Shown piece by piece: positions 1 to 64,000 of a DNA stretch of 64,000 bases. The stretch comes from Bacteroidia bacterium (GTDB lineage Bacteria; Bacteroidota; Bacteroidia; Chitinophagales; Chitinophagaceae): assembly GCA_030427635.1 (NCBI GenBank), contig JAUIBA010000019.1, positions 1-64,000 of the forward strand, in the 5' to 3' direction. Made by a program: the position numbers and the translations under genes. Within the stretch, counting starts at the first letter, position 1. Each line of letters starts with the position of its first letter. The notes under the pieces are model-generated. The model did no database searches and was not told the origin of the DNA. It was given only the letters and a program-made list of their open reading frames with translations.

Positions 1-127
1 CATTTCTAACCTTTGTTCCATAACAGTTTGATTTAAAAAGGGCATAGCTTTTTATAGCTAATTTCCACCCTCAAAAACTGTTACCTATGTGTCCGGTACG
101 TTGTTACCTATGTCCCCGGTCTATACA

Positions 128-268
128 GCAAGGAGTGGGATGGTGCAAAAAGGCGTGTCCTTTTTGTCGCCTGGGGTGGTCGCAAGACTCCACTGGCACG
201 AGCAAAAGGCGCAAACCATCCCGCATAACTACACGTACCTCACATAATCCCGTCAGTTTACTACTGAC
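128..268. repeat. Modular intergenic repeat, modules a (128-182), c (~192-215) and d (236-268)
   Basis: 128-182 matches 2763-2817 at 53/55 positions by eye; 236-268 matches 2647-2679 at 31/33; contains the inverted repeat CAAAAAGG-CGTGT-CCTTTTTG. Confidence 0.8.
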
Positions 269-406
269 GCAAAAATCATAGCTATGCCCGGAAAGCCCGG
301 TTCATACACCATAACTTAGGAAAACTCCGCGCATGGTAAGGAGCGGGCTTGTTTCACCGTAACGAAATGGAACAAAACTTGTGTCCTTTGCTTGTCGCAC
401 CTGCTC

Positions 407-934
407 TTATTTTTGGGGGAATTGTTCGCAGTACTGCCTGTAAATAGACAATATCGATTCGATGGTTGGCTGCGCAGGGGCAGTAAGGTAGCTGGCGATA
501 ATAATGAAATCAGCACGGTCGTGGGAAATCCTCCGATTGCTATTTATGATGAAGCGCACCCACCAGTTATACTGGTAGTCGCAGTCTTTTTTCAATTTAA
601 TAAATAGCTTCCATGTTTTATCGTTCGTTTGTTCGGGAGAATAGGCTTCAAGTCTGTCAATTGTCTGCCATGGCACCAATCCTGGTGATTTAAAGTAGGT
701 GATACCCATTTCATTGATCGTGTACATAGGCACGCCATAGAGGGTTTTCGCAGCGGTTAAAGCTGCTGGGGCGAGCATAGTCAATAGCAATACATATAAT
801 AGCACCACCAGTACGCGCGGCGTATTCGGTGCATCTACGGTAAGAATAAATACGAAAAACGCTAAAAATATACTGTAAATAGTTGCTATGAATATAGCTC
901 GTGGCTTGCGATAATAAAGGAGTATCGGCTGCAT
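407..934 (-). CDS. Hypothetical membrane protein with two N-terminal TM segments and a soluble C-terminal domain
   Basis: 175-aa ORF; hydrophobic N-terminus (FIATIYSIFLAFFVFIL, VLVVLLYVLLLTMLAPAAL) followed by a soluble, PH-like-looking domain. Confidence 0.6.
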   Translation of the reverse strand: MQPILLYYRKPRAIFIATIYSIFLAFFVFILTVDAPNTPRVLVVLLYVLLLTMLAPAALTAAKTLYGVPMYTINEMGITYFKSPGLVPWQTIDRLEAYSPEQTNDKTWKLFIKLKKDCDYQYNWWVRFIINSNRRISHDRADFIIIASYLTAPAQPTIESILSIYRQYCEQFPQK

Positions 935-973
935 TGGTTTTCAAGAAAGTGCATACGAAAGTACAATGTTTTC

Positions 974-1030
974 CCCGTTGCATGCGTCCCCGCCAGCAAC
1001 CAGCCCTCGGGTATAACACCCCCACTGGCA
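974..1030. repeat. Module b of the dispersed repeat family (degenerate copy)
   Basis: CCCGTTGCATGCGTCCCCGCCAGCAACCAGCCC.CGGGTATAACAC is similar to 2553-2610 and 2846-2892. Confidence 0.65.
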
Positions 1031-1144
1031 TGCGCATTACCACCCCTCATATCCTGCTATTGCCTCATCCCAAATCATCACCCTGTTCCTGTCTCAAAAT
1101 TTGTAACCCCTATACACATCATACCTGCAGCAGTAGAGATGATA

Positions 1145-2317
1145 TTATTCTGATGCAATCAGGTCCCACACATGCTTATTGAAATCTGCCTTACTGATAC
1201 CCGTAACTGTTTCCAGAGCCCTGAAGTAGTTTTCATTCCCCGGCTCCTTTTTACCGCAGCTCAGGAGTTGCATGACAGCGGCAAACCCCTTCTCACGCTC
1301 TGTCTTTTTAATGATCAGGGCATTTATTACAAAGTCAGTATTTAAAGGGTATTTCCCTTTTTCGTCAAAGTTCCTGCTCTCGTTATACAGGGCCAGCCAG
1401 TCGGCATCAGGGTTTGCACTGGCGTACAGCTTGAATCTGGATAATATTTCTTCCCAGCTCAGCCCCCAGCTGCCGCCATATAGGTATGCCGTGCCCTCAT
1501 CTACAGGCCGGTAAATAATCTTTGTAGATACTACATTATGCAGTCGCTCATGCCACAGGTCATGAGGGTCAAATCGGGTGAATGCAGAGGTTAGCGTACC
1601 GTTCACACTCAGTTGATGCTCCTTGTTTTTGGCCCCCAGTGTGTTGTGTGTGTAGCCGTTATAGTCCGATTTGTAATCAATGCCTGCTAGTTGCATCGCT
1701 TCATGAAAGTTGTCCGCGCAGTAAAAGTCTGTCTGCGGTTCAGCCACGCCCAGCCGTTTGTCATACCTGGCTATCATGTCAAAATAGGCACGTGCTTTCT
1801 TAGTGTTTATCTCCTTCTTATAGTAGACAGTTGTGTTGTTGATTTTTCTGCTTTTCCACAATTGGGTGTTCAGCCTCAGTGGCGAAAAGAAATAGAAATG
1901 TGCATCACTCTTTTTGGCATAAAAGGTAAAGCTGGCTCTGCACAGGGGAGTGCCATCATTGACACCCGTATAGGACACCTGTATCAGATACGAGCTGTCA
2001 TCCAGCATCGTAGCATTGGTAAGATATGCCTTATAAAAATTATCGTCCTTATACTTGTTACTTGCTCTTATACCCTTTACTTCATCCAGCAGTGCCGACA
2101 TCTCCAGCGCATCAGATGGCATTACCATTGGGTTGGTACTGTCAGTTGCCGATGTATGGGCCAGCAGTGTGTGCAGGTCTGCCAGCAGCAGTCTTCTGGT
2201 AGCCGTGTCCTTGGGCAGGCGGATGTTATCCGGAATCGCCAGCGTGTCTGTACTGGCATTTACAGAAAGTGCCAGCAGGAGGGATAAAGTTGTGAGTACT
2301 ACTCGTTCTATGTTCAT
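1145..2317 (-). CDS. Secreted gluzincin-like metallopeptidase candidate (peptidase MA-like)
   Basis: ORF 1145..2407; preferred start ATG at 2317 (MNIERVVLTTLSLLLALSVNAS signal peptide). Contains HERLH (HExxH) followed by VDEGTAYLYGG. Confidence 0.6.
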   Translation of the reverse strand: MNIERVVLTTLSLLLALSVNASTDTLAIPDNIRLPKDTATRRLLLADLHTLLAHTSATDSTNPMVMPSDALEMSALLDEVKGIRASNKYKDDNFYKAYLTNATMLDDSSYLIQVSYTGVNDGTPLCRASFTFYAKKSDAHFYFFSPLRLNTQLWKSRKINNTTVYYKKEINTKKARAYFDMIARYDKRLGVAEPQTDFYCADNFHEAMQLAGIDYKSDYNGYTHNTLGAKNKEHQLSVNGTLTSAFTRFDPHDLWHERLHNVVSTKIIYRPVDEGTAYLYGGSWGLSWEEILSRFKLYASANPDADWLALYNESRNFDEKGKYPLNTDFVINALIIKKTEREKGFAAVMQLLSCGKKEPGNENYFRALETVTGISKADFNKHVWDLIASE

Positions 2318-2533
2318 GGTTAGTTTGTGTTGTCTGCTAAGGAGCATGCCGTTACAGCAGGCTTTGTTCAGTACAGGATTGTTTATCCCTGGCTGTTTCA
2401 GGTACACGTGTTTACCCTTATAGCCGGGATGTCGCAGTCCGTACCAACCATACTAAATGCAGTATAGCTCCATGGCGTTGCAGTATGAGAGTATATTTTT
2501 TACACACTCCGGCACTGTGCCACAGCTACTCAT

Positions 2534-2679
2534 GCCTCACATAATCCCGTTTCGCCGTTGCAGGCGTCCCCGCCTGCAACCAGCCCATGGGTATAACACT
2601 CCTCTGGCACGGGCATAAGGCGCAGCCATCACACATAGGCTGCTAGTACCTCACATAATCCCGTCAGTTTATAACTGAC
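2534..2679. repeat. Modular repeat cluster, modules d'-b-c-d
   Basis: Perfect inverted repeat GTTGCAGGCG-TCCC-CGCCTGCAAC (2557-2580); d module TACCTCACATAATCCCGTCAGTTTATAACTGAC with hairpin GTCAGTT-TAT-AACTGAC. Confidence 0.8.
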
Positions 2680-2762
2680 ATAATAATCAGGCAAAAAACG
2701 AAAGCTCACCAGTCCTACCCTTTATTCTTATATCCCACATAATATGGGAAACTCCCCTCCTG

Positions 2763-2892
2763 GCAAGGAGTGGGATGGCACAAAAAGGCGTGTCCTTTTT
2801 GTCGCCTGGGGTGGTCGTCACACCACATGCTCGTGTCCCTTTTTTCCCGTTGCAGGCGTCCCCACCTGCAACCAACCCATGGGCATATCACA
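2763..2892. repeat. Modular repeat cluster, modules a (2763-2817) and b (2846-2892)
   Basis: Near-identical to 128-182; the b module has GTTGCAGGCG...ACCTGCAAC. Confidence 0.8.
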
Positions 2893-3142
2893 ACACACCC
2901 TTGTGCTCTATCTCCCCACAAACCCACACAGCCCCCTTTGTGAATTCCTCGTGTCCCTTGTGGTTAGAAAACAACACACAAAATACACCCAAACCCGCAC
3001 CCACGCGGCAAACTATTTTACATCATATGCACCATAATGCATACCATATGCAAATAGCGGCATAACACAGCAACCCAATTTTCTCCACCCATACAACAGC
3101 CCCAACTTTACACCCAAAAACATAAATCTAAACCCACTGAAC

Positions 3143-4024
3143 ATGAAAACGAACCAACGCCAGCAGGCCGAAGAACTATACTTCCAGTCCTCACTCACCA
3201 AGACAGCCATTGCCAATGAAGTAGGTGTTAGCCGCCGCACCATCACCTCTTGGGCGCAGCAGGGCAACTGGGACCAGCTACGCCGCTCCGTACGCAACAT
3301 GCCCATCCTCATTATGGATAAATGTTACCACCTCCTCAATCTGTACGTTAGCGAACGTCTCGGCGACTATTACTCCGCCGTCAGCATCACTAAAGATCAG
3401 ACACAGGTTATCCATCAGCTCACATCCTCTATCAGCAGACTCAGCAAACGCTGCTCCGGTAGTGAATACATGCAGTTAGCTAACTCCTTTATGGAGCAGC
3501 TCACCCATCGCGCTCCCCATCTGGCCGATGAAGCCCGCACCATAGTAGATGATATGGTTTATGACTATCAGCCATACCATGAGCAGAGCTTCCTCACATC
3601 GGAGTTCGATAAAAATGGCCTCATCCCTTACCCTTTCGATGAAGTAAAAGAAGGCTGGAAAGATGAAGATGAAGCCAGTAATCCCGCCCCGCCCGACGAC
3701 CCCGTTGCTGACACAAAAGAACCGAAACCAGACACCCCACCGCCACCCATTTATGATGAAGCTACAGAACAACCCTCAGCACCACCGCCCCCATCACCAG
3801 CCCCTGAAGCTGACAAAGAAGCCAGTGAGGAATCCGCCACAAAGAAGCCAGACATTAAAAAAATATCGCGAGCAATTTTTGCGAACTTTTCGGGAAGTAA
3901 TCTCCCCGTCCCTGATGAAGATTTGCCCTTTAAAGAAATGCTAAACAAGCACTTACGCATACTGAAAGAAAAAGAGCAGCAGCAAAAAAATAAAACTTCC
4001 CACCCCGGTGAAAACCTACTCTGA
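3143..4024 (+). CDS. HTH DNA-binding protein resembling a phage terminase small subunit N-terminus, with Pro/Glu-rich linker
   Basis: N-terminal AEELYFQSSLTKTAIANEVGVSRRTITSWAQQGNWDQLR is a terminase gpP/small-subunit-type HTH; PPPPSPAPEADKE linker; Lys/Glu-rich C-terminus. Confidence 0.65.
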   Translation: MKTNQRQQAEELYFQSSLTKTAIANEVGVSRRTITSWAQQGNWDQLRRSVRNMPILIMDKCYHLLNLYVSERLGDYYSAVSITKDQTQVIHQLTSSISRLSKRCSGSEYMQLANSFMEQLTHRAPHLADEARTIVDDMVYDYQPYHEQSFLTSEFDKNGLIPYPFDEVKEGWKDEDEASNPAPPDDPVADTKEPKPDTPPPPIYDEATEQPSAPPPPSPAPEADKEASEESATKKPDIKKISRAIFANFSGSNLPVPDEDLPFKEMLNKHLRILKEKEQQQKNKTSHPGENLL

Positions 4025-4225
4025 CTCCCATTCGTAAAATATAAAATAGTATCCCGCATTGCTGGTAACTAAACACTGCTTCCTTCTTGGCAACTTGTCT
4101 CGCCGTGGTGGAAAGATGGCCTGCCTGCTGTAGATAGATACAAAAGGCATGTCTTTTTTGGGCAGGGTTGTCGGTCTTTGTTTTTATTAACATTTAATTA
4201 CTAAACTCATCCCATTTAGCGTATA

Positions 4226-5215
4226 TTGGATATACAAAGTCTGCGTATGAAAGGAAAGAACACAGTATTGCTCATCATACTTGGTTGCATACCACTGCTC
4301 ACCATCGCTCAGGCAGTTACTACCACACCGGCATATAAGCATATCAGTAGCGAGGGTTACCTCCGGTTTTCTTACGAAAACGACTTTTTTGCCGCTACCG
4401 ACAGATACTACACTCAGGGCGTTGATGCAGAGCTGGTACACCCCGAGTTTTATCGGCTCCTTACCAACAGGTTATTTATAAAGCCCGGCTTCAGTTATAC
4501 CCGCTATGGCATAGGCGTGCAGCACAATGGTTATACACCCTCCAGCCTCGGGCATGACAATGTTATCTATGGCGACAGGCCTTTTGCCGGAGTACTAATG
4601 GCCAAGACATTTATGATAGCTATAGACTCAGCCCATAAGCAGCGCTTTCATTCGGCTATTCATGGAGGAGTCATCGGCCCCGCCGCATTAGCCGGTCAGA
4701 TGCAGACCTCTATTCACAAAGCCCTTGCCAATATAATGCCCCGCGGCTGGGACAATCAGATACATAATGACCTCGTGCTTAATTACGGCATCGGTTATGA
4801 AAAGCAGCTGCTGGGCCTCGGGCGTTATCTTTCTGTTTCAGCCGCCGGCAATCTTAATATAGGAACCCTCAATTGCAGTGCCTCCTTCGGCTCCACAATA
4901 ATGGCGGGATACTTCCTTTCTCCTTATGACCGCAACCGGAATCAGGGCCGCTCATTCCAGATATACTTCTATGAATACCCTGAGTTATATCTGCCCGGCT
5001 ATGATGCCACACTTCAGGGCGGCGTTCTGAACAGGACCACACCCTATGTCATTAAGGAAACAGATATTGAGCGCCCCGTATTACGCAATCGTATGGGATT
5101 CGTAATAGCATGGCAGGGCATATATCTGGAGTATTTTGCCACCACCATATCAAAGGAGTTCAAAGGTGGCCTCAATCAGGCATGGGGTGGCGTACAGTTG
5201 GGCTTCGGGCTGTAG
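4226..5215 (+). CDS. LpxR-family (DUF2219) outer-membrane lipid A deacylase-like protein
   Basis: Signal peptide plus YLRFSYENDFFAATDRYYTQGVDAEL, characteristic of the LpxR N-terminus; beta-barrel character. Confidence 0.8.
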   Translation: MDIQSLRMKGKNTVLLIILGCIPLLTIAQAVTTTPAYKHISSEGYLRFSYENDFFAATDRYYTQGVDAELVHPEFYRLLTNRLFIKPGFSYTRYGIGVQHNGYTPSSLGHDNVIYGDRPFAGVLMAKTFMIAIDSAHKQRFHSAIHGGVIGPAALAGQMQTSIHKALANIMPRGWDNQIHNDLVLNYGIGYEKQLLGLGRYLSVSAAGNLNIGTLNCSASFGSTIMAGYFLSPYDRNRNQGRSFQIYFYEYPELYLPGYDATLQGGVLNRTTPYVIKETDIERPVLRNRMGFVIAWQGIYLEYFATTISKEFKGGLNQAWGGVQLGFGL

Positions 5216-5272
5216 AGTGCAGATACTTCACCTGTTTAGCACCACTCATCGGTTGAAATGTCTTATTGGTGA

Positions 5273-6460
5273 GTGTTATTATTTTTGCCGGGATTAGTTT
5301 TTTGCTTTTATTGCACAGGTATGGCATCTATCATTTCAAGGGCGTTCAGATATTTTAATCAGAGGTATCTGAAGAAGTATGTAGATAACCGTTACTGGCG
5401 GCTGGCAGATGATGATGGAGGCAAGGTGACAACATTGATGAAAGAACAGTTGCTCTCTGAGATACCGCGGTATTATCCGCACGTCAACTCAGAAGAAATG
5501 AAGGCAGAAAAACCTCTGGAGTACAGATTTCTGTTGCACATCTTTGAGCGCTACCTGTACAGGATAAATGATGGTATCATTGAGCCAGGCAATCATTGGG
5601 TTATTCTGGGTCCGGGAAAGGTATTTCGTTATTCTTATCAGCTTATAGAAGACCCCTGGGATTATGAAAAGGAAAAACCCTCCCGTATCGGTTATCTGAT
5701 GGGTAAGCGCCGAATGAGGAAGGTGGAGAAAGGCATTCTTGTGAAATATAACTGGACCAGCTATTATCATTTTTTCATAGATACACTGGCTCAGATACAG
5801 ATATGTGACCAGATGCAACTGCCCGATGATATACCCTTGATTGTACCCCATTATTATAATCAGGGAGACTTTGTGAAAGCATATCTGCAGCATTTCCCGC
5901 TCCGTCGACAGATTATTGTTCAGCAGAAGGAAGAGTACCTGCACGTAGATGAATTGTATGTAGCAAAAGACGTTTTCTGCAATGATGTATACCCTGCCAT
6001 CCGGCAGAATATCATAAAATCAGATATCGCTGCCAGCCAGCCAGATACCCCATCTCCTGAGCGTTTGTTTATTAAGCGTAAAGAGGGATTGCGCAGGTCA
6101 TTATCAAATGCGGCTGTTATTGAGGAGATAGCTGCGGCCGCAGGCTTTACCGTAATAGACCCGGGAGCTTATACCTGGCTGCAGCAGGTAAAACTCTTTT
6201 CTGAGGCCCGGGATATTATCGGTCTTCATGGTGCCGGCCTTACTAATATTCTGTTTTGCAGAAATAATGATGTAAGGTTGCTGGAACTGTTTCCCGGTAA
6301 TGGTTACGGGCCAGAGCATTATAAGAGCATGTGCATCGGTCTGGGTTATACATATGCGTCATTAAATGGCATGGGTTTTGACAGTAATCAACAGTTTGCT
6401 ATAAACCCGGATGAGTGCAGAGAAAAGATAACATCTTTTTTCAGTCCTGCAGCCTCGTAA
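5273..6460 (+). CDS. Glycosyltransferase family 61 protein
   Basis: WTSYYHFFIDTLAQI and GLHGAGLTNILFC...LLELFP match GT61/DUF563; the start could be the ATG at 5321. Confidence 0.8.
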   Translation: MLLFLPGLVFCFYCTGMASIISRAFRYFNQRYLKKYVDNRYWRLADDDGGKVTTLMKEQLLSEIPRYYPHVNSEEMKAEKPLEYRFLLHIFERYLYRINDGIIEPGNHWVILGPGKVFRYSYQLIEDPWDYEKEKPSRIGYLMGKRRMRKVEKGILVKYNWTSYYHFFIDTLAQIQICDQMQLPDDIPLIVPHYYNQGDFVKAYLQHFPLRRQIIVQQKEEYLHVDELYVAKDVFCNDVYPAIRQNIIKSDIAASQPDTPSPERLFIKRKEGLRRSLSNAAVIEEIAAAAGFTVIDPGAYTWLQQVKLFSEARDIIGLHGAGLTNILFCRNNDVRLLELFPGNGYGPEHYKSMCIGLGYTYASLNGMGFDSNQQFAINPDECREKITSFFSPAAS

Positions 6461-6476
6461 ACTTCATCTTTGCCCG

Positions 6477-7397
6477 TCAATGAAGGGTATTGATAGCCGC
6501 CGGATATTGACGTAGTATCTTCTCGGCAAATGCTTGCATAATCGCTATGCCATTGTAGTTTATTTTTTCAGGCACATCGGTTATTTTATGATAGTCTTCA
6601 TGCAGGCCTGTCGTGAGTGATAAGCACCTTACGCCAGATGCTGCAAATGTTTTACAGTCGGTCTGAAATATTCGCTCTGGCTCGTCGGTATATACTACTC
6701 CGCCCACCAGCGGACCGAGTTTTTCTCCTGTTGTATCTGGTATAGCAGGCTGGCTGTAAATAGTTACTGCATGTGAGCGTGCATCCATTCTCCCCGCCAT
6801 GTCAAAGTTCAGGGCCATACATACAGGGGGGAAATGTTCCCTGCAATAATCATGGAATGCTCCGGAGCCAAACAGGCCAGGCTCGTGAGCCGCATAGCTC
6901 ACCAGTATATAGTTGTAAGTAGGTTGTCGCCATTTTTTGTAGCGCTGTGCAAGCCCCATCAGTAATGCTACTCCTGAGGCATTATCATCTGCACCGGGAT
7001 GAATACCACTCTTTCCCAGACTACGGGAGCGGCCACTGCCCATGCCCAGATGGTCGTAGTGGGCGCTGATGAGTATGGTGCTGTCTGCATTGTTATTTAT
7101 ATAACAGTATATGTTGGATGCATTCCTGCTCGTTATGCTATCTGTAGGGCGAAAGGAAAACTTCTGTATCTGAGGATTAAATCCTGCCTTGGAAAACCAT
7201 TCACTTACCATAGCCCCGGCCTGCTGTTCATACACAGTCCCTGCTTCGCGCCCCTGTAGTGTATCTGCACATAAGGCGTTAATAACATGGCGGTATTGCC
7301 GCATTGTTTTACCTGGCATTTGTGCGTAGCTGGCTACAGTACATTCTGCTAAAAGAATGATTCCGTATATCAGATATCTCGTCAGGCGTTGCTGCAT
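6477..7397 (-). CDS. M28 family zinc peptidase
   Basis: SAHYDHLG...HPGADDNASGVALLMGLA and later metal-ligand motifs typical of M28. Confidence 0.88.
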   Translation of the reverse strand: MQQRLTRYLIYGIILLAECTVASYAQMPGKTMRQYRHVINALCADTLQGREAGTVYEQQAGAMVSEWFSKAGFNPQIQKFSFRPTDSITSRNASNIYCYINNNADSTILISAHYDHLGMGSGRSRSLGKSGIHPGADDNASGVALLMGLAQRYKKWRQPTYNYILVSYAAHEPGLFGSGAFHDYCREHFPPVCMALNFDMAGRMDARSHAVTIYSQPAIPDTTGEKLGPLVGGVVYTDEPERIFQTDCKTFAASGVRCLSLTTGLHEDYHKITDVPEKINYNGIAIMQAFAEKILRQYPAAINTLH

Positions 7398-7450
7398 ATT
7401 CGCTACTTCAAAAGTATCTTAAAATGGTGGGTGTTGATGCATATATAATG

Positions 7451-7482
7451 AAAAGAGGCTGCCGCATTGCACGACAGCCTCT
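7451..7482 (-). terminator. Rho-independent terminator for the 7511-10678 gene
   Basis: AGAGGCTG...CAGCCTCT hairpin followed by TTTTC on the minus strand. Confidence 0.6.
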
Positions 7483-7510
7483 GTATGGAAGATAAACCGG
7501 AATATCTCGA

Positions 7511-10500
7511 TTAATCTCTTGGAGCTTCTGGCTCTTTGTTACGCTTTGGATTGAGCGCTTCAGGATAGTTGCTATTCGTCTGCAGTGAATGACCATCCCA
7601 CCAGAGACCTTCTGCATTATGCTTACGGTCAGCATCATTAAACATTACGCGGGATATATCGCTGTTGAAAGAAGATGACTTCAGGAACTGTGGAACTGCT
7701 TTTGTTTCAGCATCCACACGGTTACCTACAGCTATCCAGGAAAGCTGTACTGAAGAGTTGCCATCTGCCAGCTCACGTACCGTAAACCCTGTTTTGTCTA
7801 CTGACTCAATGTATACACCGTGGCACTGACCCATTGGGGTTATTGTAACCGCAGGAATTTCGCCCAGCATTTTAGCATACTGCTCATTGAACTCTATGCG
7901 TACCGAGCCATCAGAAAGACGGGCAGTACCCTTGTCATATACTACCGGATTAGGAGATGTTGATGAATAAGTAGGAATTACTTCGTCACCTACATTTACC
8001 ATTTCTATGTTACGGCCTGATGTATAAACATCACCTATGTTATACGATGCAAACAGTTCACCTGAGTTAAGCTGTCCTACTACAGTACCTTTTGATATAG
8101 AACCAACCATACCAAAGAAACCACCACCTACACCGGCATCCATTTCAGATGCTGCGAAGCCGGAGCCTGTAGCATATGATGATGTACCATAAACACCATA
8201 TGTAGACGAACCACTGTTTTTGTAACCAAGTGAGCCCCAATATGAGCCACCCTGATAACCACCCATAGTACCACCGCAACGGCCGTAGTCATTGTAGTTG
8301 TAACCTGCTATACCGAAAGTATACTGATCACCCCAGTAGCAGTATGCGCCTATGCCACGATTAGTACCGGTTTGGCTGTAGGATGTACCATTGTTTGCAG
8401 ATGAGCGGGTACGGTATGCATAGATTGCTGACTGGCCGTCTGTAGTTCCTGTTTCGCTCCTGTATGAATAGAAGTTATAGTTTGATGAAGGAGAAGTACC
8501 TATAGAAGCACTTGTTCCATTATCACGTATTACAGAGTTACCAACAGATGTTGTACCCGTAAAGCGTACCATGTAGCCACTGGTACCACTGCCGGAAACA
8601 CCTGCAGGTGGTACAGAAGCCCAGGTACCATCACCACGCCAGAAAGTGGATGCCGATGCACTGGTGCCACCATTGAGTCTGCTTACAGGAAGGTTACCAC
8701 TCACATCTGTACCCAGGTTTACCGCACCAAATGTTGGTGCACCTGATGGGTTACCATGTAATACAGTAGAAGTTGTACCGCTGTTACCCAGTACCGGAGC
8801 TGTGCCGGCCGATGTTACACGACCTTTTGCATCTACGGTAAGGGTAGGTATCTGTGTACCGCTGCCATAGCTGCCCGCACCTACACCAGATGCTGCCAGT
8901 GTGGGGTTAGGATAGCTGCCTGCCAGGTCGCCACCGGCTGCACCACTTGCAGTAGGTACATCCCATGTATTATCACCACGCAGGAAGCTGCCTGCACCCG
9001 GTGTGCCTGTAGCGCTCAGGTCTGTTACGCCTATGCTGCCTGCAAGGTTCAGTTTGCTGTAGTCTATTGCTGCAGCTGCATTTACATCATCATTTGTGAT
9101 GCTGCCATCCTGTATTTTATCAGTGTTAACAGCATTATTGGCTATGCCTGGGTTAGGATATGTGCCTGTCAGGTCACCTCCAGCAGCGCCACCTGGCGTT
9201 ACACCGGATATAGTCACATTGCCTGCAGATGTTACACGGCCTTTTGAATCTACAGATATAGCTGGCACCTGAGTAGCATTACCATATGCCCCTGCTGTAA
9301 CACCAGATGTTGCCAGCGATGGGTTAGGATATGTGCCTGCAAGGTCGCCGCCTGCTGCACCACCCGGCGTTACACCGGATATCGTTACATTACCTGCCGA
9401 TGTTACGCGTCCTTTTGTATCCACTGATATAGCAGGTACCTGAGTAGCGTTACCATATGCCCCTGCTGTTACACCCGATGATGCGAGTGAAGGATTGGGA
9501 TATGTACCGGCCAGGTCGCCACCAGCAGCACCACCTGGCGTTACGCCCGATATGGTCACATTGCCCGCTGCTGTGATACGGCCTTTACTGTCTACAGTAT
9601 AGGCTGGCACCTGAGTCGCATTACCATAGCTGCCTGCTGTAACACCTGTAGTGGTCAGGTCTGGTGCCGGATATGTTCCTGTGAGGTCGCCACCGGCTGC
9701 ACCACCTGGCTCTACGCCCTGTATAGTCACATTGCCTGCTGCTGTTATGCGTCCTTTGGTATCTACAGTATAAGATGGTACCTGAGTAGCACTACCATAG
9801 TTACCCGCAGCAACACCAGATGTGGCCAGCGATGGGTTAGGATACGTACCGGCAAGGTCACCACCCGCAGCACCACCTGGCTCTACGCCCTGGATGGTAA
9901 CGTTAGAGGCAGATATTATACGTCCTTTGGTATCTACAGTGTAAGACGGTACCTGAGTAGCATTACCATAGTTACCAGCAGTAACACCGGTTGCTATCAT
10001 TTCAGGTGCAGGATAAGTACCGGTGAGGTCGCCACCTGCATTACCGCCAGGTTCTGTACCCCATATGGTTACATTTCCGGCAGTTGTTACCCGGCCTTTA
10101 CTGTCTACAGTATAGCTGGGTACTTCTGTATGGCTACCGTAGCTACCCGCAGTTACGCCCGATGCTGCCAGATCCGGATTAGGATACATGCCGGTGAGGT
10201 CGCCACCCGCATTACCTCCAGGCTCTACACCTACTATTGTAGTATTACCTACTGAGGTTACACGTCCTTTTTCATCTACTGTAAATGCTGGCACCTGAGT
10301 AGCATTACCATAGCTACCTGCAGTAACACCTGTAGTAGTAAGCTCAGGATTGGGGTAAGCACCTGTAAGGTCACCGCCTGCTGATGTATAGAAGTTCAGA
10401 CTCTGCCATACAGCGCCATCATAAAAATAGAAGCCTGTCTGGCCGTCGGTCTGAAACACAAGGAGACCTTTAGCCGGAGTTGCTATCAGCGAGCGCTGCG

Positions 10501-10678
10501 TAGCAGTCATTCTGGGAACGAGTACACCCTGTGTTGTTGATGTCATATCAAGAACCGCGCTTGGATGTGCTGCAGCGCCGGTTGCGTTCATGGACACGCC
10601 CTGTTGTGCCAGAACCTTTTCAGATCCAAAGAGGGCGAAGGCCGACATGGCAAGAATGGATAGTTGTATTCTTTTCAT
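7511..10678 (-). CDS. Large repetitive secreted protein, tail-fibre/adhesin-like, with [11 protein letters not shown] repeats
   Basis: Signal peptide [25 protein letters not shown]; seven full 57-aa repeats plus two divergent ones; Gly/Ser/Tyr-rich C-terminal half. Confidence 0.85.
9182..10378 (-). repeat. Seven tandem 171-bp (57-aa) coding repeats
   Basis: Each unit starts GGDL(T/A)G.YP.P and ends (V/T)(E/T)PGG(N/A)A; each full unit is 57 codons. Confidence 0.9.
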
Positions 10679-10727
10679 ATCATTATAGTTTATAATTATT
10701 TAATTATTTTGTTTTATTGTTGCTTAT

Positions 10728-12464
10728 TTAATTTCCTACTACTACATGGAATGTGGCTTTTTCGCCATTAGCAGACAGACTGAGTATATAAGTACCACGT
10801 GCTACATTACCCAGTTCTATTTCAGTATCTATCTTTCCGGCAATAACCTGCACGTTTTTCTGATATACTGTTTGTCCCAGCATGTTGGTAATTTCAGCAG
10901 TTACCTGGTTGAGATTGCTCATGTCAAATGTGCCTCTGATAGTGAACTTTCCGTTGTTAGGATTGGGCATGATACCGATATTGGCACCTGCTATCAGATT
11001 TTTAATGCTGGCACTATTTACATTCATCATTACAGAGTTAAATGTAGAAAGTGCACATATGCCACTGCCTATTACCTCGCAGGATACTACATCTCCATTT
11101 TCAAAACTGTTGCTGGTGTAGGTAGCAGATGTTTCCCCGTTTACAGCAATTCCGTTTTTCATCCATTGGAACTTTGGTGAGGGTCCGGCATCGCTTACCT
11201 GTGCGGTAAGTGTAACTGTTTCCCCTTTATTGATACTGGTAGAAGGATCAGCAGAGATATTTACTACAGGTATAAACGGATCATCAACAGTCATATTTGT
11301 AGTAGCATCTGTGGTAGGAGAAGCCGGACATGGTATGCTGGATGTCATTGTTACCTTTACTACATCCCCGTTTGCAGGTATGTAAGAAAAGTCAGGTCCT
11401 GATGTGGACATTGCAGAACTGTTCACATACCATACATAACCAGGTGTTGTACCACCATTCTCAGGTGTAGCTGTAAAGGATACCCTTGTACCTTTACATA
11501 CATGCATTCCTGGTGCTGATGTGACATCTACACTGGTAGCTAGTATTGGATTGATTACTACATCTGCACTGCCTTCAGGGCCCCAGCAGCCTGCTACAGA
11601 GCGGGAGCGGAAGTAATAAGTACCTGATGCATCAATAGTAGCAGTATCAAGTGCCTGCACTGTAGATGTGCCTGCAGCTGTTGTGCCCTGATAGTAGATA
11701 GTACCACCACTACCACCGGATGCCAGAATTGTAGCTTCGCCACAGTGTGCACCACTACCCGATACTGTTACAGCATCTGGTATGCCGGTTATCTCCAGCA
11801 GTACACCCGGGGTGTAGTCTTCATACGAGCTGTTGGTAGTAGTAAGCTTGCACCTGAAATACGTATCCGCCGTTACCATAGGTGAGTAGGTGTCAGCGTT
11901 TGCTCCCGGTATGTCATTCCATGTCATGTTGTCATCTGACGATTGCCATTGATATGAAACAACAGGTCCTGAAACATTTAACGACAGCGTGGCAGAATAG
12001 GACGGACATGGCCCTGTCGTGACGCTGGGGGCTGTAACCAATCCCTGTACCGTACCCGTAAGCTTACCAGACACTACCATGTTGGCAAGCGGACTGAGGT
12101 CCGATCTCAGGAAGAGATTGTTGTTGGCATTTACATTGCCAGAAATAATGTTTGCGGTATTTTTTACCGACACAAGGGAAAAGAATCTGGACAAACCTGT
12201 GTTGTCAATGTTCAGATTGTTCAAAGTAGTAATGCCGCTCCCCGACACATCAACTCCGCCTATGAAATTAAGGGATCCCGTAGTATCTGTGTAGGTCCCA
12301 AAGTTTACCAGGCTGCCTCCTCTCATTGAGACTTGCATGTTTTCGGAATGTATTTGCATTCCCGAGCCGATGATGAAATAGGATTGAGCTTTGACTTCCT
12401 TTGAAACTCCCGTTAAGGTGGCTGCGGCTATTGCGGCATAACCAGATAAGTAACGAATTTTCAT
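10728..12464 (-). CDS. T9SS type A sorting-domain protein with Ig-like domains
   Basis: C-terminal IMPNPNNGKFTIRG...VARGTYILSLSANGEKATFHVVV; Ig-like repeats (YQWQSSDDNMTW, FQWMKNGIAVNG). Confidence 0.88.
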   Translation of the reverse strand: MKIRYLSGYAAIAAATLTGVSKEVKAQSYFIIGSGMQIHSENMQVSMRGGSLVNFGTYTDTTGSLNFIGGVDVSGSGITTLNNLNIDNTGLSRFFSLVSVKNTANIISGNVNANNNLFLRSDLSPLANMVVSGKLTGTVQGLVTAPSVTTGPCPSYSATLSLNVSGPVVSYQWQSSDDNMTWNDIPGANADTYSPMVTADTYFRCKLTTTNSSYEDYTPGVLLEITGIPDAVTVSGSGAHCGEATILASGGSGGTIYYQGTTAAGTSTVQALDTATIDASGTYYFRSRSVAGCWGPEGSADVVINPILATSVDVTSAPGMHVCKGTRVSFTATPENGGTTPGYVWYVNSSAMSTSGPDFSYIPANGDVVKVTMTSSIPCPASPTTDATTNMTVDDPFIPVVNISADPSTSINKGETVTLTAQVSDAGPSPKFQWMKNGIAVNGETSATYTSNSFENGDVVSCEVIGSGICALSTFNSVMMNVNSASIKNLIAGANIGIMPNPNNGKFTIRGTFDMSNLNQVTAEITNMLGQTVYQKNVQVIAGKIDTEIELGNVARGTYILSLSANGEKATFHVVVGN

Positions 12465-12490
12465 AAAAGATTAACAATTTTGCTCTATTT

Positions 12491-12498
12491 CAAAGCTA
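12491..12498 (-). promoter_or_regulatory. Bacteroidota -7 box (TAGCTTTG) upstream of the 10728-12464 gene
   Basis: CAAAGCTA on the + strand is the reverse complement of TAnnTTTG, ~27 nt before the start codon; no clear -33 TTG. Confidence 0.4.
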
Positions 12499-13007
12499 AT
12501 ATTAATTTTTAGTGAAAAAAAACGAGACAGATTAACTAGAATATAATGTTTAAAATATTTTAATGAATACTCTTTTTTATCATTTTGGTTAATATTCTTC
12601 AGTTAATGTTTAACACCGGTGAGTATCGGGCATTACGAATTGGTTTTCAGTTATATGTATTTGTCTTTCCTTTATTATTATTTTCATACGAAGTGTTTGT
12701 TTGCTTTAATTTAGGTTATCAAAAAGTTATTTACATTTAAATATATTTTTTATAAAATTCAAAAATGGTTATTTTTTCATCCATTTTTTGCCTCCAAATG
12801 AACTGAAATGAGGATTCATTAACCCGTAGATGAAAAAAATGGGTGTATTAACAGCTAATATGATGAAGAATGAAAATGCAGTATTATTCAGGTATGCCTG
12901 TACTAATCTTTAATGCTGGTTAAAGACATGTATTCAGGCAGTTCTCATTTTACTCCTGTAACAACGATACGGTTCTTATTGTTTAGATATAGAGGATTAC
13001 CATGGCC

Positions 13008-14711
13008 TTACTGCCGCTTGTAAATTTCATAGTCCTCACCGCCTTTATAAGCCAGAATGTAGTGCAGGCTTGCTTTGTAAGGCATGGGTTCATCAATACG
13101 TTTCACATAATAATTCTCCTTGCCACTGCTGCAGCGAGACACGGAAAAGCCTGATTTGCGGCAATGGTAAAAGAAATAAAAACTTTCAGGGGAACAGGCA
13201 ACAGAAGAATGAGGCTGCATTTTTGCAATGTCGTCCTTATGACTCCTGTAAATACCATTGACATCATTGGCATAGAGTACAAAGTTGACATTGTGTTGAT
13301 TATACCGTGCCAGGTATACACCATAAGCTGTAAGCGGTATGCAGAAAAGCGTTATAATGACAGATGTTGCTATATTCTTTTGCCGTATCAGTGATGATAG
13401 TCTTTGTACAAGGAAGAAAAGAGCATATGCGGAAAGTGCTATAGCAATGCTGAATTGTGTAATAAGCGTCCTGTGAAACGGGATATGCCTGATATACAGA
13501 CCAACGCCTACAAAACAAATACACATAGATATATGAAACAGTGCCAGTAGTTTGTCTGTGCGATAGTTAGAAAACAATAACACAACGGGAAGAAAGAAGA
13601 AAATATAGCTGCCTACTGTATCTGTATGGGCCAGGTAGGAGAAACAGTAGGCAATTATATCACGCATATAGGGCAATAAGTCAGGAATAAATGTTGCTAC
13701 ATCTGCTACCGGACGTACATATCTGTTACCAGACAGCGAATGACTGCCTGAAAAAAGAATGACAGGTAAATAAAAACACAGCACTGTGCAGATAACAATA
13801 ATGTGGCTGGTAAGCTGTTTCTTGACAGGAATGTCATTTTTTAATACCGGGATGGAAATGAATAGCAGCTGAGCCACATAAAAGTAAAACCAGGATGGAA
13901 TAAAGGCGAAGCCAAGGATATTTGCCCATATGAGGATGCGGGTGTTACCCTGTTGTGATACAGCAATGCCGGGAAGCGAACTAAAAGCCAGCCAGCCACA
14001 AAACAACTGGCATTCATACCCCCGTGCCTGTGCGCTCATACCCCAGGCAGTAAACTGGAGCGCTACGGGGATAACTGCTATAAAAGCGAATATGTGTTTA
14101 TGGGTAAGTCTTACAAGTAGCCGGAAGGCAACCACCATGCTACCCGCATATGCTGCTATGGAAATGATGCGACCGGTATTAATACTATTGTGCAGCCATG
14201 AAAAAAGGAGATTGTTGGTAAGGTTAAACAGAACATGATTATTAGGAAGCATGTAATAACTCCATGTTATAAATGGAGGCATTTCGGCACAGTTTACCGC
14301 AGAGAATATTTCATCATATGCAGGAGGCATGATTGTCCATTCATATATGGCTGCTGATGCCGCTGCAATTACAATTGCCCCTTCCCATATGTGTTGTTGT
14401 GTGAGATAGAGCCTGATTTTAGCCGGAAGTTCTTTTGTGTGATTATAAACGTTATATAATAATGTAGAAACAGCAGCGAGACCACCTGCGGCCCAGATAT
14501 TTCCTGAAGTTTTTACTTCCGGTGTAAAAAAGTTGCTACTCCATGTATCGCTGTTGTAAAAACAGGCCAGGGAAAGATACCACTCCTTCAGTGTGGTCCA
14601 TGAAAGTGACATGTAAAGAATACATCCGATACCAGCTATAATCAGAATAATGAATGGGATAAGCCGGATAGCCTGCCGAATCAGTTTCGGAATAGTGAGT
14701 GTGAAATGCAT
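13008..14711 (-). CDS. Multi-pass membrane protein, possibly GT39/PMT-like glycosyltransferase
   Basis: 567 aa, at least ten hydrophobic segments; MPPAYDEIFSAVNCAE luminal-loop-like sequence after the second TM. Confidence 0.6.
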   Translation of the reverse strand: MHFTLTIPKLIRQAIRLIPFIILIIAGIGCILYMSLSWTTLKEWYLSLACFYNSDTWSSNFFTPEVKTSGNIWAAGGLAAVSTLLYNVYNHTKELPAKIRLYLTQQHIWEGAIVIAAASAAIYEWTIMPPAYDEIFSAVNCAEMPPFITWSYYMLPNNHVLFNLTNNLLFSWLHNSINTGRIISIAAYAGSMVVAFRLLVRLTHKHIFAFIAVIPVALQFTAWGMSAQARGYECQLFCGWLAFSSLPGIAVSQQGNTRILIWANILGFAFIPSWFYFYVAQLLFISIPVLKNDIPVKKQLTSHIIVICTVLCFYLPVILFSGSHSLSGNRYVRPVADVATFIPDLLPYMRDIIAYCFSYLAHTDTVGSYIFFFLPVVLLFSNYRTDKLLALFHISMCICFVGVGLYIRHIPFHRTLITQFSIAIALSAYALFFLVQRLSSLIRQKNIATSVIITLFCIPLTAYGVYLARYNQHNVNFVLYANDVNGIYRSHKDDIAKMQPHSSVACSPESFYFFYHCRKSGFSVSRCSSGKENYYVKRIDEPMPYKASLHYILAYKGGEDYEIYKRQ

Positions 14712-14783
14712 TTTCTTTCTGTACTTTCTCTATTTAGCAGGATTAACTATAGCCCGGGCTACTTATTGTATTTATGTGCTGTT

Positions 14784-15806
14784 TTATCTCTTACCCATTA
14801 TACGGGCAATAAAAAAACGAAATGTGTTAGTATTCCAGCCTTCAAAACGCCCTCTTTGTACTATAAGGTCATTGGCCGCAGGATATTGCGGGTAGTAATA
14901 GAATACGCAGCGGGCATCGGGATATTGCCATCCAAGTATTTCACCAAAGCGAAGGTCATTAAAAAGCAGGGTGTCGTTGCTCACAGATGCATAGTAGAAT
15001 CCGTTTGAGAATCTTTTCAGGTTTTGTATGTCCTTATCCTGGTCAAAAGCACGAAGCAGTGCGTCATTAACAGGTACGTAACGGAATGAGACAGGTTTAT
15101 TATCGTCCAGTATGGAGCGGTATCCTATAAGATATCCTGAATCTTTTCGGGCTACGATATACCAGAGCATGTTATTAAGTGGGGTAGGGGTACTGAAGTA
15201 ATCTGTATTGTCAGCCCCCATAGTATGTAGCTGCCGGTGAGCAAATGAGTCAATGCTGTTTTTGGCAATTACCCCCCATGCCAGATAACATGTACTGACC
15301 GATACTGCGATAGTAGCTATTATGCGTCTTTGGGTATTCCGTCCTGGTAGTAAGAATAATATAATGGTGCATAGTGCAGGCCATATTGTGTAAAGTGGGT
15401 CTGCTACAAACATGCTGTTAAATGATACCCGATAGTGACTAAAGGGTTCAAACCAGCCTGTACCGTAGGCGTTAAATGCATCCAGTATTATGTGTATACA
15501 CATCTGAATGGCCCAGAATAATGTCCATTTTAGTGGAGAAAGTATCTTTTTTTTGAAAAAAACATAAGATAAATAACCTGCCAGTGGGGAAAATAGCGCT
15601 ATAAACGTAAATGAATGGGTGAAGCCCCGGTGAGCCAGCAAATCGGATGTGAGGGGTAGAAAAAATGAAGCTAAAAAGTCTATGTCGGGAAAGCTGTTAG
15701 CCAGTGCCCCAATGATTAGCACTTTCTTACCCGCCTCTCTGCCTGCAATTAACTCTCCGGTACAGGCACCCAGTACAACATGAGTGAGCGAATCCATTAA
15801 TATCAA
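14784..15806 (-). CDS. Metal-dependent hydrolase, YdjM/DUF457-like membrane protein
   Basis: MDSLTHVVLGACTGELIAGREAGKKVLIIGALANSFPDIDF...HRGFTHSF. Confidence 0.85.
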   Translation of the reverse strand: MILMDSLTHVVLGACTGELIAGREAGKKVLIIGALANSFPDIDFLASFFLPLTSDLLAHRGFTHSFTFIALFSPLAGYLSYVFFKKKILSPLKWTLFWAIQMCIHIILDAFNAYGTGWFEPFSHYRVSFNSMFVADPLYTIWPALCTIILFLLPGRNTQRRIIATIAVSVSTCYLAWGVIAKNSIDSFAHRQLHTMGADNTDYFSTPTPLNNMLWYIVARKDSGYLIGYRSILDDNKPVSFRYVPVNDALLRAFDQDKDIQNLKRFSNGFYYASVSNDTLLFNDLRFGEILGWQYPDARCVFYYYPQYPAANDLIVQRGRFEGWNTNTFRFFIARIMGKR

Positions 15807-15948
15807 AGTTAGCTTTAAGCAGGCAATATGAAGTTATATAGGATAAATATGTCCCCCGACAGTCCACTTTAATAATATCCCCCGCATTTTCACGTACTTA
15901 TGTTCCGGTCAGATTATGTTTTGTTGTACTTTTACCGACTCAAAAAAA

Positions 15949-18015
15949 ATGCGAAATAAAATGCAGTTTAGAAACCAACTTCTTGCCGGTGCTGCCTTAC
16001 TGACTATGGCATCATGCGGCGGGCCTAAGTCTGAAAGTACAGAAAATACTGCTTCTACAAGAAGACTGTTGGACCCGGCTAACATGGACACCACCGTACG
16101 CCCTGGCGACAACTTTTTTATGTATGCCAATGGTGCATGGCTGAAAAATAATCCAATACCGGAATCCAAGACCCGTTGGGGTAGTTTCAATGAGCTGGAT
16201 GAGAATAATAACGAAGTACTGCATGGCTTGCTGGATGCAGCTGCAGCGGCTTCAGGTGCTGCAAAAGGAAGTGCAGAGCAGATGGTAGGTGACTTTTACC
16301 GCTCTGGTATGGACAGCAATGCTATAGAGCGCGCAGGCCTTACCCCGCTGGCATCTGTTATGGGACGTATAGATGGTATATCTGATGTAGGATCTCTTAT
16401 GGATGAGATTACCAGACAGCATACACAGGGTATAGGTCAGGTATTTCACTTTTATGTATCGCCCGATGATAAGAATGTAACAAAGCAGATATGCCAGTTC
16501 AGTCAGGGAGGGTTGGGAATGCCCGGTCGCGAATACTATTTTGACAAAGACCCGCGTACCACTGCTATACGTAGCGCATATCAGGAATATATAGTGAAGA
16601 TGCTGTCGCTCATGGGGCAGGATGCGACTACTGCACAGAAAAATGGTGCAGATATATATAAACTGGAGCTGGCGCTGGCAGGAGCATCGCTTACAAGGGT
16701 AGAAATGAGGGACCCCTACAAACTGTATAATAAATATGACATCAATGGTATCAATGCGCTAACGCCTGGTATAGACTGGAAACAAATATTTACCGGCCTG
16801 CGCATTACCGGTCATGATTCTATGATTGTTGCTACACCTGCATTTTTTACTCAGTTAGCAAAACAGCTGAAGGCAACTCCGCTGGAAACATGGAAAGTAT
16901 ATCTGAAGTATCATCTGGTAAACGATATGGCTCCATTCCTCAATAAATCTTTTGATACTACACGCTTTGCGTTTTATGGAAAGACGATGAGGGGGCAGAA
17001 AGCACAGGAACTGCGCTGGAAGCGAGTATTGGGTATAGTGGATGGCACCGTAGGTGAGCTGCTGGGACAGATGTATGTAGATAAAACATTTAAACCAGAG
17101 GCTAAAAAGCGTATGATGGAGCTGGTAAACAACCTGCAGCAGACATATGCAGAAAGAATACAGCGCCTGGACTGGATGAGTAATGAGACAAAGCAGAAGG
17201 CTCTTGCCAAACTCAATGGCTTCCTGAAGAAAATAGGATATCCTGATAAGTGGAAAGATTACAGTACACTTACGGTAACGGGTAATGACTATGTAGCAAA
17301 CATTTTTGCTGCATCGCAGTGGGAGTATAATTACGAAATGTCTAAGTTGGGTAAACCGGTGGACAGGACTGAATGGCAGATGACGCCTCCTACGGTTAAT
17401 GCATATTACAATCCTGCATTTAATGAGATAGTTTTCCCTGCAGGTATCCTTCAGTATCCTTTCTTTGACGAAAATGCTGATGATGCAGTGAACTACGGTG
17501 GTATAGGTGGTGTTATAGGACACGAAATGACACATGGTTTTGATGACCAGGGTCGTCTTTACAATGCTGATGGCAACCTCAGTAACTGGTGGACCTCAGA
17601 AGATTCTGCAAACTTTACCACCAAAGCAAACGTAGTTATAAAAATGTATGGCGACATTGCAGCGTTGGACTCTACTCACATAAATGGAGAGCTGACGGAA
17701 GGCGAAAATCTTGCTGACCTTGGTGGACTTGCTATCTCCTATGAAGCATTTAAAAAGACAAAACAGGGACAGAGCGAAGAAAAAATAGATGGATTTACAC
17801 CCGATCAGCGCTTTTTCCTGAGCTGGGCACAGGTGTGGCGTGCCAACACGCGTCCGGAGGAAATAGCACAGCGCTTAAAGACAGATCCGCATTCTCCTAA
17901 TGAATTCAGGTGTAATGTACCTGTGAGCAATATGGAAGCATGGTACAAAGCATTTAACATATCTGAAAATGATAAAATGTACCGTCCTGATAGCGAAAGA
18001 GCTATGGTGTGGTAG
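15949..18015 (+). CDS. M13 family metallopeptidase (neprilysin/PepO-like lipoprotein)
   Basis: VIGHEMTHGFDDQGR (HExxH), ENLADLGG, N-terminal lipobox TMASCGG; ORF opens at 15916, ATG at 15949 or 15961. Confidence 0.92.
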   Translation: MRNKMQFRNQLLAGAALLTMASCGGPKSESTENTASTRRLLDPANMDTTVRPGDNFFMYANGAWLKNNPIPESKTRWGSFNELDENNNEVLHGLLDAAAAASGAAKGSAEQMVGDFYRSGMDSNAIERAGLTPLASVMGRIDGISDVGSLMDEITRQHTQGIGQVFHFYVSPDDKNVTKQICQFSQGGLGMPGREYYFDKDPRTTAIRSAYQEYIVKMLSLMGQDATTAQKNGADIYKLELALAGASLTRVEMRDPYKLYNKYDINGINALTPGIDWKQIFTGLRITGHDSMIVATPAFFTQLAKQLKATPLETWKVYLKYHLVNDMAPFLNKSFDTTRFAFYGKTMRGQKAQELRWKRVLGIVDGTVGELLGQMYVDKTFKPEAKKRMMELVNNLQQTYAERIQRLDWMSNETKQKALAKLNGFLKKIGYPDKWKDYSTLTVTGNDYVANIFAASQWEYNYEMSKLGKPVDRTEWQMTPPTVNAYYNPAFNEIVFPAGILQYPFFDENADDAVNYGGIGGVIGHEMTHGFDDQGRLYNADGNLSNWWTSEDSANFTTKANVVIKMYGDIAALDSTHINGELTEGENLADLGGLAISYEAFKKTKQGQSEEKIDGFTPDQRFFLSWAQVWRANTRPEEIAQRLKTDPHSPNEFRCNVPVSNMEAWYKAFNISENDKMYRPDSERAMVW

Positions 18016-18037
18016 GTGCATTTGACATTAGATGCAA

Positions 18038-18069
18038 AACCGGCGGGTATTTCCCCGCCGGTTTTTTTA
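18038..18069 (+). terminator. Rho-independent terminator after the M13 peptidase
   Basis: AACCGGCGGG-TATTT-CCCCGCCGGTTTTTTT. Confidence 0.85.
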
Positions 18070-18201
18070 TTGCACAAATCGATAGATATTATTTATAAAA
18101 TGTGTTATTTGCAGCCAACCACGGAAAAAATAAAGCTGTCTTATTAGTTTGAATTCACTCGGATAAATATTACTTTTAAATCAGTAAAACGTTAAAGTCA
18201 C

Positions 18202-21200
18202 ATGAAGAAACGTTTGTTACATATAATCACTTCAGGATTAGTACTGTCATCAGCAGCTACTGCAACGGCTCAGATGGTAGGAACTAACTGTTATCTTCAG
18301 GGTACATATCTGGAGATAGGAATGAACAATAATGCTTCATTCGGTACTTGTAACCCACAGGGAGCTATTCCCCCCGGATATCACCAGCACTCTACTACTG
18401 CGGCACCGCCATCAGGTAGTAATCTGGCTGAGGTATACGATTATGGTCATGACGGATGGACAACGGGAGCCCCCCCCTATATGGGAGATTATACTTATCC
18501 CGGTTCTCCTTTTGAGGGCTGGATGATACAGATAGGTACAAACAGGGCCCGTGCTATGCAGAACTGTGCGGGTACTACCGGCACAATTGCTGGTCTTACA
18601 CTTACCGGCTCGCTTACCGGATATACTGCGGGACCTACATACAAAGAAGGGCTCTGGACAGGTACAGCAACCAGTGCTGCCGGCAACCTGGCTATCCGTC
18701 AGCAAACCAGAGTAGACAACCTCGGTTCTGCCGTTGTGGTTACAACGACAATGGTTAATACCGGCGCTACTGCTACAGGTACTGTTTACTACCTGCGCTC
18801 GTGCGACCCGGACAACAGTCAGACATGGAGTCCGTTTACATTTAACACTGTTAACAGGATTGTGCATCAGAATGAAGATGCCCGTCACAGAGTGCTTGTT
18901 TCATCCCGTGGTAATGGATATCCCGGTGATGTAGCATACATGGGACTAGGAACAAAAGACTGCCGTGCAAAGTGCTTTTGCTATACAGGCTGGGGTGGAT
19001 GGTCTGGTGCATCATGGGATCTTGCCGGTATCTGGAGTGAGTCTCCTACAGGTATGGGAACAACTTTATTCACACTGGGCGGCTCTCAGTCGGGTGACTA
19101 TGCCATTGGTCTGGTATACAACTTAGGTGCTATACCTGCTGGTGATAGCGCTATTATATCATACGCGTACATTTTCAATGGCGACCTTGGTATAGACAGC
19201 GCATTCCCAGACCCTGCGCTGGTAGTTAATAATGATACTATGATATCATGGGCACCACCAACGCCTAACTATGATACTCTGAATGCCTGCGAACTGCCAG
19301 GTGTGCTTACAGTACCTGTAGATATATTACATGCTACAGATCGTGGCTGGAGCTGGAGTACCTGGACCTGGTCACCAGCATTGGGTCTAGCTACAACAAC
19401 CGGTGTCACTAATACAATTACCCTTGCAGGTCTTCCTCCGATTATAACTTATACTATTACAGGTACTGATAGTGCATCTGGTATGATGTCCTGCCATAAC
19501 AAGACGTTCTATCTTACTATTATATCCTGTAACAGTGCAGTGGCTAACTCGCCCTGTGTAGGAGATACGCTATTCCTTAATGCTCCTGGTGACTCTGTAG
19601 GTGCTACCTACCAATGGTATGGCCCTGCGCCATCTACCGCTGTATTTGCTACCACTCAGGCATATAGCATTTTCCCTGCCAGCCTGTCGCATGCAGGTAC
19701 CTATTCTGTGATTAAAACAGTTATGGGCTCCTCAGATACATCAACAGTAGATGTGACTATTAATGCACTACCGGTTATTACAGCGTCCAGTAATCAGGTG
19801 TTGTGCGACCCTATAGTAGACCCACTATTACTTAATGCACTGTCAGACTCTGCTGCAGTATCATGGGAGTGGTCTGGTCCTGGTGGATTCACCGCATCGG
19901 TTCAGAGTCCGACTGTTTCACCTTTTGACTCATCATTACAGGGTATCTATCAGGTTACCGTAGTAAGTACTGATGGCTGTGTAGGTATTGGTAACGTACT
20001 TGTGAAGCCTGGGCCGGTGGCTGACTTTAATTTTGACCGTCATCCGGGATGTCCTAATGATAGCGTTTCAGTAGTTAATCTATCTGTACACGGTGCAACT
20101 TATGAGTGGAGCTGGGGTGATGGTACCAAGAGCTTTACAGCAAACCCTGGTACTCACATTTACCCTACACCAAGTGGTGGTAATGTATATAATGTAAGCC
20201 TCACCGCTACGAGTGCAAACGGATGTACTGATACAAAAACACTGTCTGTAGATCTGAGGCATACAGTTACTGCATCATTTAATTATCTGGATGATACTAT
20301 CTGTAATACGCCACAGCAGCTGGCAATGATTAATAACACTTCATCTGCAAGCCTGTACGGAAACCCAGCTCCGATAATAAGCTACAACTGGGTGTATACA
20401 GACGGACATACAGATGCTACAGCAACACCTCCGGATCATGCATTCCCAGAAGAGGGTGTATATAAAGTATCGCTGAACATTGAGGATGAGCTGGGCTGTA
20501 CAAGCGCTACTGACGAGTGGATATGGGTACTGCAGCCATATGTCAGGGCAATAGTAGATAGTAGCTTCTGTCTTACTACACCTATGGCAATACTGGTTAG
20601 TACACATACTGATAATGTTCCTGAAGAGTATAACTACAGCTATGCATGGACTCCGTCTACAGATCTGAGCTCAGACACAGCACGCAAGCCTATATTCAAC
20701 GGTATTGGTGATTACACATACTCTATTACAGCTACGCTGGATCACGAAGGTTGTACAGGATCGCATGTTATGACACTGCATTCTAAATTGCCTACACCAA
20801 TACTTAATCTTACAGAAGATACCCGTATCAAATATGGTGAAAGTATCCAGTTGAATTCAAGTAATACTCTGTACTATGTATGGCAGCCAAACGATGGTTC
20901 TCTGAGCAATAACAATATCAATAACCCGATTGCTACACCATCTGTCACAACTACATACACTGTAACCGGTATGGACTATTATGGATGTAAGGTGACCAGA
21001 ACAGTTACTGTAATTGTAGACAGCACTGCTGATGAATTTATCCCAACAGCGTTTACGCCGAATGGTGATGGTCTGAACGATGTCTTCCGCCTGATAGGTT
21101 CTAAATTCCACTCAATGGTAGAGTTCAGGGTATATAATCGCTGGGGACAGCAGGTGTTCTATACTGATACCAGAGAAAAAGGCTGGGATGGTACATTTAA

Positions 21201-21306
21201 CGGTCAGCCTGCTCCTATGGGTGTATACCATTACACAGTTATTGTTGCCCGTCCGGGACACGATCATAATCAGGTGATAAAAGGTGAGGTCACGCTTATA
21301 AGATAA
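18202..21306 (+). CDS. Gliding-motility-associated C-terminal domain (T9SS type B) protein with PKD-like domains
   Basis: TPNGDGLNDVF...FRVYNRWGQQVFYTDTREKGWDGTFNGQPAPMGVYHYTV; PKD-like YEWSWGDGTKSF. Confidence 0.92.
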   Translation: MKKRLLHIITSGLVLSSAATATAQMVGTNCYLQGTYLEIGMNNNASFGTCNPQGAIPPGYHQHSTTAAPPSGSNLAEVYDYGHDGWTTGAPPYMGDYTYPGSPFEGWMIQIGTNRARAMQNCAGTTGTIAGLTLTGSLTGYTAGPTYKEGLWTGTATSAAGNLAIRQQTRVDNLGSAVVVTTTMVNTGATATGTVYYLRSCDPDNSQTWSPFTFNTVNRIVHQNEDARHRVLVSSRGNGYPGDVAYMGLGTKDCRAKCFCYTGWGGWSGASWDLAGIWSESPTGMGTTLFTLGGSQSGDYAIGLVYNLGAIPAGDSAIISYAYIFNGDLGIDSAFPDPALVVNNDTMISWAPPTPNYDTLNACELPGVLTVPVDILHATDRGWSWSTWTWSPALGLATTTGVTNTITLAGLPPIITYTITGTDSASGMMSCHNKTFYLTIISCNSAVANSPCVGDTLFLNAPGDSVGATYQWYGPAPSTAVFATTQAYSIFPASLSHAGTYSVIKTVMGSSDTSTVDVTINALPVITASSNQVLCDPIVDPLLLNALSDSAAVSWEWSGPGGFTASVQSPTVSPFDSSLQGIYQVTVVSTDGCVGIGNVLVKPGPVADFNFDRHPGCPNDSVSVVNLSVHGATYEWSWGDGTKSFTANPGTHIYPTPSGGNVYNVSLTATSANGCTDTKTLSVDLRHTVTASFNYLDDTICNTPQQLAMINNTSSASLYGNPAPIISYNWVYTDGHTDATATPPDHAFPEEGVYKVSLNIEDELGCTSATDEWIWVLQPYVRAIVDSSFCLTTPMAILVSTHTDNVPEEYNYSYAWTPSTDLSSDTARKPIFNGIGDYTYSITATLDHEGCTGSHVMTLHSKLPTPILNLTEDTRIKYGESIQLNSSNTLYYVWQPNDGSLSNNNINNPIATPSVTTTYTVTGMDYYGCKVTRTVTVIVDSTADEFIPTAFTPNGDGLNDVFRLIGSKFHSMVEFRVYNRWGQQVFYTDTREKGWDGTFNGQPAPMGVYHYTVIVARPGHDHNQVIKGEVTLIR

Positions 21307-21325
21307 AAGCCTCATTTCTGATATT

Positions 21326-21355
21326 TAAGAAGCCCTGCTATCGCAGGGCTTCTTA
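21326..21355 (+). terminator. Rho-independent terminator after the T9SS type B gene
   Basis: TAAGAAGCCCTGC-TATC-GCAGGGCTTCTTA. Confidence 0.75.
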
Positions 21356-21389
21356 ATGTTAAGGAAAATCAAAAATCATTGTTAATAGA

Positions 21390-21419
21390 TTGATGATAGT
21401 GTTTTTAATGCTATATTTG
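21390..21419 (+). promoter_or_regulatory. Bacteroidota promoter TTG-N19-TATATTTG
   Basis: TTG at 21390-21392, 19-nt spacer, TATATTTG at 21412-21419 (TAnnTTTG); no ORF follows. Confidence 0.65.
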
Positions 21420-21425
21420 TATCAG

Positions 21426-21549
21426 GCATTAAATTAGTCAAACATCATAGATTTATAAAAAGTTTTCGTTTCAACAAGGGGTAAGGTTCTTCTTTTTCCA
21501 ATTTAGAGCCGAAATGAAAGAAGGAGCGTGATTTTCACGCTCTTTTTTT
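21426..21549 (+). ncRNA. Candidate structured small RNA (~124 nt)
   Basis: Promoter immediately upstream; stem P1 UUUUCGUUUC (21463-21472)/GAAAUGAAAG (21511-21520), stem P2 GGUUCU (21485-21490)/AGAGCC (21505-21510), terminator stem GAGCGUG/CACGCUC plus U7. Confidence 0.6.
21523..21549 (+). terminator. Rho-independent terminator of the candidate sRNA
   Basis: GGAGCGTGA-TTT-TCACGCTC followed by TTTTTTT. Confidence 0.85.
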
Positions 21550-21568
21550 ATAGGCAGAAGGTTGGGTA

Positions 21569-22708
21569 TTATTGTCTTTCTGTAATAAGCTGTACCATGT
21601 GGGCAGCGGCATTGCTACCAAGTGCCACACCCATTCCACCCATCCTGAATGCGCCGAAAACCCGGTCAGATATTGCTTTAACAATAGGGTGGCGGGTTGT
21701 ACCAAATCCCATGATACCAGACCATCGCTGCGCTACTTTATATTCTATGCCGGGTAGTATAGTATGGCAGAGTTTATGCTCCAGATCCTGCTGAATGATG
21801 TCACTAATATTAAAGTCAGTGGTATTCTCTCCATCGAAATCCAGATTGCGGCCTCCGCCAAAGAGTATGCGGTTATCTAGCACTCTGAAGTAATAGTATC
21901 CTTTATCGAAATGAAAAATGCCTTTTATTCTTAGCCCTTTTATAGGTTCGGTGATGAGTATTTGTCCGCGTCCCGGCTTAATATCTTCATGTGGCAGCAA
22001 AGAGGTGCTGAATGCATTGGTGCACACAGAAAGCGTGTTACATCTGAGCTGCCAGTTGCCAGCTCTGATACTGTCGGCAACAAATACCGTTACTCCTTCT
22101 GCCTGTTCATCAAAGCTGACTACTTCGGCACCTGTTTTTACTTCTACACCTGCGGCTATTGCCCTGTCAGTAAGCGCTCTCATCATCATGCCGGTATGTA
22201 TCTCTCCTTCGCATGTGTTTTCTATCAGTGCATGGGAGTATATACCAGCAAAACCAAATTGGCCGATACGTTCATCTGCCCGTCTGAATGCAGGAATGCC
22301 GGTAATAGGTAGCAGCATTTCGTTAAGCATATCTATCTGCTCCAGAACAGGTAGCTGAGCTTCACTGATAAGCTCATGGCTACCATTGCATTGATAACCT
22401 ATATGGTTGTCTCCAAGCCTTTCGCGTAGCTTTAAGAGGCCGGCTTTTCGTGCTGCGAATAATGATACAACTTCTGCTGCACTGGTGGTGCTGAGATCGT
22501 CCAGCAGCTCACTGGCACTACCCATGCATGCAAAACCGGCATTGCGTGTACTGGCACCACTGGGCAGTATTCCCCTTTCCAATACTAATACGCGGGCATG
22601 GGGATATAATTGCTTCAACTCAATAGCGGCATTAAGCCCTACAATTCCTGCACCGATTACGATGTGATCATAGAATGAAAAACTTTGCTGTTCCCAGTAG
22701 CTGAACAA
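21569..22708 (-). CDS. FAD-dependent oxidoreductase (DAO family)
   Basis: DHIVIGAGIVGLNAAIELKQLYPHARVLVLERG dinucleotide-binding motif; C-terminal RWSGIMGFGTTRHPIV. Confidence 0.88.
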   Translation of the reverse strand: MFSYWEQQSFSFYDHIVIGAGIVGLNAAIELKQLYPHARVLVLERGILPSGASTRNAGFACMGSASELLDDLSTTSAAEVVSLFAARKAGLLKLRERLGDNHIGYQCNGSHELISEAQLPVLEQIDMLNEMLLPITGIPAFRRADERIGQFGFAGIYSHALIENTCEGEIHTGMMMRALTDRAIAAGVEVKTGAEVVSFDEQAEGVTVFVADSIRAGNWQLRCNTLSVCTNAFSTSLLPHEDIKPGRGQILITEPIKGLRIKGIFHFDKGYYYFRVLDNRILFGGGRNLDFDGENTTDFNISDIIQQDLEHKLCHTILPGIEYKVAQRWSGIMGFGTTRHPIVKAISDRVFGAFRMGGMGVALGSNAAAHMVQLITERQ

Positions 22709-22762
22709 TGCTAATATGTATTATGTGTGAGTAGAAGGATGCAATGTCTGCGATATCACTTT

Positions 22763-24442
22763 CTAAAACTTTACCAGCTTCTGTACCTGATGTTGTGTGC
22801 CCGCTACTACATTAAGCGTATATATGCCGGCAGGCAGGTGACTCAGGGATATTGCTACAGCATCATTATAACCTTTACGCAGATGCTCCACTCTTGAAAT
22901 AAGCACCCTCCCGGTCATATCAGTTACCTGAAAGCTGACATCATTATCCTCATCAGGTGCAACGATGATATTCACTATATCGTGAGTTGGATTGGGATTT
23001 GCTGTAACCCATGATGCTGTTGTAAATGGTACAAGGTCATCACCTATGCTTAGTATCATATTTACAGCACACCAGAAGTCGGGGATACCATAGCCCTGCT
23101 GGGCAGTAGGGCTTGTATAGCGGCTGGCGCAGCGTATAATTGCCTCTTTTATCTGAAAAGGTGTAGCAGTAGGGTATGCCTGCCACAGGCATGCAGCCCA
23201 GCCGGCTATCTGTGGTGTAGAGAATGATGTACCACTCTGATTGCCATAACCGGTACCGTTAAAAATTGCTGCCAGCTGTCCCATTCCACATACATCAGGC
23301 TTTACACGGCCTGTAGCGTTAGGGCCATAACCACTGTTAGGAGCGCTTACTCCGGTAAAGTCTACTGAGCCTATGGTAAGGGCACTATCTGCATCGCCAG
23401 GAGTAAGTACCATATTCCATCCACCACCGCCCTCATTACCTGCTGTGGCTACAAACAGAATACCTTTTGCTGTGGCAATATTGGCTGCCTTCGCAGCTAT
23501 GGTAGATATACCGTCAAAATCGGTAGCAAATACAAAATTATCGGCAGGGTTATCAAACAGGTTATATCCCAGTGATGTTGTTACTACGTCTGCTCCTACA
23601 CTGTCTGCCCTTTCTGTAGCTGCCAGCATATTAGCAAGTTCTATAGGCTGCTCTGAGTTATTGTCCTCGCTTATGTATAGCGCAAAGGAAGCCATGGGAG
23701 CGCTGCCTATATAGGTGCCGGGTACGTAGCCTGCTATTGTAGCCAGTGCTCTCATTCCGTGTACATCCCAGCCAAATACGCCATCCTCATCCAGTGTGAA
23801 GTTGTATGTATCTATAAGCCGGCCATCAGTAAGCATACTGGTGAAGCCGGGATGGGTGTTTACGTCTATAAACCCAGCGTCTATTACTGCTATGAGCTTA
23901 CCATTGCCGGTATAATTATCATCATGAAGTTTGTTGCCGTTTACCAGCGCTGTCTGAATCCATGTATTACCATACTCGGCCGATGCCCATGTTTTCTTAT
24001 TTCCGGCATTGAGTCCTCCGGTAGCAGTACCTGCATCATCCGAAGGGCGGTGCAGAGAGTCTGCATACCAGGCAATAAATTCTGTGCCTGCTACCCAGGG
24101 TTTGTCTTCTATAGTATGGATATTGGCTGAGTCGCGTAGCAGAACTACGCAGAAGTTAAGCCAGCGCGAAGTACTGTGTAGCTTGGTGCCTGTGCCGGTA
24201 AGGTCCAGCACGGTGTCAATATATGTTCTGTTTACCGGGAGGTCTGTACTGTCAACAGCAATACCCTGATTGGTACGTCTGGTAATAGCCCGTGGGGAAA
24301 GATAAGCTGCCGGTGATGATAATGAAAAAGGCGTATTATTCTTGTCGGCAAACCGCACAATGTATGCATATTGCTGTGCATGCATTTTACTTCCTGCCAG
24401 CATCAAAGCTGCAAGAACTATCCACCTCAGGCTCCTGTACAT
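22763..24442 (-). CDS. S8 (subtilisin-like) serine peptidase with T9SS type A C-terminal domain
   Basis: GKLIAVIDAGF, DVHGMRALATIAG, QSGTSFSTPQIAGWAACL; C-terminal NPNPTHDIVNI...LPAGIYTLNVV. Confidence 0.9.
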   Translation of the reverse strand: MYRSLRWIVLAALMLAGSKMHAQQYAYIVRFADKNNTPFSLSSPAAYLSPRAITRRTNQGIAVDSTDLPVNRTYIDTVLDLTGTGTKLHSTSRWLNFCVVLLRDSANIHTIEDKPWVAGTEFIAWYADSLHRPSDDAGTATGGLNAGNKKTWASAEYGNTWIQTALVNGNKLHDDNYTGNGKLIAVIDAGFIDVNTHPGFTSMLTDGRLIDTYNFTLDEDGVFGWDVHGMRALATIAGYVPGTYIGSAPMASFALYISEDNNSEQPIELANMLAATERADSVGADVVTTSLGYNLFDNPADNFVFATDFDGISTIAAKAANIATAKGILFVATAGNEGGGGWNMVLTPGDADSALTIGSVDFTGVSAPNSGYGPNATGRVKPDVCGMGQLAAIFNGTGYGNQSGTSFSTPQIAGWAACLWQAYPTATPFQIKEAIIRCASRYTSPTAQQGYGIPDFWCAVNMILSIGDDLVPFTTASWVTANPNPTHDIVNIIVAPDEDNDVSFQVTDMTGRVLISRVEHLRKGYNDAVAISLSHLPAGIYTLNVVAGTQHQVQKLVKF

Positions 24443-24444
24443 AA

Positions 24445-25185
24445 TCAGTTATGGTCTATAGCTCTCATCACTACTGAGTAGCCGTTCAGACACTGTGAGT
24501 TGTAGGCTTTGTAGGTCCAGTAGGTAAGCTCTCTGTACACGAGCCCTACATTGTAGGCATACACAGCTTTAGAGTACACACGATAGGCAGCTACACCGGT
24601 GTCTACATCGGGATAGTTGACTGACTCATCATTCTCCAGCACTGTTACGGTATTGTCAAAGTTGAGATAGCCGGTATTATAAGATTTACGGTAGTTTTTA
24701 TAAGTATAATCCCAATTGGTAAGGAAGGTAAACTGAGGGTCATTCAGTGGTGCATACTGATTACCTTTCCATGTTTGCCCCTCTGTAATGGGGAACATCA
24801 TTTTTACATACTTTATTTCATCCTGAGACCAGTTCAGGCTATTGCCGGTAGGGTTGGCAATGATTACGCTCTGTGGTTTCCATGCAGCACCGTCATACGG
24901 GCGCACATACACATCAATGATGTATGAAGTACGGTTGTAAAAATTTCTTTTATCGGTAAATGTGTCTGTTATGGCATATTTCACCTGTGACTTTGTACGA
25001 TATTGTGTACATAGGTCTTCATTATAGTAGATGGAGTCTACATCATAGACTACATATTTACCAAACGTAAGTGGCATATAGTTACGGGTAAGATCCGTAG
25101 TGTTGTCGTTATGCTTTCTGCACGACGATACAAATGCTACAGCAACGGCAGCCAGCAACAGGAGCGACAGATACTTTTTATTCAT
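24445..25185 (-). CDS. Hypothetical lipoprotein
   Basis: MNKKYLSLLLLAAVAVAFVSSCRKHND lipobox; 3 bp from the S8 gene start. Confidence 0.7.
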   Translation of the reverse strand: MNKKYLSLLLLAAVAVAFVSSCRKHNDNTTDLTRNYMPLTFGKYVVYDVDSIYYNEDLCTQYRTKSQVKYAITDTFTDKRNFYNRTSYIIDVYVRPYDGAAWKPQSVIIANPTGNSLNWSQDEIKYVKMMFPITEGQTWKGNQYAPLNDPQFTFLTNWDYTYKNYRKSYNTGYLNFDNTVTVLENDESVNYPDVDTGVAAYRVYSKAVYAYNVGLVYRELTYWTYKAYNSQCLNGYSVVMRAIDHN

Positions 25186-25316
25186 AAAAACATTCAGGCA
25201 GATAATGCACGTAAATATAAGTAATTAATAACAATAAGGGGTATTTATTTGGTAGGTGTACTGCTACTACATCTGCATGCTTTTTCGCATCAGAAGAGTT
25301 CGTTATGTTTTGTTCC

Positions 25317-25351
25317 GTAAAAAAGCCGGAAGAGTTTTCTGCCGGCTTCTT
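25317..25351 (-). terminator. Terminator after the EGF-like lipoprotein
   Basis: GAAGCCGGCAG-AAAACT-CTTCCGGCTTTTTT on the minus strand. Confidence 0.7.
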
Positions 25352-25378
25352 TATATGAAAATAGTTTTGTGTGTGATA

Positions 25379-25882
25379 TTATCGCAATCCCTGTCCAAAG
25401 AAGCGGCAATCGTAGGCCGATGTGTCGCGCTCTACATGATAATCCAGCCACAACGAGTCATTACTCATTTTGCCGGTACCAATGAAGGTAAGGCTGTTGT
25501 TACTACCCTGGAAAGTGAATGTATCTACACCCTGCATAGTGCAGTATGCGCTATCGTCGGGGTCATTAAGCAGGTTCTTCAGTATCATTTCTCGTGGGTC
25601 GGTAAGCTGCGCCTTGAAGTAGATACGGTAAGAGTCGTAATAGACAGTGTCGGATGAGCAGGTATCATGCCCGTTATAGGCTTTAATAAACTTATCTCGG
25701 CTCAGTATCTCACAGCGCTCTCCTTCAAAGCCAACAGGACATACACAGCCCCCGCCATCGCAGGCACCCAGGTTCAGACAAATCACATTATCGCACGCGT
25801 CCTTTTTGCAGGAAGTATAAAAAACTGCTGCAAAAATGGTCAATAACAGCGTAGCTGTAAGCAGAATATTTCTTACGGGCAT
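25379..25882 (-). CDS. Lipoprotein with an N-terminal EGF-like module
   Basis: Lipobox FYTSCKK followed by CDNVICLNLGACDGGGCVCPVGFEGERCE. Confidence 0.75.
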   Translation of the reverse strand: MPVRNILLTATLLLTIFAAVFYTSCKKDACDNVICLNLGACDGGGCVCPVGFEGERCEILSRDKFIKAYNGHDTCSSDTVYYDSYRIYFKAQLTDPREMILKNLLNDPDDSAYCTMQGVDTFTFQGSNNSLTFIGTGKMSNDSLWLDYHVERDTSAYDCRFFGQGLR

Positions 25883-26097
25883 GACGGTAAAAGTATTTAT
25901 AACTCGCTAAAATATAAAATTGTTCGTTCAATTTCACTTCATAAGACGCTATTTTTTGTGGAGATGTGAGTATAGCCTTGCATGATGTGCGGGGTTTTAA
26001 GTACTTCATATACATCAAAATATGGTTTGTGACAATAAAATACATACATACTGTATCTTCGTATTTTGCGTTTAGTTCATAATACGAGACTTATTTC

Positions 26098-26799
26098 ATG
26101 CGTTATAGCCGGCTGGTAGTACTGGTAATCCTGTTTTTTTCATGCTCAAAGGCGTTTGGCCAAAGGCCTGCATTGAACATGCCCGATCATGATGATAAGC
26201 TCTATTACTTTGGTATCACTTTTGGTACCAACTTCTCTGTATACCGTATCAATTACTCAAATTCATTTGCTGAGACAGATACATTCAAGCGTATTCAGCC
26301 GCTATGGAAACCCGGGTTTAACCTGGGACTTATGGGCAATTTACGACTGAGCAGTTTTGTTGATTTCAGATTTGTTCCCACACTGTTGTTTGCCGAGAAA
26401 AGGATAAAGTTTGAGTATGGCCCGCCCAGTGATAGCCTGGCTGACCGCTCTATAGAATCCATATATATGCATTTGCCGTTCCAGTTCAAGTTTAAGAGTG
26501 ACAGGATGAAAAATTTCCGTTTCTATGGACTGGCAGGCGGTAAGTTTGATTATGACCTTGCTTCCAATGCCCGCTCAAAACGTACAGATGAATTTATAAA
26601 AATCACACCTATAGACTTTGGTATGGAGTTTGGCGTAGGATTTGAGTTCTTCAATCCCAATTTTATATTCTCTCCTGAGATTAAAGTAAGTCAGGGCTTT
26701 GCCAATCAGCTATATCGTGACAGCGGCCTGCAGCTTACCAATGCTATTGACCGCCTCAGTACCCGTATGATAGTGATATCCCTGCACCTTGAGGGGTAA
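26098..26799 (+). CDS. porT: PorT-like outer-membrane beta-barrel protein (T9SS-associated family)
   Basis: KLYYFGITFGTNFSVYRINYSN...FRFVPTLLFAEKRIKFEY resembles PorT/SprT. Confidence 0.7.
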   Translation: MRYSRLVVLVILFFSCSKAFGQRPALNMPDHDDKLYYFGITFGTNFSVYRINYSNSFAETDTFKRIQPLWKPGFNLGLMGNLRLSSFVDFRFVPTLLFAEKRIKFEYGPPSDSLADRSIESIYMHLPFQFKFKSDRMKNFRFYGLAGGKFDYDLASNARSKRTDEFIKITPIDFGMEFGVGFEFFNPNFIFSPEIKVSQGFANQLYRDSGLQLTNAIDRLSTRMIVISLHLEG

Positions 26800-26879
26800 G
26801 CAGCTGGTCATAAATGGGGCTGTATTAATACGGTACATGAAAATACGTGTACCTTTAGCCTCCCGAAAAAATCGCTTAT

Positions 26880-28085
26880 ATGAAAGAAGCATTCATTGTA
26901 GATGGGGTAAGGACCCCGATAGGTAATATTAAAGGTGTTTTGTCTGGTATTCGTGCCGATGATATGGCTGCGCTGGTGATAAAAGAACTGGCAAGCCGTA
27001 ATCCGCATATACCTGCCGATGCTATAGATGATGTAATACTGGGCTGTCATAACCAGGCTGGTGAAGATAATCGTAACGTGGCCCGTATGGCGCTGCTGCT
27101 GGCAGGTATTCCGTGGAGTGTGCCGGGCGAAACGGTGAACCGTTTATGCGCATCGGGTATGAGTGCTGTTATTAATGCTGCAAGAGCTGTAAAGGCAGGT
27201 GATGGTGATGTGTTTATAGCCGGAGGGATGGAGCACATGACACGCAGCCCGTACGTAATATCAAAGGCTGCACAACCATTTGGTGGTGATGCAAAGATGT
27301 ATGACAGTAGTTTTGGCTGGAGGTTTGTCAATCCACGGATGCATGAGCTTTATGGTACAGACCCTATGGGGATAACTGCCGAAAATCTGGCAGAGATGTA
27401 TAGTATAAGCCGTGAAGATCAGGATTTGTTTGCATGGCGCTCTCAGATGAAAGCAAAAGCTGCCAGGGAGTCTGGAAGACTGGCAGAAGAAATAGTAGCT
27501 GTGCCTATACCTCAGCGTAAAGGTGAGCCTGTGATGGTGACAGAAGATGAATTTATAAAGCCGGAAACAAGTGTGGAGAAGCTGGCAAAACTGAAGCCTG
27601 CATTTAGTAAAACAGGAAGTGTAACAGCGGGTAACTCATCGGGTTTGAATGATGGTGCAGCAGCTTTGTATATACTTTCAGGAGAGGCGGTAAGCAGATA
27701 TGGCGTTACTCCCAGGGCACGTATAGTAAGCTCTGCTGTAGTGGGGGTAGAACCCCGTATTATGGGTATAGGCCCGGTAGGCGCTACACAAAAAGCACTG
27801 GCAAAAGCAGGGCTTACACTTAATGATATAGATATTATAGAGCTGAATGAGGCATTTGCAGCACAGAGTCTGGCATGCACACGCCAGCTGGGGCTTGCTG
27901 ATGATGACCCGAGGGTAAATCCCAATGGTGGCGCTATAGCGCTGGGACACCCATTGGGTATGACCGGAGCTCGTATCACAAATGCTGCTGCACTGGAGCT
28001 ACAGAAAACAGGCAAACGTTATGCACTGGCTACTATGTGCATAGGTCTGGGGCAGGGCTATGCCGTGATACTGGAAAGGGTATAG
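26880..28085 (+). CDS. Thiolase (acetyl-CoA C-acyltransferase, 3-oxoadipyl-CoA thiolase-like)
   Basis: VNRLCASGMSAV active-site Cys, NGGAIALGHPLGMTGAR, CIGLGQGYAVILE. Confidence 0.93.
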   Translation: MKEAFIVDGVRTPIGNIKGVLSGIRADDMAALVIKELASRNPHIPADAIDDVILGCHNQAGEDNRNVARMALLLAGIPWSVPGETVNRLCASGMSAVINAARAVKAGDGDVFIAGGMEHMTRSPYVISKAAQPFGGDAKMYDSSFGWRFVNPRMHELYGTDPMGITAENLAEMYSISREDQDLFAWRSQMKAKAARESGRLAEEIVAVPIPQRKGEPVMVTEDEFIKPETSVEKLAKLKPAFSKTGSVTAGNSSGLNDGAAALYILSGEAVSRYGVTPRARIVSSAVVGVEPRIMGIGPVGATQKALAKAGLTLNDIDIIELNEAFAAQSLACTRQLGLADDDPRVNPNGGAIALGHPLGMTGARITNAAALELQKTGKRYALATMCIGLGQGYAVILERV

Positions 28086-28132
28086 TTTTGCAGGATATTG
28101 ATACTGATAATGGGGCAGGATAATATCCTGCC

Positions 28133-29110
28133 TCATTTGTGTTTAAGCCATACCACAACAGGAAAATGGTCACTATAGCCATTGGCAAATTCCTTGCCTC
28201 TGAACGAGCGGGCAGGTTCATTAGTATGACCCCTGCGGTGGTTCTTTATAAAATCGGGTGAGAAGATTGCTGCGCTATCATAGGCATAGCTGGGCGAAAG
28301 CAATATCTGGTCAAATAGGTTGAGTGTGCTACCAAAGTATTCTGTGCCCTGTCCGGCTTTCCTTAGTTGCATGAACGGGTTGTTCAGCCCCTGTAGTTCC
28401 TGAGTCATGCTGCTATCTTCGGGGTTGTCATTGAAGTCGCCCATGACAATGATGTGCTGCCGGCCATTCCCGTATAGCTCTTTCAGCCTTTCTGAAAGAG
28501 TGCGGGCAGCTACTCTGCGTGCCAGTACCGCAGCGGCACCTCCCCTGCGGCTGGGCCAGTGGTTGATGAATATATAGGTAGTGTCCTGTCCCAGCAGGCC
28601 ACATACTTCCAGTATGCTTCTGGTAGCCTTGTCTACAGGTGGTATTGTCCATTCCTTATGGGTAAGGGGGCGGAAACTTTTCTTTTTATACAGCAGTGCC
28701 ACATTCATACCTCTGGCATCGCCCTGTGTGGCGCAGATAGCGCCATATCCCCGTCTTTTCAGCTCGGGGGTATGCAGCAGGTCGTTAAGTATGGATATAT
28801 TCTCTACTTCAGAGAGGCCTGTGAGTGCAGGTCCATCCGGCACATCAATGCTGGCCAGTACCATAGCGGTATTGTGCAGCTTTTTCCGGTATATGGTACG
28901 CGTGTATCTATATGTGCCACCGGGGGTAAATTCGTCATCATCTTTCGCCGGATTGTTTACCGTATCGAAGAAGTTTTCACAATTATAGAAAGCCAGAGAT
29001 ATTCCCTTTTTCTGTTTACTGCAGCTGAATAGTGCTGCCATTGCAGAGGGAATAAATAGCAGCATGAAAATATGCTTTCGGAAAAAATATCCTACTTTCA
29101 CCACACACAC
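28133..29110 (-). CDS. Endonuclease/exonuclease/phosphatase family protein
   Basis: LAFYNCENFFDT, VMGDFNDNP, GYSDHFPVVV motifs. Confidence 0.88.
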   Translation of the reverse strand: MCVVKVGYFFRKHIFMLLFIPSAMAALFSCSKQKKGISLAFYNCENFFDTVNNPAKDDDEFTPGGTYRYTRTIYRKKLHNTAMVLASIDVPDGPALTGLSEVENISILNDLLHTPELKRRGYGAICATQGDARGMNVALLYKKKSFRPLTHKEWTIPPVDKATRSILEVCGLLGQDTTYIFINHWPSRRGGAAAVLARRVAARTLSERLKELYGNGRQHIIVMGDFNDNPEDSSMTQELQGLNNPFMQLRKAGQGTEYFGSTLNLFDQILLSPSYAYDSAAIFSPDFIKNHRRGHTNEPARSFRGKEFANGYSDHFPVVVWLKHK

Positions 29111-29122
29111 AAAGTAAACACA

Positions 29123-29641
29123 ATGTCACTGAACGAATTACTTCTTGCCGAACTAAAAAATGAGGCCGCAGCTACCCGCAGGTTGCTGGAAAGGGTGCCT
29201 GTAGAAAAAAATGACTGGAAGCCACACCCCAAGTCTATGGCGCTGGGACGCCTGGCTATGCATGTGGCTGAAATAAGTGAATGGACAGCATCTACCTTAC
29301 TGGCCGATGAGCTGGACTTTTCAAAAACAGAATACAAGCCCAAAGATCCGGAAAGTGTGCAGGAGCTGCTGGATAAGCATGATAGCTGCGTAGCTGTAGC
29401 CGTGGATGCATTGCAGCGTTTTGATGAGTCCCATTACGGTGACCTCTGGACATTGCGTACCGGAGAGCATGTTCATTTTTCTTTACCTAAAAGTGCAGTA
29501 GTGCGCAGTTTTGCATTCAATCACCTTTATCACCACCGTGCACAGCTGGGTGTATATCTGCGTCTGCTTAATGTTCCCATACCTGGTATGTATGGTCCTA
29601 CGGCCGACGAGCTGGAAGCTATGGCGGCAGCTAAGGGCTAG
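29123..29641 (+). CDS. DinB family protein
   Basis: MSLNELLLAELKNEAAATRRLLERVP...HVAEISEW...FNHLYHHRAQLGVYLRL; ORF opens at 29072, likely start 29123. Confidence 0.85.
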   Translation: MSLNELLLAELKNEAAATRRLLERVPVEKNDWKPHPKSMALGRLAMHVAEISEWTASTLLADELDFSKTEYKPKDPESVQELLDKHDSCVAVAVDALQRFDESHYGDLWTLRTGEHVHFSLPKSAVVRSFAFNHLYHHRAQLGVYLRLLNVPIPGMYGPTADELEAMAAAKG

Positions 29642-29677
29642 TAGCGCGTTCAGCAGGCAGTTAATGAATGAAATAAT

Positions 29678-29716
29678 AACAGAAAAGGCTCCGGAACTTC
29701 CGGAGCCTTTTCTGTT
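29678..29716. terminator. Bidirectional terminator between convergent genes
   Basis: Perfect 18-bp inverted repeat AACAGAAAAGGCTCCGGA-ACT-TCCGGAGCCTTTTCTGTT. Confidence 0.9.
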
Positions 29717-29746
29717 ATACCCATGCAGGGTAAGTAAAATGAAGTA

Positions 29747-32206
29747 TTACTCTTTTCTGAAGGTGACAGTTTGTACTGCGCCTTCAGGCGATGTTACTTT
29801 TATCCAGTATACTCCCTGTGGCAGGCTTGCTACAGAAATACGCTCGCTGATGGTACCGGCATGTACCGGCATCTTTGCCCGCTCCACTATTCTGCCACCG
29901 GCATCAGTGATTGTGTACCAGGCTATGCCAGAGTGTTTGCCCAGGGTGCCGTGCAGCATAAATGTACCTGTAACCGGGTTAGGGTAGAGAGACAGATGAG
30001 CTGCCGGGGTATAGTTTTCAGTTGTGGTAAGTGTGGGCACAGTGGTTGTATCTTCCGGTACGGAAGATGTATCCGGGTCGCCTATTTTCTGAATGAAGCC
30101 CTGCATGAATGACAGAGAACAGCCACCGGTAGGGTTCAGGGCTCCGGGTGTGGCTATACTATCTGTACTTCTGGTACGACCACATACATACACTGCTTTG
30201 CCAAAGTAGTCAATGCTATACGGCTCATCATATCCGTCACCCCCCAGGTAGCTACACCACTTCTGCTCACCTATAAGGTTAAATTTGGCCATAAAGCCAT
30301 CAGCACTACCACCGCCATACACCGTCTGCCATGCTGTATCTGATGCCAGTCCGCTGGTACTTGTAGTATAGCCAATTGCATATACGTTGGCAGAGTCATC
30401 TGTAGTGATTCTGCTGAACTCTACATTTTCATCCTGCGGGCCACCCAGATACGTGCCCCACATTCTGTAACCTATTTCCGGATGGAACTTCACAACAAAC
30501 GCATCATTCAATCCACCTCTTGCTGTTTGGAACCCTGTAGCAGTGCTAATATTATTATCACTGTTTGTATGTCCCATCAGATATATATTGCCAAATGGGT
30601 CGCAGGCAATGCCACCTACAGCATCGTCCTGGTTACCCCCATAATAGGTGCTCCATGAATAACTTCCGTTTTCAAACAGCTTAACGATAAATGCATCCAA
30701 TGAGCCGCCACCATATGTTACCTGATGGGCGTATGGGAAACTGATAATGCCCGACGAGCTGGCCGTATTACCACACATATATATAGCATAACCGTCGGTA
30801 GCCATCACACCGGATGTCTCAGAGCCCGGGCCGCCAAAGTATGTTCCCCATTGCCTTGCACCTGAACCATCATATTTTATGAGGTAAGCGTCAGACCCAC
30901 CGGATTTTACCGGTTGAAATCCGGTAGGTGTGGATATTCCTGTTCCTTCCGTCGTTTCTCCGGATACAAAAACGTTAGTACCTATACACAGCACCGACCA
31001 GGGGTTGTTAAAGCCGGCACCACCTATGTAGGTACCCCATAAACGGGTACCATCGTTGTCGAACTTTACGAGGAAGCCATCTGTCATACCGCCGCCATAT
31101 GCAGGCTGCTGGCTGCCCGGGGTGGCAATTCCGGTAGTGCTGGTAGTTACCCCTACCATATATGCTTTGCCATCTATGTCAGAGCCTACGCCTGTGGCGT
31201 AGTCGGCATCGGCAGTGCCATAGTAAGTACCCCACTGGCGTATACCACCTGTATCAAACTTTACAAGAAATGCGTCAGTATAGCCACCGAATGTACTCTG
31301 AAAGCCACCTGATGTTGCCATTGTACCGGTAGTACCACACCAGGTGAGGCCTCCGGCATAAAGCGCTGCAGAATCATGTACATCTATATCATACAGTATT
31401 GTTGTGCTGGTATCCGGTCCATAATAAGTACCCCATATCAGTTCCGGGTCTATCAGTATGGCATCTTTATATCCTTTCAGGTCATAGCTGAGTACATCTC
31501 CGTTCAGGTGGAATGATGATGGCTGTTTGGTGCCATCTGCAGAAAAACATACCGGCGCTTTTTCAGTTACGGTACCCATAGGTGTGGCAGCTGTTATGCT
31601 GCCATCATTATTAACCGTCAGGCTGGTGTGCCCTTTATAGCGCAGCTTTATATCGGATGCATTCCCGTTTTTACCTACTACAAATTCATGTTCCAGTTTG
31701 TTGCCGTTTACATAAACTACCCAGTCTATATCAGGGTAAACGTTCTTGTAGGTAACACGGTCATAGGTATGGGCGCGTATACCCTGCTCCGGACAACCTT
31801 CGGTGTAGTAATTCTCGTAATACGAAAGTTGTTTTCCTGCTATTGCCTGAGCTGCTGTATTAGCACCTACCAGCTCTACATCCAGCCTGTATGTATGAAT
31901 GTTAGCTTTGGGCATTTCTATATTTTCGGGGTTTCTGCTGCGTTTCAGTAGCTCAGATACCGGGCCGCTCAGCACTTCTGTTTTTGTAAACATGTAATGC
32001 AGGGCGCCATTGCCTATGAAAACATTCACATTGCCTGCAGGCAGCACAAACTGAATGTCATTTCTGCTTTTCCCGTTCTGGTCATGAATCTGACCATTAT
32101 TTTCCAGCAGGGCATAAGTGCGTACATCCCGCGACGGTACATTCCGTGCAGTAGCGCTAATGGCACAGGACAGCAGTGCCAGACAGGTAATAAAATTCTT
32201 TTTCAT
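29747..32206 (-). CDS. SBBP beta-propeller repeat protein with T9SS type A domain
   Basis: Repeated WGTYYGG...D..GF.VKFD; C-terminal LSLYPNPVTGTFMLHG...LPQGVYWIKV. Confidence 0.9.
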   Translation of the reverse strand: MKKNFITCLALLSCAISATARNVPSRDVRTYALLENNGQIHDQNGKSRNDIQFVLPAGNVNVFIGNGALHYMFTKTEVLSGPVSELLKRSRNPENIEMPKANIHTYRLDVELVGANTAAQAIAGKQLSYYENYYTEGCPEQGIRAHTYDRVTYKNVYPDIDWVVYVNGNKLEHEFVVGKNGNASDIKLRYKGHTSLTVNNDGSITAATPMGTVTEKAPVCFSADGTKQPSSFHLNGDVLSYDLKGYKDAILIDPELIWGTYYGPDTSTTILYDIDVHDSAALYAGGLTWCGTTGTMATSGGFQSTFGGYTDAFLVKFDTGGIRQWGTYYGTADADYATGVGSDIDGKAYMVGVTTSTTGIATPGSQQPAYGGGMTDGFLVKFDNDGTRLWGTYIGGAGFNNPWSVLCIGTNVFVSGETTEGTGISTPTGFQPVKSGGSDAYLIKYDGSGARQWGTYFGGPGSETSGVMATDGYAIYMCGNTASSSGIISFPYAHQVTYGGGSLDAFIVKLFENGSYSWSTYYGGNQDDAVGGIACDPFGNIYLMGHTNSDNNISTATGFQTARGGLNDAFVVKFHPEIGYRMWGTYLGGPQDENVEFSRITTDDSANVYAIGYTTSTSGLASDTAWQTVYGGGSADGFMAKFNLIGEQKWCSYLGGDGYDEPYSIDYFGKAVYVCGRTRSTDSIATPGALNPTGGCSLSFMQGFIQKIGDPDTSSVPEDTTTVPTLTTTENYTPAAHLSLYPNPVTGTFMLHGTLGKHSGIAWYTITDAGGRIVERAKMPVHAGTISERISVASLPQGVYWIKVTSPEGAVQTVTFRKE

Positions 32207-32435
32207 GTATGATAACAGTATAAAACAGCCTTAATATTGCCTTAACACAAGGATAAGACATACTGTAACTTATGGAAAATTAAGAGGAAACGATGGATTT
32301 TCCAAAATTCACATATCAGTAAACTGAACGTGTTTTTAGCGTGTTGCTACAAATATTAACAGACAGGTAAAATTGCCAATAATCGCTGAAATACAACTTT
32401 TTACAGCTCATAGGGTTATACGGATTCAGTAAAAA

Positions 32436-32483
32436 AATACACGACATCCCGCATCGAATATAATGACGTGAATGTCGTGTATT
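32436..32483 (-). terminator. Long-loop terminator-like inverted repeat after the PIG-L gene
   Basis: 12-bp arms AATACACGACAT/ATGTCGTGTATT with a 24-nt loop, T tract at 3' end on the minus strand. Confidence 0.6.
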
Positions 32484-32526
32484 ATGTGGTTAAATGCAGC
32501 GTACAGAATGTGCCTTGCTACATTGG

Positions 32527-34992
32527 TCATTTACCTATGCTCAGCATATTCATCAGCAGCTTTATAGCCCCTTTATTTCCGGCAGGTAACTGTCTGGAAA
32601 ATGACAATGCGGTATATATATAATGTCCCTTACCGGTTTTTGTATAAAGGGTACTGCCTTCCAGTGGCTGCTCTCCGGTATCATTCATAGAGAAGATAGT
32701 AGCATAGCGCTTGTCCCACTTCTGTGTAAAGTATAAGCCACGCTCCTGTACCCAATCTTTAAAGCCGTCATTTCCTATTTTATTAGGGGCATTGAGCAGT
32801 TTATGTTCAGCATTTATGAAGCGTACTTCGGCATCCTCCTCTGTAACCCGGTCGCGGGACAGGGTAAACGGATATGGGCCCAGATGTTCTGTACTAAGAC
32901 CATGTGCTGTGTTGTACTGCATTACCAGTGTGCCTCCGTTACGGGCATACTCCAGCAGCATAGGTAGCCATGCAGTCATACGTTTTTCGGCGTTTACAGC
33001 TCTGATACCAGTGATAATTGCATCATACTTAGCCAGATTGGCTACTGACGAGAAGTCGGCATCCTTCAGTATTTCCACATCCAGTCCTGCCTGTCTTAAT
33101 ACATCAGGTACTTTATCTCCGGCGCCTTCTACGTAGCCTATCTTTTTTACATTACATTTCCATGTAGGTGCCAGTACTCTTGCCATAGGGTCAGAACAGT
33201 ATTGTAGTGTAGGCAGGTGGTCATACTGTATTATGTGAAGGGTAGCAGAGTTAGGTACATTAAGCATGGCTATGAGATGGAAATCTTTTCCTGCCAGCTC
33301 TTTTGCTGCCGCTACTTTAAACGGTATCAGTGTATCTGTACCCTTTTTCAGGGTAAGTCCCTGCAGTTCAAAAACAGGTTTGGAGAGTACATCTGTCATG
33401 ATGCTCAGGTATTTTCCGCTTATGTCAGTGTATGCATGTACCCGCACTGCGGCCTGTACGCTTCCGTCGGCACCTGCTACAAAAACATCGTTACTCAGCT
33501 CTACGGTAGCATCAGGTACTATACGCAGTTGTTCTGTTACATCTCCTTTTACAGGGTCCAGACGCTTATAGGAGAGTGGTACCTGCATACTGAATGGTGT
33601 GCCTGCTACATCTATGGTTAAAGTAATAAACAGGGCTGCAGGTGTTTCCGGCAGTCCTGCCATCTCATCATCCGGCATGTAGTAGAGGGCATTTGTAGTG
33701 CCGGCTTTGGAAAGCCAGTAGGGTTGTGTGACAGCAGCGTCGGAGGGAATAGTAAAGTTGCGGTCAATGGAATACAGATTATCGCCAGCCAGTTTCAGAG
33801 ACATTGAGGTGTCATTTTTCTGCCATCTGGCTGCGGTAAGCGTCACTGGCGTGCCCCCTCTGGCTATAAGGCGAAGTGTAAAGGGGAGTGTCTCGCCACG
33901 TACTGCCTCAGGCTGTTTTGTGTACAGCTCAGCCATTACACCTGCGCAGTGGAGGATAGTAAGGTCTGTTTCGTGCAGCTTTTGTTCTCTCCAGTAGTCG
34001 TCCTTTACGGCAGCAATTTTCTTTCTTACAGCTATCAGAGCCGGTATGCTGGCATCTGGCCGCTGAAAGCTGAACTGCTCCTGTATTTTTTTCAGGTCGG
34101 CATCTATATCTGCCCTGTTTACGCGGCCCCATGTGATATCAATTCCTTCAAACAGAGAGTTGGTGAATGGCGTACCATCTGTAAGCGCGAAGTATTCTGT
34201 CTGCACGCCTGGTACAGACGGGGTGCCGGCACCCTGGCTTTTATGTATGCTACGGCTTTGCCCGGCCAGCTCTCCCACACCCATTCCCAGCTCCGGCACA
34301 AACTGCCCTACCGGTAGTTTGAACTGGTCTTCTGTGGTGGTATTGCGGGAGCCAAACCTGAATGAGTTGAAAAGCAGACGGGTGGGTTGCCATGCAGCAT
34401 ACATTTTCAGCTGCTCAGGATATTTTGTCCGGTCTCCGGCTGCTTTGAAGGCATCAGCGGCTATTATTGCCGATGCTGCATGCTGCCCGTGTCCGGCATT
34501 GGAATCGGGAGGAAACCTGCATATAACAACATCTGGCCTGAAGCGACGTATAGCGCGTACGGCATCTCCGGTAAGTACATCTCTGGGCCAGTGTTTGAAG
34601 GTTTCTTCATAATTTTTGGAGAAGCCGAAATCTACAGCGCGTGAAAAAAACTGCTCAGCGCCATCCAGTCTGCGTGCTTCTATGAGTTCGTGTGTACGTA
34701 TCAGACCCAGCGCAGCCCCCTGCTCTTTTCCCAGCAGGTTTTGCCCTCCATCTCCGCGGGTAAGAGAAAGATAGCCGGTGCGTACATGCTGCTCATTTAC
34801 CAGCCATGCCAGCAGGCGGGTATTTTCATCATCGGGATGGGCCGCCACGTATAATACATTTGTCAGGTTGCGCAGCTGGGCTATCTCGTGATATATGGTT
34901 GCAGAGGATGCGGGTCTCAGTTGCTGTCCGTATACGACAGAGGTAAACAATACTGAAATAAAAAAAAGATAACATCTGTTCATCATTCGCAC
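32527..34992 (-). CDS. PIG-L family deacetylase with large C-terminal extension
   Basis: NVLYVAAHPDDENTRLLAWLVNEQHVRTGYLSLTRGDGGQNLLG; glutamine-amidotransferase-like C-terminal segment (YDAIITGIRAVN...GGTLVMQYNT). Confidence 0.9.
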   Translation of the reverse strand: MRMMNRCYLFFISVLFTSVVYGQQLRPASSATIYHEIAQLRNLTNVLYVAAHPDDENTRLLAWLVNEQHVRTGYLSLTRGDGGQNLLGKEQGAALGLIRTHELIEARRLDGAEQFFSRAVDFGFSKNYEETFKHWPRDVLTGDAVRAIRRFRPDVVICRFPPDSNAGHGQHAASAIIAADAFKAAGDRTKYPEQLKMYAAWQPTRLLFNSFRFGSRNTTTEDQFKLPVGQFVPELGMGVGELAGQSRSIHKSQGAGTPSVPGVQTEYFALTDGTPFTNSLFEGIDITWGRVNRADIDADLKKIQEQFSFQRPDASIPALIAVRKKIAAVKDDYWREQKLHETDLTILHCAGVMAELYTKQPEAVRGETLPFTLRLIARGGTPVTLTAARWQKNDTSMSLKLAGDNLYSIDRNFTIPSDAAVTQPYWLSKAGTTNALYYMPDDEMAGLPETPAALFITLTIDVAGTPFSMQVPLSYKRLDPVKGDVTEQLRIVPDATVELSNDVFVAGADGSVQAAVRVHAYTDISGKYLSIMTDVLSKPVFELQGLTLKKGTDTLIPFKVAAAKELAGKDFHLIAMLNVPNSATLHIIQYDHLPTLQYCSDPMARVLAPTWKCNVKKIGYVEGAGDKVPDVLRQAGLDVEILKDADFSSVANLAKYDAIITGIRAVNAEKRMTAWLPMLLEYARNGGTLVMQYNTAHGLSTEHLGPYPFTLSRDRVTEEDAEVRFINAEHKLLNAPNKIGNDGFKDWVQERGLYFTQKWDKRYATIFSMNDTGEQPLEGSTLYTKTGKGHYIYTALSFSRQLPAGNKGAIKLLMNMLSIGK

Positions 34993-35099
34993 GTATTTTG
35001 GTCTTTTGGTGAATAGCAGGCATCAAATGTACAGACTATTGCTTTATGCGTTTGGTGAATTAGCAGTTAACGAGTACTTTCGGCACGTTAGTTTACCCC

Positions 35100-36941
35100 A
35101 TGTGCGGCATTGCAGGATATATAGGCTTCGATATTAATAAAGGCAATCATTTTGTGCGCCGGGCAGATACGCTGCTTATACATCGTGGCCCTGATGATTC
35201 CGGTATATATACAGATGAGCACGTAGCGCTGTTACATCGCCGGTTGTCTATCCTTGACTTATCGCCATCTGGTCACCAGCCCATGACCTCTTCCTGCGGA
35301 CGCTATACGATTGTGTTCAATGGAGAAATTTATAATCACCTGGAGCTCAGGAAACAATATCTGAGTAATCATTCCTTCAGAGGGCATTCGGATACAGAGA
35401 CCATCATAGAGCTGTTTCGTTTAAAGCAGGAGCAGATGTTATATGATATGGTGGGTATGTGGGGGATAATAATCTGGGACAGGGAGCGGAGAGCCGCCTT
35501 TGTTTCCAGAGACAGGTACGGACAAAAGCCGGTTTATGTAAGGCGTGATGGTAATGACTGGTATATAGCCAGTGAGATGAAGCCATTGCTGAAAGACGAT
35601 GCTCCCAATGTTGCAGATGCTACTGCTGTGGTAGAATATCTGGCGCTGGGCAATTATGGGCATCTGGGCACTCACAGTTTCTTCAGGGATATTGCCCATT
35701 TCCCTCAGGGGCATTATGCGTGGATATCGCCGGGGCAGGAAAGCCTCAATACCGTAGAGTACTGGAAGCTGCCTGAAATTCAGAGGCGTAATCAGAAGCC
35801 ATTTGATGAACAGGCAAAAAAGGAGCTGCATGATAGTATCATGGAGGGCACGCTGTCCCAGACGCTGGCCGATGTGCCTATTGGTATTACCTTATCAGGT
35901 GGTATAGACTCATCTATTATAGCCGGAATACTGGCACGGCATTGCACCCGCGAAGTACATGTGTTTACAGCGCAGGCCCGCGGCAGCAAATTTGATGAGA
36001 GCCGGTATGTGGACGCTGTTATTGCTATGAATAAGAATGGCAATTTCAAAGTGCACAGAAAGGACCTTGAAGAGCTATCATTGAAAGATAATCTGCAGCA
36101 TTACATCGATATTCAGGAAGAACCCTTTGGCGATCCGTCCATAATGGCCCATGGGTTTCTGATGGGTATGGCAGCAGATGCCGGTATAAAAGTAATATTG
36201 AACGGACAGGGGGCAGATGAACTGTTTTTCGGGTATAATAATATGGCTCAGGCCATACTCCTGCAGCAGTTACGTACACTGCGTTTTCACAGGGTCAATG
36301 ACAACCTTATGAAAATGAATCTGGGTCGTGCATATCTGTTACGCACACTATTAAAAACATTATCACCCTCTACTGAGCAGCGTATGCGCCGCAAGTCGCG
36401 TATAGAGCGGCGTACTTTCCTTACGCCCGAGCTGCGTGCAAAGGCAGATGATGAACTTACCGGGCATTATAATTATGCCAAGCCATATGATGTATGGTGC
36501 GAGAGTATTTACGGTGTGCATCTGCCACATCTGGTACAGTATGATGACAGAAATGGAATGTCCCGTAGTATAGAGGGGCGTATGCCGTTTCTGGACCATC
36601 GCATCGCAGAGCTGGTAGCTACTATCAGGCCCAATGAATTTCTGATGAATGGCAAGCGAAAATACCTGCTTAGGGAAGCCTGCAGGGAGTTCCTGCCCGA
36701 TGAGGTATATAACCGCACCGATAAAATAGGATTTTATACGCCACTTATAGACGCTCTGTACCGGGACGAAAAATGGGCATTGGAAATGCTGGCTGCCTGC
36801 ACATTTACCACCCCTGAAGCCCGCGATAAAATGGTATCGGGGCTCAAATCGCGCAAGCTGAACGTTCCTGCGGCATTGCTGATATGGCGTAGTATTTCTG
36901 TATCAGTATGGATGAATACATTCAATGTGCGCCTTGTCTGA
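35100..36941 (+). CDS. asnB: Asparagine synthase (glutamine-hydrolysing)
   Basis: MCGIAGYIGF...LIHRGPDDSG (class II GATase) and GITLSGGIDSSIIAGIL (PP-loop). Confidence 0.93.
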   Translation: MCGIAGYIGFDINKGNHFVRRADTLLIHRGPDDSGIYTDEHVALLHRRLSILDLSPSGHQPMTSSCGRYTIVFNGEIYNHLELRKQYLSNHSFRGHSDTETIIELFRLKQEQMLYDMVGMWGIIIWDRERRAAFVSRDRYGQKPVYVRRDGNDWYIASEMKPLLKDDAPNVADATAVVEYLALGNYGHLGTHSFFRDIAHFPQGHYAWISPGQESLNTVEYWKLPEIQRRNQKPFDEQAKKELHDSIMEGTLSQTLADVPIGITLSGGIDSSIIAGILARHCTREVHVFTAQARGSKFDESRYVDAVIAMNKNGNFKVHRKDLEELSLKDNLQHYIDIQEEPFGDPSIMAHGFLMGMAADAGIKVILNGQGADELFFGYNNMAQAILLQQLRTLRFHRVNDNLMKMNLGRAYLLRTLLKTLSPSTEQRMRRKSRIERRTFLTPELRAKADDELTGHYNYAKPYDVWCESIYGVHLPHLVQYDDRNGMSRSIEGRMPFLDHRIAELVATIRPNEFLMNGKRKYLLREACREFLPDEVYNRTDKIGFYTPLIDALYRDEKWALEMLAACTFTTPEARDKMVSGLKSRKLNVPAALLIWRSISVSVWMNTFNVRLV

Positions 36942-36952
36942 ACCGGGGTACA

Positions 36953-37888
36953 TTACCAGTTCTTGGCAGGGGCATTGTTACGAAACTCTTTTGGGCGTAC
37001 TACGGTGAATACACGGGATATATTAAACCCAAAGTGTAGCTGCCCGTCTGTCCAGGTATCTGTGGTCTGATTGATGAATGAACGCTCTGTAATTCCCTGA
37101 GAGTTGGTAAAGAAGAGTTGGAAAACATGGCCTCCGGTTTCTATATCTGCACCCAGTGAAAACGAGTTGTAGGTAGTAACGCCGCTGAAGGGCATATCTG
37201 CATTGTTGATACGGTAGTAATACTCTGCTGTAACTGCTACCCGGTTACTCACTTTATACCGTCCTCCTATACCCATAGAGAACATTGTATTGCTGAACTT
37301 TGAGCTGTCTATCAGGTTTAAATGTACTACTGATGGCATAAGCTGCAGAGATAGCTTTTTACTGAACTTCCTTGCTATCAGCAGCTGATTTGTATAGGCC
37401 AGTCTGTGTGTAAAATAATACTCCATACCGGGCGGCATCTGAGGCGCTTTGCCTCCTAATGCTGCTATACCGCCAAACCATGATACTGATACAGGAGTGC
37501 CATCTACTTTCTGCGACAGCAGTTTTACCTTGGCAAAGCCATCATTGGTTTTACCCAGTGTATTGTGACCAATGCCTACCATCAACCACTTTGTAACACC
37601 ATAGTCCAGACCTATGCGGGTTGTAGCATTATCTATACCAAAGAAGTTTTCTGTACCATCGCTCACTCTGCCAAAACGGTGCAGAATACGGAAATCCAGC
37701 ACGCCGGCAGCAAGATTTTCTACAGTACTGCTGTTTATGATGCGGGTAGCTTTGAATGTTGCTGTTACTTCTTCTTTTTTATCAGTTTTTGTAGCATTGT
37801 CCAGCTCGCTCATCAGGTCATCAGTTGATTGTCCGTATCCGGCAAATGAACATGTAAGCAGTAATAGTGCAGTAGAGATGCAGCGCAT
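36953..37888 (-). CDS. DUF5777-like beta-barrel protein
   Basis: FKATRIINSSTVENLAAGVLDFRILHRFG...FFGIDNATTRIGLDYGVTKWLMVGIG. Confidence 0.8.
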   Translation of the reverse strand: MRCISTALLLLTCSFAGYGQSTDDLMSELDNATKTDKKEEVTATFKATRIINSSTVENLAAGVLDFRILHRFGRVSDGTENFFGIDNATTRIGLDYGVTKWLMVGIGHNTLGKTNDGFAKVKLLSQKVDGTPVSVSWFGGIAALGGKAPQMPPGMEYYFTHRLAYTNQLLIARKFSKKLSLQLMPSVVHLNLIDSSKFSNTMFSMGIGGRYKVSNRVAVTAEYYYRINNADMPFSGVTTYNSFSLGADIETGGHVFQLFFTNSQGITERSFINQTTDTWTDGQLHFGFNISRVFTVVRPKEFRNNAPAKNW

Positions 37889-37923
37889 AGTATGTCTGGT
37901 ATGTATTTGGTTGTGATACTGTA

Positions 37924-38475
37924 TTATTTCCCTGTAAGCTCAGAGTTTACTGTGATTTTTGCTTCCTTGCCTACCTTGTCGGCTACCAGGTTAGGTATGG
38001 ATATGCCATAGTCTTCCAGTTTCACCGCAAATGTAGCTTCCAGTTTTACTTTTTTGTCAGCCACCGTTATTTTACCCGGAACTGATACTTCTTTTGTTAC
38101 GCCGTGTATAGTGAGCTTTCCTTTTACAGTCACATTATGTGAGCCAGACGTAGACGCAATGCCGGCATCTTTGCCCTCTATCCCACCTTTGAATTCAGCT
38201 TTGGGATATTTATCGCTCTCCATGTAGTTTTCATTGAAATGCTGCTGCATCAGATCCCGTTGAAATTTAAAGCTTCTCACAGGAACCTGAAATACCAGTT
38301 TGCCATCTGCGGCGCTCAGTATAGCAGCTACTTCATTATTTACAGCATCAATCTGTTCCGGAGATTTTGGCGCTGTAGCGTCAAAAGTTATTTTGCCCGT
38401 TCGGGTCATATACTTTTGTGCATGCGCGCTGGCAGAAATGCTGGCAGCTAATATTATTAGAAATAGTTTATTCAT
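37924..38475 (-). CDS. YceI family protein
   Basis: RSFKFQRDLMQQHFNENYMESDKYPKAEFKG; KLTIHGVTKEVSVPGKI. Confidence 0.88.
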   Translation of the reverse strand: MNKLFLIILAASISASAHAQKYMTRTGKITFDATAPKSPEQIDAVNNEVAAILSAADGKLVFQVPVRSFKFQRDLMQQHFNENYMESDKYPKAEFKGGIEGKDAGIASTSGSHNVTVKGKLTIHGVTKEVSVPGKITVADKKVKLEATFAVKLEDYGISIPNLVADKVGKEAKITVNSELTGK

Positions 38476-38490
38476 TGTTTTCAGTTTTTA

Positions 38491-38862
38491 TCAGTTATCA
38501 GGAGCCCCCTGGTTTATCCATCTGGTTATTTTATCTATGTCGCATTGCGCCAGCTTTGGCAACCCTTTAGGCATTGACGAGTAGCCCGACTCCCATGAGA
38601 TACTACCTTTCAGTCTGCCATTGTCTATTGCCACCAGTATTCCTTCCCTTGTTGTAAAGTCATATCCGGTTGCAGCTGTATTATTATGACAGCCTGCCAT
38701 GTTACACTTACCGGCCATAATGGGTTTTATATCCAGGCTGTATGTTATAGTTGTGGTATCACAAACTACGACACCTGAAGGATAGAGCTCTTCATATTTA
38801 TCATTATAGCAGCCCGCCAGAACGATAGTGGTGAGTACACCTGTTGCTATTTTTTTTATCAT
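38491..38862 (-). CDS. Small cytochrome c-like lipoprotein
   Basis: Lipobox VLAGCYND; SLDIKPIMAGKCNMAGCHNN (CX4CH), SSMPKG, ITRWINQGAPDN. Confidence 0.7.
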   Translation of the reverse strand: MIKKIATGVLTTIVLAGCYNDKYEELYPSGVVVCDTTTITYSLDIKPIMAGKCNMAGCHNNTAATGYDFTTREGILVAIDNGRLKGSISWESGYSSMPKGLPKLAQCDIDKITRWINQGAPDN

Positions 38863-38867
38863 GTTTG

Positions 38868-39287
38868 TTATTTATCCGGATGCTGGTTTTGTATGATGCA
38901 GTCTGTCAGGGTTACTCCCAGCAGCCCGCTTCCTGAGCAGAAACCTTTTATTTTCAGATTCTGTCCGCTTTTTACAGTTATTCCTTTTTCACGCATACTG
39001 CATTGCACACCCACAAGAGGGTCTCCGGCATCCAGCATTATCATAAGGGTGCCATCCTGCTTGGGTTCTGTTTCCATTACAGTACCCGTTACTTCTATTA
39101 CTTTACCCAGATATTGCTCATTGGCTTTCTGCTCATCATCTGCAAACTCTTTTGTGAGCGCGGTGGCAGTTATAGCAATCCCTGTTTTATCCTCTACTTT
39201 TTCAGGAGGCTTGTTCCATAGATATATAACTGTTGCTACACCTATTAGTGCAAGCGCCAGTGTTGCGAGCAGTATTTTCCTGAACAT
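38868..39287 (-). CDS. Membrane-anchored OB-fold (tRNA_anti-like) protein
   Basis: N-terminal TM; LGKVIEVTGTVMETEPKQDGTLMIML...LKIKGFCSG. Confidence 0.75.
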   Translation of the reverse strand: MFRKILLATLALALIGVATVIYLWNKPPEKVEDKTGIAITATALTKEFADDEQKANEQYLGKVIEVTGTVMETEPKQDGTLMIMLDAGDPLVGVQCSMREKGITVKSGQNLKIKGFCSGSGLLGVTLTDCIIQNQHPDK

Positions 39288-39346
39288 CCTATCTATTTTT
39301 ACTTTACAAATATAACCAAACTGATGAGTTTGCCTATTTAACTATT

Positions 39347-39772
39347 TCACTCTGTTACTAAAAGCCTGTCAGTTCGGTATGCTGTTCCTCTGAAGAGTGC
39401 CAGCTGTTCGTTCTTACTGTTTTTTAGTACTACATCATAAAATCCTGTCCGGTTGCCACAGTGCAGCTCCCTTGCCTCTGCTGTAACAATGTCGCCTTCG
39501 GCAGCCGGTTTCAGAAAGTTAATAGTGGCATCAAGTGCCACACTTAGTCTGCCATGTGAATTACAGGCAAACGCAAATGCACTGTCGGCGGCAGAGAAAA
39601 GAACGCCTCCATGTACAATGCCGAAACCGTTCAGCATTTCTGAGCGTACAGTAAAATGTAGTTTACAGTATCCTTCTCCATGTTCATCAATAATAATGCC
39701 AAGCCACTCAGTAAAACAATCTTTTTCCAGCATAGCAGCAAGGGCTTGCTGAGCAATATTATCACGAGTCAT
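39347..39772 (-). CDS. PaaI-type hotdog thioesterase
   Basis: FGIVHGGVLFSAADSAFAFACN. Confidence 0.88.
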   Translation of the reverse strand: MTRDNIAQQALAAMLEKDCFTEWLGIIIDEHGEGYCKLHFTVRSEMLNGFGIVHGGVLFSAADSAFAFACNSHGRLSVALDATINFLKPAAEGDIVTAEARELHCGNRTGFYDVVLKNSKNEQLALFRGTAYRTDRLLVTE

Positions 39773-39800
39773 CAGCTAAAGGTACGTGGAGTATAGTCGT

Positions 39801-39847
39801 AAAAAAAGAAACGGTCTCCACCGCATTAAAAGCGGGGAGACCGTCTC
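39801..39847 (-). terminator. Strong terminator after the small lipoprotein
   Basis: GAGACGGTCTCC...GGAGACCGTTTC hairpin followed by TTTTTTT on the minus strand. Confidence 0.85.
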
Positions 39848-39872
39848 AGTATTTTTTGACTTTAGCTCTGAA

Positions 39873-40103
39873 TTAGTGACCAGCTTCAGCAGGAGCAGCT
39901 TCAGCAGGAGCAGCCTGTGTAGAGTCAGTAGCAGGAGCAGCTTCAGCTGGAGTCTCAGCTGGAGTTTCAGCAGGAGCAGCTTCAGCTTCAGCAGCAGGAG
40001 CTTCAGTAGCAGGAGCTTCAGTAGCTTCGTTACCACCGTTACCGCAAGATGCTACAAACAGACCCAGAGAAAGAGCGAGAACGCTAAGTTTTACCAGTTT
40101 CAT
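39873..40103 (-). CDS. Small lipoprotein with Ala/Pro/Glu-rich repetitive tail
   Basis: MKLVKLSVLALSLGLFVASCGNGGNE lipobox; EAPAxEAPAxEA..AETPAETPAEAAPA; flanked by a terminator. Confidence 0.8.
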   Translation of the reverse strand: MKLVKLSVLALSLGLFVASCGNGGNEATEAPATEAPAAEAEAAPAETPAETPAEAAPATDSTQAAPAEAAPAEAGH

Positions 40104-40243
40104 AATTTTCTTTTTTTTTGTTGGTTATGCACGTTTATCCGCTATTCGGGAAAAGGTAACCCAATAATTTCAAATATTTATAATAATATTTATAGTTGTC
40201 TGTTTATTAGGTTGTTTATGTGTGTTCTTAATTTTTGAAATAA

Positions 40244-40714
40244 TTACGTGGATAGGGTAACTACCATTTTTAGCTTGTTTCCATCGCTCTCCGTTACCTC
40301 AAATCCGCATCGTTCATAAATAGCCACAGCTGGCTTGTTGGCCGCATCTACATAAAGATATATTTCCTGCAGCCCCATACGGAAACCTTCTTCTACCATC
40401 AGGCGGGTAGCCTGCAGTCCTATACCTTTGCCCCACCATGCAGTATTTCCTATGAAAATATGAAACTCGGCAGTGCCGTCTTTAATATCAGTTAGCTGCA
40501 CATTACCTACGTACTCATCTGTACCGGCAATGCATATGGCCCATCGGGTACTGGTTGGGTCCTGTGTTACACGCAGCAGCCATTCTTCTTCTATCTGTTC
40601 TGTAATTACCATATCGGGGCGCGATCCGGTATACTTCCATATTTCAGGGTTGTTGCGCCAATGGCAGGAAGTAAGATGATCTCCATGCTGTAGCTTTCTT
40701 ATATATGCTTCCAT
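40244..40714 (-). CDS. GNAT family N-acetyltransferase (RimJ/RimL-like)
   Basis: GKGIGLQATRLMVEEGFRMGLQEIYLYVDAANKPAVAIYERCGFE. Confidence 0.88.
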   Translation of the reverse strand: MEAYIRKLQHGDHLTSCHWRNNPEIWKYTGSRPDMVITEQIEEEWLLRVTQDPTSTRWAICIAGTDEYVGNVQLTDIKDGTAEFHIFIGNTAWWGKGIGLQATRLMVEEGFRMGLQEIYLYVDAANKPAVAIYERCGFEVTESDGNKLKMVVTLST

Positions 40715-40717
40715 TAC

Positions 40718-41662
40718 TTAGTTCGTAAGTGATTTTATTCTGTTGAGTATTTCATTCATATCGTTTTCATCGTATCTGTGATCGGTAGGCAGGCATACAA
40801 GGTTTAACGACAGGTCATATTCTATGGTTCCCTCATAAGCGGGGGTAATCAGTTGCGGCCAGTATACGCCTGTATATACTTTTAGTTTTATCAGTTCGTC
40901 CCGCAGCCTGCGCGTAGCCAGCAGGGGATAGCACATACCATCACAGGAGGGCGCTATGTCCAATCTGTTCATAGATGCCAGTTCCCGGTGTAGTATTTCA
41001 TAGTTAGATTGTCTTCTGCTTCTTGTGGCCTCGTAGTCTATAGATGCCATTACTCTGGCTGTAGAGTTCGATATCAGCCGCACGGGTTCATCACCTATTG
41101 TATCTTCTACAGAGCGGTAAAAGCGAAAGTGATCATTGGCTGTCTGATCCATGCGCCCTATCAGATGCACATACCGGTCGAAAGAATTGTCGCGCTCAGC
41201 AGGTATTTCATCGGTAGGAGGGTAGCAGAGATAGGCGCCATCAGGCACACCAAAAAACTTCCTGCAGGAGTAGAAGGTAGGTACACCATGTACCGGCCGG
41301 GAATAGAATGCATGGGCATTATCTATAACCAGTGTAGGGTATATGTCACTCAGCTGCTTTATATATGCGTCTTTAAGTCCGTAGAAGTTTATATACAGAA
41401 TAGCCTCATCTGCCTGCACCGGAAAAGGTTCAAATTCAAAATTGTAGTCAATGGCATAGGTTTCTGAGGCAATGCCGGCCCGGTCTATGGCCGCCTGAAG
41501 GGCTATGCAGTTATACAGCGGCAGATATATTTTTTTATACCCCCCTGTTCTTAATACCTGTTCCAGTGCATTTCTGGCGGTATTGAGTGCAAGTGCATTC
41601 TGATGATAGGCTCCGTTCCCTCCGCATATTTCCAGTTCCAGATAGCCACCTATTTCTTTCAT
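40718..41662 (-). CDS. Short DegT/DnrJ-like PLP-dependent aminotransferase-fold protein
   Basis: LNTARNALEQVLRTGGYKKIYLPLYNC...LVIDNAHAFYS...FYSCRKFFGVPDGAYL. Confidence 0.75.
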   Translation of the reverse strand: MKEIGGYLELEICGGNGAYHQNALALNTARNALEQVLRTGGYKKIYLPLYNCIALQAAIDRAGIASETYAIDYNFEFEPFPVQADEAILYINFYGLKDAYIKQLSDIYPTLVIDNAHAFYSRPVHGVPTFYSCRKFFGVPDGAYLCYPPTDEIPAERDNSFDRYVHLIGRMDQTANDHFRFYRSVEDTIGDEPVRLISNSTARVMASIDYEATRSRRQSNYEILHRELASMNRLDIAPSCDGMCYPLLATRRLRDELIKLKVYTGVYWPQLITPAYEGTIEYDLSLNLVCLPTDHRYDENDMNEILNRIKSLTN

Positions 41663-42324
41663 ATCAGCGAATATTCATTTTTGATAATTTCCAGTACCTG
41701 AGGTGCCGGTGTATTCATACATACATCTATAATAGACAGGCTGCCCTTTCCTTTTATAAAATCCAGCTGTACACCGTGGGCCGCAAAGTCATCTTTGGCA
41801 TATAGCTCCATGCCGCCAATGGGGTTGATATAGTGATTACTCCCTTCTGTTTTCAGTATGTTCAGCAGGTTTTGTACACGGTCATCGGAACGGGAATAAC
41901 CCTGCTCTGATGATACCTTGAACTGTGTATCTATACCCAGATATCGGGAAAATGCAGTGACACTGTCTATTGCCATTTCAGAAATAGTGCGCTGATTGCG
42001 TAGAAAAATATCTTCTACCACAGGAAAAACATCTTTGAAACAGGCCGCCCGGGCATAAGACATTTTAATGTTGTTCAGCAGTTTACCTATATCTTTTACT
42101 TTGCGGTTTACCTCTGTATCCTTTATAAGCCGGTAAGAGCTGGCATCAGCAATAGGTATGGTAAACAGAAATTCCTTTCCGTTTGACATTATCTTGTTAC
42201 GGTTAATCCACCCCCCCCTGATAAAGGTTACATCGTCATAGAAAATGAAAAGGTCTACTGCAGCAACCAATTGAAAATATCCCAGATAAGGACAGAAATA
42301 TGGTTGCATTATAGCTGTACGCAT
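41659..42324 (-). CDS. WbqC family protein
   Basis: MRTAIMQPYFCPYLGYFQLVAAVDLFIFYDDVTFIRGGWINRNKI; 4-bp overlap with the downstream gene; ORF opens at 42402. Confidence 0.88.
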   Translation of the reverse strand: MRTAIMQPYFCPYLGYFQLVAAVDLFIFYDDVTFIRGGWINRNKIMSNGKEFLFTIPIADASSYRLIKDTEVNRKVKDIGKLLNNIKMSYARAACFKDVFPVVEDIFLRNQRTISEMAIDSVTAFSRYLGIDTQFKVSSEQGYSRSDDRVQNLLNILKTEGSNHYINPIGGMELYAKDDFAAHGVQLDFIKGKGSLSIIDVCMNTPAPQVLEIIKNEYSLI

Positions 42325-42510
42325 GTAAAAATTCCGATGTTTTTGATTGCGCTCGTAAAGGTAATTTAAATAAACGGCTTGTACTTTGTTTTGACAGGGC
42401 ACAGTATTAGCGCTATCAGAGCAGGACTATTACCCGGCAGTAGCATGTGGTTCATAGATGGGCAACCTGTGTTCCTGCCCGGAAACGTATATCATAAGGC
42501 CTCAAATTTG

Positions 42511-42518
42511 TACCTTTG
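42511..42518 (+). promoter_or_regulatory. -7 box TACCTTTG upstream of icmF
   Basis: TAnnTTTG match 31 nt before the start codon; no clear -33 TTG. Confidence 0.5.
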
Positions 42519-42549
42519 CAGTCCAAAATTAATATAGTAATATTATTAT

Positions 42550-45500
42550 ATGGCATATACTCCTACCAATAAGATAAGGATAGTTACCGCAGCTTCGTTG
42601 TTCGATGGGCATGATGCATCAATAAATATCATGCGGCGCATTATGCAGTCCAGTGGCGCAGAGGTCATTCACCTGGGGCATGACCGCAGTGTGCAGGATG
42701 TGGTTGATTGTGCCATTCAGGAAGATGCCAATGGTATCGCCATTACCTCTTATCAGGGAGGGCATGTAGAATACTTTAAGTATATGTACGACCTGCTGAA
42801 GGAAGCCGGCTGCGGACATATAAAATTATTTGGTGGTGGCGGTGGTGTTATCCTGCCCGATGAGATAAAGGAGCTGGAAGCCTACGGTATTACCCGTATC
42901 TATTCGCCCGATGATGGCCGTGCTATGGGCCTGCAGGGAATGATAGACGACTTACTGCAGAAGTGCGATTTCCCTACGGGCAACCAGCTGAATGGTGAAC
43001 CCGGACATCTGAAGGAGCGCGATGCAAAATCAATAGCCCGCCTCATATCTGCTGCCGAGAATTTTCATGATTCGGTAGAGACACAGGCTGCATTGAAGAA
43101 GGTGAAAACACAGGCAGAAGCATCCAATACTCCGGTACTGGGTATCACTGGCACTGGTGGTGCTGGTAAAAGCTCGCTGGTAGATGAGGTGGTGCGCCGC
43201 TTCCTGCTAGACTTTCCTGAAAAGTATATAGGCATCATTTCTGTGGACCCCTCCAAGCGTAAAACCGGAGGTGCTCTGCTGGGCGACCGTATCCGTATGA
43301 ATGCCATCCGCAACAAACGGGTATATATGCGCTCAATGGCTACCCGCCAGAGCAATCTTGCCGTATCTAAGCACATTCATGATGCGGTAGATATACTGAA
43401 GGCTGCTAATTATGATCTCATCATACTGGAAACATCAGGTATAGGCCAGAGCGATACGCAGATAACAGACCATTGTGATATGAGCCTCTATGTGATGACA
43501 CCTGAATATGGTGCCGCCACACAGCTGGAAAAGATAGACATGCTGGACTTTGCCGATGTGGTTGTCATCAACAAGTTCGACAAGCGTGGCGCTATGGATG
43601 CCCTGCGCGATGTAAAAAAGCAGTACCAGCGCAATCACAAGTTATTTGAAGCTAAAGTAGACGATATGCCGGTGTTTGGCACTATCGCATCACAGTTCAA
43701 TGACCCCGGTACCAATACCATGTATCGCCGTCTGATGGATACACTGGCTGCAAAGACCAATGCTCCATTGAAATCTGAGTTCAATATCACAGATGAAATG
43801 AGCGAGAAGATATTTATCATCCCGCCACACCGTACCCGCTACCTGAGCGAGATAGCCGATAATAACCGTGGTTATGACAACTGGGTTAATGACCAGTCGG
43901 CAGTAGCGCAGAAGCTCTTTGGTATCACCAAAACTATTGAGACCATACGCGGCATGGAGGCCGATGATAAGGACAGGCTGGTAAAGGTGCTGGAAGAGGT
44001 TTATGCAAAAACTGCTCTGGAGTTGGACCCTAAAAACAAACACCTGCTGGAGCACTGGGAGCAGAAGAAAAAGAACTATACAGACGAGTACTATGTATTC
44101 AAAGTGCGTGACAAGGAAATAAAGGTGAAAACACATTCTGAGTCACTTTCACACCTGCAGATATCTAAGGTAGCCGTACCTCGTTTTGAAGCATGGGGCG
44201 AGATACTGAAGTGGGCGCTGTCAGAGAATTTCCCTGGCGAGTTCCCTTATGCAGCAGGTATCTATCCGTTCAAGAGAGTAGGGGAAGACCCCGCCCGTAT
44301 GTTTGCCGGTGAGGGTGGCCCTGAGCGTACCAACAAGCGCTTTCACTATGTATCGGCTGGTATGCCTGCCAAGAGGCTGAGTACCGCATTTGATAGTGTT
44401 ACGCTCTATGGTCAGGACCCTGACCATCGTCCTGATATATATGGCAAGGTGGGTAACTCCGGCGTAAGCGTGTGCTGCCTGGACGATGCTAAAAAGCTGT
44501 ATAGTGGTTTTGACCTGGCCGACCCTAAAACGTCAGTGTCTATGACCATCAATGGCCCTGCACCTACCATAGCGGCCTTCTTCATGAATGCAGCCGTAGA
44601 CCAGCAGTGCGAGAAGTATATAAAAGAGCATGGGCTGGAGGCAGAGGTGAATGCTAAAATAGAGGCCATCTATAAAGAAAAAGGACTGGACCGTCCTTAC
44701 TACAATACCGATGCTAACAACGGCAAACTGCCTGATGGCAACGATGGCCTGGGCCTTATGCTGCTGGGGGTAACCGGCGATCAGGTACTACCTGCCGATG
44801 TATATGCCGACATCAAAGCAAAGACACTGAGTGCTGTGCGTGGCACCGTACAGGCCGATATACTGAAGGAAGACCAGGCACAGAATACCTGCATCTTCTC
44901 TACAGAGTTCTCCCTGCGGGTAATGGGCGATGTACAGCAGTACTTCATAGACAAAAAGGTGCGTAACTTCTATTCGGTTTCTATCAGCGGTTACCACATA
45001 GCTGAGGCTGGTGCCAATCCTATATCGCAGCTAGCATTTACGCTCTCCAATGGCTTCACCTTTGTAGAGTACTACCTGAGCCGGGGTATGCACATAGATG
45101 ACTTTGCGCCTAACCTGTCCTTCTTCTTCAGTAATGGTATAGACCCTGAGTATAGCGTTATTGGCCGTGTGGCCCGCCGTATATGGGCCAAGGCTATGAA
45201 GCTGAAATATGGTGGCAATGAGCGCTCTCAGATGCTTAAATACCACATTCAGACATCGGGCCGCTCACTGCACGCACAGGAGATAGACTTTAACGATATC
45301 CGCACCACGCTGCAGGCATTGTATGCTATATATGACAACTGTAACTCACTGCATACCAATGCTTACGATGAGGCTATAACTACACCTACCGAGGAGAGTG
45401 TGCGCAGGGCTATGGCTATTCAGCTCATCATCAATAAGGAGCTGGGCCTGGCTAAGAATGAGAACCCGCTCCAGGGCTCATTTATCATAGAGGAGCTTAC

Positions 45501-45939
45501 AGACCTGGTAGAGGAAGCTGTGCTTACCGAGTTCGACCGTATTACAGAGCGTGGCGGTGTGCTGGGAGCTATGGAAACCATGTACCAGCGTGGCAAGATA
45601 CAGGAGGAAAGCCTGTACTATGAAACGCTGAAGCATACCGGAGAGTTCCCCATCATAGGTGTGAACACCTTCCTCAGCTCCAAAGGTTCACCTACTGTTA
45701 TCCCTGCCGAGGTAATACGCTCTACTACCGAAGAGAAAGAATTCCAGATAGCTACTGTACAGAACCTGTGGCAGCGTAGCGGCGATAAGAGTGCAGAGAT
45801 GCTGCGCTCCCTGCAGCAGACCGCCATCCGTAATGGCAACATATTTGAGGCGCTGATGGAAGTAGTAAAATACTGCTCACTGGGCCAGATCACCAAAGCG
45901 CTCTTTGAAGTAGGTGGTCAGTACAGGAGGAATATGTAG
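42550..45939 (+). CDS. icmF: Fused isobutyryl-CoA mutase (IcmF): B12 domain, MeaI-type G protein and mutase large subunit
   Basis: [15 protein letters not shown] (B12 binding), [20 protein letters not shown] (P-loop), MCM-type C-terminal domain; 1129 aa. Confidence 0.95.
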
Positions 45940-45965
45940 CAGGTAATAATTATGCAAATATCTGA

Positions 45966-45999
45966 GACGGCTCACGTGCAAACGTGAGCCGTCATTATT
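45966..45999 (+). terminator. Hairpin terminator after icmF
   Basis: GACGGCTCACGT-GCAA-ACGTGAGCCGTC followed by a weak T tract. Confidence 0.65.
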
Positions 46000-46031
46000 G
46001 GGAGAATGCAGTAAGTGTCTTGTTAAGTTTT

Positions 46032-46039
46032 TAACTTTG
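46032..46039 (+). promoter_or_regulatory. -7 box TAACTTTG upstream of the NHL-repeat gene
   Basis: TAnnTTTG match 22 nt before the ATG; no clear -33. Confidence 0.45.
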
Positions 46040-46061
46040 AGTAAGCACCCATTCCCGATGT

Positions 46062-47123
46062 ATGAAAATATACCTGACCATCTTATTATTTGCCATACTT
46101 TTCCCCAAATCAATTATCACTACTATAGCCGGGGGGAGTAGGGATGCTAACTATGGCAGGACAATTATTACCGGGGGAATTCCTGTTACAAACCCCAATC
46201 AGGTAACGGTAGATAAGTATGGCAACATTTACATAGCAGAAGAGTATGTAGTAAGAAAATTAGGCAGAGATGGTAGCTCGTCTATAATAGCTGGTACAGG
46301 CAGCAGAGGGTATAGCGGTGATGGAGGGTTGGCAATCAACGCACGTCTTTTGGGTGCGGCAGATGTTGCTGTTGATAATTCCGGCAATGTCTACATAGCA
46401 GACTTTGTAGGTTGTATGATACGGAAGGTTAACCCTTTGGGTATTATTTACACAATAGCAGGAAACGGACAATCTTACTCTACCGGTGATGGTGGCCCGG
46501 CAATTCTTGCTACCGTGGCTACGCCCATAGCGCTTGCTATAGATGTCAATGGTAATTTGCTGGTAGCAGAAAGGCATGGACATTGTGTGCGGAGCATAAG
46601 TCCCTCCGGTATTATTACAACGATAGCTGGTAATGGGGAAGCGGGTTTTTCCGGGGATGGTGGCCCTGCCATTAATGCTTCATTGAATCAACCTACCGAT
46701 GTAGCTGTTGATGCAGATGGCAATGTATATATAGCTGATTGTGCAAACAATCGTATTCGTAAAATAACACGTGATGGAATAATTACCACAATTGCAGGAA
46801 CCAAAGACGAGGGATATGATGCAGATGGTACACCGGCAATTCATTGCAGGCTGACTGGTCCGTATGGAATTTTTGTTGACGGAAAGAAGAATATTTATTT
46901 CTCGGATAATGGCAATGCTATAATCAGGGTGATTAATAATAAGGGCATAATATCAACCATTGCCGGTACACCGCAGGTGTGGGGATATAGCGGAGACAAT
47001 GGTGCCGCACGGAAGGGCAAAATAAAAAATCCCGGAGGTGTAGCCCTCACCTCAGATGGCAGTTTGCTTATAGCAGATTTTGGCAACAACGCAATTCGCA
47101 AAGTAACAAATGCAGCATATTAG
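46062..47123 (+). CDS. NHL-repeat beta-propeller protein
   Basis: Repeated (I/S)TIAG(T/N)G..G(Y/F)SGDGG.A..A.L..P.(D/G)VAVD..GN(V/I)YIAD....IRK. Confidence 0.88.
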   Translation: MKIYLTILLFAILFPKSIITTIAGGSRDANYGRTIITGGIPVTNPNQVTVDKYGNIYIAEEYVVRKLGRDGSSSIIAGTGSRGYSGDGGLAINARLLGAADVAVDNSGNVYIADFVGCMIRKVNPLGIIYTIAGNGQSYSTGDGGPAILATVATPIALAIDVNGNLLVAERHGHCVRSISPSGIITTIAGNGEAGFSGDGGPAINASLNQPTDVAVDADGNVYIADCANNRIRKITRDGIITTIAGTKDEGYDADGTPAIHCRLTGPYGIFVDGKKNIYFSDNGNAIIRVINNKGIISTIAGTPQVWGYSGDNGAARKGKIKNPGGVALTSDGSLLIADFGNNAIRKVTNAAY

Positions 47124-47348
47124 CTGTTCCTGTCAGCATGGAAAATAGATTTTGAACATTGGGATTGCTTTCTCATTATATACGGTAGTTGATAGTATTC
47201 ACTATATCAGTTGTGTCTGTTTGTTAAACCTTTGTCTATGTATGATTTATATAAAGTCCCTGCGCGGTCTTTGTTGTAATTTGGAGGCAATATGGCCAGT
47301 GTGGTGAAGAGTGGAGGAAGATACAATGGACCGGCACGTACATAACAT

Positions 47349-50300
47349 ATGCGGAAAGCACTGAAAATTACAGCATGGACTATAGCAGGTTTACTTACCC
47401 TGCTGGTGTTTGCTGCTGCTTTCCTTAATTCCCGCTGGGGGCAGGACATAGTAAGAGTAAGGGCAGAAAAATATCTGGCTGCCAAACTGGGTACAGAAGT
47501 GCGGCTGGGGTTTCTGGGTGTCAGTTTTCCTAAGTATATCATAGTACGCAATGTGTTGCTCAGAGACCAGCAGCAGGATACGCTGCTATCGCTACAGGAG
47601 CTGAAGGTGAACATGAATATGACGGCCCTGCTGCGCAGCAGGATTAATGTGGAGCAGATAGTAGTAGATGGGCTGCACAGTCATGTATATCGCGGGTTGT
47701 ACGATACCGCATTTAATTATGACTTTATCATACGTGCATTTGCCGGTAGTGATAAGGAAAAACAACAGCCAGCCGACACAGCATCCGCCAACCCTCCCGA
47801 TGTTACCGTAGGGAGTATAGCGCTTAGTAATATTCATCTGCGTTATGACGACTATCCCGGTGGTACACTGCTATCTCTGGGACTGAACAGGCTGGAGCTG
47901 GAAATGAAACATACAAATCTGGCAGCCATGGATTTACATATTGGCAATTTGCTGCTGGATGGTACAGAAGTTGTTTTTGTTCAGGATACATCCCGGTTGC
48001 CACCTTCCCCTCCCGATACTTCCGGTAGCGCCAGCCCGCTGGTACTGGCTGCCGATAAAGTACAGATAAGCAAGACCGCATTCCGTTACAATAACAGGCA
48101 GGCCGGGCAGGTATTTGCTGCCAGTGTGGGCGACCTCATACTGCGGCTTAATCGTTTTGATCTCCTGCAGTCTCTGGTAGATGTGGCTGAACTGGACGTA
48201 CGCCGCACCGGCATTGTTATGGAAACGAAGCAGCATTCTGCTCCTGTAGCGGTAGCAGACTCCGGCACCGTGCAGGAAGAGCAGCCCTCCGCCAATGCCT
48301 GGAAGGTACAGGCAGGTAAGCTGGCATTGGAAGAAGTGAGTTTCCGTATGGATGATGATAATCAGCCACATCAGCCACTGGGTATGGATTATGCTCACCT
48401 GTATCTTACAGAGGTAGGTACTGACATCAGTAATGTCTCTTACAGTGCCGATAGTATTGCGGCCCGTATTAATCATATGGCACTGAATGAGCGCAGTGGT
48501 CTCCATCTGCGTGAGCTGAAAGCCACAGCCCGATATGATGACAAAGGTGCTGTACTTAGTAATTTTCTCCTGAGCACATCACATACGCTTTTGCAGCATC
48601 ATCTGGAAGTACATTATCCGTCTTTAAGTGCCTTAGAGTCGCAGATGGGCTCCATGGAGTTAAACGTTGCTTTGGAGAAAAGCCATATAGGCATGCGGGA
48701 TGTATTGCTCTTTGTGCCATCTCTGGATAGTCAGGCGCTGGTACATGCCCTAGCCGATAGCACAGTGCGTATAGATGCCCGTATCAATGGCTCAATGTCT
48801 GCATTAACTGTTACTACACTTAGTATAGCAGCACTATCGGGTACTGGTGTCAGTCTCAGTGGTAAACTCAGTGGCCTGCCCGATGCCGGTAACCTGGCGT
48901 ATGATCTCAGCATAGAGGATATACATACTACACCGCAGGATGCATCGCTGTTTCTGCCAGATTCATTGCAGCAGTCGCTGCATCTTCCGCAGCAGTTAAA
49001 ACTGTCCGGTCAGGTGGCAGGTACGGTTAAGGACTATAATGCTGATATTAGCCTTGTCACATCAGAGGGTAATGCCGCAGTCAGGGGCTTTCTGCATACC
49101 TCACCGGGCGAGGGTAAGGAGCGGTACCGCATGTCATTATCTGCCGAAAGGTTGAACATTGGCGCATTTATTGGTGCTGATTCTATCATTGGTCCGGTTA
49201 CAGCGGCTTTTGTTGCAGATGGTACCGGCCTTACTCCCGAAGCGGCACAGGCACAGCTGGATGGAGGCATTACCGCCGCAGAAGCTATGGGGTACACCTA
49301 TCGCGATATAAGGCTCACCGGTAGCATTGCCCACCGGAATGCCGATGTAAACCTGCTAAGTAATGATCGTAATGCACACCTGCTGCTAAAGGCAAAGGCC
49401 GACCTGACGAAAGAATATCCCGGTATTGTTGCCGACCTCAGGATAGACAGCGTAAACCTGCATGCGCTGGGACTGTATGAGGGCGATTTGCGACTGGCCG
49501 CTACACTGCATGCCGATGTGCCGGTTACGGACCCTGATTATCCACGTGGTAGTGTAGTCATATGGCAGCCCGATGTGCATATAGACGGTCGCCACATCAG
49601 GCATGATAGTCTTATCATTAGTTCCCGGGCCGATAAGTCATCCGGTCAGAATATGGCTGTTGACTTAGGTGTCATTACTGCATCAGTCAGGGGAAAGGTG
49701 CCACTGTCTGCCATACCTGCTATTATACAGCAGCAGATAGCAAAACATTATGCAATAGCTGTGGCTGATACCGGTAAGACTTTACATCCCGCTACTCCTG
49801 TTTACACTGACAATTATACATTACAGTTTACAGCCGATGTGCCTAATACACGTCTGCTGCACGATATTGTGCCAGACCTTAAAGCCTATCAGCCGTTGCA
49901 TCTGTCCGGGGAGATGTCTCCGCAGTCGTTACAGTTTCAGGCAGAGACTAATGGTTTTACTTATGCAGGTACAGCAGTAGATGCATTGCACATAAAGATA
50001 GGTAGTGCCGATAGCGCATTACGATACAGTATTACCACAGGGCGTATAGGGCAGGAGCGCATGCTCATGGGGCGTACTGAGATAAGTGGCCGTGTGCATA
50101 ATAATACGGTAAGTACTGCGCTGTCTGTGCAGGATGCAGATGGTAGGGAACGCTTTGCACTGGCCGGTATGCTGCGCCAGGCCGGTGACTCACAGACTGT
50201 TTCTCTCAGTCCGGGTCTGGTGCTCGATTATGAAAAGTGGACGGTAGCACAGCCCAATGCTGTAGTAGTGAAGCCTGCCGGCATGTACATCAGCAATCTC

Positions 50301-52421
50301 AATATTGCAAATGGAGTACAGTATATACGGGCAGCCAGTAGTAGGTCACAGCCCGGCGACCCGCTTAGTGTAGATATAAAAAACTTCAGCGTAGGAAATA
50401 TTACCCGTGCATTCAGCGCTTCCGATACACTGCTTGCCGATGGTGTGCTGTCTGGTAAGGTGGTTGTAGAGCAGTTCAGCCCTACTCCTGTGGTAACCGG
50501 AGATATGACTATTGACCGTATCTGTGTCATGGGCGACTCTTTGGGCAACATGCATCTTACTGCACATAATCAGCAGGATGGGCGCATCAGCTCTATGCTC
50601 ACTTTACAGGGGCATGGAAATGATGTGGCGGTAAATGGAGCTTATTATACCACCCCTGTTGCCGGGGAAGATTTTCGCCTTACGGTAAAAGTACGCGCAT
50701 TGGCCGCATCATCTTTCAGTAATATGGCAAAGGGGCAGATGAAAGATATGAGTGGTTATCTGAGGGGCGACATCGTACTGCATGGTACTGCTGCAGCGCC
50801 GCTTATTGATGGGGAGCTAAGGACAGATAATTTACGGACTACGGTCACTCAGCTTAGTACGCCATTCAGCATGCCCGACGAGCATATTACATTCAGTGGA
50901 AGTGATATAAAGCTTAACGGGTTTGATATTTTCGACCGCAATAATAACCGTGCGTCCATCAATGGTAAAGTAGATATCAGAAACCCTTCGCAGCCACTTC
51001 TGGACCTTCAGATTCGTGCCGATGAATGGACTGCCCTGCAGGCCACGGCACAGGACAACAAGCTTCTTTATGGCAGAGCATTGCTGTCTGCATCGCTCAA
51101 TGTGAATGGTATTGCTACCGCACCCGAAGTAAACGGTACACTCCGCTTACTGAAAGGCACCGATGTTACCATCGTTAATCCGGATAGTGACCCACAACTG
51201 GAAAGCCGTAAGGGGATAGTGGTGTTTAGGAATATGAAAGATACGGCATTAAGGTCGCGTAGCAGAAAAAGGCCTGACACCGGCATGGTGAAAGCTACTG
51301 TGAAACAGCCCGATATAAACATCACACTTATTGCCGATAAGGAAGCTAAGTTTACACTCTTTCCCGAGCAGGGAAAGAAAGACTACCTTTCTGTACAGGG
51401 TAGTGCCAATGTAGCTATGTCCCTCACCCCGGGTGGTGCCATCAGTCTTACAGGTTCTTACCTTTTGGAGGATGGTGCATACCAGCTCAATTACAGCAGT
51501 GTGGTAAAGAGGCGTTTCCGCATTGCAAAGGGAAGCAGTATTACATTTTCAGGAGACCCTGTGGCCAACTCGGCTATGAACATCACAGCACTGTATGAGG
51601 CGCAGGTAGCCCCTTACGACCTTGTGCAGCGGGAGGTAGACCCTACTCAGCTTACTTATTATCGCCAGCGGTTGCCATTCAATGTAGCTATGTATATGAC
51701 AGGTCCGGTATTGAAACCTTATCTGTCTTTCGACGTGCTGCTGCCAGAGAGTAAGTCACTGAAGATGACCAGCGATCAGCAGACTGTTGTACAGAGTAAA
51801 TTGTCGCAGATACGTACCGATACGTCAGAGCTTAATAAACAGGTGTTTGCAGTGCTGGTGCTGAACCGGTTTGTATCAGATGACCCGTTCAATACGCAGT
51901 CGCCTTCAGGTGGCGGCGCTTCATTTGCAGCCATGCAGAGTGTCAGTACATTTCTGGGCGACCAGTTGAACCGTGCTGCAGACCGGTTTATAAAAGGAGT
52001 TGATTTCTCGGTTGACCTTGCCACTACCGAAGATTATACCTCCGGCAGTCTGCGTCAGCGTACCGACCTTAATCTGGCAGCGTCAAAAAAACTACTGGAT
52101 GACAGACTGAAGATTACCCTTGGCAATAACTTTGAACTGGAAGGACCTCAGGGTAGTAGTAGCAACAACAGCCAGACCGGCTATATACCTTCCAATCTGG
52201 CAGCTGATTATATGCTTACACCCGATGGGAAGTACACAATAAGAGCATATCGCCAGGCGTACGATGTGGGCGTATTGCAGGGGTTTGTTACAGAGGCAGG
52301 TGTTAACTTCATTGTGAGTCTGGACTATAACAATTTCAGCCGGGCAATAAGGGGTAATAAGCACCGCAGCAGAGGGGAGACAGAACAGGATAATAACGAC
52401 GATTCAGGAAACGATAAATGA
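47349..52421 (+). CDS. tamB: TamB-like translocation/assembly module (DUF490)
   Basis: 1690 aa; N-terminal AsmA-like start; C-terminal QQTVVQSKLSQIRTDTSELNKQVFAVLVLNRFV typical of the TamB C-terminus. Confidence 0.88.
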   Translation: MRKALKITAWTIAGLLTLLVFAAAFLNSRWGQDIVRVRAEKYLAAKLGTEVRLGFLGVSFPKYIIVRNVLLRDQQQDTLLSLQELKVNMNMTALLRSRINVEQIVVDGLHSHVYRGLYDTAFNYDFIIRAFAGSDKEKQQPADTASANPPDVTVGSIALSNIHLRYDDYPGGTLLSLGLNRLELEMKHTNLAAMDLHIGNLLLDGTEVVFVQDTSRLPPSPPDTSGSASPLVLAADKVQISKTAFRYNNRQAGQVFAASVGDLILRLNRFDLLQSLVDVAELDVRRTGIVMETKQHSAPVAVADSGTVQEEQPSANAWKVQAGKLALEEVSFRMDDDNQPHQPLGMDYAHLYLTEVGTDISNVSYSADSIAARINHMALNERSGLHLRELKATARYDDKGAVLSNFLLSTSHTLLQHHLEVHYPSLSALESQMGSMELNVALEKSHIGMRDVLLFVPSLDSQALVHALADSTVRIDARINGSMSALTVTTLSIAALSGTGVSLSGKLSGLPDAGNLAYDLSIEDIHTTPQDASLFLPDSLQQSLHLPQQLKLSGQVAGTVKDYNADISLVTSEGNAAVRGFLHTSPGEGKERYRMSLSAERLNIGAFIGADSIIGPVTAAFVADGTGLTPEAAQAQLDGGITAAEAMGYTYRDIRLTGSIAHRNADVNLLSNDRNAHLLLKAKADLTKEYPGIVADLRIDSVNLHALGLYEGDLRLAATLHADVPVTDPDYPRGSVVIWQPDVHIDGRHIRHDSLIISSRADKSSGQNMAVDLGVITASVRGKVPLSAIPAIIQQQIAKHYAIAVADTGKTLHPATPVYTDNYTLQFTADVPNTRLLHDIVPDLKAYQPLHLSGEMSPQSLQFQAETNGFTYAGTAVDALHIKIGSADSALRYSITTGRIGQERMLMGRTEISGRVHNNTVSTALSVQDADGRERFALAGMLRQAGDSQTVSLSPGLVLDYEKWTVAQPNAVVVKPAGMYISNLNIANGVQYIRAASSRSQPGDPLSVDIKNFSVGNITRAFSASDTLLADGVLSGKVVVEQFSPTPVVTGDMTIDRICVMGDSLGNMHLTAHNQQDGRISSMLTLQGHGNDVAVNGAYYTTPVAGEDFRLTVKVRALAASSFSNMAKGQMKDMSGYLRGDIVLHGTAAAPLIDGELRTDNLRTTVTQLSTPFSMPDEHITFSGSDIKLNGFDIFDRNNNRASINGKVDIRNPSQPLLDLQIRADEWTALQATAQDNKLLYGRALLSASLNVNGIATAPEVNGTLRLLKGTDVTIVNPDSDPQLESRKGIVVFRNMKDTALRSRSRKRPDTGMVKATVKQPDINITLIADKEAKFTLFPEQGKKDYLSVQGSANVAMSLTPGGAISLTGSYLLEDGAYQLNYSSVVKRRFRIAKGSSITFSGDPVANSAMNITALYEAQVAPYDLVQREVDPTQLTYYRQRLPFNVAMYMTGPVLKPYLSFDVLLPESKSLKMTSDQQTVVQSKLSQIRTDTSELNKQVFAVLVLNRFVSDDPFNTQSPSGGGASFAAMQSVSTFLGDQLNRAADRFIKGVDFSVDLATTEDYTSGSLRQRTDLNLAASKKLLDDRLKITLGNNFELEGPQGSSSNNSQTGYIPSNLAADYMLTPDGKYTIRAYRQAYDVGVLQGFVTEAGVNFIVSLDYNNFSRAIRGNKHRSRGETEQDNNDDSGNDK

Positions 52422-54712
52422 AGGGAATAAGCTACATAGCGGCAAGTTGTATGGTACTGGCAGTATTGTTACTGTCGGCATGCAGCAATACCCGGCACCT
52501 GCCTCGTGGTGAGCGTCTCTTCAGAGGCAGTAAAGTATTTATTACCGACGATGAGGCTGGCAAAAAGGAGCGGGACATTCTGAAAGAAGACCTTACCGGG
52601 CTGGTGCGTCCGCGCCCCAACAGTAAGTTTCTGGGTATGAGGCTGAAATTGCGTGCATATACTTTTGCCGGTGATACTAAGCGTAAGCGGGGCATAAGGG
52701 CATGGATGCGCCATAAATGGGGCGAAGCCCCAGTGCACACAGGAGAGGTGAGTCTGGACAATAACAGTGAGCTCATGAAGAACTACCTGGAAAACCGGGG
52801 CTACTTTCATAGTGAAGTAAGTGCTGTTTATGACTCCGGAAACAAAAAGAAGACAACCGCACTTTTTTTCGTTGCCACAGGGCGGCAGTACACCATCAAT
52901 AATGTTATCCTTGTTCCTGACAGTTCTCAGGTATGGTATGACATTGATACCGGCTTTCACAACACTATGCTGCATAAAGGCCAGCCCTATAATCTTGATG
53001 TGATTAAGGCCGAGCGGGTGCGTATAGACCGCCTGCTTAAGGAAGCCGGGTACTACTATTTCAGACCAGATTATATGCTGGTTGTGGCAGACAGTTCTAT
53101 AGGCGATCATAAGGTAAATATGTATGTGCGACTCAAGCATCGTGAAATTCCTCAGGAAGCTTATCGTCGCTACACAATAAGGGATATATACATCAATGCC
53201 AGTCATCGCCTGCGGGATGGGGACGCTGCCACTGATGAAAAGGAGGAAGCGCAGCTGGTAAATGGGTACAATATCATTGATACCCGCAACAGGTTCAAAC
53301 CATCAGTGCTTACCCGTGCCATGGCCTTTTCAAAGGGGGACATATACAGCCTGGAAAGGCAGAATACATCCCTTAGCCGGTTGGTGAACATAGGTACCTT
53401 CCGCTTTGTAAGAAACAGATTTGAAGAAGTAGGGGACTCTATGCTGGATGTGTATTATTACCTCACGCCACAGGCTGCAAAATCGTTCCGGTTTGAGGCA
53501 GGTGCACATACCCAGAATGATAACCGTGCCGGTACAAAAGGTAGTATCAGCTGGCGGCACCGCAATGCATTCCGTGGGGCAGAGGAGTTAATGTTCCGTA
53601 TCAATGGCGGTTTTGAAGCGCAGTATAGTGGCCCCGTGCGCCAGCCTACCATTTACAATTTCGGAGGCGAGGCAAATCTGTCTTTCCCCAGGTTTGTCGT
53701 TCCGTTTGTGAACATTGAGCCACCCGGCAGGTTTGTGCCACGCTCTGTTATTAAACTCCGGTATAATTACGAGGCATCGGCCAGGTTGATTAATATAAGC
53801 TCTTATAATGCCTCTATCGGTTACACATGGCGTGAGGATGAAAAAAAAGAACATCAGCTCTTCCCATTCAACTTTACCTACGTTCGTACCGATACCATAG
53901 GTAGCCCCGAGGCTTCAGGGGTACTCTACGGAAATCTGGTATTTAACGGCATTATCATTGGGCCTACTTATGAATACACCTACAACTCTCAGGCAGGCTA
54001 TGCACGAAAGCACACATTTTATTTTAATGGTCGTGTAGACCTGTCCGGCAATATTCTGGGACTGGCCAATAAGGCCGATTATGAGAAGAATCCACAGCTG
54101 TTGTTTGGCTCTACATTTGCCCAGTATGTAAAGCTGCAGCCCGATTTCCGGTATTATCTGCGTCTTTCGCGCACCGCAATGATAGCCTCAAGGGTACAGG
54201 CTGGTATCGGTATGCCCTATGGCAACTCTGGTTCGCTGCCCAACATTAAACAGTTCTGGGCCGGTGGTAACAGTGACCTTCGTGGTTTCCCATCACGTCT
54301 GGTGGGGCCGGGTACGTTCAATGAATACGATTCTGCCACCTCGCGCCGTTATGTACAGGCGCTGGGTGATGTGAAACTGGAAATGAATGTAGAGCTGCGG
54401 CAGAACCTTTATAAATTTATTAATCTGGGTGTGTTTGCCGAGGCGGGCAATATATGGCTGGCTCGTCCCGATGCAAACTTCCCCGGCGGTGCATTCAGTA
54501 GCAACTTTTATAAAGAGCTTGCAGCGGATGTGGGTTTAGGCCTCCGGTTCGATTTTTCTATTCTTGTCCTCCGGTTCGATATGGGTATGCCGGTGCGCAA
54601 GCCCTGGTTACCAGACGGTGACCGCTGGACACTGGATGAGATACGCCTGGCCGACCCTGCATGGAAAAAGAAGAATCTCATATTCAATATAGGCATTGGC
54701 TATCCTTTCTGA
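52418..54712 (+). CDS. tamA: BamA/TamA family outer-membrane protein (lipoprotein-type N-terminus)
   Basis: LLLSACSNTRHLPRGERLF; POTRA-like region; C-terminal FWAGGNSDLRGFPSRLVGPG...DVKLEMNVELRQNL; ATGA overlap with tamB. Confidence 0.9.
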   Translation: MKGISYIAASCMVLAVLLLSACSNTRHLPRGERLFRGSKVFITDDEAGKKERDILKEDLTGLVRPRPNSKFLGMRLKLRAYTFAGDTKRKRGIRAWMRHKWGEAPVHTGEVSLDNNSELMKNYLENRGYFHSEVSAVYDSGNKKKTTALFFVATGRQYTINNVILVPDSSQVWYDIDTGFHNTMLHKGQPYNLDVIKAERVRIDRLLKEAGYYYFRPDYMLVVADSSIGDHKVNMYVRLKHREIPQEAYRRYTIRDIYINASHRLRDGDAATDEKEEAQLVNGYNIIDTRNRFKPSVLTRAMAFSKGDIYSLERQNTSLSRLVNIGTFRFVRNRFEEVGDSMLDVYYYLTPQAAKSFRFEAGAHTQNDNRAGTKGSISWRHRNAFRGAEELMFRINGGFEAQYSGPVRQPTIYNFGGEANLSFPRFVVPFVNIEPPGRFVPRSVIKLRYNYEASARLINISSYNASIGYTWREDEKKEHQLFPFNFTYVRTDTIGSPEASGVLYGNLVFNGIIIGPTYEYTYNSQAGYARKHTFYFNGRVDLSGNILGLANKADYEKNPQLLFGSTFAQYVKLQPDFRYYLRLSRTAMIASRVQAGIGMPYGNSGSLPNIKQFWAGGNSDLRGFPSRLVGPGTFNEYDSATSRRYVQALGDVKLEMNVELRQNLYKFINLGVFAEAGNIWLARPDANFPGGAFSSNFYKELAADVGLGLRFDFSILVLRFDMGMPVRKPWLPDGDRWTLDEIRLADPAWKKKNLIFNIGIGYPF

Positions 54713-54764
54713 TGCGTTATAATTGGGGTTTTGTTTACATTTTCAGACCTATATTTGAGCTAAC

Positions 54765-57038
54765 ATGAAGTCCCGCATCCATCGCGGTTTTATTGGGTCA
54801 GTACTACTGTTGCCGTTTCTGCTTTTATTTCAGATGTCGGCATGGGCGCAGCATATCCGTACCGATTCAACTCGTGTTGTCCCTAAAAAGCTGTGGTACG
54901 AGCGTTTTAATCCCTACCTCACTGATACTTTATTACAGCCGGTACCACTGTCCCGTGCATTGTTTCATGATAAGATAGACAACGAGCAGCGCAAGGCCGA
55001 TGCTGCTGATGGCAAAACAGATGGTCGTGTATCGGTAGCTGGTAAGCCGGCTGCTACTGCGCACTACACACATGCACTTATAAACAGGGTGGACTCTCTG
55101 CAGGTAATGGTGGAAAACATGCCTGCTGTAGATAGGGATGATGTAGCCACACAGCAGCAAAAGATACAGGCATTACGTGCCATATGGGAGCTGCTGCGCC
55201 AGTATGCTACCGACCCTCGTCCTACTCCTGAATTCTATGATAGTCTTACCCTCAATATGCATGACCTCATAGTGGCTGTAAATGAGAATAAGGCACTGGA
55301 CTATGTACTGGCAAATCCGGATATCTATACACTGGATAACTCCCGTGTACTGCTGGATAATAAGCCGGAAGCCCGTGCATTTATCTATGAGGCTATTGCT
55401 GCAGGAAACCCCGTACTTATGCTGCGCAGGCTGGAGGAGTTTGCCCGTGATACATTTGCATCCCGTATTATCAGTGCTGCAGCACGTAAGGAGCCTGGCA
55501 TTGTATTCAGTTATGCCACCTCCAGTAATATGCTGCTGAAGCAGGCAGTATATGCCTGTCGCGACCCCTATGTGCAGGCCATTGTACGCACATCTGCCGA
55601 GTCTGAAGCGCCGCTCAGGGCTTTACCGTTTATATCCTACCTCTATACCAGTAACAGGTCTATTGAAGAGATAGATTCTATTGCTGCCAATCCTGTGCAA
55701 AGCTTTAACGCACTTACCCACCTGCGCCGCAGTAATGAGCCTGACTCGCGCCAGTTGTATACAGATGCTATGGAGTACCGTACCCTTACCGATTTTGTAC
55801 GTACTATGAATGAGATGCACGATACCACCGACGTTGTGCGTTTCCGTTGTATTGACAGTCTGTCTGCCATGTCTCTGTTTTACATTATGGTTTATGGGCG
55901 GGAGGAAATATACACCAGTAGTTTTCTGGGTACTTTCCGCCGCATGACAGAGCGTATGGGCAGCATTCGTGGCAATCAGTTTCTTGATTCATTGCATTAC
56001 GACCATTTCCGTTCTTTCATTCGCCTATGCGCAGGATACAATACACTGTCAGCGTTTCTGGCTACTATGGACGATACTGCGCGCAATAATGTAATGTCCC
56101 GCTTTGCAGGAGGGCTGGAACACGGCCGGGAAAATGACCTGGAAGATGCGGTGAATGTTGCAGATGCTATAGGTAGTATTACAGACAGTGCGCTGCTGGT
56201 TTTCCTCCGCCAGCGTATAGCTGAAAATTATGAGGTGTGCAGAAAGAAGGAGAGCCGCAAGGGTATGGCTGTGTATCAGCTGCTGGGTATGCTGGCAGAG
56301 AGTAGTATAGGTACCGTTACTGACACTGCCGCTGCACAGGTATCACGAAAGCTGCACATTCAGCCTGTCAACATCCTGCCTTATACGCGTATAGCTAATG
56401 ATACAGGCACTGTAGATGAACGTGTGTTCTTCTATGGCGATGATGACGGGCAGACAGCATACCGTGGTTTTATTGACGACTATAAAAAGAATCCTGCATG
56501 GAAGATCGATTCTAACCAGTACTGGGCTACTATCACCGCTACGGGTGGTCACCGGGTTACCATGTATGCCAATGTACCCCTTACCGCACCTGATGATGAG
56601 AAGGCAATAGACTCACTGGATACGTATCTTGCAGCTATGGGTATAAAGCCGCGCTTTATTATTCACCGTGGCCACAGCTATCATGTGAAGTCCACCCTGA
56701 AGCGTATAGACAGTAATGCCCGTATTGTAGTGCTGGGCTCCTGTGGTGGGTATCAGAATGTAGCAAAAGTGCTAAAATCATCTCCCGATGCTCATATCAT
56801 CGCTTCCCGGCAAACGGGAGTAGGCGCTATCAATGAACCCATGACCCGAGCCATCAATACACAGCTTCAGGAGGGCAAGGACATAAACTGGATTACATTA
56901 TGGTCAGAGCTGGATGAATACTTCTCCCATCGTCCTGAGCTCAATGAACGTTACAAAGACTATGTACCTCCGCATCGCAATCTTGGTGTTATATTCATCA
57001 AGGCTTACCGCCAGCTCATGGCAGTAACAGACATCTAG
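54765..57038 (+). CDS. Secreted protein with C-terminal caspase-like (clan CD) His/Cys domain candidate
   Basis: Signal peptide; PRFIIHRGHSYHVKSTLKRIDSNARIVVLGSCGGYQNVAKVLKSSPDAHIIASRQTGVGAINEPMTRAINTQL. Confidence 0.55.
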   Translation: MKSRIHRGFIGSVLLLPFLLLFQMSAWAQHIRTDSTRVVPKKLWYERFNPYLTDTLLQPVPLSRALFHDKIDNEQRKADAADGKTDGRVSVAGKPAATAHYTHALINRVDSLQVMVENMPAVDRDDVATQQQKIQALRAIWELLRQYATDPRPTPEFYDSLTLNMHDLIVAVNENKALDYVLANPDIYTLDNSRVLLDNKPEARAFIYEAIAAGNPVLMLRRLEEFARDTFASRIISAAARKEPGIVFSYATSSNMLLKQAVYACRDPYVQAIVRTSAESEAPLRALPFISYLYTSNRSIEEIDSIAANPVQSFNALTHLRRSNEPDSRQLYTDAMEYRTLTDFVRTMNEMHDTTDVVRFRCIDSLSAMSLFYIMVYGREEIYTSSFLGTFRRMTERMGSIRGNQFLDSLHYDHFRSFIRLCAGYNTLSAFLATMDDTARNNVMSRFAGGLEHGRENDLEDAVNVADAIGSITDSALLVFLRQRIAENYEVCRKKESRKGMAVYQLLGMLAESSIGTVTDTAAAQVSRKLHIQPVNILPYTRIANDTGTVDERVFFYGDDDGQTAYRGFIDDYKKNPAWKIDSNQYWATITATGGHRVTMYANVPLTAPDDEKAIDSLDTYLAAMGIKPRFIIHRGHSYHVKSTLKRIDSNARIVVLGSCGGYQNVAKVLKSSPDAHIIASRQTGVGAINEPMTRAINTQLQEGKDINWITLWSELDEYFSHRPELNERYKDYVPPHRNLGVIFIKAYRQLMAVTDI

Positions 57039-57060
57039 TACACAACTGTCTTTGCGTATA

Positions 57061-59913
57061 TCACTGCTGCTCCAGCTCTGTTTTCAGGAATATTCCCGTA
57101 TGGCTTTCCGGTATCTGCGCTATGTCTTCAGGTGTGCCGGTTCCTACTACCTGCCCGCCGCCGCTGCCGCCCTCAGGTCCCATATCCACTACATAGTCTG
57201 CCACCTTCACCACGTCCAGGTTATGCTCTATTACCAGCACAGTATTTCCCCTGTCCACCAGCCGGTTCAGCACTGCCAGCAGATGTTTTATATCTTCAAA
57301 ATGAAGGCCTGTAGTCGGTTCGTCCAGTATGTATATGGTCTGTCCGGTATCACGTTTAGAGAGTTCTGTAGCCAGCTTCACACGCTGGGCCTCGCCGCCG
57401 CTTAGTGTTACAGCGCTTTGCCCCAGTGTCACATACCCCAGGCCCACATCCTGCAGCGTCTTTATTTTCCTGTGCAGGAAAGATACGTTCACAAAAAACT
57501 CTACGGCCTCATCTACAGTCATGTTCAGCACATCTGATATAGATTTACCCTTGTAGCGTATTTCCAGTGTTTCGCGGTTATAGCGCCTGCCTATACATTT
57601 TTCGCACTGCACATACACATCCGGCAGGAAATTCATTTCTATAGTACGCATACCGCCACCCTGGCACTCCTCACATCGTCCTCCTTTCACATTAAAGGAG
57701 AAACGCCCTGCATTGTAGCCGCGTATTTTAGCCTCGGGCACCTGAGCAAACAGCTGACGTACCTCGTTGAAGAACCCACAGTACGTAGCCGGGTTGCTGC
57801 GTGGTGTACGTCCTATAGGGCTCTGATCTATTTCTATTACTTTGTCCACATGCTCCAGACCGCGCACTTTGCGGTAGGGCATCGGCTGCTGTTTGAATTT
57901 TGGGTAGCAGTGGCGCGCCAGAATAGGGTAGAGTGTTTCATTGATAAGGGTACTCTTACCACTGCCCGATACGCCACTTACACATATGAATGTGCCCAGT
58001 GGCAACTTTAGTGTTACATTTTTCAGGTTATTGCCTGTAGCGCCCTCAACAGCCAGTTTCTTTCCATTACCCTTACGCCGCTCTGCCGGCACTTCTATAG
58101 CCAGTGTATGGTTCAGATAGCCCGATGTGGTTGTTTTTTCTTTCAGTACCTGCTCAGGTGTACCGGCGCTTACTATTCTGCCACCATGCATACCCGCTGC
58201 CGGCCCTATATCTATCAGGTGGTCCGATGCCAGCATAATGTCTTTGTCATGCTCTACCACCAGTACGGAGTTGCCACTGTCGCGCAGGCTTTTCAGTGCA
58301 TTGATAAGCCGCATATTATCGCGCTGGTGCAGGCCTATACTGGGCTCATCCAGTATGTAGGTAATGCCTGTAAGCTGTGAGCCTATCTGCGTAGCCAGGC
58401 GTATGCGCTGCGACTCTCCTCCGCTCAGTGTACGTGTAGCTCTGTTCAGTGTCAGGTAGTGGAGCCCCACCTCCAGCAGAAAGCGCAGGCGGTCCCGTAT
58501 TTCTTTAAGTATGTCGCGCGCTATGGTATTTTGCTTATTACTTAATTGTGCCTCTATATCGGCAAACCAATCCTGTAATTGCTGTAACGACAGCTCACAC
58601 AGCTCTGCTATATTTTTCTCTGCTACTTTGAAGTACAGACTATCTTTTTTCAGTCTTGCGCCCTCACATTCTGTACAGGTGTTGAGCTCCATAAAGCTCT
58701 CTGCCCATGAGCGCACCGCTTCCGATGAGCTTTCGGCAAACCAGCGCAGCACCATATTCACTACACCCTCATAGTTCTGCTTTGCTACCTGGTCTGTATA
58801 TCCGTCTGCGTTGTCATTATCATAGGTAATAATACCGTCTTCGTTTCCATACAGCAGTATGTTCAGTTGTTTTTGCGGTATGTCTTTTACAGGCTTATCC
58901 AGCGGTATTTTGTTCTTTTTCGCTATTACCGTCGCCATTTGAAACGACCATGTATCCCGCTCACCACCCAGTGGGGCTATAGCGCCATCCTTGATGCTCT
59001 TATCCGTGTCTGGCAGTACCTGCTGCATGTTTACAGCATATATCTGTCCCAGCCCTTTGCATCGGGGGCATGCGCCATAGGGCGAGTTGAATGAGAATGT
59101 ATTGGGCGAAGGTTCTTCATAGGATATTCCGGTTTCCACACACATCAGCTGTTTGCTGTACTGATGTATGCTATCCTTATCTACGTCAGCTACAAACATC
59201 AGGTCTTTGCCCATCTGCAGGCTTTTCTGCACACTCTGGCTCAGGCGTGTGGCACTCTCTCCGTCGGCATGTACCGCCAGCCGGTCCACTACCAGTTCTA
59301 TGTCATGTATCTTGTAGCGGTCTACCTGCATTTTTTCTTTCAGGTCTTTCACTTCTCCATCTACACGTACTTTAAGATACCCCTGTTTTCTCAGCTGCTC
59401 AAACAGCTCTCTGTAATGTCCTTTACGGCCTCGTACCACAGGCGCCAGCAGCATAATGCGTTTACCGGCAAAGTGCTGCTTTACATGCGCCACTATCTCC
59501 TCTTCGCTGAACTTCACCATCTTCTTACCTGTGTTGTAGGAGTATGCTTCTCCTATACGGGCATACAGCAGGCGCATGAAGTCATACACTTCTGTTACCG
59601 TACCCACTGTTGAGCGAGGGTTGCGGTTGGTGGTTTTCTGCTCTATAGATATTACTGGTGAGAGGCCGGTTATCTTGTCCACATCGGGCCGGTCCATATC
59701 TCCGGTGAACTGGCGTGCATAGGCCGAAAAACTCTCCATATACCTGCGCTGTCCCTCTGCAAAAATGGTATCAAATGCCAGAGACGATTTGCCACTGCCA
59801 CTGATGCCGGTTATTACCACCAGTTTGTTTTTGGGAATGCTTACATCTATGTTCTTCAGGTTATGGACACGTGCCCCCTGTACCACTATATGCCCTTGCT
59901 CTTTGCTGCTCAT
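57061..59913 (-). CDS. uvrA: Excinuclease ABC subunit A
   Basis: [48 protein letters not shown] zinc finger, [13 protein letters not shown]. Confidence 0.98.
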
Positions 59914-60021
59914 CCTGATTGCAATTTACGGGAAATAGGTCACTCAGTATTTTATCTGAGCATTACCTGCATGCATTTACATTTATTGATTGGGTACATA
60001 ATGCCGGTGTGTCAAAAACAC

Positions 60022-60048
60022 AAAAAGCCGTGTCTGCCGACACAGCTT
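60022..60048 (-). terminator. Terminator after rpoZ
   Basis: AAGCTGTGTC-GGCA-GACACGGCTTTTTG on the minus strand (one G-U pair). Confidence 0.7.
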
Positions 60049-60075
60049 AAATGCTTTTCTATAACTGGCTATAGC

Positions 60076-60396
60076 CTACTTTTTACGGTAGTATATCTGC
60101 TCGTCATTAAACTCAGAAAGAGCCTGAAGCGGCGCATTTGCCATACGCTCATAGATGCGCGATATTTCTATCTGCTCCTTGTTTTCATGCACTTCTTCCA
60201 GGTTGTCACCATGCACGGTAAACTCGTCCAGTTTTCTGTGCAGCTCCTCCTTCATGGTCACAGATATCTGGTTGGCACGGCGGCTCACCACAGCTATCGA
60301 TTCATACAGGTTGCCTGTTTTTTCTTTCAGTGCTATCACGTCACGTGTTTCCACGAGCGGGTTCACTGAGTTCAGTGACTTTCTATTGGTGCTCAT
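60076..60396 (-). CDS. rpoZ: DNA-directed RNA polymerase subunit omega family protein
   Basis: LVETRDVIALKEKTGNLYESIAVVSRRANQISVTMKEELHRKLDEF; overlaps the bamD 3' end by 14 nt. Confidence 0.85.
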   Translation of the reverse strand: MSTNRKSLNSVNPLVETRDVIALKEKTGNLYESIAVVSRRANQISVTMKEELHRKLDEFTVHGDNLEEVHENKEQIEISRIYERMANAPLQALSEFNDEQIYYRKK

Positions 60397-61198
60397 TTCG
60401 TATTTTTTTAATGTTATTGTCTGTTTCGGCGTATATTCTTTCAGCCTCGGCCATGTAGGTCGAGTTAGGGTATGTATCTTTTAATTCTCTGTATGCACTC
60501 AGTGCACTCGCATAGCGCTCCTCCTGTTTGGCAGGTACACTTGCTTTTGCATATTTGTACATAGATTTCATAATCATGAACAGATACTGGTCATGATGCA
60601 GCGATTCAGGAAAGTTACGCATTACTGATTTATAAGTAACGCTTGCCGCTTCATACTGGCTTATGTTGAAGTACAGTTTTGCGGCATCTGCCTGCTTCCG
60701 CTCCAGCTTCTCCTGCGATTCTGCCACATAACGTTTGGCCTCGTCCATGCGGGTAGAGTTTGGATGCTTCCTTATAAAGTTTCTCAGGGCATCAGCTGCT
60801 TTTACCGTATTACTCTGGTCCAGTGAATATTTCGGTGAAAATTTGAACAGGCATACAGCACTCATAAACTCGCACTCTTCTGCCAGTGTACTGGTAGGGA
60901 AGTAGTCTGTAAAGTCCTTGAAGTAGTAGGATGCCATCACATAGTCCTTCATGTAATAGTACGTGTATGAATATCTGTAGAACAGATTTTCATAGTTACG
61001 GGTACTTTTCATGATAGGCATCAGCTCCTTGTACAGCATGCTGGCATGACCGTAGTCTTTCTTGTCGTAGTATTCATTGGCCTTGGTCAGCTTAAAGTTT
61101 ACGTCACTGCTTTTACGGATTTTTTCAAATCCACCACAGGACGAAATGCCAACGCATATCGCCAATAAATAAAATAAATTAATAAACCGTTTACTCAT
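60383..61198 (-). CDS. bamD: Outer membrane protein assembly factor BamD
   Basis: MSKRFINLFYLLAICVGISSCGGFEKIRKSSDVNFKLTKANEYYDKKDYGHASMLYKEL, TPR-like; the listed ORF start at 61210 is a TTG, ATG at 61198. Confidence 0.9.
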   Translation of the reverse strand: MSKRFINLFYLLAICVGISSCGGFEKIRKSSDVNFKLTKANEYYDKKDYGHASMLYKELMPIMKSTRNYENLFYRYSYTYYYMKDYVMASYYFKDFTDYFPTSTLAEECEFMSAVCLFKFSPKYSLDQSNTVKAADALRNFIRKHPNSTRMDEAKRYVAESQEKLERKQADAAKLYFNISQYEAASVTYKSVMRNFPESLHHDQYLFMIMKSMYKYAKASVPAKQEERYASALSAYRELKDTYPNSTYMAEAERIYAETDNNIKKIRNEHQ

Positions 61199-61207
61199 GC
61201 CGGGGTG

Positions 61208-61240
61208 CAAATATATAAAATGTCTTTGTCTCAGCCCAAA
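61208..61240 (-). promoter_or_regulatory. Candidate bamD promoter TTTG-N21-TATATTTG
   Basis: + strand CAAATATA (61208-61215) and CAAA (61237-61240). Confidence 0.45.
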
Positions 61241-61309
61241 ATTAACCGTCAGTCAGTTATGTACGTATCAAAGGTTTCTTAAAATATTTCAGTCCCCGTC
61301 TCCCGTAAG

Positions 61310-63250
61310 TTATTCAAATAATACATGTTTGTCTTTCGGCCTTTCCTCATATCTCCAGTGAAATCTGCTCAGACGCTCGTTAGGGAGGTCTGCTTTGTCC
61401 ATTGGTGTCTGCTGCTGATGTATATCCTGTTCAAAACGTATTGTTTTTATCTGCTGTGTGCCAAAGTAGATACGCATCAGTACACTGGATGCATCATTGA
61501 CCCCTATATAGGCGCCACCATCATCTTTGGTGTAGTAGATACATTGTGCATCGGGATTTACTATCATCTTGCGTATAGCATTGTCCTTAAAGAAAGCCGT
61601 GAGCGATTTTCCCTGTATCTGGTCAAACAGCTCTGCCTGTTCCGGGCCAGACCGTGATACCATTAGTGAGTTATTAGGGATATACATACTTTTTACCCCT
61701 CCGCTGTCCATCAGCATCATTATAGTATCGCCGGTTATCTGGCTACCCCTTGCCCATGCTACCGGCTCATACATCATGCGCACTATAGAGTCGGCACGGG
61801 TATAGGTAATGCTGTCGCATTTGGCCTGCATGGAGTCTGAGAATATAAGCACATGGTGGTAGCCGGTAAAGAACACAGGTGCCGTACTATCGTTGCCCGT
61901 ACTGTCGTATGTCGGCGGAGTAGATATGTCGGCAGTTGCCTGTTTCCTTTTTTTATGTCTGCCACCGCTTACCTCAGTAGCAGCAGTTACAGGTTTCTTT
62001 TTGGCCGTATCCCTCAGCAGGTCGGTAACGTACCTTTTATAGGGTGGTATTATCCATGTGCTGTCTGGTTGTGCAGCCACGGTATCTATGGCTATAGTAT
62101 CGGCAGCAGTGGGTGCTGGTACTGGTTTGAAAGGTTTGTTTATTTTCCGCTTTATAGTGTCATTTGTGGGTTTGCTACCACTACCTGTACTGGCTTTAAT
62201 GCTGTCGGCTGTCGCATTGTGTACCACATCCGGGGTATCCTGCGGCATCTGAAAGGTGTGCCCCTTTACCTTTATCATAGGTGCGGCATAAAATGTATCT
62301 GCACGCATATAAAAGGTATCCTTCCCGTTTGCCAGTTCCATCACCGGCTTTTCTGTAGCCCATAGTATGCGTTGTTTTCTGAAGTAATCAGCCCTTCCGC
62401 AGTAGATGGTGGCATGCTGTGCCGTATCTGTAGATATCACATTCCCTATCGCAAATCCGTAGCCCGATGTCTTGTCATAGTGCATAGAGTCTGCTTCTAT
62501 GTATTGCCCGTCATTCCATATAGAGGAGTGCCCGCTGAACTTTGCTATCACATTTTTACTGTCATAGGTACCATTCCATGCCGTTAGTACAGATCTTCCA
62601 CTGTCGCTGGTTACTACAGAGTAGTCATAGAATGTCTCCACCCGGCTTTCCGTATTGTAGCCCATGTCTTTTGAGGCTATTTTATACTGTGGGTCCAGTA
62701 CCAGTACATTACCGGTAAAGCGTGCATCGTGCGAGCGCACATTATACACCCCATAGTTGCTGGTCACAATAGTACTGTCGCTCTGCAGTGTTCCGCTTCT
62801 GTTATAGATACCCGTTTTTGAGGTAAGGTCATAGGTCAGCTCTTCACACCACAGCTTATTTTTACCATCGGTAAGTATTACCTGTCCGGTCATGTAGGCA
62901 ATGCGCTTGTCCGATGCGTATCTCAGAAAGTCACATACACCCTCTGTGCCACCCTGCTGGGCTATACGCACATTGCTGAATGCCTCCAGCTTCTTCTGCT
63001 CTACAAATTGATACAGGCTGTCGCAGTACAGGGTATCAGTACCCTGATATATCACTACATCATCTATGAATTTATTGAAGGAGCCACTATCTGTAGTGTA
63101 GTGCTCTATTGCGCCGGTGTTGGCTATTACTATGCGTATTTTATTGGCAGTATCTACTGTTGGCTCCTGTGCATAACCATGTTGCACAAGCAGCAGCTGA
63201 GTCATTACCATTGCGGTAATCCATCTTAGTACGGGGAATAACGACCTCAT
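61310..63250 (-). CDS. OstA-like (LptA/LptD N-terminal type) organic solvent tolerance protein
   Basis: FIDDVVIYQGTDTLYCDSLYQFVEQKKLEAFSNVRI...RIAYMTGQVILTDGKNKLWCEELTYDL. Confidence 0.85.
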   Translation of the reverse strand: MRSLFPVLRWITAMVMTQLLLVQHGYAQEPTVDTANKIRIVIANTGAIEHYTTDSGSFNKFIDDVVIYQGTDTLYCDSLYQFVEQKKLEAFSNVRIAQQGGTEGVCDFLRYASDKRIAYMTGQVILTDGKNKLWCEELTYDLTSKTGIYNRSGTLQSDSTIVTSNYGVYNVRSHDARFTGNVLVLDPQYKIASKDMGYNTESRVETFYDYSVVTSDSGRSVLTAWNGTYDSKNVIAKFSGHSSIWNDGQYIEADSMHYDKTSGYGFAIGNVISTDTAQHATIYCGRADYFRKQRILWATEKPVMELANGKDTFYMRADTFYAAPMIKVKGHTFQMPQDTPDVVHNATADSIKASTGSGSKPTNDTIKRKINKPFKPVPAPTAADTIAIDTVAAQPDSTWIIPPYKRYVTDLLRDTAKKKPVTAATEVSGGRHKKRKQATADISTPPTYDSTGNDSTAPVFFTGYHHVLIFSDSMQAKCDSITYTRADSIVRMMYEPVAWARGSQITGDTIMMLMDSGGVKSMYIPNNSLMVSRSGPEQAELFDQIQGKSLTAFFKDNAIRKMIVNPDAQCIYYTKDDGGAYIGVNDASSVLMRIYFGTQQIKTIRFEQDIHQQQTPMDKADLPNERLSRFHWRYEERPKDKHVLFE

Positions 63251-63261
63251 TCTTGCCGGTA

Positions 63262-64000
63262 TCAGTCCTTTTTCTTACCCCCGAATACGCTGACACTGAT
63301 ATACCTGCCGGGGCGGGCTTTAAGGTCGTCAGTAAGATTATTTATGGATTTCAGCGAGCTGTTAAGGTTATTATACAGCTCTTTATCATTCACCAGCATA
63401 CCCATGGTTCCCTTGCCATCATTTATCTTGCTCATAATGGCGTGCAGCTCTCCCGCCACTTTTTCCAGGTCGGCTATAGTTTTCTGAATGGGAGCATTAG
63501 CCAGCTGGGCCGATAGTTTGTTGGTATTATTCAGAATACTGCGGATGGTGTCATTACTCTTAGCCAGATTGGCCGTGATGCTGTTGGTATTACGGATGAT
63601 ACTGTTCAGCTGGCCATTTTCATTTGTAAGTTTCGCCAGATTGTCTGACGTTGTTTTTAATGACAGCAGTGTACCTGATATTGCAGTTTTATTATCCTCA
63701 TTCAGTAGTGAGTTCACACGTGCCAGTGTCACGTTAAATGAAGCTATTGTCTCCTTCAGCTCTTCCAGTCTCGGTGTCAGTGAGCCGGATACCTGATCTA
63801 CTACGTCCGAGCTTTTTGCCGATTCCAGTATAGCGCCAGCCGGCTCTTCTCCCGGCCCTGAGCCCAGGTCCAGGCTTATTACTTTTGTTCCCAGCAGGTC
63901 GGCCGATGCCAGACTGGCTATTGTTCCCTTAGGCACTGATACCTTACCTTTTATAGCAAAGGTTACCTTTATTCCTTTCTCACCAGCCAGCTCCATGCTC
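63262..64000 (-). CDS. MlaD/MCE family protein, 5' end cut off by the window
   Basis: VPKGTIASLASADLLGTKVISLDLGSG; long coiled-coil-like C-terminus; frame open to the window end. Confidence 0.85.
   Translation of the reverse strand, partial: SMELAGEKGIKVTFAIKGKVSVPKGTIASLASADLLGTKVISLDLGSGPGEEPAGAILESAKSSDVVDQVSGSLTPRLEELKETIASFNVTLARVNSLLNEDNKTAISGTLLSLKTTSDNLAKLTNENGQLNSIIRNTNSITANLAKSNDTIRSILNNTNKLSAQLANAPIQKTIADLEKVAGELHAIMSKINDGKGTMGMLVNDKELYNNLNSSLKSINNLTDDLKARPGRYISVSVFGGKKKD

Follow-up and report, generated by a model that had tools for sequence, protein, structure and literature searches.

The GibS and FopS RNAs of Bacteroides are intergenic sRNAs, many with sigma-A-type promoters, in which a conserved seed block (R1) is combined with a variable remainder, and FopS forms a multicopy paralogous group in Bacteroidaceae (PMC11697453). 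Independent sRNAs, including Rfp18, have also been described in Flavobacterium psychrophilum (PMC9723704).

The locus described here lies in the window, i.e. the whole 64,000-nt stretch of Chitinophagaceae DNA that was analysed, and is interpreted, with about as much confidence as reserve, as the stand-alone gene of a ~125-nt non-coding regulatory RNA belonging to a previously uncatalogued family. Like GibS and FopS, it is a putative intergenic Bacteroidota sRNA with a sigma-A-type promoter and a conserved block accompanied by a more variable rest; unlike FopS, it is single-copy, occurs in Chitinophagaceae, and has a AGGGGUAA block framed by a near-invariant helix (P1), the two being set apart by description. 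It shares with Rfp18 a structured nature, an apparently independent transcription, and conservation beyond one species in Bacteroidota, but is found in a different bacterial family and is distinguished here by host and distribution. 6S RNA, including 6S-Flavo, is likewise a stable type of ncRNA in which an open region interrupts the stem; however, whereas 6S RNA has an open-promoter-like central bubble, the present RNA is shorter, carries a conserved bulge sequence, lacks such a bubble, and has no 6S match in Rfam. Flavo-1 is also a ncRNA candidate of Bacteroidota, but it was not matched at the locus at any tested Rfam threshold. All elements listed in an earlier note on this DNA, i.e. a promoter, a ~124-nt stretch, the stems P1 and P2, a one-sided bulge, and a terminator, were located in the sequence, and the features of the locus are as follows.

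18202..21306, + strand: upstream neighbour, a PKD-domain protein with a CHU_C/T9SS type B sorting domain
21327-21355: hairpin 3' of the upstream gene (stop at 21306)
21379..21397, + strand: upstream promoter element TTGTTAAT-AGA-TTGATGAT, a degenerate form of the direct repeat GTTAA-N6-GTTAA that most genus relatives carry at the equivalent place
21390..21419, + strand: Bacteroidota sigma-A-type promoter recognized from the sequence, with TTG at 21390-21392, a 19-nt spacer, and TATATTTG at 21412-21419
21426-21549, + strand: candidate RNA gene, with the promoter upstream, the P1/P2 core, and the terminator at its end
21426..21463, + strand: unconserved 5' leader, beginning at the transcript start predicted from the -7 box (~21426)
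21464-21519, + strand: conserved core, the portion recurring in relatives
21464..21472, + strand: P1 5' arm UUUCGUUUC, near-invariant
21473..21484, + strand: one-sided bulge AACAAGGGGUAA, exposed (relatives have AAUAGGGGUAAA or AAUUAGGGGUAA), the proposed seed or protein-binding site
21485..21510, + strand: P2 stem-loop GGUUCU / AGAGCC (arms 21485-21490/21505-21510), variable in sequence with pairing kept
21511..21519, + strand: P1 3' arm GAAAUGAAA, which hardly varies in most genera and has been lost in genus g86
21523..21549, + strand: intrinsic terminator GGAGCGTGA-TTT-TCACGCTC-T7 (hairpin 21523-21542, T7 to 21549)
21569..22708, - strand: convergent downstream neighbour, an FAD-dependent oxidoreductase (DAO family)

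At the gathering threshold of Rfam 15, no match was found in the window or in 13 genus loci, and permissive scans of window positions 21250-21700 (E<=5) and of six loci of other genera (E<=1) yielded chance matches only, none of them to 6S/6S-Flavo or Flavo-1. The earlier note had suggested either an already known family (Flavo-1, 6S-like) or a new one; the former suggestion found no match in the Rfam 15 scan, and the latter is supported. A tRNA search of the window found none. A conserved peptide was rejected, since 1-nt indels occur inside the core and stops fall in differing frames between genera. No description of the RNA in these bacteria was found in a search of open-access papers.

BLASTN, a check suggested in the earlier note, found conservation far beyond chance: with positions 21356-21560 as the query, the segment was matched in a further 12 genomes of the genus (E 5e-24 to 2e-4), always over the core. 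Four matches to other parts of the query were weaker and unrelated. In the set of 35 genomes representing the window's genus (Flavipsychrobacter/Taibaiella-type MAGs), 16 were positive with covariance model R1, scores within the genus being 56-113 bits; each of the 16 carries one high-scoring copy, and the same 16 stand out under laxer filters. A refined model, R2, identified members in three more Chitinophagaceae genera, namely g132, g45, and g79 (36-60 bits; E per single genome 1e-7 to 4e-3), and a mismatch-tolerant pattern search found members also in g51 and g86, so that the family is present in at least six genera of Chitinophagaceae. Among 397 genomes sampled across the phylum, the window genome alone had a member, and members were found only in the window genome and g132 in an order-wide sample of 299 genomes, the strict filters used being such that diverged members may be missed. 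From this distribution, the family is probably restricted to Chitinophagaceae. Its inheritance within that bacterial family was probably vertical. Two core patterns found no virus-borne copies in IMG/VR.

Several other matches were discarded. Those to the motif only, in Flavobacterium (L041, L043) and a TPA MAG (L055), scored <20 bits with the model and were attributed to chance, about 4 exact motif matches being expected by chance in 264 Gb (an estimate). Weak model matches (L034-L036, L058, L086, and L088-L093) were generic terminators or unrelated, and L059, considered as a diverged member, has neither P2 nor a terminator. Two genomes contain additional copies. In G005 (L038 1-3110, reverse strand), the core and terminator are tandemly triplicated in units of ~88-93 bp; this array is decayed, the 5' arm of P1 being shortened and the terminators imperfect in copies 2 and 3. 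In G002, a second box copy, TTTCGTTTCAACAGGGGTAAA (L130; G002:C5:808461-808481, reverse strand), apparently lies directly 3' of a stop codon, is followed by a hairpin and a T-tract, and has no P1 3' arm. This copy may be a paralogous RNA.

In the window, P1 is formed by pairing of 21463-21472 with 21511-21520. In the genus alignment, an invariant TTTCGTTTCAA-Y-N-AGGGGTAA is followed by a hairpin that varies, by GAAATGAAA, and by the terminator; the 5' leader is poorly conserved. The most constrained element across the family is UUUCGUUUCAA-Y(N)-AGGGGUAA (~20 nt), in which two blocks, CGUUUCAA and AGGGGUAA, are separately constrained and joined by a spacer differing in length by 1 nt; AGGGGUAA is present in all accepted members. 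In g86, AUAAGAAAG occupies the place of the P1 3' arm, and the 5' box and P2 are retained. Since the 5' box is intact in this genus despite the missing arm, the primary constraint is on the sequence of that strand. The 20-letter stretch with the AGGGGUAA block is probably the working part of the RNA.

The core alone folds into P1/P2, as do those of nearly all relatives, the mean P1 pairing probability being 0.80-0.93 in 29 core sequences. The mean z of core folding is -2.0, single sequences being often unremarkable (the window core alone has a z of -0.9). When the full window transcript is folded without constraint, P1/P2 is not the minimum-energy structure: the modelled structure has an energy of -24.0 vs -27.8 kcal/mol for an alternative in which the terminator reaches into the 3' arm of P1. 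The relatives support P1, P2, and the one-sided bulge as drawn in the earlier note. The possible two-state structure suggested there finds no support in other genera: pairing of CUUCUUUU with GAAAGAAG is possible within the genus and is not conserved outside it, and because the P2 loops of other genera are unrelated (e.g. GACUGCUAUCGC), a two-state switch is not supported. A hairpin of differing sequence, e.g. CTATCCGTGCTGCGGATAG, is found just 5' of the core in g132, g79, and g86 (L074, L075, L078, L080, L082, L084, L128, and L129). It is perhaps a stabilising stem, absent from the window copy.

Covariation was counted in 31 sequences, the counts leaning towards the structure because the alignment was fitted to the model and being inflated by kinship among the sequences: two-sided changes occur at all seven modelled pairs of P2, all seven modelled terminator pairs covary, and these 14 pairs include 114 cells with two-sided changes. 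The covariation score was 0.488, vs <=0.135 for slid structures and 0.165 for shuffles. Standard pairs account for 95.1% of cells, vs 77.9% in shuffles and <=58.9% with slid partners. P1 is paired in 99.3% of cells, and five of its nine pairs never vary. Two-sided compensatory changes were found at none of the nine P1 pairs in the 31 sequences; the support for P1 thus comes from consistent changes (G-U to A-U, A to G) and from thermodynamics. Of the two stems in which the earlier note suggested testing covariation, P2 covaries strongly, and P1 pairs consistently with an almost frozen sequence.

With regard to function, base-pairing in trans with mRNAs is ranked first and is given an even chance, and protein binding is ranked second. 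P1 and P2 would stack and present a single strand containing AGGGGUAA, a fold that has comparative support; both this strand and the UUUCGUUUC half of P1 would act in trans, most likely as a seed pairing with short UUACCCC-type sites in several mRNAs. The P1 3' arm would mask part of the seed until pairing opens P1, and an RRM-1-type RNA-binding protein may assist. In 30 host genomes, 12-nt complements of the exposed strand comprised the RNA itself and scattered single matches, without recurrence. This speaks against the existence of a long conserved target, so any base-pairing would use short sites, or the partner is another.

This lack of a recurrent long complement also counts for a tentative second reading, in which P1, the invariant bulge, and P2 would form a site for sequestering or scaffolding one protein (RRM-type or another regulator) instead of pairing with mRNAs. 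Ordinary seeds rarely constrain ~20 nt, so that a near-invariant sequence of this length, combined here with a near-invariant P1 helix and with separately constrained blocks around a spacer varying by 1 nt, leans towards a protein or tertiary contact. A precedent that counts for this reading is RbpB, a Bacteroides RRM-1 protein that binds single-stranded sRNA regions (PMC11697453). The loss of the P1 3' arm in g86, where the 5' box stays, is, however, ill-suited to an obligatory helical site. It is more doubtful still that the P1-AGGGGUAA-P2 module is not a plain antisense seed but is dedicated to recognizing a protein or ligand with high specificity, in a single-copy RNA mostly encoded beside yidC in several genera.

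The trans-acting base-pairing sRNA that we prefer is consistent with the organization of the gene, which has its own promoter (TTG-N19-TATATTTG), from which it is presumably transcribed, its own intrinsic terminator (a covarying hairpin with a T-tract), and no conserved coding potential. A perfect -7 box is present at 13 of 15 genus loci, vs 1.5 expected from shuffles, and is weaker in other genera (6 of 22 loci vs 2.1 expected). The GTTAA-N6-GTTAA repeat (11-bp period) lies 19-22 bp upstream of the -7 box in most genus copies, and its second half-site has been lost in the window. A search for this architecture in the 35 genus genomes identified 11 promoters of the RNA and five FKBP-type PPIase promoters, the reversed pattern used as a control giving seven or more matches. 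In the five non-RNA cases (L223, L225, L226, L228, and L229), GTTAA-N6-GTTAA and TAnnTTTG are located 5' of an FKBP-type peptidyl-prolyl isomerase gene. The repeat is a shared promoter element. Its reading as a Pho box was rejected, because the exact repeat is no commoner than the control and pstS genes are not convincingly marked. The terminator scanner called the hairpin on the - strand only; the missing + strand call is probably due to an A-tract able to pair with the T-tract on the + strand. With these A- and T-tract flanks, the terminator is probably bidirectional, and its hairpin can putatively serve the convergent oxidoreductase gene (- strand) as well.

The neighbours bear on whether the gene is autonomous. 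In g132, g45, g51, and g86, and in some members of the window's genus, the RNA immediately follows yidC on the same strand (YidC was assigned by Pfam/NCBIfam at L033, L070, L080, L028, L125, L126, L127, and L129, and by the same C-terminal sequence at the others). This is the arrangement expected of an RNA that is processed from the yidC mRNA or its 3' UTR and was later moved, but such an origin is improbable, given that the RNA is away from yidC in the window clade and g79, that another gene intervenes in L072, and that genus copies have a strong promoter of their own. In many other members of the genus, a PaaI-type thioesterase operon follows the RNA in the same orientation; one genome (G018, L024) has a window-like PKD protein at the left and the thioesterase at the right of the RNA, and in the window the RNA is present and the thioesterase is missing from the corresponding place. 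The co-oriented operon and the terminator following the RNA would suit a cis-acting, riboswitch-like leader or attenuator of the downstream gene, orphaned in the window. We consider this very unlikely, since the window copy is intact without a co-oriented gene after it and the downstream genes differ (thioesterase, tRNA_anti-like protein, and PorZ) and are often convergent (gyrB, YchF, and FAD oxidoreductase); no consistently co-oriented downstream gene of consistent function was found. Convergent genes flank the RNA in the window and at over half of the inspected loci, so that it serves no downstream gene. Changing and often convergent neighbours thus argue against both a leader and an obligatory yidC 3' UTR, and the concern that the segment is merely the leader or trailer of a neighbouring mRNA gave way to an autonomous gene. 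A conserved DNA element only, e.g. a terminator plus a protein-binding site, is highly improbable in view of the strand-specific promoter-core-terminator order, the covarying stems, and the RNA-typical loop variation.

Conservation and covariation, together with the conserved promoter and terminator and the change of neighbours, hence support the dedicated, structured, independently transcribed ncRNA of the earlier note. The best reading is a new family within a known kind of RNA, i.e. a putative intergenic regulatory RNA whose G-rich single strand would be offered to a seed site in an mRNA or to an RNA-binding protein. Chitinophagaceae are common in soil and freshwater, and no sRNA studies of this family were found in the open-access literature. 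With its defined core, covariation, covariance model, and conserved address after yidC, the RNA would offer an entry to post-transcriptional control in Chitinophagaceae, and the frozen 20-nt element renders its partner, whether mRNA or protein, testable. If the P1-AGGGGUAA-P2 module were such a dedicated recognition site, the RNA would be a conserved regulatory RNA of a kind new to Bacteroidota.
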